Shown here: piece by piece, positions 1 to 19,280 of the stretch
How the letters are laid out: each line of letters starts with the position of its first letter
Position numbering within the stretch: position 1 is the first letter of the stretch
Assembly (NCBI RefSeq): GCF_000717655.1
Contig: NZ_JNZY01000066.1
Location: 1 to 19,280 of the forward strand
From: Streptomyces katrae
Lineage (GTDB): Bacteria; Actinomycetota; Actinomycetes; Streptomycetales; Streptomycetaceae
Direction of reading: 5' to 3'
DNA length: 19,280 nt
Position numbers and translations under genes: made by a program
Notes under the pieces: model-generated
Told to the model about the DNA's origin: nothing
Databases searched by the model: none
Seen by the model: the letters and a program-made list of their open reading frames with translations, nothing else

Positions 1-156
1 CGGTCGGTCAAGGGTGGCCGAAGGCCATCGCGAAGCGACGCGACGACGAAGGAGGAGCGCCCTTGAGGGACCGGCACGACACGGAAGGACAGTGGACTGC
101 CGGGACGCCCCCGGACACACACCGACACCGCTCACACATACCCCGCCCTTCAAGCC
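1..156. other. Window edge, no convincing gene
   Basis: The first 66 bases are open in plus frame 1 and end at a TGA (64-66). They could encode the last 21 residues of a gene that starts outside the window, with a basic tail ending in KEERP. Nothing else supports coding, so this is only a possibility. Bases 67-156 hold no recognisable gene, promoter or hairpin. Confidence 0.3.
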
Positions 157-460
157 CCGGCTGGCCTTGCCGGTGCCGGGTGCGCGGCTCCCGCCGCCCG
201 CTCGTCCCGGCTGGCCCTACCGGCGCCGGGTGCACGGCCCCCGCCGCCCGCACGTTCCGCCGGCTTTCCCGCCGCCGGGTGCGTGGCCGCCCGCTCGTCC
301 CGGCCGGCCTTGCCGACGCCGCGTGCGCGGCCCCGCCGTCCGCTCGTCCCGGCCGGCCCTACCGGCGCCGGGTGCACGGCCCCCCACCCGCACGTCCCGG
401 TCGGACTCTCCGATGCGGAGTGCACCGGTCCCGTCCTCGCCCCGGTCGGCCTTTCCGCCC
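157..460. repeat. Degenerate 43-50 bp tandem repeat array
   Basis: About seven units each begin with CCGG, at 157, 207, 257 (degenerate), 300, 349, 397 and 442. The shared core reads roughly CCGGCYGGCCYTRCCGGCGC followed by CGGGTGCACGGCC and a CCGCCCGCWCGTC tail. Unit lengths are about 50, 50, 43, 49, 48 and 45 bp with the last cut short, so the period is not a constant multiple of three. That argues against a repeat protein. The array ends directly at the stop codon of the phosphoesterase gene on the minus strand, in its 3' flank. Units 6 and 7 are the most diverged. The unit contains small palindromes (CCGGCGCCGG, GTGCAC) and could form structured RNA. Confidence 0.75.
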
Positions 461-461
461 C

Positions 462-1073
462 TCATCCCCGCAGTGCGAACGACGCCCGGTCCCGCCATGC
501 CACTCCGTCGTGGACCATCAGGTCGACCGACGAGATGCGGGTCGTGAGGGGGAGCGAGCGTGCCAGGTCGGCTTCGATCTCGGCCAGTACTTCCGGCTCC
601 TGTCGCTGTGCGACCGTCAGATGCGGGACGACGTCCGGGAACCGGCCCCCGTACGGCTGGGCCTGCGGCCAGCGGTCGGTGATGGCGCGGGTGAGCAGCC
701 TCAGCTGCGTGTCCGGTTCGGGGGCCAGGTACAGCACCTCCGGGAAGCGGCGGCTCTCGGCGAACCGGACGTCGAAGGCCCGGTGGCTGCCCAGGGTCTC
801 GGCGAGCGCCGCGTGGACGGTGGCGTCGATGAGGTGCTCGTCGAGGAACGGGAAGAGCACCGTCACGTGCGCCGGGACCCCGGCGAGGGCCGAGGGGTCC
901 AGCCGTTCGCGCCATGCGCGAACGGCTGGTTCGGCCTCGGGGACCTTCACGAGGAGGCCTGTCCGGCCCGCCTCGAAGCGGCTCGTGTCGGACGTGGCGC
1001 CGGACGGGGTGCCGGACGTGGAGCCGAGCGTGGTGTCGGGGGAGTCGGGTGCCATGACACCGGATGGTGCCAC
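462..1073 (-). CDS. 2H phosphoesterase, 2'-5' RNA ligase-like
   Basis: This encodes a 203-residue cytosolic protein of the 2H phosphoesterase (LigT / 2'-5' RNA ligase) superfamily. Two H-x-T-x motifs define the fold and active site: HVTV at residues 69-72 and HLTV at 151-154, about 80 residues apart as usual. Family members hydrolyse or ligate 2',5'- or cyclic phosphodiesters; the substrate here is unknown. The first 35 residues are Ser/Thr/Gly/Pro-rich and poorly conserved, so the GTG at 1073 is uncertain; an in-frame ATG at 1055 or a later start is possible. It lies 40 bp downstream of the ABC permease on the same strand, so it is probably the distal gene of that operon. The functional link to efflux is unclear. 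Confidence 0.8.
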   Translation of the reverse strand: MAPSGVMAPDSPDTTLGSTSGTPSGATSDTSRFEAGRTGLLVKVPEAEPAVRAWRERLDPSALAGVPAHVTVLFPFLDEHLIDATVHAALAETLGSHRAFDVRFAESRRFPEVLYLAPEPDTQLRLLTRAITDRWPQAQPYGGRFPDVVPHLTVAQRQEPEVLAEIEADLARSLPLTTRISSVDLMVHDGVAWRDRASFALRG

Positions 1074-1110
1074 CCGGCGCCCGCCACCGCCCCGCCACCC
1101 GGCGCCCGCC
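1069..1110. repeat. 17-bp direct repeat
   Basis: GCCACCCGGCGCCCGCC occurs twice, at 1069-1085 and 1094-1110, with a 25-bp period. It fills the gap between the permease stop and the phosphoesterase start and looks like a local duplication. Its position at the phosphoesterase start region means it could affect translation initiation. Confidence 0.7.
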
Positions 1111-1113
1111 CCC

Positions 1114-2316
1114 TCACCCCGCCTGCAGCGCCAGCGTCGGTGACAGGCGGGCCGCGCGGACTGCCGGGTAGAGGCCTGCCAGGGTGCCTATCGCCAGGGT
1201 CGAGGCGAAGCCGCCCGTCACCGCCCAGAGGGGGACCACCCAGGGGAGGTCGCCCGCCCGGGCGTAGGCCGCCGTGGCCGCAGCGCCGAGGGCGATGCCC
1301 GCCAGGCCGCCGAGGCCCGACAGGAGCAGGGACTCCGTGACGAACTGGATGCGCACCTGGCCCTTGGTCGCGCCCAGCGAACGGCGCAGGCCGATCTCGT
1401 GGCGGCGCTCCAGGACCGAGATGATCATGGTGTTCGCGACCCCGACGCCGCCCACCAGCAGGGCGATCCCGCCCAGCCCCAGCAGGAGCGTGCTGAAGGC
1501 GCCCTCCGTGGCCGCCTTCGCCTGGAGCGCCGCCGACGGGTCCGTCACCGAGACCGTGCTCGGGGACTGCGGGTTGGCCGTCGGGGCGATCAGGCTGCGG
1601 ACCGCCGCCACGCGGTCGTCCGCCGAGCGCTCGTACACCGCCGTCGGGTGGCCGTCGAAGCCGAGCAGCTGCTCCGCCGCCTCCCAGCCGATCAGCGCCG
1701 AGCGCTCGATCTCCGGGGCCAGCGGGACCGGGTCCAGGATGCCGATGACCGTGAAGTACCGGCCGCCGATGAACACCTGCTGCCCCGGATCGGTGATGCC
1801 CAGCCGCTCCGCCGACACGTTCCCGAGCACCACCGACGGGTAGCGTCCGGTGGCCCCGTTCAGCCACGTCCCCTTCTGCATCCGGGCGCGCAGCACCTCC
1901 AGCAGGTCGTCCTTCGTGGCCTTGAGGCCGATGCCGCCGGTCTCCTCCTTCGGGATGTTCTCCGATCGCCGTACGGACTGCGCGACGTCGCCCGTCGTAC
2001 CCACCGATTCGACCCCCTCGATACGGGAGATCATGCCCGGGGCCTCCTTCGGCAGCTTCGTGTCCTGCCCCGAGAACATCGACTGGCCCGGCGTCGCCAC
2101 CAGCATGTTCGTGCCCAGCTTGTCGAGCTCGCGCAGGAGCTCGGCCTGGCTGGACGAGGACACCCCGACCACCGCGATCATCGTCGCGATGCCGATCGCG
2201 ATCCCGAGCGCGGACAGGAACACCCGCATCGGCCGAGACCGCAGCCCCGCCGAGCCGACGTGCAGGACGTCCCGGGGGCCGAGGCGGGACGGGGTCAGCT
2301 TCCTGGCGGCCCTCAT
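1114..2316 (-). CDS. ABC transporter permease, MacB/FtsX type
   Basis: This 400-residue integral membrane protein has the MacB layout. One transmembrane helix lies near residues 31-53, followed by a large extracellular MacB_PCD domain with the typical GTNM motif near residue 70. Three more helices lie in the last ~130 residues, with the FtsX-type cytoplasmic signature ERRHEIGLRRSLGAT between the second and third helices. It ends in the family-typical LSPTLALQAG. The ATG at 2316-2314 overlaps the ATPase stop (ATGA), so translation is coupled. Such permeases do not form a classical channel: they transmit ATPase motion to an extracytoplasmic substrate or adaptor. Substrates in related systems are peptides, antibiotics or lipoproteins; the substrate here is unknown. 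Confidence 0.92.
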   Translation of the reverse strand: MRAARKLTPSRLGPRDVLHVGSAGLRSRPMRVFLSALGIAIGIATMIAVVGVSSSSQAELLRELDKLGTNMLVATPGQSMFSGQDTKLPKEAPGMISRIEGVESVGTTGDVAQSVRRSENIPKEETGGIGLKATKDDLLEVLRARMQKGTWLNGATGRYPSVVLGNVSAERLGITDPGQQVFIGGRYFTVIGILDPVPLAPEIERSALIGWEAAEQLLGFDGHPTAVYERSADDRVAAVRSLIAPTANPQSPSTVSVTDPSAALQAKAATEGAFSTLLLGLGGIALLVGGVGVANTMIISVLERRHEIGLRRSLGATKGQVRIQFVTESLLLSGLGGLAGIALGAAATAAYARAGDLPWVVPLWAVTGGFASTLAIGTLAGLYPAVRAARLSPTLALQAG

Positions 2317-3050
2317 CGTGTTCCCGCCTCCGCCCGCGCCGTGTTCCATGTGTCCGCCACGATCTCCCCGTCCCGGATCCGCACCTGCCGCGGCAGGCTC
2401 GCCGCGATCTCCTGGTCGTGGGTGATCACGGCGATGGTGGCCCCGTCCGCGTTCAGCTCGTGCAGCAGCTCCATCACCGACTGCCCCGACGCCGAGTCCA
2501 GTGCGCCCGTCGGCTCGTCGGCCAGCAGCAGGTCCGGCTCGCCGGCCGCCGCGCGGGCGATCGCCACGCGCTGCTTCTGCCCGCCCGACAGCTCGTGCGG
2601 CCGGTGCTCCATCCTGTCCCCGAGGCCGACCCGCTCCAGCGCCCGCGCCGCCCGGCGGCCGCGCTCGGCGCGCGAGAGTCCGGAGTACAGCAGCCCCTCG
2701 GCGACGTTCGCCTGCGCGCTGATGCCCGGTACGAGGTGGAAGGACTGGAAGACGAAGCCGATATGGCGTGAGCGCAGTGCCGACAGGGCGCGGTCGGACA
2801 GGCTCGCGATGTCGTGCCCGGCGATGGCGACCGCGCCGGCGCTCGGGCGGTCGAGGGTGCCGACGATGTGCAGCAGGGTGGACTTCCCGGAGCCGGACGG
2901 GCCGACGATGGCGAGGAGCTCGCCGTTCAGGACCGTGAGGTCCACCCCGCGCAGGGCCTTGACCCCGCCCGGGTACTCCTTGGTGACGCCCGCCAGCTCC
3001 ACGACGGCGCGCGCGTGCCGGTTCTCTGCGGCGGCCACTGTCGTCGTCAC
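2313..3050 (-). CDS. ABC transporter ATPase, MacB/LolD type
   Basis: This 245-residue nucleotide-binding subunit drives the adjacent permease. All motifs are intact: Walker A GPSGSGKST (about residues 50-58), the Q-loop in FVFQSFHLVPG, signature LSGGQKQR, Walker B LLLADEPTGALD and the H-loop in VITHD. The ADEPTGALDS sequence is characteristic of the MacB/LolD branch. The GTG start at 3050-3048 overlaps the adaptor's stop (GTGA), and its own stop overlaps the permease start (ATGA), so the subunits are probably made in fixed ratio. Confidence 0.95.
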   Translation of the reverse strand: MTTTVAAAENRHARAVVELAGVTKEYPGGVKALRGVDLTVLNGELLAIVGPSGSGKSTLLHIVGTLDRPSAGAVAIAGHDIASLSDRALSALRSRHIGFVFQSFHLVPGISAQANVAEGLLYSGLSRAERGRRAARALERVGLGDRMEHRPHELSGGQKQRVAIARAAAGEPDLLLADEPTGALDSASGQSVMELLHELNADGATIAVITHDQEIAASLPRQVRIRDGEIVADTWNTARAEAGTR

Positions 3051-4159
3051 TGCTTCGGGATCCCCACCTGCATGCCCTCCTTGAGGGCGTCCTCCTTGAC
3101 CTCGACGCGGCCCTGCCCGAACATGCCGAGCTCGACCGGGACGTCACGGACCGCGCCGTTCTCGACGACCTGGACGCCGAAGCCGCCGCCGGACAGCGCG
3201 AGGAGTGCGTTGACCGGTACGGAGAGCACGCCCTTGCGGGTCTCGCCGGTCAGCCGGATCGATACCGGGGACTGGTCCGGGCCCTTGATCTCGGAGGCGT
3301 TGTCGAGGGAGACGCTCACCTCGACCTTCGGCTTCCCGCCACCGCCGCCACCGCCGCCGCCGGACCCGCCCCCGGCGCCGTTCGGGTCGTCCGGGTTCGC
3401 CGTGCTGCCCACCGAGTCGATCTGCCCGGTCGCCTTGCCGCCGCCCGGCAGGTTCACGGTGACCTCGTCGCCGGTCTTCGCCGCGCCCGCCTTGGCCACG
3501 TCCAACTGGAACCGGACCATCCGTTCGGTTCCGGTCAGGGTCAGCACCGGCTTGCCCGGCGTCGGCTCGTCGCCGACCGCCGTGTCGTTCTTCTGGACCC
3601 GCTGCGGGCCGGCCGCGAAGGCGATGTCGTCCTTGCCGACCTCGCCGGTCTCCGCCGCCTTGTGCGCCTTCTGCCAGCGCTTGACCGCCGTCGCCGTGCC
3701 CGCCGTGAAGGTACCGTCCTCCGGGTCGAGCCCGGTCCCGTACCCGAGGGCCTGGAGGTTCCGCTTGAGCTGTCTGACGTCCTCGCCCTTGTCCCCGGTC
3801 TTCATCGGCCGGTACACGGGCGTGCTCCCGTACATCAGCCGCACGGGCTTGCCGTTGACCTCGTACAGCTTCCCGTCCCGTTCGATCGCCGCGCCGGCGC
3901 CGGCGGCCCAGGTCAGCACCCCCGGGCCGCCCGCGGCGAGCTTGCGCTCCTGCGCGTAGCCGAGGGTGCCCTCCACGCTGAGCCCGGAGCTGAGGTCCCC
4001 GCGCGTCACCGGAGCCGTCTGCTGCGGCAGCCCGTCCGCGCGCCGGTCCTTGGAACCGTCCGAGTCCCCCCGCGGCTGGGCCGTCACCGCGTACCCCCCG
4101 CCGGAGACGGCGAGTACGACGGCCAGCGAGCCCAGCAGCCACTTGCCGCGCCGCCTCAC
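3047..4159 (-). CDS. Efflux adaptor with peptidoglycan-binding domain
   Basis: This 370-residue extracytoplasmic adaptor (HlyD/MacA-like) is the partner of the MacB-type ABC pair. A basic N-terminus followed by a hydrophobic helix (residues 7-24) anchors it in the membrane. A PG_binding_1 domain spans about residues 113-180 (GDKGEDVRQLKRNLQALGYG, then DGTFTAGTATAVKRWQ), as expected where a Gram-positive adaptor reaches the wall. Membrane-fusion-type beta segments follow. A glycine run (about residues 263-275) interrupts the second half and is probably a flexible linker. The GTG at 4159 was chosen because it overlaps the upstream lipoprotein's stop (GTGA) and directly precedes the anchor helix. 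Its role in holding the transporter at the wall is inferred from family knowledge. Confidence 0.88.
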   Translation of the reverse strand: MRRRGKWLLGSLAVVLAVSGGGYAVTAQPRGDSDGSKDRRADGLPQQTAPVTRGDLSSGLSVEGTLGYAQERKLAAGGPGVLTWAAGAGAAIERDGKLYEVNGKPVRLMYGSTPVYRPMKTGDKGEDVRQLKRNLQALGYGTGLDPEDGTFTAGTATAVKRWQKAHKAAETGEVGKDDIAFAAGPQRVQKNDTAVGDEPTPGKPVLTLTGTERMVRFQLDVAKAGAAKTGDEVTVNLPGGGKATGQIDSVGSTANPDDPNGAGGGSGGGGGGGGGKPKVEVSVSLDNASEIKGPDQSPVSIRLTGETRKGVLSVPVNALLALSGGGFGVQVVENGAVRDVPVELGMFGQGRVEVKEDALKEGMQVGIPKQ

Positions 4160-4671
4160 GCGGCGTCGCACTTCTTCTGGGCCTGCTCGAAGGCCTTTTC
4201 CTGGCCCTCGGGGATCTGGGTCGCGCTCATCGCGCTGCCGTTGAACTCCGGGTCGGGGATGTTCACGCCGTTGTCCCGCATGCACTTGGCCCACTTCAGG
4301 GCCTTGTCCTTCTGCTCCTGCGACATCTGGCCCGTCCCGGGGGCCTGCAGCCCGCACGCGTCGAAGGCCTTCTTCAGCGCCTCCGGATCCTCGCTGCCCG
4401 AGCCCAGCGTCATGCCGCGCGGGTCCTGGCCGGGCTCCGGGTCGGGCGCGTCCATGCCGTGCTCGCGCAGGCACTTGCGCGTCTTGAGCGCCTTGTCGGC
4501 GTCGGCGCCGCTGGCGGTTCCGCTGCCGCCGCCGCTCGACGCGTTGTTCTCGGTGGAGTCCTCCTTCTTCCCGTCCTTCCCGTCCGAACCGACACCGCCC
4601 GTGCACGCGGTGACGAAGAGGGTCAGCCCGGTGAGGGCCGCGGCCGTGGTCATGGTCATGGATCGCTTCAT
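4156..4671 (-). CDS. Secreted lipoprotein with duplicated Cys-paired repeat
   Basis: This 171-residue lipoprotein has signal sequence MKRSMTMTTAAALTGLTLFV and lipobox VTAC, with Cys23 the probable lipidation site. A low-complexity acidic/Ser/Gly linker follows (24-58). The mature part contains two copies of a motif: KCLREHGMDAPDPE (66-79) and KCMRDNGVNIPDPE (129-142). Each is followed 38-39 residues after its Cys by a second Cys (67/106 and 130/168). As first gene of the efflux operon it may be a substrate-binding or signal-sensing component. I do not know an experimentally defined function. ATG 4671 was chosen because it opens the signal peptide. The SD is weak (AGGG about 9 nt upstream). 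Confidence 0.85.
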   Translation of the reverse strand: MKRSMTMTTAAALTGLTLFVTACTGGVGSDGKDGKKEDSTENNASSGGGSGTASGADADKALKTRKCLREHGMDAPDPEPGQDPRGMTLGSGSEDPEALKKAFDACGLQAPGTGQMSQEQKDKALKWAKCMRDNGVNIPDPEFNGSAMSATQIPEGQEKAFEQAQKKCDAA

Positions 4672-4761
4672 GCGGCCGACCCTGCACGAGAGGCGGGTTT
4701 CGCTTCCCTCTCCGATCTTGCTTATGACGAGGAAATGCGAGATTCCGGTAAAGAGGGCGGC
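4672..4761. promoter_or_regulatory. Divergent promoter region between efflux operon and two-component genes
   Basis: This 90-bp gap separates the divergent lipoprotein and response-regulator genes. It includes an unusually AT-rich stretch (4711-4753, with CTTGCTTATGACGAGGAAAT) in otherwise GC-rich DNA. It must carry the promoters of both transcription units unless transcription starts inside a gene. I could not assign -35/-10 pairs with good spacing on either strand, and no clear direct-repeat operator for the response regulator stands out. Confidence 0.5.
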
Positions 4762-5463
4762 ATGCGAGTTCTGGTGGTGGAGGACGAGGAATTCCTCCGG
4801 GAGATGATCGCCGACGGGCTGCGCCGCGACGCGCTGGCCGTCGACGAGGCGGGCGACGGCCTCGAGGCCCTGCAGCGGCTGCGCCTCGGCGAGTACGACG
4901 TCCTCGTCCTCGACCGCGACCTGCCCGGCCTGCACGGCGACGAGGTCTGCCGGCACGTGGTGCGCGAGCGGCTGCTGACCCGCGTCCTGATGCTGACCGC
5001 CTCCGGGACCGTACGGGACCGGGTCGAAGGGCTCGGCCTCGGCGCCGACGACTACCTGACCAAGCCCTTCGCTTACGACGAGCTCCTCGCCCGCGTCCTG
5101 GCGCTGGGCCGGCGGGCCCGGCCGGCCCTGCCGCCGGTGCTGGATCGCTGCGGGATCGCCGTCGACACGGCCCGCAGGACCGCGACCCGCGACGGGCACC
5201 GGCTCGCGCTGTCGCGCAAGGAGTTCGCCGTGCTGGAGGCACTGCTGCGGGCCGAGGGCGCCGTGCTCGGCAACGACGACCTGATCGAGCAGGTGTGGGA
5301 GGAGGGCACCTCGTACAGCACGAACGCCGTACGGGTGACCCTCAGCAAGCTGCGGGCCAAGCTGGGCGAGCCGCCGCTGATCGAGACCGTGCCGGGCGCG
5401 GGCTACCGGATCACCGCTCCGGCGGCGGGCCCCGGCACCGCCAAGATCGCCGATCCGCGATGA
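4762..5463 (+). CDS. OmpR/PhoB-type response regulator
   Basis: This 233-residue cytosolic transcription factor is paired with the next gene. The receiver domain (1-115) has acidic pocket residues E7/D8, phosphoacceptor Asp51 in VLVLDRDLPG, Thr79 in MLTA and Lys101 in YLTKPF. The C-terminal winged-helix domain (about 128-222) includes LSRKEFAVLEALL, the recognition segment NAVRVTLSKLRAKLG and the wing VPGAGYRI. ATG 4762 is preceded by AAGAGGGCGG as SD and opens exactly at the receiver (MRVLVVEDE). The stop overlaps the kinase start. Because it is divergent from the lipoprotein/MacB operon, that operon is its most likely target (inference). Confidence 0.95.
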   Translation: MRVLVVEDEEFLREMIADGLRRDALAVDEAGDGLEALQRLRLGEYDVLVLDRDLPGLHGDEVCRHVVRERLLTRVLMLTASGTVRDRVEGLGLGADDYLTKPFAYDELLARVLALGRRARPALPPVLDRCGIAVDTARRTATRDGHRLALSRKEFAVLEALLRAEGAVLGNDDLIEQVWEEGTSYSTNAVRVTLSKLRAKLGEPPLIETVPGAGYRITAPAAGPGTAKIADPR

Positions 5464-6725
5464 GAGCAGTGCTCCATTCCGAGCGTGCCCGTCTCACCGC
5501 GCTCTACGGCTCGCTGCTCGTCCTCGCCGGCGGCGGCCTGATCACCCTGATCAACATCCTGCTGCGGGGCGGCCTCTACACCCGCATCAGCGGAGCCGTC
5601 ACCACCGCCGTCCCCGGCACCGCGTTCGAACGCGCCGCCGTCGAAGGCCAACCGCTCAAGGCCGTCCCCGCCCAGCGGCTCCCGCCCGGCGCCGCCGAGC
5701 CCACCCAGGAGCAGCTCCAGACGTGGGCCGTGACCCGCAACCTGTCCTCCGCCGTCGAGTCCGCCACCCTCCACGAGCTGCTGATCGTCTCGCTCATCGC
5801 CCTCGCCGTGTTCGCCGTACCGTCGATCTGGCTGGCCTGGTGGATGGCCGGCCGCGTGCTGCGCCCCGTCGGCGTCATCACCGAAACGGCCCGCCGCCTT
5901 TCGGGGGAGAACCTGCACGAGCGGATCGGCCTCGAGGCCCCGCCCGGCGAGCTCAAGCGTCTGGCCGACACCTTCGACGGCATGCTCGACCGGATGGAGG
6001 GCCTGGTGGGCGCGCAGCGCCGGTTCGCCGCCAACGCCGCCCACGAGCTGCGAACCCCGCTCGCCGTCCAGCGGGCGGCCGCCGAGATCGGGCTGGCGGG
6101 GGACCCGCCGCCGGAGAAGGTGGCCCGGATCCGCTCCAAGCTGATCGGCGTCGCCGACTCCAGCGAGCACCTCATCGAGTCGCTGTTGCTGCTCGCGGTG
6201 TCGGAGGAGGGCCTGGAGACCACGGCCCCGGTGGACCTGGCGGCCCTGGTCGAGGCCGAACTCACGGAGGCCGCCCGGGCCGAGGCGGGCCCGGAGTCCG
6301 GCGCGGGGGCCGGGCGGCCGGGCGTCGTACGGGACCTTGCGCCGCTGGCCGTGACCGGTGACCGGGCGCTGTTGGGCCATCTGGTGCGGAACCTGCTCGG
6401 CAACGCCGTACGGCACAACCGGCCGGGCGGCCGGATCAGCGTGGCGACCTCCGCCGGCGGGGCGCTGACGGTGTCCAACACCGGCCCGGTGATCGACCCC
6501 GCCGACGTACCACGGCTGCTGGAACCGTTCCGGCGGCGGGCCGAACGGCAGCACACCGCGGGCGAGGGTGCGGGCCTCGGGCTCTCCATCGTGGCCTCGG
6601 TCGCGCGGGCGCACGGCGCGAAGCTGGTGGCGCGGGCCAATCCCGCTCCGGGCGGCGGACTGACTGTCAGGGTCCGCTTTCCGGTGGGACCCGCGCCGCT
6701 CCGGCCGCCGCCTCAAGAGTCCTGA
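5460..6725 (+). CDS. Sensor histidine kinase
   Basis: This is a 421-residue membrane kinase. Transmembrane helix 1 is about residues 15-35, an extracytoplasmic loop of about 70 residues spans 36-104, and helix 2 is about 106-129. A HAMP domain (130-183) follows, then an H-box with His195 in ANAAHELRTPLAVQR. The catalytic domain has an N-box (HLVRNLLGNAVRHN), a G1-like VSNTGPVI and a G2 box GEGAGLGLSIV. The G1 box reads N-T-G rather than the usual D-N/T-G, a variation seen in actinobacterial kinases. The ATG at 5460 overlaps the regulator's stop (ATGA). The short loop suggests it senses envelope or small-molecule stress directly. The signal is unknown. Confidence 0.93.
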   Translation: MRAVLHSERARLTALYGSLLVLAGGGLITLINILLRGGLYTRISGAVTTAVPGTAFERAAVEGQPLKAVPAQRLPPGAAEPTQEQLQTWAVTRNLSSAVESATLHELLIVSLIALAVFAVPSIWLAWWMAGRVLRPVGVITETARRLSGENLHERIGLEAPPGELKRLADTFDGMLDRMEGLVGAQRRFAANAAHELRTPLAVQRAAAEIGLAGDPPPEKVARIRSKLIGVADSSEHLIESLLLLAVSEEGLETTAPVDLAALVEAELTEAARAEAGPESGAGAGRPGVVRDLAPLAVTGDRALLGHLVRNLLGNAVRHNRPGGRISVATSAGGALTVSNTGPVIDPADVPRLLEPFRRRAERQHTAGEGAGLGLSIVASVARAHGAKLVARANPAPGGGLTVRVRFPVGPAPLRPPPQES

Positions 6726-6751
6726 ATGTTCCGATGTGTACCGTCGGAGGC

Positions 6752-7711
6752 ATGAGCAAGCACCCCCGCGCCCGCTCCCGTAGTCCCCGCACGTACCGCG
6801 CCGTCCGCTCGCCCCGGCGGGTCGCCATCGCCGCCGCCCTGGGCCTGTTGGCCTTCGGGGCCGGATGGGCGTACACGGCCCAGGACGACCACCGCGGCGC
6901 CACGGCCCAGGCCCGGACCGGAGACCGCCCTGGGGGCGCGGCCGCCGTGGTCGGCGCCGCCAAGCCCACCGGGCCCGCCAAGACCACCGGCTCCGCCGAC
7001 CCCGCAGGCGATGCCCGCGCCGCCCGCGAGGTACGCGGCGCCCCCGGTGCACCGGCGGCATCCGGCGCTCCGGGAGCTCCGGGAGCCTCCGGCGCCACCG
7101 CAGCCCCGGACGCCCCCGCCCACGGCCTCGCCGACGTCAGCGAGGAGACCCTCGCCAGGATCCCGGCCAGCTCCCGCCAGCTCCTCCTCGTCACCGGCAA
7201 GGGGAGGGACTCCTCGGAGTCCACGGCGACCCTCTACAGCCGGCAGGCAGCCGGAGCCGACTGGGTCCGGACCACCGAGAGCTGGCCCGCGCACAACGGC
7301 GCCGGCGGCTGGAACTCGTCCGAACGCGAGGACGGGGACCTCACCACACCCGTGGGCGTGTTCACCCTGAGCGACGCCGGCGGGCTGCTGGCGAAGCCGC
7401 CGGGCACGAAGTTCCCGTACGACCACAACCGGCTCTTCGTCCCCACCGGCCGGGGCGTGAACGGTGAGTCCCTCGCGGGTGCGTTCGAATACGTCATCGC
7501 GATCGACTACAACCGCCGGACGGGGGTCTCCCCGCTGGACCTGGTCAAGCCGGAGGGCGAGGACAAGGGCGGCGGCATCTGGCTCCACGTCGACCACAAC
7601 GGCCCCTCGCAGGGCTGCATCGGCATCTCGAAGGAGGCCATGAAGAAGCTCCTGACCACCCTGGACCCGGCGGCGAAGCCGGTCATCGTGATGGGACCGG
7701 CAGGCTTCTGA
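6752..7711 (+). CDS. L,D-transpeptidase (YkuD fold)
   Basis: This 319-residue protein has a basic N-terminus, a signal-anchor helix (about 24-43) and a long Ala/Pro/Gly-rich linker (45-125) with GAPGAP-type repeats. The YkuD domain follows in the C-terminal half. The active-site stretch IWLHVDHNGPSQGCIGIS (about 276-293) has His279, His282 and nucleophile Cys289. It reads S-Q-G-C instead of the classical S-H-G-C. It probably forms or edits 3-3 peptidoglycan cross-links or attaches proteins to the wall. It lies 26 bp after the kinase, so it may be co-transcribed and under envelope-stress control. Start is uncertain: GGAGG (6746-6750) sits only one base before ATG 6752, and an in-frame ATG at 6734 has no SD. 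Confidence 0.8.
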   Translation: MSKHPRARSRSPRTYRAVRSPRRVAIAAALGLLAFGAGWAYTAQDDHRGATAQARTGDRPGGAAAVVGAAKPTGPAKTTGSADPAGDARAAREVRGAPGAPAASGAPGAPGASGATAAPDAPAHGLADVSEETLARIPASSRQLLLVTGKGRDSSESTATLYSRQAAGADWVRTTESWPAHNGAGGWNSSEREDGDLTTPVGVFTLSDAGGLLAKPPGTKFPYDHNRLFVPTGRGVNGESLAGAFEYVIAIDYNRRTGVSPLDLVKPEGEDKGGGIWLHVDHNGPSQGCIGISKEAMKKLLTTLDPAAKPVIVMGPAGF

Positions 7712-7798
7712 CCGGCCGGCTCCCGACCGGCTCCTGACCGGCCGGCTTCTGGCCGGCCGGGGTCAGACCGCGAGACCGGCCGGTTCCCGACCGGCCGG
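7712..7798. repeat. CCGGCCGG octamer array, possible bidirectional terminator
   Basis: Five perfect CCGGCCGG palindromes lie at 7712, 7738, 7753, 7776 and 7791, plus a CCGG at 7727. Several sit in near-repeats of the form CGACCGGCCGG or CTGACCGGCCGG. The array lies between the convergent transpeptidase and membrane-protein genes and runs into the last codons of the latter. It can fold into many alternative GC hairpins and probably terminates transcription from both sides (inference). Confidence 0.65.
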
Positions 7799-8413
7799 TG
7801 CGGCGGCCACCCGCCGCCCCCTCAGCAGCAGCCCGATGTACGCCAGGTCGAAGACGCTGCACATGACGCCGAGCCCGAGGATGAACGGCGAGTCCTCGAG
7901 GACCCCGAAGAGCAGCGTCGGGGCGAGCGTCCCGAGCCACTTCGCGACGGCGATCACGAGGGACTGCCCGCGCGGCCCGCACCGGTCGGCGTAGAGGGCG
8001 ATGAACAGCCCGGACATCAGCAGGTTCTGCAGGAACGCCGAGTAGCGGCTCGCGTCGTGCGTCCCGAAGTGCGCGACGAACAGCCACTGCACGGCGAAGC
8101 CGGTGCCGAACACGAGCACGCTCCACGCCGCGAAGAGCGGCCGTGTCACGAACGCGGGCAGCTCGGCCCGCCCGAAGCGCAGGTACGTCCAGATGATCGC
8201 GATGTCGGCGACCGCCCACACGACGTTGACGATCCCCTGCGCGGAGACCCCGCTCATGAACTCGCCCGCGGCGTACGTCGCCTCCCACGCGAAGTTCAGC
8301 GCGAGCGCGGCCACCGGCATCGCATACGTCCGGTCCCGCAGCCCGACCCGGATCGCCTCCACGTACACGACGGTCCACGCCACCCCGCTGACCAGCGTCA
8401 GAAAGAGATCCAC
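7763..8413 (-). CDS. Seven-helix membrane protein, Pyr4/DmtA terpene cyclase-like
   Basis: This protein of about 216 residues has seven predicted hydrophobic helices and almost no soluble domain. Two features recall the transmembrane terpene cyclases (fungal Pyr4/PaxB, bacterial DmtA). One is an N-x-x-W-E motif in LNFAWEATYA (Glu44). The other is an Asp in the last helix, SVFDLAYIGLL (Asp189). In Pyr4, one Glu in that region and one C-terminal Asp are reported as essential. An internal VVWAVADIAIIWTYLRFG segment also fits. Such enzymes cyclise prenyl-derived chains in the membrane. No prenyltransferase or epoxidase lies nearby, so activity is unproven. GTG 8413 (AGGGTG upstream) or TTG 8431 (GGGAGGGG upstream) are both plausible starts. 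The C-terminal tail is encoded by the CCGGCCGG repeats. It could instead be an uncharacterised membrane protein family. Confidence 0.55.
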   Translation of the reverse strand: MDLFLTLVSGVAWTVVYVEAIRVGLRDRTYAMPVAALALNFAWEATYAAGEFMSGVSAQGIVNVVWAVADIAIIWTYLRFGRAELPAFVTRPLFAAWSVLVFGTGFAVQWLFVAHFGTHDASRYSAFLQNLLMSGLFIALYADRCGPRGQSLVIAVAKWLGTLAPTLLFGVLEDSPFILGLGVMCSVFDLAYIGLLLRGRRVAAAPAGREPAGLAV

Positions 8414-8493
8414 GCGCGGCACCCTAGCCAACGCGCCCCTCCCGGCACATCCCCCGCGCACGGGCCACCCGGCGCGTGGCCGGGTCGAACCCC

Positions 8494-8522
8494 TTGCCTG
8501 ACGGTCCGTCAGCTACGACGAT
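8494..8522 (+). promoter_or_regulatory. Candidate promoter with operator between -35 and -10
   Basis: TTGCCT (8494-8499) and GACGAT (8517-8522) are spaced by 17 bp upstream of the first oxidoreductase gene. The hexamers are only moderate matches. The perfect palindrome at 8498-8512 fills the spacer, the position expected for a repressor site. Confidence 0.4.
8498..8512. promoter_or_regulatory. Operator palindrome CTGACGGTCCGTCAG
   Basis: This is a perfect 15-bp palindrome (7-1-7) in the divergent gap between the terpene-cyclase-like gene and the oxidoreductase gene, 82 bp before the latter's ATG. The same CTGACG-N3-CGTCAG pattern recurs at 10430-10446 and imperfectly at 10370-10384. Palindromes of this size are typical of TetR-family dimers. 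The regulator is not in the window. Confidence 0.7.
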
Positions 8523-8594
8523 GGCCCCCGGCGCCGGCGGGACGCGCATCGGCAGCCGAAGACGTGGGCGACAGACGAAGCGAGGCGGTGCGGC

Positions 8595-9545
8595 ATGGCG
8601 CGCGTGTTTGCGGAGGGCCGGCTGGTCTACGGGATGCAGCTCCCGATCCAGTCGCAGAGCACCATCTACGCCGAGCCCTGGGAGGCCGCGGCCACCGCCG
8701 CCGACCTCGCCGAGGTGGCGCGGGCCGCCGACCGGGCCGGCTTCGGGTACGTCGCCACCTGCGACCACGTCGCCATCCCGCGCCGGCTCGCCGGACCGAT
8801 GAGCACCGTCTGGTACGACCCGGTGGCCACCCTCGCCTTCCTCGCCGGGATCACCGAGCGCGTACGCCTGCTGAGCCACGTCGCGATCCCGGGCCTGCGC
8901 CACCCGCTGGTCAGCGCCAAGCAGTACGCCACCCTCGACCACCTCTCGGGCGGCCGGCTGATCCTCGGCGTCGGCGCCGGCCACGTGCAGGAGGAGTTCG
9001 AGGTCCTCGGCGTCGACTTCGCCCGCCGCGGAGCCGTCCTCGACGAGACCCTGGACGCGCTGCGCGCCGCCCTCGGGCCCGAGGAGTACCCGGAGTTCGA
9101 GGGCGAACTGTTCTCCTTCAAGGACCTCGGCCAGCTGCCCCGCCCCGCCCAGGCCCGCATCCCCGTCTGGGTGGGCGGCTCCTCGCCCGCCGCCGTGCGC
9201 CGGGCCGCCGTGCGCGGCGACGGCTGGCTCCCGCAGGGCGACCCGCGGGACAAGCTGCCGGGCCAGATCGCCCGGATCAAGGAGCTCCGCGCCGAGGCCG
9301 GGGTCGCGGACCCCATCGAGTTCGGCGCGATCACCGAGGCGCTGTACGTCGGCGAGCCCGGCTGGGACACCGGCCGCCGCGCCCTCACCGGCAAGGCGGA
9401 GGTGCTCGCCGAGTCCCTCCGCGCGTACCGGGCGCTCGGCGTGGACCAGATCCAGGTCCGTTTCCGCAGCCGCGAGCGCGCCGAACTGACCGACCAGATC
9501 GCCGCTTTCGGGGCCGAGGTCGGCCCGCTTCTCAACGACCAGTGA
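8595..9545 (+). CDS. LLM-class F420-dependent oxidoreductase (TIGR03619-like)
   Basis: This 316-residue TIM-barrel enzyme belongs to the luciferase-like monooxygenase superfamily. Typical elements are the cofactor-pocket segment CDHVAIP (56-62), SAKQYATLDHLSGGRLILGV (107-126), VGAGHVQEEFEVLGVDFARR (126-145) and WVGGSSPAAVRRAA. The GVGAGHVQEEFEVLGV signature matches the actinobacterial F420-type subgroup (Rv2161c-like), so F420 rather than FMN is likely (inference). It catalyses hydride transfer or oxygenation of an unknown substrate. ATG 8595 has GCGAGG about 9 nt upstream. It is followed 20 bp later by an SDR on the same strand, and its promoter region carries the shared operator. Confidence 0.88.
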   Translation: MARVFAEGRLVYGMQLPIQSQSTIYAEPWEAAATAADLAEVARAADRAGFGYVATCDHVAIPRRLAGPMSTVWYDPVATLAFLAGITERVRLLSHVAIPGLRHPLVSAKQYATLDHLSGGRLILGVGAGHVQEEFEVLGVDFARRGAVLDETLDALRAALGPEEYPEFEGELFSFKDLGQLPRPAQARIPVWVGGSSPAAVRRAAVRGDGWLPQGDPRDKLPGQIARIKELRAEAGVADPIEFGAITEALYVGEPGWDTGRRALTGKAEVLAESLRAYRALGVDQIQVRFRSRERAELTDQIAAFGAEVGPLLNDQ

Positions 9546-9565
9546 CAACGACTAGGAGTACGGGC

Positions 9566-10351
9566 ATGGGCAAGCTGGACGGGCGCGTCGTCGTCATCAC
9601 GGGTGCGGCGCGCGGCCAGGGCGAGCAGGAAGCCCGCCTCTTCGCCGCCGAGGGGGCCAAGGTGCTCCTCGGCGACGTGCTGGACGAGCAGGGCGCCGCC
9701 GTCGCCAAGGAGATAGGCGAGGACCGCGCCCGGTACGTACGGATGGACGTGAGCCGGGAGGAGGACTGGGCGGCCGCCGTGGCCGCCGCCAAGGAGGCCT
9801 TCGGCCCGGTCGACGGCCTGGTCAACAACGCGGGCATCCTGCGCTTCAACGAGCTGGTCTCGACCCCGCTGGAGGAGTTCCAGCAGCTGGTCCAGGTCAA
9901 CCAGGTCGGCGCCTTCCTCGGCATCAAGACCGTAGCCCCCGAGATCGAGGCGGCCGGCGGCGGCACCATCGTCAACACCTCCTCGTACACCGGCCTGACG
10001 GGCATGGCGTACGTCGGCTCGTACGCGGCGACCAAGGCGGCGATCGTCGGCCTGACCCGGGTGGCCGCGCTGGAGCTCGCTGCCAAGGGCATCCGGGTCA
10101 ACGCGATGTGCCCGGGCGCCGTGGACACCCCGATGGCCAACCCCGGCCTGCTGGACCCGGCCAACATGAGCGACGAGGCCCGGGACGCGATGGCGGAGCT
10201 CTACCAGCGGGTCGTGCCGATGGGGCGGGTGGGCCGGCCCGACGAGGTGGCCAAGCTGGCCCTGTTCCTGAGCAGCGAGGACTCCTCGTACATCACCGGC
10301 CAGCCGTTCGTGATCGACGGCGGGTGGATGGCGGGCGTCAGCATCCTCTAG
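9566..10351 (+). CDS. SDR oxidoreductase, 3-alpha/20-beta-HSD-like
   Basis: This 261-residue classical short-chain dehydrogenase is complete. It has the Rossmann motif TGAARGQG (12-19), Asp37 after strand 2 (predicting NAD(H) preference), DV at 61-62, NNAG (87-90), Asn112, catalytic Ser139/140, Tyr153 and Lys157 (YAATK), and the C-terminal VIDGGW. Overall spacing and the LLGDVLDEQGAAVAKEIG stretch recall 3-alpha/20-beta-hydroxysteroid dehydrogenase of Streptomyces. It is likely to interconvert a secondary alcohol and ketone on a hydrophobic or cyclic substrate (inference). The SD TAGGAG precedes ATG 9566 well. It lies 20 bp after the upstream oxidoreductase and probably shares its mRNA. Confidence 0.92.
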   Translation: MGKLDGRVVVITGAARGQGEQEARLFAAEGAKVLLGDVLDEQGAAVAKEIGEDRARYVRMDVSREEDWAAAVAAAKEAFGPVDGLVNNAGILRFNELVSTPLEEFQQLVQVNQVGAFLGIKTVAPEIEAAGGGTIVNTSSYTGLTGMAYVGSYAATKAAIVGLTRVAALELAAKGIRVNAMCPGAVDTPMANPGLLDPANMSDEARDAMAELYQRVVPMGRVGRPDEVAKLALFLSSEDSSYITGQPFVIDGGWMAGVSIL

Positions 10352-10363
10352 ATCTTCCCTCCA

Positions 10364-10384
10364 CCCCATCTGATGGGGCGTCAG
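10364..10384. promoter_or_regulatory. Overlapping palindromes, second operator copy
   Basis: CCCCATCTGATGGGG (10364-10378) is a perfect 7-1-7 palindrome. It overlaps CTGATGGGGCGTCAG (10370-10384), which matches the shared CTGACG-N3-CGTCAG operator with one change in the first arm. The GCGTCA at 10378-10383 also pairs with TGACGC at 10389-10394. The element lies just after the SDR stop, so the first palindrome may also act as a weak terminator. Confidence 0.5.
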
Positions 10385-10387
10385 GTA

Positions 10388-10416
10388 TTGACGCTCCCGC
10401 TTCCGCGGTGGAACAG
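10388..10416 (+). promoter_or_regulatory. Candidate -35 region between two operators
   Basis: TTGACG (10388-10393) is a good -35 hexamer. The expected -10 position (10411-10416, GAACAG) is a poor match, so the exact promoter is uncertain. It sits between the operator copies at 10370-10384 and 10430-10446, whose centres are 61 bp apart, close to six helical turns. Confidence 0.35.
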
Positions 10417-10429
10417 TCGACTCATCGAA

Positions 10430-10446
10430 TCTGACGACACGTCAGA
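10430..10446. promoter_or_regulatory. Operator palindrome TCTGACGACACGTCAGA
   Basis: This is a perfect palindrome with 7-bp arms and a 3-bp spacer, 22 bp upstream of the TTG start of the second oxidoreductase. It has the same half-site and spacing as the 8498-8512 operator, so one regulator probably controls both promoters. Confidence 0.7.
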
Positions 10447-10468
10447 AGTCAAAGGACGGTGAACCCCC

Positions 10469-11590
10469 TTGGAATTCGGGCTCTTCGTGCAGGGATACGT
10501 GCCTGAGGCGCGGTCCAAGGTCGACCCCGAGGCAGAGCACAAGGCGCTGGTCGAGGAGACCGAGTACGTCATCCAGGCCGACAAGTCCGGCTTCAAGTAC
10601 GCCTGGGCCTCCGAGCACCACTTCCTGGAGGAGTACTCCCACCTGTCGGCGAACGAGGTGTTCCTCGCCTACCTCGCCCACGCCACCGAGCGCATCCACC
10701 TCGGCTCCGGCATCTTCAACCCGCTCGCCCCGGTCAACCACCCGGTCAAGGTGGCCGAGAAGGTCACCATGCTCGACCACCTCTCCAAGGGGCGCTTCGA
10801 GTTCGGCACCGGGCGGGGCGCCGGCAGCCACGAGATCCTCGGGTTCCTGCCCGGCATCACGGACATGAACGCCACCAAGGAGATCTGGGAAGAGACCATC
10901 GCCGAGTTCCCCAAGATGTTCCTCCAGGAGGAGTACGAGGGGTTCCAGGGCAAGCACTGGTCGCTGCCGCCGCGGAAGATCTTCCCCAAGCCGTACGGCA
11001 AGGCCCACCCGGCCATGTGGTACGCCGCGGGCTCCCCGTCCTCGTACGCGATGGCTGCGAAGAAGGGCCTCGGCGTCCTCGGGTTCAGCGTCCAGAAGGT
11101 CTCCGACATGGAGTGGGTGCTGGAGCAGTACAAGACGGCCATCCAGGAGGCCAAGGCCATCGGCGCGTTCGTCAACGACAACGTGATGGTCACCTCCACC
11201 GCGATATGTGCCGAGACGCACGACAAGGCGGTGGAGATCGCGGTCAACGCGAACATGAACCGCTTCCAGTCGCTGGTCTTCCGTTACCACGACACCTTCC
11301 CGCGGCCCGAGGCGATCCCGCAGTGGCCCGAAACGCTGCCCGAGTACAACGCGGAGATCATCGAGCTGCTGATCGCCGAGGAACTGCTGATCTGCGGCGA
11401 CCCGTCCGAGGTGCTCGCGCAGTGCAAGCGCTGGGAGCAGGCGGGCGCCGACCAGCTGTCGTTCGGCCTGCCGACCGGCGTCTCGTACGAGGACACGATG
11501 ACCACCATCAAGCTCATCGGCGAGCACGTGATCCCGAAGATCGACACGGACCCGGTCCACCGCACGACGCGCTTCCGCCAGGCCGTCTGA
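10469..11590 (+). CDS. LLM-class flavin-dependent oxidoreductase
   Basis: This 373-residue luciferase-like enzyme is from a different subgroup than the one at 8595. It has the EHHF motif (49-52) typical of FMN-dependent bacterial luciferase-like proteins, GSGIFNPLAPVNHPVKVAEK (79-98), MLDHLSKGRFEFGTGRGAG (101-119) and a full-length C-terminal region. It probably works as a flavin-dependent monooxygenase needing a partner reductase, and none is in the window. The TTG at 10469 opens at the first beta strand (MEFGLFVQGY). AAAGGA (10451-10456) lies 12 nt upstream, a rather long spacing. Two operators upstream suggest tight repression. A role in Baeyer-Villiger-like or hydroxylating chemistry with the SDR is inference. 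Confidence 0.88.
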   Translation: MEFGLFVQGYVPEARSKVDPEAEHKALVEETEYVIQADKSGFKYAWASEHHFLEEYSHLSANEVFLAYLAHATERIHLGSGIFNPLAPVNHPVKVAEKVTMLDHLSKGRFEFGTGRGAGSHEILGFLPGITDMNATKEIWEETIAEFPKMFLQEEYEGFQGKHWSLPPRKIFPKPYGKAHPAMWYAAGSPSSYAMAAKKGLGVLGFSVQKVSDMEWVLEQYKTAIQEAKAIGAFVNDNVMVTSTAICAETHDKAVEIAVNANMNRFQSLVFRYHDTFPRPEAIPQWPETLPEYNAEIIELLIAEELLICGDPSEVLAQCKRWEQAGADQLSFGLPTGVSYEDTMTTIKLIGEHVIPKIDTDPVHRTTRFRQAV

Positions 11591-11641
11591 CCCGGCGGGG
11601 GAACAGGGGCGGCGTCTTCCCGGACCGCCGTCCCGAAACCG

Positions 11642-11670
11642 GCCCCGGCCGGGCGGCCACCGGCCGGGGC
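11642..11670 (+). terminator. GC hairpin after second oxidoreductase
   Basis: GCCCCGGCCGG pairs perfectly with CCGGCCGGGGC across a 7-nt loop (11-bp stem), 51 bp after the stop codon. There is no T-tract, as is common for Streptomyces terminators. It could end or attenuate transcription before the amidohydrolase. Confidence 0.55.
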
Positions 11671-11705
11671 GCGGGGCTCGGTCCTGCGCGTGCGGCGCCG
11701 TTGCG

Positions 11706-11858
11706 GGGGCTCCGCCCCCGAACCCCCGCGCCTCAAACGCCGACGGGGCCGGATGCGGCTGATCCGTGCTTGCGCCTGCTGCCCGGCGGGCCGGTTGCCG
11801 CGCAGCGGCAGATCCAGGCCCGCCTACGTGCGAGGCGCGGGGTCCGGGGCGGAGCCCC
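11706..11858. repeat. Inverted pair of Streptomyces GGGGCTCCGCCCC repeats
   Basis: The left arm (11706-11734) reads GGGGCTCCGCCCCCGAACCC then CCGCGCCTC. The right arm (11832-11858) is its reverse complement with small indels. The arms flank 97 bp and could form a long stem. The left arm continues into CAAACGCCGACGGGGCCGG, the usual extension of this genus-wide intergenic repeat. The function of these repeats is not known to me. Confidence 0.7.
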
Positions 11859-11907
11859 AGGACGACGGCGCGCGCCGCACCACGTACCGCAACGCAGAAG
11901 GGGAGTC

Positions 11908-13647
11908 ATGCTCGACCACCTGATCAAAGGAGCCACCGTCGTGGACGGGACGGGCGGCCCCGCGTTCACCGCCGACGTCGGGATCCGGGACGGGCGGATC
12001 GCCGTCATCGGCGAGCCGGGCACGGTCACGGAGGAGGCCCGGACCGACGAGGACGCGCACGGGCTCGTCCTGTGCCCCGGCTTCGTCGACCCCCACACGC
12101 ACTACGACGCCCAGCTCTTCTGGGACCCGTACGCCACCCCCTCCATGAACCACGGCGTCACCACCGTCGCCGGCGGCAACTGCGGGTTCACCCTCGCCCC
12201 GCTCAACCCGGCCCGCCCGGAAGACGCCGACTACACCCGCCGCATGATGAGCAAGGTCGAGGGCATGGCCCTCAAGGCCCTCGAGGAAGGCGTCGACTGG
12301 ACCTGGTCCGGCTTCGGCGAGTACCTCGACGCCCTCGAAGGGCGGATCGCCGTCAACGCGGGCTTCATGGTCGGCCACTGCGCACTGCGCCGGCACGTCA
12401 TGGGCGCCGACGCCGTCGGCGGGCAGCCCACCCCCGAGCAGATGCAGCAGATGCTCGACCTCTTCCACGACGCCATGAACGCCGGCGCCTGGGGCCTGTC
12501 CACCACCCAGTCCGCCACCCACTCCGACGGTGACGGCGCCCCCGTGGCCTCCCGCCACGCCAAGCCCGCCGAGCTCATCGCGCTATCCAAGGCCGTCGCC
12601 GAACACGAAGGCACCCAGCTCGAAGCCATCGTCGCCGGCTGCCTCGACCAGTTCGCCGACGAGGAGATCGACCTCTTCGTCGAGATGAGCGCAGCCGCCG
12701 GCCGCCCGCTGAACTGGAACGTCCTCACCATCGACGCCGCCGTCCCCGAACGGGTGCCGCGCCAGCTCGTACCGAGCGAACGCGCCCGCAAGGCCGGCGG
12801 CCGCATCGTCGCGCTCACCATGCCGATCCTCACCCCCATGAACATGTCGCTCGGCACCTTCTGCGCGCTCAACCTGATCCCGGGCTGGGGCGAGATCCTC
12901 GGCCTGCCCGTGCCCGAGCGGATCGCGAAGCTGCGCGACGCCGGCGTACGGGCGCAGATGCTGCGCCGCGCCGACAGCAAGGAGGCCGGGGTCTTCCGGC
13001 GCCTCGCCGACTTCGGCCGCTACGTCATCGGGGACACGTACAGCAAGGAGAACGAGGGCCTGTCCGGCCGGGTCGTGGGCGACATCGCCGCCGAGCGCGG
13101 CCAAGACCCCTTCCAGTGCCTGGTCGAGATCTGCGCCAACGACGACCTGCGTACGGTGCTCTGGCCCATGCCGACCGACAACGACCCGGCGAGCTGGGCG
13201 CTGCGCGCCGAGACCTGGCAGCACGAGGACGTCATGCTCGGCGGCTCCGACGCCGGCGCGCACCTGGACCGCATGTGCGGGGCCCCGTACACCACCCGCT
13301 TCCTCGGGGACTGCCTGCGCGGCCGCAAGCTGGTGCCGCTGGAGCAGGCGGTGAAGATGCTCACCGACGACCCGGCGCAGCTGTTCGGGCTGCGCGAACG
13401 AGGACGGATCGCCGAGGGGTTCCACGCGGACCTGGTGCTGTTCGACCCGGAGCGGATCGAGGCCGGTCCGGCGACGCTCGTGCACGACCTGCCCGGCGAC
13501 AGCCCGCGGCTGGACGCCCGGGCGATCGGGATCGTGTCCGTACGCGTCAACGGCGTGGAGACCATCCGCGACGACGAGGTGACGGGTGCGATCCCCGGCA
13601 TCGTGCTCCGCTCGGGCCGCGACACGAGGACGGTGAGCACGCGTTGA
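11908..13647 (+). CDS. Amidohydrolase, N-acyl-D-amino-acid deacylase-like
   Basis: This 579-residue amidohydrolase-superfamily enzyme resembles D-aminoacylase. It has an N-terminal beta-sandwich strand (LIKGATVVDGTGG), metal motif DPHTHYD with His63/His65, Cys92 in AGGNCGFT (the bridging Cys of D-aminoacylases) and Asp448 in GGSDAGAH. A C-terminal sandwich holds ADLVLFDP. No histidine occurs between residues 234 and 438, where the two central zinc-ligand histidines of D-aminoacylase (His220 and His250) should fall. It may use a single metal or a modified site. Its substrate could be an amide, lactam or lactone (inference). ATG 11908 has a strong SD, AGGGGAG. Its stop overlaps the aldehyde dehydrogenase start (TTGA). 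Confidence 0.85.
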   Translation: MLDHLIKGATVVDGTGGPAFTADVGIRDGRIAVIGEPGTVTEEARTDEDAHGLVLCPGFVDPHTHYDAQLFWDPYATPSMNHGVTTVAGGNCGFTLAPLNPARPEDADYTRRMMSKVEGMALKALEEGVDWTWSGFGEYLDALEGRIAVNAGFMVGHCALRRHVMGADAVGGQPTPEQMQQMLDLFHDAMNAGAWGLSTTQSATHSDGDGAPVASRHAKPAELIALSKAVAEHEGTQLEAIVAGCLDQFADEEIDLFVEMSAAAGRPLNWNVLTIDAAVPERVPRQLVPSERARKAGGRIVALTMPILTPMNMSLGTFCALNLIPGWGEILGLPVPERIAKLRDAGVRAQMLRRADSKEAGVFRRLADFGRYVIGDTYSKENEGLSGRVVGDIAAERGQDPFQCLVEICANDDLRTVLWPMPTDNDPASWALRAETWQHEDVMLGGSDAGAHLDRMCGAPYTTRFLGDCLRGRKLVPLEQAVKMLTDDPAQLFGLRERGRIAEGFHADLVLFDPERIEAGPATLVHDLPGDSPRLDARAIGIVSVRVNGVETIRDDEVTGAIPGIVLRSGRDTRTVSTR

Positions 13648-15116
13648 GCGAGCCCCTGCAGCAGAAGCTGTACATCGGCGGCGAGTGGGTGGAGCCCGCC
13701 GCCGGGCACTACGAGGTGGTCAACCCGGCGGACGAATCGGTGGTCGGGCTCGCGCCCGAGGCCTCGCGCGCCCAGGTCGAGGAGGCGGCGCGCGCGGCGG
13801 CGGAGGCCTTCGAGGCCTGGTCCCGTACGGCCCCCGAGACGCGGGCGGCCATCCTCGACCGGGCCGCGGACATCATGCAGCGCGAGTACGAGCCGTGGGC
13901 GGCCCTCGCCCGCGCCGAGACGGGCGCACCGACCGGCATCGCGCGCGGGATGCAGGTCGGGGTCGGGGTCTCGCGCTTCCGGCGGTACGCGAAGGGCGCC
14001 CTCGAGCCGGTGGAGCGCGGGCTGCCGCCGCAGGTCACCGAGGCCGGCCCGATGGGGAGGGCGAGCATCCTGGGGGCGCTGGAGGTGCGCCAGCCGGTCG
14101 GCGTGGTCACCTGCATCACCTCCTACAACAACCCGTGGGCGAACCCGGCGGGCAAGGTGGCCCCGGCCCTGGCCATGGGCAACACGGTGGTGGTGAAGCC
14201 GGCCCCGCAGGATCCGCTGTCGGTGTTCAAGATGGCCGGGGCGCTGCACGAGGCGGGCGCACCGGCGGGCGTGGTGAACGTGGTCTGCGGTGCCTCGGCC
14301 GGGGTCGGCGAGGCCGCGGTGGACTCCCCGTACGTGGACATGGTGTCGTTCACCGGCTCCACGGGCGTCGGACAGCGCATCGCGGAGGTCTGCGGCCGCT
14401 CGATGAAGCGGCAGCTGATGGAGCTCGGCGGCAAGGGCGCGGCGATCGTCTTCGAGGACGCCGACCTGGACGCGGCCGTGACGGGGATCGGCACCACCTT
14501 CTCCTTCTACTCCGGCCAGATCTGCACGGCGCCGACGCGGGTGATCGTGCACCGGTCGGTGTACGAGCAGCTGGTCGAGAAGCTGACGGGCTACCTGGCC
14601 TTCATGAAGGTCGGCGACCCGGCGGCGGCGGGCACGGTGGTCGGGCCGGTGATCTCGGCCGCGCACCGCGACCGCGTGGAGTCGTACGTCGAGCTGGGGC
14701 GCAAGGAGGGCGCGCGGATCGCGTACGGCGGCGAGCGGCCGGTGGTCGGGGACGGCCGCGGCTTCTACGTGGCGCCGACGCTGCTGGTGGACTGCACGAA
14801 CGACATGAGGGTGGTCCGGGAGGAGATCTTCGGGCCGGTGGTCGTGGTCGTGCCGTTCGACGGGGACGAGGACGAGGCGGTCCGGCTGGCCAACGACAGC
14901 GACTTCGGCCTGCTGAGCTACGTGTGGTCCGGGGACGCGGCGCGCGCCTTCCGGGTGGCGCGGCGGCTGCGGGCGGGCGGGGTCGGCGTGAACACGATCG
15001 GCCGGAACATGGAGGCCCCGTTCGGGGGCTTCAAGCGCTCGGGCGTCGGGCGGGACGTGGGCTCGTACGCGCTGCACGCGTACAGCGAGGTGCAGTCGAT
15101 CGTCTGGGCGGGCTGA
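13644..15116 (+). CDS. Aldehyde dehydrogenase family protein
   Basis: This 490-residue NAD(P)-dependent aldehyde dehydrogenase has intact motifs: YNNPW with the oxyanion Asn (about 162), Lys185 in VVKPAP, the FTGSTGVG nucleotide loop (236-243), catalytic Glu260 in MELGGKG and nucleophile Cys294 in GQICTAPTR. The C-terminal APFGGFKRSGVGRD follows. It would oxidise an aldehyde to the acid. The TTG at 13644-13646 overlaps the amidohydrolase stop, so the two are translationally coupled and probably act in sequence. No better in-frame start exists nearby, and the protein begins at the usual ALDH N-terminus (LYIGGEWV). It is the last gene of the plus-strand block, followed by a strong hairpin. Confidence 0.93.
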   Translation: MSEPLQQKLYIGGEWVEPAAGHYEVVNPADESVVGLAPEASRAQVEEAARAAAEAFEAWSRTAPETRAAILDRAADIMQREYEPWAALARAETGAPTGIARGMQVGVGVSRFRRYAKGALEPVERGLPPQVTEAGPMGRASILGALEVRQPVGVVTCITSYNNPWANPAGKVAPALAMGNTVVVKPAPQDPLSVFKMAGALHEAGAPAGVVNVVCGASAGVGEAAVDSPYVDMVSFTGSTGVGQRIAEVCGRSMKRQLMELGGKGAAIVFEDADLDAAVTGIGTTFSFYSGQICTAPTRVIVHRSVYEQLVEKLTGYLAFMKVGDPAAAGTVVGPVISAAHRDRVESYVELGRKEGARIAYGGERPVVGDGRGFYVAPTLLVDCTNDMRVVREEIFGPVVVVVPFDGDEDEAVRLANDSDFGLLSYVWSGDAARAFRVARRLRAGGVGVNTIGRNMEAPFGGFKRSGVGRDVGSYALHAYSEVQSIVWAG

Positions 15117-15131
15117 GCCGGACCGCCGGGA

Positions 15132-15161
15132 GCGGGCGCGGGGCCCCGGCCCCGCGCCCGC
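15132..15161. terminator. Strong bidirectional hairpin terminator
   Basis: GCGGGCGCGGGGCC pairs perfectly with GGCCCCGCGCCCGC across two bases, a 14-bp nearly all-GC stem. It is 15 bp after the aldehyde dehydrogenase stop and 45 bp beyond the end of the convergent lipoprotein gene. It probably terminates both. Confidence 0.8.
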
Positions 15162-15206
15162 GCACGTGATGCCCAGCGGTTCACTGCGCGGTTCACTCCC
15201 CGCGGA

Positions 15207-15842
15207 TCACTTCTCCGAGAGGTAGTCCGTGAGGACGCACCCCTTCACGAGGGCCGGCTCCTTGCGGTAGCCGCTCGGCGGGCTGAAGTCCGGGTGGCAG
15301 TTCAGGACGACCATCCCGCTCTTCGCGCTCAGCATGGCGGTCATCGTGTCCGTGCTCCGGGAGCCGACGGCGAAGTCCTGACCGATGACGAAGCCCATGT
15401 TGACGTGCCGCTTCGGGTGTTCGGCGTACTCCTTGTCGACTTCGGCCTTGAACGCGGCCTGGAAGGCCTTCGGGTCCTTGATGAGGAAGATCCCGGTGTC
15501 ACCGCGGTCGTTGCACCATCCGCGCTCGGTCACGGAGTACGCCGCCCCGTACTTGTCGTCCGGGCCCTCTCCCGGGTCGTAGCCCTCCTGGGCCTTGGAG
15601 ACCTCGGTGCACTTGGTGTACCTGCCCACGATGCGGGTGGCCTCGGCCATGGAGCCCGCCTTGACCAGCCCCTTGAAGCCGAGTCCGTTGCCCTTCTTGG
15701 GCGCTCCGCCGTCGCCGCCTGCACCGATGCCGCCGACCGAGGCGATGTCCCCGGCGTACGCGCCGTCGTCGCTCCCGCAGGCGGTGAGGGTGAGGAGCGC
15801 GGTGAGGGTGGTGGCGGTGGCGATGACTGTTCTGGTGCGCAT
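15207..15842 (-). CDS. Putative lipoprotein, unknown function
   Basis: This 211-residue protein has a classic lipoprotein signal: MRTRTVIATATTLTALLTLT with lipobox L-T-A-C, Cys22. A Gly-rich linker (about 36-48) follows. The globular part has further cysteines in YTKCTEV, GWCNDRG, LNCHPDF and VKGCVLTD, which could form two disulfides outside the membrane. I do not recognise a characterised family. ATG 15842 was chosen because it opens the signal peptide and has GGGGGA about 10 nt upstream. A well-spaced promoter with an inverted repeat lies upstream. It stands alone and is convergent with the aldehyde dehydrogenase. Confidence 0.85.
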   Translation of the reverse strand: MRTRTVIATATTLTALLTLTACGSDDGAYAGDIASVGGIGAGGDGGAPKKGNGLGFKGLVKAGSMAEATRIVGRYTKCTEVSKAQEGYDPGEGPDDKYGAAYSVTERGWCNDRGDTGIFLIKDPKAFQAAFKAEVDKEYAEHPKRHVNMGFVIGQDFAVGSRSTDTMTAMLSAKSGMVVLNCHPDFSPPSGYRKEPALVKGCVLTDYLSEK

Positions 15843-15871
15843 GCGCGGATGATCCCCCGTGTCGATGACCT

Positions 15872-15912
15872 TGATCGTCGGGACTCTAGAGCGACGATCA
15901 TGTCCGCGACAA
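15872..15912 (-). promoter_or_regulatory. Promoter and 9-bp inverted repeat of lipoprotein gene
   Basis: On the minus strand, TTGTCG (15912-15907) and TAGAGT (15888-15883) are separated by 18 bp, a good vegetative sigma match. The perfect inverted repeat TGATCGTCG / CGACGATCA (15872-15880 and 15892-15900, 11-bp spacer) covers the -10 region and part of the spacer, as a repressor operator would. Confidence 0.55.
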
Positions 15913-16095
15913 ACGGCCGCCCGAAAAGTCACACGGGAAACTTCCACCCCTGAACCACTGCGCCCTCGCGGCCCCGGACCGCCCCCCGGCCGGAGGCCGC
16001 GGGCGTTGCGGACCCGCGGCGCCGTGGCGCACGGGCCGTCACCCCAAAGTGCCGCCGGGCGGTGACCGGGACACCGGCGGGTCGTTCTGCACGGC

Positions 16096-16383
16096 ATGAA
16101 CGCCATGAAGCGCAGCCTTGCCGCCCTGGTCCTCTCCGGTGGCGCCCTCGCCCTGACCCCCGTCGCCGCCCACGCCGACGGGCCGAACCTTCAGGCGGCC
16201 GCCCCGCTCGCCCAGCGTGTCGGCGACATCGCCGACCACCCGGGCCAGGCCGTACAGGACACGAAGACCGCCGTGGCCGTCACCGCCTCCGCCGCCGGTT
16301 CCGCCACCAAGGCCACCGACACCTCGCTCGCGGGCGCCGGCAACGCCCTGCAGGGCCTGCCGAAGACCCCGGCGATCCGCTGA
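16096..16383 (+). CDS. Small secreted protein, unknown function
   Basis: This 95-residue protein has a Sec signal peptide: basic MNAMKRS, hydrophobic core to about residue 22, and probable signal peptidase cleavage after AHA (residues 25-27). The mature part is Ala-rich with no cysteines and looks helical: an N-terminal LAQRVGDIADHPGQAVQDTK segment, then Ala/Thr/Ser-rich sequence. No SD is visible before ATG 16096, or before the in-frame ATG at 16105, so the mRNA may be leaderless. I do not recognise the family. It is divergent from the lipoprotein and convergent with the reductase, whose end is only 4 bp away. Confidence 0.7.
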   Translation: MNAMKRSLAALVLSGGALALTPVAAHADGPNLQAAAPLAQRVGDIADHPGQAVQDTKTAVAVTASAAGSATKATDTSLAGAGNALQGLPKTPAIR

Positions 16384-16387
16384 CCGG

Positions 16388-16888
16388 CTAGGAACCCGTA
16401 GGGGTGACCAGCACCAGCGGGATCTCGCGGTCCGTCGCCGCCCGGTAGGCCCCGTACGAGGGCATTGCCGCCACCACCACCGGCCACAGGCGCTCCGCCT
16501 CGGCCGGGGTGGCCCGCCGGGCAGTCGCGGGGAAGGTCCCGGCGCCGACCTGGAGCGTGACGGCGGGGTCGCCCTCCAGGTTCAGGTACCACGCCGGGTG
16601 CCGGTCGGCGCCCGCGTTCGAAGCCGTCAGGACGTACGCGGCACCGTCCCCGTCCCCGTCCCGTACGTAGGCCAGCGCCGTGCGCCGGAGCAGCCCGGAC
16701 CGCCGCCCCCGCGTGGTCAGCAGCAGGTCCGAGATCCCGGGCCGCGGCTGCCCGGCGGTCTCTTCGAAGCGCCGGATGTGCTCGGCCACCCAGGGGTTCG
16801 GGCTGTCCGTGGCCGCGGCGGCGGCGGCGGTGGTGGCCGCGCCGGCCGGGCGGATCGGGTCGGCCGGGCGGATCGGGTCGACCGTCAT
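16388..16888 (-). CDS. Deazaflavin (F420)-dependent reductase, Ddn-like
   Basis: This 166-residue protein matches the actinobacterial F420H2-dependent nitroreductase/quinone reductase family (Ddn type). After a variable N-terminus, the split-barrel core has LLLTTRGRRSGLLRRTALAY (55-74) and YVLTASNAGADRHPAWYLNL (85-104), the expected cofactor-binding segments. Family members reduce quinones or nitro compounds with F420H2. The first 27 residues come from an 18-bp tandem duplication (DPIRPA twice) and an Ala run, and are probably disordered. The ATG at 16888 overlaps the upstream gene's stop (ATGA), so the two are coupled. The pairing with a NAD(P)-binding protein and a divergent HxlR regulator suggests electrophile or quinone detoxification (inference). 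Confidence 0.88.
   Translation of the reverse strand: MTVDPIRPADPIRPAGAATTAAAAAATDSPNPWVAEHIRRFEETAGQPRPGISDLLLTTRGRRSGLLRRTALAYVRDGDGDGAAYVLTASNAGADRHPAWYLNLEGDPAVTLQVGAGTFPATARRATPAEAERLWPVVVAAMPSYGAYRAATDREIPLVLVTPTGS
16844..16879. repeat. 18-bp perfect tandem duplication
   Basis: GGCCGGGCGGATCGGGTC is present twice in direct tandem (16844-16861 and 16862-16879), inside the reductase gene near its start. It encodes the repeated DPIRPA at residues 4-15 and keeps the frame. Confidence 0.85.
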
Positions 16889-17496
16889 GCCGACGTCACC
16901 CCCGCGTGGGCGCGGTGCACCGTCGGGGTCCGGATCTCGTCCAGCACCGCCCGGGCGAAGCCGGTGTGCGCGATCCGGCCGGCGGCGTCGGCCGGGCCGA
17001 AGGCGTAGCCGCCGCCGGGCGCCCCGGCGGGAGAGAAGTCTCCGGCCGGGCTCAGCACCGCCCAGTCGAGCCGCGCCGGCGCCGCCGCCCGCAGGGCCTC
17101 GGTCCCGGCGCCGTGGCCGACGTAGAACTCCCGCCACTCCTGCGGATATCCCGGTGTGTCCATCAGCGCCGCCCCCGACCGCGTGGCCAGTACGGACGCC
17201 AGCCCGACGGACACGAGCCGCCCGACCCCGGCCTCCGCGAGGCCCGCCGCCAGCGCCCGCGCCGCCGCCGGGAAGAACTCCCCCGGGGCCGCCTGTGCGT
17301 CGTACACCGCCGCGACCGCCGCATCGTGCCCCACCGCCAGCCGGGCCACGTCGGCCGCCGAGGTCACGTCCCCGTCGCCGCGCCCCGCCTCCGTGACCTC
17401 GTACCCGCGCGCCCGCGCCTCGGCGACGACGGCCCGGCCGACCCGCCCGCGAGCGCCGAACACGATGACCTTGTTTCCCCTGCCGTTGTTCGTCAT
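16885..17496 (-). CDS. NAD(P)-binding protein, atypical SDR
   Basis: This 203-residue Rossmann-fold protein of the NAD(P)H-binding/NmrA-like type has nucleotide motif VIVFGARGRVGRAVV (10-24, with GARGRVG in place of GATGxxG). A short second part contains VGRLVSVGLASVL and DWAVLSPAGDFSPAG, typical of this group. Family members act as quinone or flavin reductases, or as redox sensors. No classical SDR Tyr-x3-Lys is evident. ATG 17496 has AGGG about 9 nt upstream. It is first in a two-gene operon with the F420-type reductase and is divergent from the HxlR regulator, 58 bp away, the usual layout for regulator and target. Confidence 0.85.
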   Translation of the reverse strand: MTNNGRGNKVIVFGARGRVGRAVVAEARARGYEVTEAGRGDGDVTSAADVARLAVGHDAAVAAVYDAQAAPGEFFPAAARALAAGLAEAGVGRLVSVGLASVLATRSGAALMDTPGYPQEWREFYVGHGAGTEALRAAAPARLDWAVLSPAGDFSPAGAPGGGYAFGPADAAGRIAHTGFARAVLDEIRTPTVHRAHAGVTSA

Positions 17497-17554
17497 GGGG
17501 CGACCCTAGGAAAGGGCCTGGTTACCGACCGGATACCGGCCTACCGTTTGGATC
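17497..17554. promoter_or_regulatory. Divergent promoter/operator region of HxlR unit
   Basis: The 58-bp gap between divergent genes must hold both promoters. TACCG occurs three times (17523, 17534, 17542), and CCGGATACCGG forms a small inverted repeat at 17529-17539. These are candidate HxlR sites. I could not assign good -35/-10 hexamers. The regulator gene shows no clear SD, so it may be leaderless. Confidence 0.4.
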
Positions 17555-18046
17555 ATGCGTGAAGCAGAACGAGAACGAGAACGAGAACGAGAACGAGAAC
17601 GGGAGCCGGAACGGGAGCCGGAACGGGAGCCACTTGACCCGGAGATGTTCGACCCCGTCTGCCCGTCACCGCTGGTCCCGTTCCGGATCGGCGACAAGTG
17701 GGCCTCGATGATCCTGCGTTGCCTCGAAGGCGGGCCCCGCCGCTTCTCGGAACTCAAGGTCCCGCTGCGCGGCATCACGTCCAAGTCCCTCACCCAGTCG
17801 CTGCGTGCCCTGGAGCGCGACGGGTTCGTCGTACGGACGCAGCAGGCACCGCCGGAGCGCCGCGTCGAGTACGCCCTCACCCCGCTCGGCCACGGCCTCC
17901 TCGGCCCGCTGGACGCGGCGTGCGACTGGACGCGCGAGCACTGGGACGAGCTCATCGACGCCCAGGAGGCGGGGCTCGCGGGCGGGTCCTCGGCCGAGTC
18001 CGTGGCCGCCCCCACGGTCGGGCCCTCAGCGGGAGTTGATCGTTGA
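17555..18046 (+). CDS. HxlR-family transcriptional regulator
   Basis: This is a 163-residue winged-helix regulator. The HxlR domain begins at about residue 32 with FDPVCPSPLVPFRIGDKWAS, then RRFSELKVPLRGITSKSLTQ (recognition helix) and LERDGFVVRTQQAPPERRVEY (wing), ending in TPLGHGLL. A lone Cys36 just before the first helix matches the redox-sensing Cys of YodB/QorR-type members, and two more cysteines occur later. The first 27 residues are an unusual Arg-Glu/Pro-Glu repeat from a hexanucleotide array. A start at ATG 17645 would remove it and give a normal-length HxlR, but has no good SD. It is probably a repressor of the divergent NAD(P)-binding/F420-reductase pair (inference). Confidence 0.88.
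   Translation: MREAEREREREREREREPEREPEREPLDPEMFDPVCPSPLVPFRIGDKWASMILRCLEGGPRRFSELKVPLRGITSKSLTQSLRALERDGFVVRTQQAPPERRVEYALTPLGHGLLGPLDAACDWTREHWDELIDAQEAGLAGGSSAESVAAPTVGPSAGVDR
17567..17632 (+). repeat. Hexanucleotide tandem repeat in HxlR N-terminus
   Basis: Five perfect GAACGA units (17567-17596) and one GAACGG are followed by alternating GAGCCG/GAACGG units to 17632, eleven units in all. They encode (Arg-Glu)n then (Glu-Pro-Glu-Arg)n. Copy-number change would lengthen or shorten the protein in steps of two residues without a frameshift. Confidence 0.9.
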
Positions 18047-18053
18047 ACAGGCC

Positions 18054-18848
18054 ATGATCCTCTGGTTGCTCAACACCCTCAGCACGTTCACCCTCGGCAT
18101 CCTCCTCGTCGGCGGCTTCGTCGCCCTCGCCGTGGGCGGCAGCCTCGCCGCCCGCCGCAGATTCCCGCACCTCGCCGGCGGAGAGCACAACGAGATGGTC
18201 GGCGTCGCCCTCGGCATGTTCGGTGCCATCTACGGCATCATCCTGGCCTTCGTCGTCGTCACGCTCTGGACCCAGCTGGAGAACACCCAGACCGTCGTCG
18301 CGGCCGAGGCGACCGACCTCGCCCTCGTCGTCCGCAGCGCCGAGGCCTTCCCGCCGGCCGAACGCGCCCGCGTGGAGCGGGCGGTGGGCGACTACGTGCA
18401 CGCCGTCGTCGAGATCCAGTGGCCGCTCATGCGCGACGGCAAGCCGAGCTACGAGGCCACCGCCGAGCAGACGCACGGGCTGTACAAGGCGCTCCAGGCG
18501 TACGAGCCCACCGGCACCCGCAGCGAGACCTTCTACGGTGAGGCCGCCGGCCGCCTCAACGACGTCGCCGCCCAGCGGCGGGCCCGCGTCACGATGGCCG
18601 AAACGTCCCTGCCGGTTCTGCTCCAGGTGCTGGTGTACGGGGGCGCGCTGGTGATCCTCCCGCTCACGTTCCTGTTCGGCCTGCGCAGCCTGAAGATGCA
18701 GCTGCTGTTCGTCTCGGCCGTGGCGGCGCTGATCGGCTTCAGCCTGCTGCTGGTGATGGTGCTGGACCGCCCCTTCGCGGGGGAACTCAGCGTCACCCCG
18801 GCCCCGTACAAGGAGGCGGCGCTGGCCCAGTTCTGGCGCGCCTCCTAG
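18054..18848 (+). CDS. DUF4239-type membrane protein
   Basis: This 264-residue membrane protein has two helices near the N-terminus (about 5-27 and 45-67, MVGVALGMFGAIYGIILAFVVVTLW). A soluble middle part of about 130 residues carries EATDLALVVRSAEAFP and VGDYVHAVV, and two helices lie near the C-terminus (about 190-235). This is the layout of DUF4239 (bestrophin-like domain) proteins, whose function is not established; an ion-channel-like role has been suggested from similarity only. The start is uncertain: ATG 18054 is 7 bp after the HxlR stop, with only a weak AACAGG before it. An in-frame TTG at 18036 would overlap the regulator. It may be co-transcribed with the regulator gene. Confidence 0.82.
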   Translation: MILWLLNTLSTFTLGILLVGGFVALAVGGSLAARRRFPHLAGGEHNEMVGVALGMFGAIYGIILAFVVVTLWTQLENTQTVVAAEATDLALVVRSAEAFPPAERARVERAVGDYVHAVVEIQWPLMRDGKPSYEATAEQTHGLYKALQAYEPTGTRSETFYGEAAGRLNDVAAQRRARVTMAETSLPVLLQVLVYGGALVILPLTFLFGLRSLKMQLLFVSAVAALIGFSLLLVMVLDRPFAGELSVTPAPYKEAALAQFWRAS

Positions 18849-18851
18849 GGA

Positions 18852-19250
18852 TCAGCCCCAGGTGCGGGAGCAGAGCACGAGGCGGTAGCCGTCGGGGTCG
18901 GCGACGGTGACCCCGTACTCGTCCCAGTACGGGTTGTGCGCGGCGACCCGGGTCCCGCCGTGCTCGACGAGCCGCTGGACGAGGGCCTCGTCGGGGGCTT
19001 CGCCGAGGTAGACGACGAACAGGTCGTCGACGGTGGGGGAGGGCGCGACGGGGGCGGCGGGGTCCCGGGTGAGCTCGAAGTGCCAGCCCCCGCCGGCGGG
19101 CCCGACCATCAGCAGCTCGTGTTCCCCGGGCGCGACGTCGGCGCTCCGCCACTGGACGCCAAGCCCGAGCCCGCCGACGTAGAACCGCTCGGCGGCGGCG
19201 AGGTCGAGGGAGGGCCGGGCGATGCGGATGTGGGTGCCTGAAGTGATCAT
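18852..19250 (-). CDS. VOC/glyoxalase superfamily protein
   Basis: This 132-residue protein has two beta-alpha-beta-beta-beta modules of the vicinal oxygen chelate fold. The first is HIRIARPSLDLAAAERFYVGG with GLGLGVQWR (7-35). The second contains VAAHNPYWDEYGVTVADPDGYRLVL (102-126), typical of small glyoxalase/bleomycin-resistance-like proteins. Candidate metal ligands are His7, His57 and Glu or Asp near the end. The substrate cannot be predicted. ATG 19250 is preceded by a run of C and no SD, so it may be leaderless. Its stop lies 3 bp from that of the convergent DUF4239 gene, leaving no room for a separate terminator. Confidence 0.85.
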   Translation of the reverse strand: MITSGTHIRIARPSLDLAAAERFYVGGLGLGVQWRSADVAPGEHELLMVGPAGGGWHFELTRDPAAPVAPSPTVDDLFVVYLGEAPDEALVQRLVEHGGTRVAAHNPYWDEYGVTVADPDGYRLVLCSRTWG

Positions 19251-19280
19251 GGGGGGAGGGTACGGGGGTGGGTGGTTGTG
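19251..19280. other. Window edge, upstream of VOC gene
   Basis: Thirty bases of G/T-rich sequence upstream of the VOC gene. On the minus strand there is no SD; GTACCCT might be part of a -10, but the stretch is too short to judge. Confidence 0.3.

Follow-up and report, generated by a model that had tools for sequence, protein, structure and literature searches.

The window, meaning the whole stretch of 19,280 nucleotides of Streptomyces katrae DNA that was analysed, contains a block of oxidoreductase genes on the plus strand. The block includes LLM1 (8595..9545), an F420-dependent LLM class oxidoreductase that scores above the TIGR03619 cut-off, a short-chain dehydrogenase (9566..10351; PF13561 and PF00106) that is conserved in 76 of 80 loci, and the luciferase-like monooxygenase LLM2 (10469..11590; PF00296), which uses a TTG start. 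Further downstream lie an Amidohydro_3 family amidohydrolase assigned by domain match (AMH3, 11908..13647) and an aldehyde dehydrogenase (ALDH, 13644..15116) whose start overlaps the preceding stop; neither has an operator of its own. The exact palindrome CTGACGGTCCGTCAG, with GTC at its centre, occupies positions 8498-8512, 83 bp upstream of LLM1; the divergent gene 7763-8422 lies 76 bp away from it. A second exact palindrome, CTGACGACACGTCAG, is located at 10431-10445, 24 bp upstream of LLM2, and is enclosed in the 17-mer palindrome TCTGACGACACGTCAGA (10430-10446), while a copy with one mismatch, CTGATGGGGCGTCAG, is found at 10370-10384. This arrangement agrees with a sequence-only reading of the DNA, which had described two perfect palindromes and an imperfect third copy and had placed each of them upstream of a luciferase-like gene; the downstream genes indeed carry the Bac_luciferase domain (PF00296).

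The same reading had held that such copies exceed chance, and the genome counts bear it out. Base composition predicts 0.9 exact sites genome-wide and 0.002 in the window, where two or more have a probability of about 2e-6. The genome contains 13 exact sites versus 0 for a reversed-pattern control, 35 versus 4 matches to the 13-mer core, and 109 versus 31 sites when one mismatch is allowed. At up to three mismatches, the window holds 17 sites against a shuffle mean of 21.2, that is, no excess, and the signal therefore resides in near-exact sites only. According to gene positions from a GC-frame gene caller made for the present analysis, none of the 13 exact sites falls wholly within a called gene, and each has a gene start 13-98 bp away; the motif is thus not strewn inside genes in Streptomyces. 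This distribution bears on the reading of the palindrome as a repeat without regulatory meaning, such as an iterated palindrome or an RNA hairpin, to which we give almost no credence. Two of the 13 exact sites do overlap the stop codon of a neighbouring gene, and such a reading may hold in the Sporichthyaceae, since among 36 classed copies of the 135 in Sporichthya polymorpha (a non-random set from the first 1.68 Mb only) 17 lie inside genes, 9 coincide with stop codons and 3 are near a gene start. Against it, all exact Streptomyces sites stand outside called genes and close to starts, and every LLM2 promoter compared keeps a site.

The LLM2 promoter is widely conserved. In an ortholog set consisting of the best 80 of at least 589 relatives, a site is present within 200 bp upstream of LLM2 in 80/80 cases and is exact in 75, so that no loss upstream of orthologues is seen. 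The operator columns carry 1.3-2.0 bits in the half-sites and 0.1-0.4 bits in the spacer. The imperfect third copy is supported as well, as a second site is kept upstream of LLM2 in 63 of the 80 orthologues, with a spacing of 60-64 bp in 46 of these 63. Between the two operators we predict, from the sequence, a -35 element TTGACG (10388..10393, plus strand) and, 18 bp past it, a putative -10 element AACAGT (10412..10417, plus strand). The distal, one-mismatch operator ends 3 bp upstream of the predicted -35 element, and the proximal exact operator lies a short way past the predicted transcription start. The motif TTG[AC]C recurs 42-46 bp upstream of the proximal operator in 63/80 orthologues, and the combination of TTG[AC]CN, a 17 or 18 bp gap and NACAGT precedes the proximal site in 60/80 (17 bp in 55, 18 bp in 5). 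The palindromes are very likely real regulatory switches, belonging to a set conserved across Streptomyces.

The site upstream of LLM1 belongs to the genome-wide excess and also recurs upstream of the gene elsewhere: of 76 testable loci, 42 have it, 18 as an exact copy and 24 with one mismatch only. Its seemingly partial conservation is explained by operon structure, because in 33 of the remaining 34 loci LLM1 lies directly behind an amidohydrolase gene with an exact site in its promoter. Consistently, the amidohydrolase gene AmHyd2, found in 61 loci of which 3 were dropped, carries the site in 58/58 testable promoters, 57 of them exact. As negative controls, a site occurs within 300 bp upstream of AMH3 in 0/78 testable orthologues and upstream of ALDH in 0/70; testable loci for LLM1, AMH3 and ALDH exclude those in which the gene is missing or its upstream region runs off the contig.

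The sequence-only reading had proposed that a single TetR-type regulator serves the set and that its gene lies beyond the window. This proposal appears well supported at the sequence level. A candidate TetR gene (G000:C72:11544-12188) is located on another contig, where an exact site and a one-mismatch site lie 1.7-1.9 kb away from it, and its product matches PF00440 (TetR_N) and the C-terminal domain PF19352 above cut-off, as does its orthologue in the actinomycete family f14. In three relatives, the window block falls within one 45-70 kb acyl-CoA/steroid-like catabolic cluster that includes the conserved TetR gene. The TetR orthologue is present in 101/101 Streptomyces genomes sampled, every one of them with sites, although in a sample of the class four of 22 Streptomyces have only 1-3. 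Outside Streptomyces in this class sample, at least four sites occur in 16/24 genomes with the TetR versus 4/200 without it (Fisher P 2.8e-15, kinship ignored), leaving 8/24 TetR-bearing genomes with fewer than four; with the Sporichthyaceae removed, the figure is 11/19 genomes with the TetR (Fisher P 8e-11, kinship ignored). One genome that is 68% complete (G244) has 10 sites, and the TetR search gave no match in it. In four genomes with complete site lists, the sites cluster around the TetR gene, with 6/15 (G013), 9/16 (G093), 5/18 (G036) and 4/15 (G096) lying within 50 kb of it, where fewer than 0.2 are expected in each.

In 6/7 loci of family f14 and 1/1 of family f12, a site overlaps the aligned start of the TetR or comes within 50 bp of it (2 exact, 5 one-mismatch). 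The six close f18 loci all have a one-mismatch site 229-265 bp upstream of the TetR, and 1/5 f13 loci has a site at the TetR promoter. The TetR lacks an adjoining site in three f18/g35 genomes, which hold distant homologues of 33-35% identity, as well as in G121, G130 and the f14 genome G214. The Streptomyces TetR gene lacks a site at its own promoter, as judged from 30 of the 101 loci within 1.5 kb, where two one-mismatch matches occur and neither is promoter-located. The recognition region S52-F60 (SPATFYQYF) is invariant in 26 aligned TetRs, a hand-picked selection from the query and 240 listed relatives. What computation establishes is that the sites exist, that they are conserved and that they are linked to the TetR gene.

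Other regulators were considered as well. The response regulator, sensor kinase and HxlR gene of the window were rejected, as they are near only 1-2 of the 80 LLM2 orthologues (flanks up to 10 kb), and a second TetR on contig C2 near 112 kb (PF17925), which has a one-mismatch site (L044) within its gene, was set aside. The operators could instead belong to another cluster regulator, for example a SARP-type protein (C79) or an unseen second TetR. The SARP gene is present in 50/80 LLM2 loci and is divergent from the amidohydrolase gene, the intergenic site being common to SARP and AmHyd2. We nevertheless hold this reading to be quite unlikely, since SARPs usually bind direct repeats, and in the f14 and f12 loci the TetR gene has the site at its start, with no SARP noticed among the called genes there.

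We favour, with good confidence, the reading that a single dimeric TetR-family repressor with a PF19352 domain uses the palindromes as its operators, serves about a dozen cluster promoters and some outlying genes and is released by an acyl-CoA-type intermediate. In this mechanism, the two subunits of the TetR dimer would each contact one CTGACG half-site. Two such dimers would sit on either side of the LLM2 core promoter, the first immediately before the -35 element and the second shortly past the transcription start, with about six turns of DNA between them, and would thereby block RNA polymerase; at LLM1, a single site would act where the promoter is likely to be. The repressor would leave the DNA on binding an intermediate of the pathway, probably an acyl-CoA. 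We infer the DNA binding and the ligand, and we assume from the position of the sites that the TetR represses and does not activate. Alternatively, the TetR might bind the same sites and act as an activator or dual regulator. The distal LLM2 site ends immediately before TTGACG, a position that some regulators use to recruit polymerase, and the common 60-64 bp spacing would also suit this reading. We assign it only a small probability, however, given that the proximal LLM2 site lies past the predicted start and that the exact sites, 13-98 bp from start codons, occupy the usual place of a repressor.

Under the repressor reading, the regulon would be wider than the oxidoreductase block, taking in about a dozen promoters of the 45-70 kb cluster together with the outliers. 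The cluster encodes acyl-CoA synthetases, acyl-CoA dehydrogenases, a thiolase, ChsH2-like proteins, LLM oxidoreductases and amidohydrolases. One repressor probably controls a large, poorly understood cluster degrading steroid-like or other complex lipids.

Several known systems resemble the one proposed here. KstR2 is described as the TetR repressor of steroid C/D-ring genes with HIP-CoA as effector (PMC6593523, PMC5380842). The PF19352 TetR would likewise be a TetR repressor of an acyl-CoA pathway, and in the f14 and f12 genomes it adjoins echA20-like, ipdA/ipdB-like (CoA_trans, PF01144), ipdC-like and ipdE2-like genes; one-mismatch sites precede echA20-like genes in G113 and G203. A search of PDB with the TetR profile matched 47 chains (E<=0.01), and none of them bears the KstR2 label, a comparison made by labels only. 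The KstR2 operator is built on CAAG/CTTG, whereas the operator here is built on CTGACG/CGTCAG. In Mycobacterium sp. VKM Ac-1817D, an Rv0767c-type TetR is reported to be associated with a palindromic 'motif X' before 14 operons, mostly sterol-induced (PMC6593523), and Rv0767c sites are characterised as rich in GAC and GTC (PMC10312376). The likeness, a TetR with a palindrome before many operons, is one of description, motif X being given in a figure only.

SlmA, the TetR-fold nucleoid occlusion factor, gives its name to one of 120 listed Streptomyces relatives of the TetR (P0042) and is its best NCBIfam match, far below cut-off; the profile matches SlmA PDB chains at E 1.3e-4. Unlike SlmA, the exact sites of Streptomyces are few and near gene starts, and many scattered copies occur in the Sporichthyaceae only. 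The closest solved relative of the TetR by sequence is EthR (PDB, profile E 7e-9), but the match covers mainly the N-terminal half, and EthR has another operator and other targets. Among the papers listed by literature searches, which covered neither subscription journals nor motifs given only in figures, none described this operator or TetR, and none of the 40 listed titles, out of 175 papers containing a motif string, concerned actinomycete regulation.

With these data, a TetR gene found in all sampled Streptomyces gains a candidate operator together with a promoter geometry and a regulon. In other actinomycete families it is linked to genes that look like those of steroid-type acyl-CoA catabolism. 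Through the candidate repressor and the 15-mer, direct tests become possible on a cluster whose substrate is unknown.

As a separate observation, five Sporichthyaceae genomes carry 109-218 copies of the palindrome each, mostly outside promoters; many copies lie within genes or straddle stop codons where two genes converge. We rejected the interpretation of these copies as a giant regulon because only 3 of the 36 examined in Sporichthya polymorpha are near a gene start. A pathway repressor may here have turned, with its recognition region unchanged, into a chromosome-wide DNA marker serving nucleoid occlusion, organisation or termination, a conjecture that we regard as unlikely. If true, it would represent a natural case of an operator becoming a genome architecture signal, and the family would allow the spread of an operator through a genome to be studied. 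The 63 Sporichthya polymorpha sites with a central A or T, mapped genome-wide, leave gaps of which the largest is about 390 kb; with weak skew sampling, none is a proven terminus gap.

The sequence-only reading had placed copies of one palindrome upstream of two luciferase-like oxidoreductase genes, LLM1 (8595-9545) and LLM2 (10469-11590). Re-reading the window sequence confirmed three copies of this 15-bp site, in which half-sites CTGACG and CGTCAG flank a 3-bp centre, at 8498-8512, 10370-10384 and 10431-10445, two being exact and one carrying a single mismatch. At ≤3 mismatches the window holds 17 matches against a mean of 21.2 in shuffled sequence, so the signal resides only in exact and near-exact sites; from base composition, 0.002 exact sites would be expected in 19.3 kb. 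Across the 8.58-Mb assembly (151 contigs), a scan yielded 13 exact sites versus 0 for the reversed pattern, 35 versus 4 copies of the 13-mer core, and 109 versus 31 sites at ≤1 mismatch; this control implies that chance accounts for about one in three of the one-mismatch sites. Scattering inside genes was not found: by our own gene caller, 0 of the 13 exact sites lie wholly within a called gene, and each stands 13-98 bp from the closest gene start. Two of the 13 (C18:102008 and C55:17566; in locus coordinates L016:7009-7023 and L020:7567-7581) run into the final four bases of an adjoining called gene and thereby contain its stop codon, as do 9 of 36 copies examined in Sporichthya.

The site is conserved at orthologous promoters. 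Among 80 LLM2 orthologues fetched from named records (the best 80 of 589 relatives), all 80 carry it ≤200 bp upstream (exact in 75, one-mismatch only in five), and 63 have at least two sites, spaced 60-64 in 46 pairs, 27 in five and 45-77 in the other twelve. In an alignment centred on the proximal site, the half-site columns reach 1.3-2.0 bits and the flanking A/T positions about 1.2-1.8, compared with 0.1-0.4 for the three spacer columns. Of 76 testable LLM1 loci, 42 have a site upstream of the gene, exact in 18 and with one mismatch in 24; in 33 of the other 34 an Amidohydro_2 gene immediately precedes LLM1 with an exact site in its own promoter, that gene being absent in the remaining one. 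All 58 testable promoters of AmHyd2, the Amidohydro_2 gene, carry the site, which is exact in 57 (three of 61 loci were dropped). Of the starts of the short-chain dehydrogenase gene (SDR, 9566-10351), 12 of 76 have one, and no upstream site was found for the downstream amidohydrolase AMH3 (11908-13647; 0/78) and aldehyde dehydrogenase ALDH (13644-15116; 0/70); the sites thus mark operon starts. In several species (L114-L193) paired sites upstream of LLM1 are ~40-44 bp apart, unlike the 60-64 bp at LLM2. Divergent from LLM1 lies a Pyr4-like transmembrane terpene cyclase family gene (PF25129, E 3e-23; 7763-8422, minus strand), which is present in only 3 of 80 LLM2 loci.

Upstream of LLM2, the distal site ends 3 bp ahead of TTGACG (10388-10393), followed by AACAGT (10412-10417) and the proximal operator from 10431. 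In 60 of the 80 orthologues TTG[AC]CN and NACAGT, separated by 17 bp (55 cases) or 18 bp (five), stand ahead of the proximal operator, TTG[AC]C lies 42-46 bp ahead of it in 63 of 80, and the order of elements is the same in window and relatives. We infer that TTGACG and AACAGT are the LLM2 promoter elements, which would be bracketed by two TetR dimers bound to roughly the same side of the helix.

A candidate regulator is encoded on contig C72 (11544-12188), a TetR-family gene of PF19352. In three relatives (G013, G093 and G036), the window block, AmHyd2 with its divergent SARP-type regulator gene (C79), TetR with the acyl-CoA dehydrogenase and thiolase genes (C72) and the C19 genes occupy one contiguous 45-70 kb including TetR itself, with exact or one-mismatch sites before many operons; we infer that the window assembly is merely broken within the cluster. 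Exact sites ≤50 kb from TetR number 6/15, 9/16 and 5/18 in these genomes and 4/15 in G096, where 0.13-0.19 are expected. All 101 Streptomyces genomes sampled carry a TetR orthologue (66-100% identity) and 2-32 sites (control 0-3), and no site was found at the TetR promoter in 30 Streptomyces loci examined.

Of 246 genomes sampled across the class, 46 have TetR (called at E≤1e-15), comprising 22 Streptomyces, four of which have only 1-3 sites, and 24 others. Ignoring kinship, 16 of the 24 non-Streptomyces genomes with TetR have at least 4 exact sites, compared with 4 of 200 without; within family f14 the figures are 7/7 and 1/5, and the single TetR-negative genome with that many sites is 68% complete. 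A site overlaps or lies ≤50 bp from the aligned TetR start in 6/7 f14 and 1/1 f12 loci (two exact, five one-mismatch), four of these eight having been viewed before counting. Genomes of f18 with TetR at 49-53% identity have a one-mismatch site 229-265 bp upstream in 6/6, where the true start may lie further upstream. In Sporichthyaceae (f13) a site stands at TetR in 1/5 loci; none was found at TetR in three f18/g35 genomes (33-35% identity), in G121, in G214 or in G130, where a stop interrupts the TetR reading frame. All 26 aligned TetRs share the segment SPATFYQYF without change. Cluster linkage, co-occurrence, sites at the TetR start and this segment together lead us to assign the site to the PF19352 TetR. 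The proposal of a single TetR-type regulator is well supported by comparison, and the palindromes, as its putative binding sites, would define a new regulon of known type.

TetR of f14 and f12 adjoins enoyl-CoA hydratase, CoA_trans (twice), NMO/FabK-like and IpdE2 (below its cut-off) genes, resembling echA20, ipdA, ipdB, ipdC and ipdE2 (putative names, given from sequence). At loci L238, L239, L240 and L241 of these families, its start carries a site and its neighbours are echA20/ipdA/ipdB/ipdC-like genes; C/D-ring steroid degradation in those genomes may therefore be controlled by some TetR that is not KstR2.

Targets of the 13 exact S. katrae sites, assigned by Pfam and NCBIfam, include LLM oxidoreductases (window LLM1 and LLM2, C18, C2), acyl-CoA synthetases (two on C19, one on C16), an acyl-CoA dehydrogenase and thiolase pair (C72), ChsH2-like proteins (C55 with a thiolase, C19 with a DoxX-like protein), Amidohydro_2 proteins (C19, C79), an FMO-like flavoprotein and a flavin reductase. 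The C16 synthetase best matches steroid-22-oyl-CoA synthetase CasI, under that family's cut-off, and the protein behind C18:115225 has no family match over cut-off. Of 20 further TGACGNNNCGTCA places checked, 4 lie within called genes and several have no gene start close by, which makes many of them probable chance matches; some fit, one preceding a C3 acyl-CoA dehydrogenase gene, one a C36 short-chain dehydrogenase gene and a pair a C4 periplasmic-binding-protein gene. The C4 pair (L032; core sites at 42396 and 42429) is 33 bp apart, and the PF13458 gene behind it probably belongs to a transport operon. On C2 (L044, ~111.7-112.4 kb), a PF17925 TetR gene, which may resemble KstR, carries a one-mismatch site in the 5' part of its coding sequence and adjoins aldehyde dehydrogenase-like and ferredoxin-like genes.

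Most likely, a TetR dimer on each palindrome would repress transcription. Given the neighbouring acyl-CoA and steroid-type enzymes, the inducer is likely to be an acyl-CoA intermediate, by analogy with KstR2, which responds to HIP-CoA (PMC6593523 and PMC5380842). PMC4810484 reports that a steroid pathway was missing from 55 of 57 Streptomyces genomes, so the substrate in Streptomyces may be something other than a steroid.

An unexpected side result of this regulon study was the abundance of sites in Sporichthyaceae, where five genomes, including Sporichthya polymorpha (G112; loci L219-L233, L246-L265, L279-L298) and S. brevicatena (G134) besides G151, G166 and G181, carry 109-218 exact sites each (control 0-1). 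Their placement differs from the Streptomyces pattern: among 36 S. polymorpha sites examined, 17 lie within genes (13 in one frame), five span both stop codons of convergent genes, four contain one stop codon, three lie between convergent genes, four are otherwise intergenic and three are near a start. The boldest reading would make these copies a marker spread along the chromosome and recognised by the TetR orthologue. An evenly spaced 400-kb sample of S. polymorpha held 4 sites versus 10 expected from 135 per 5.5 Mb (reversed pattern 0), two of the four at convergent gene ends.
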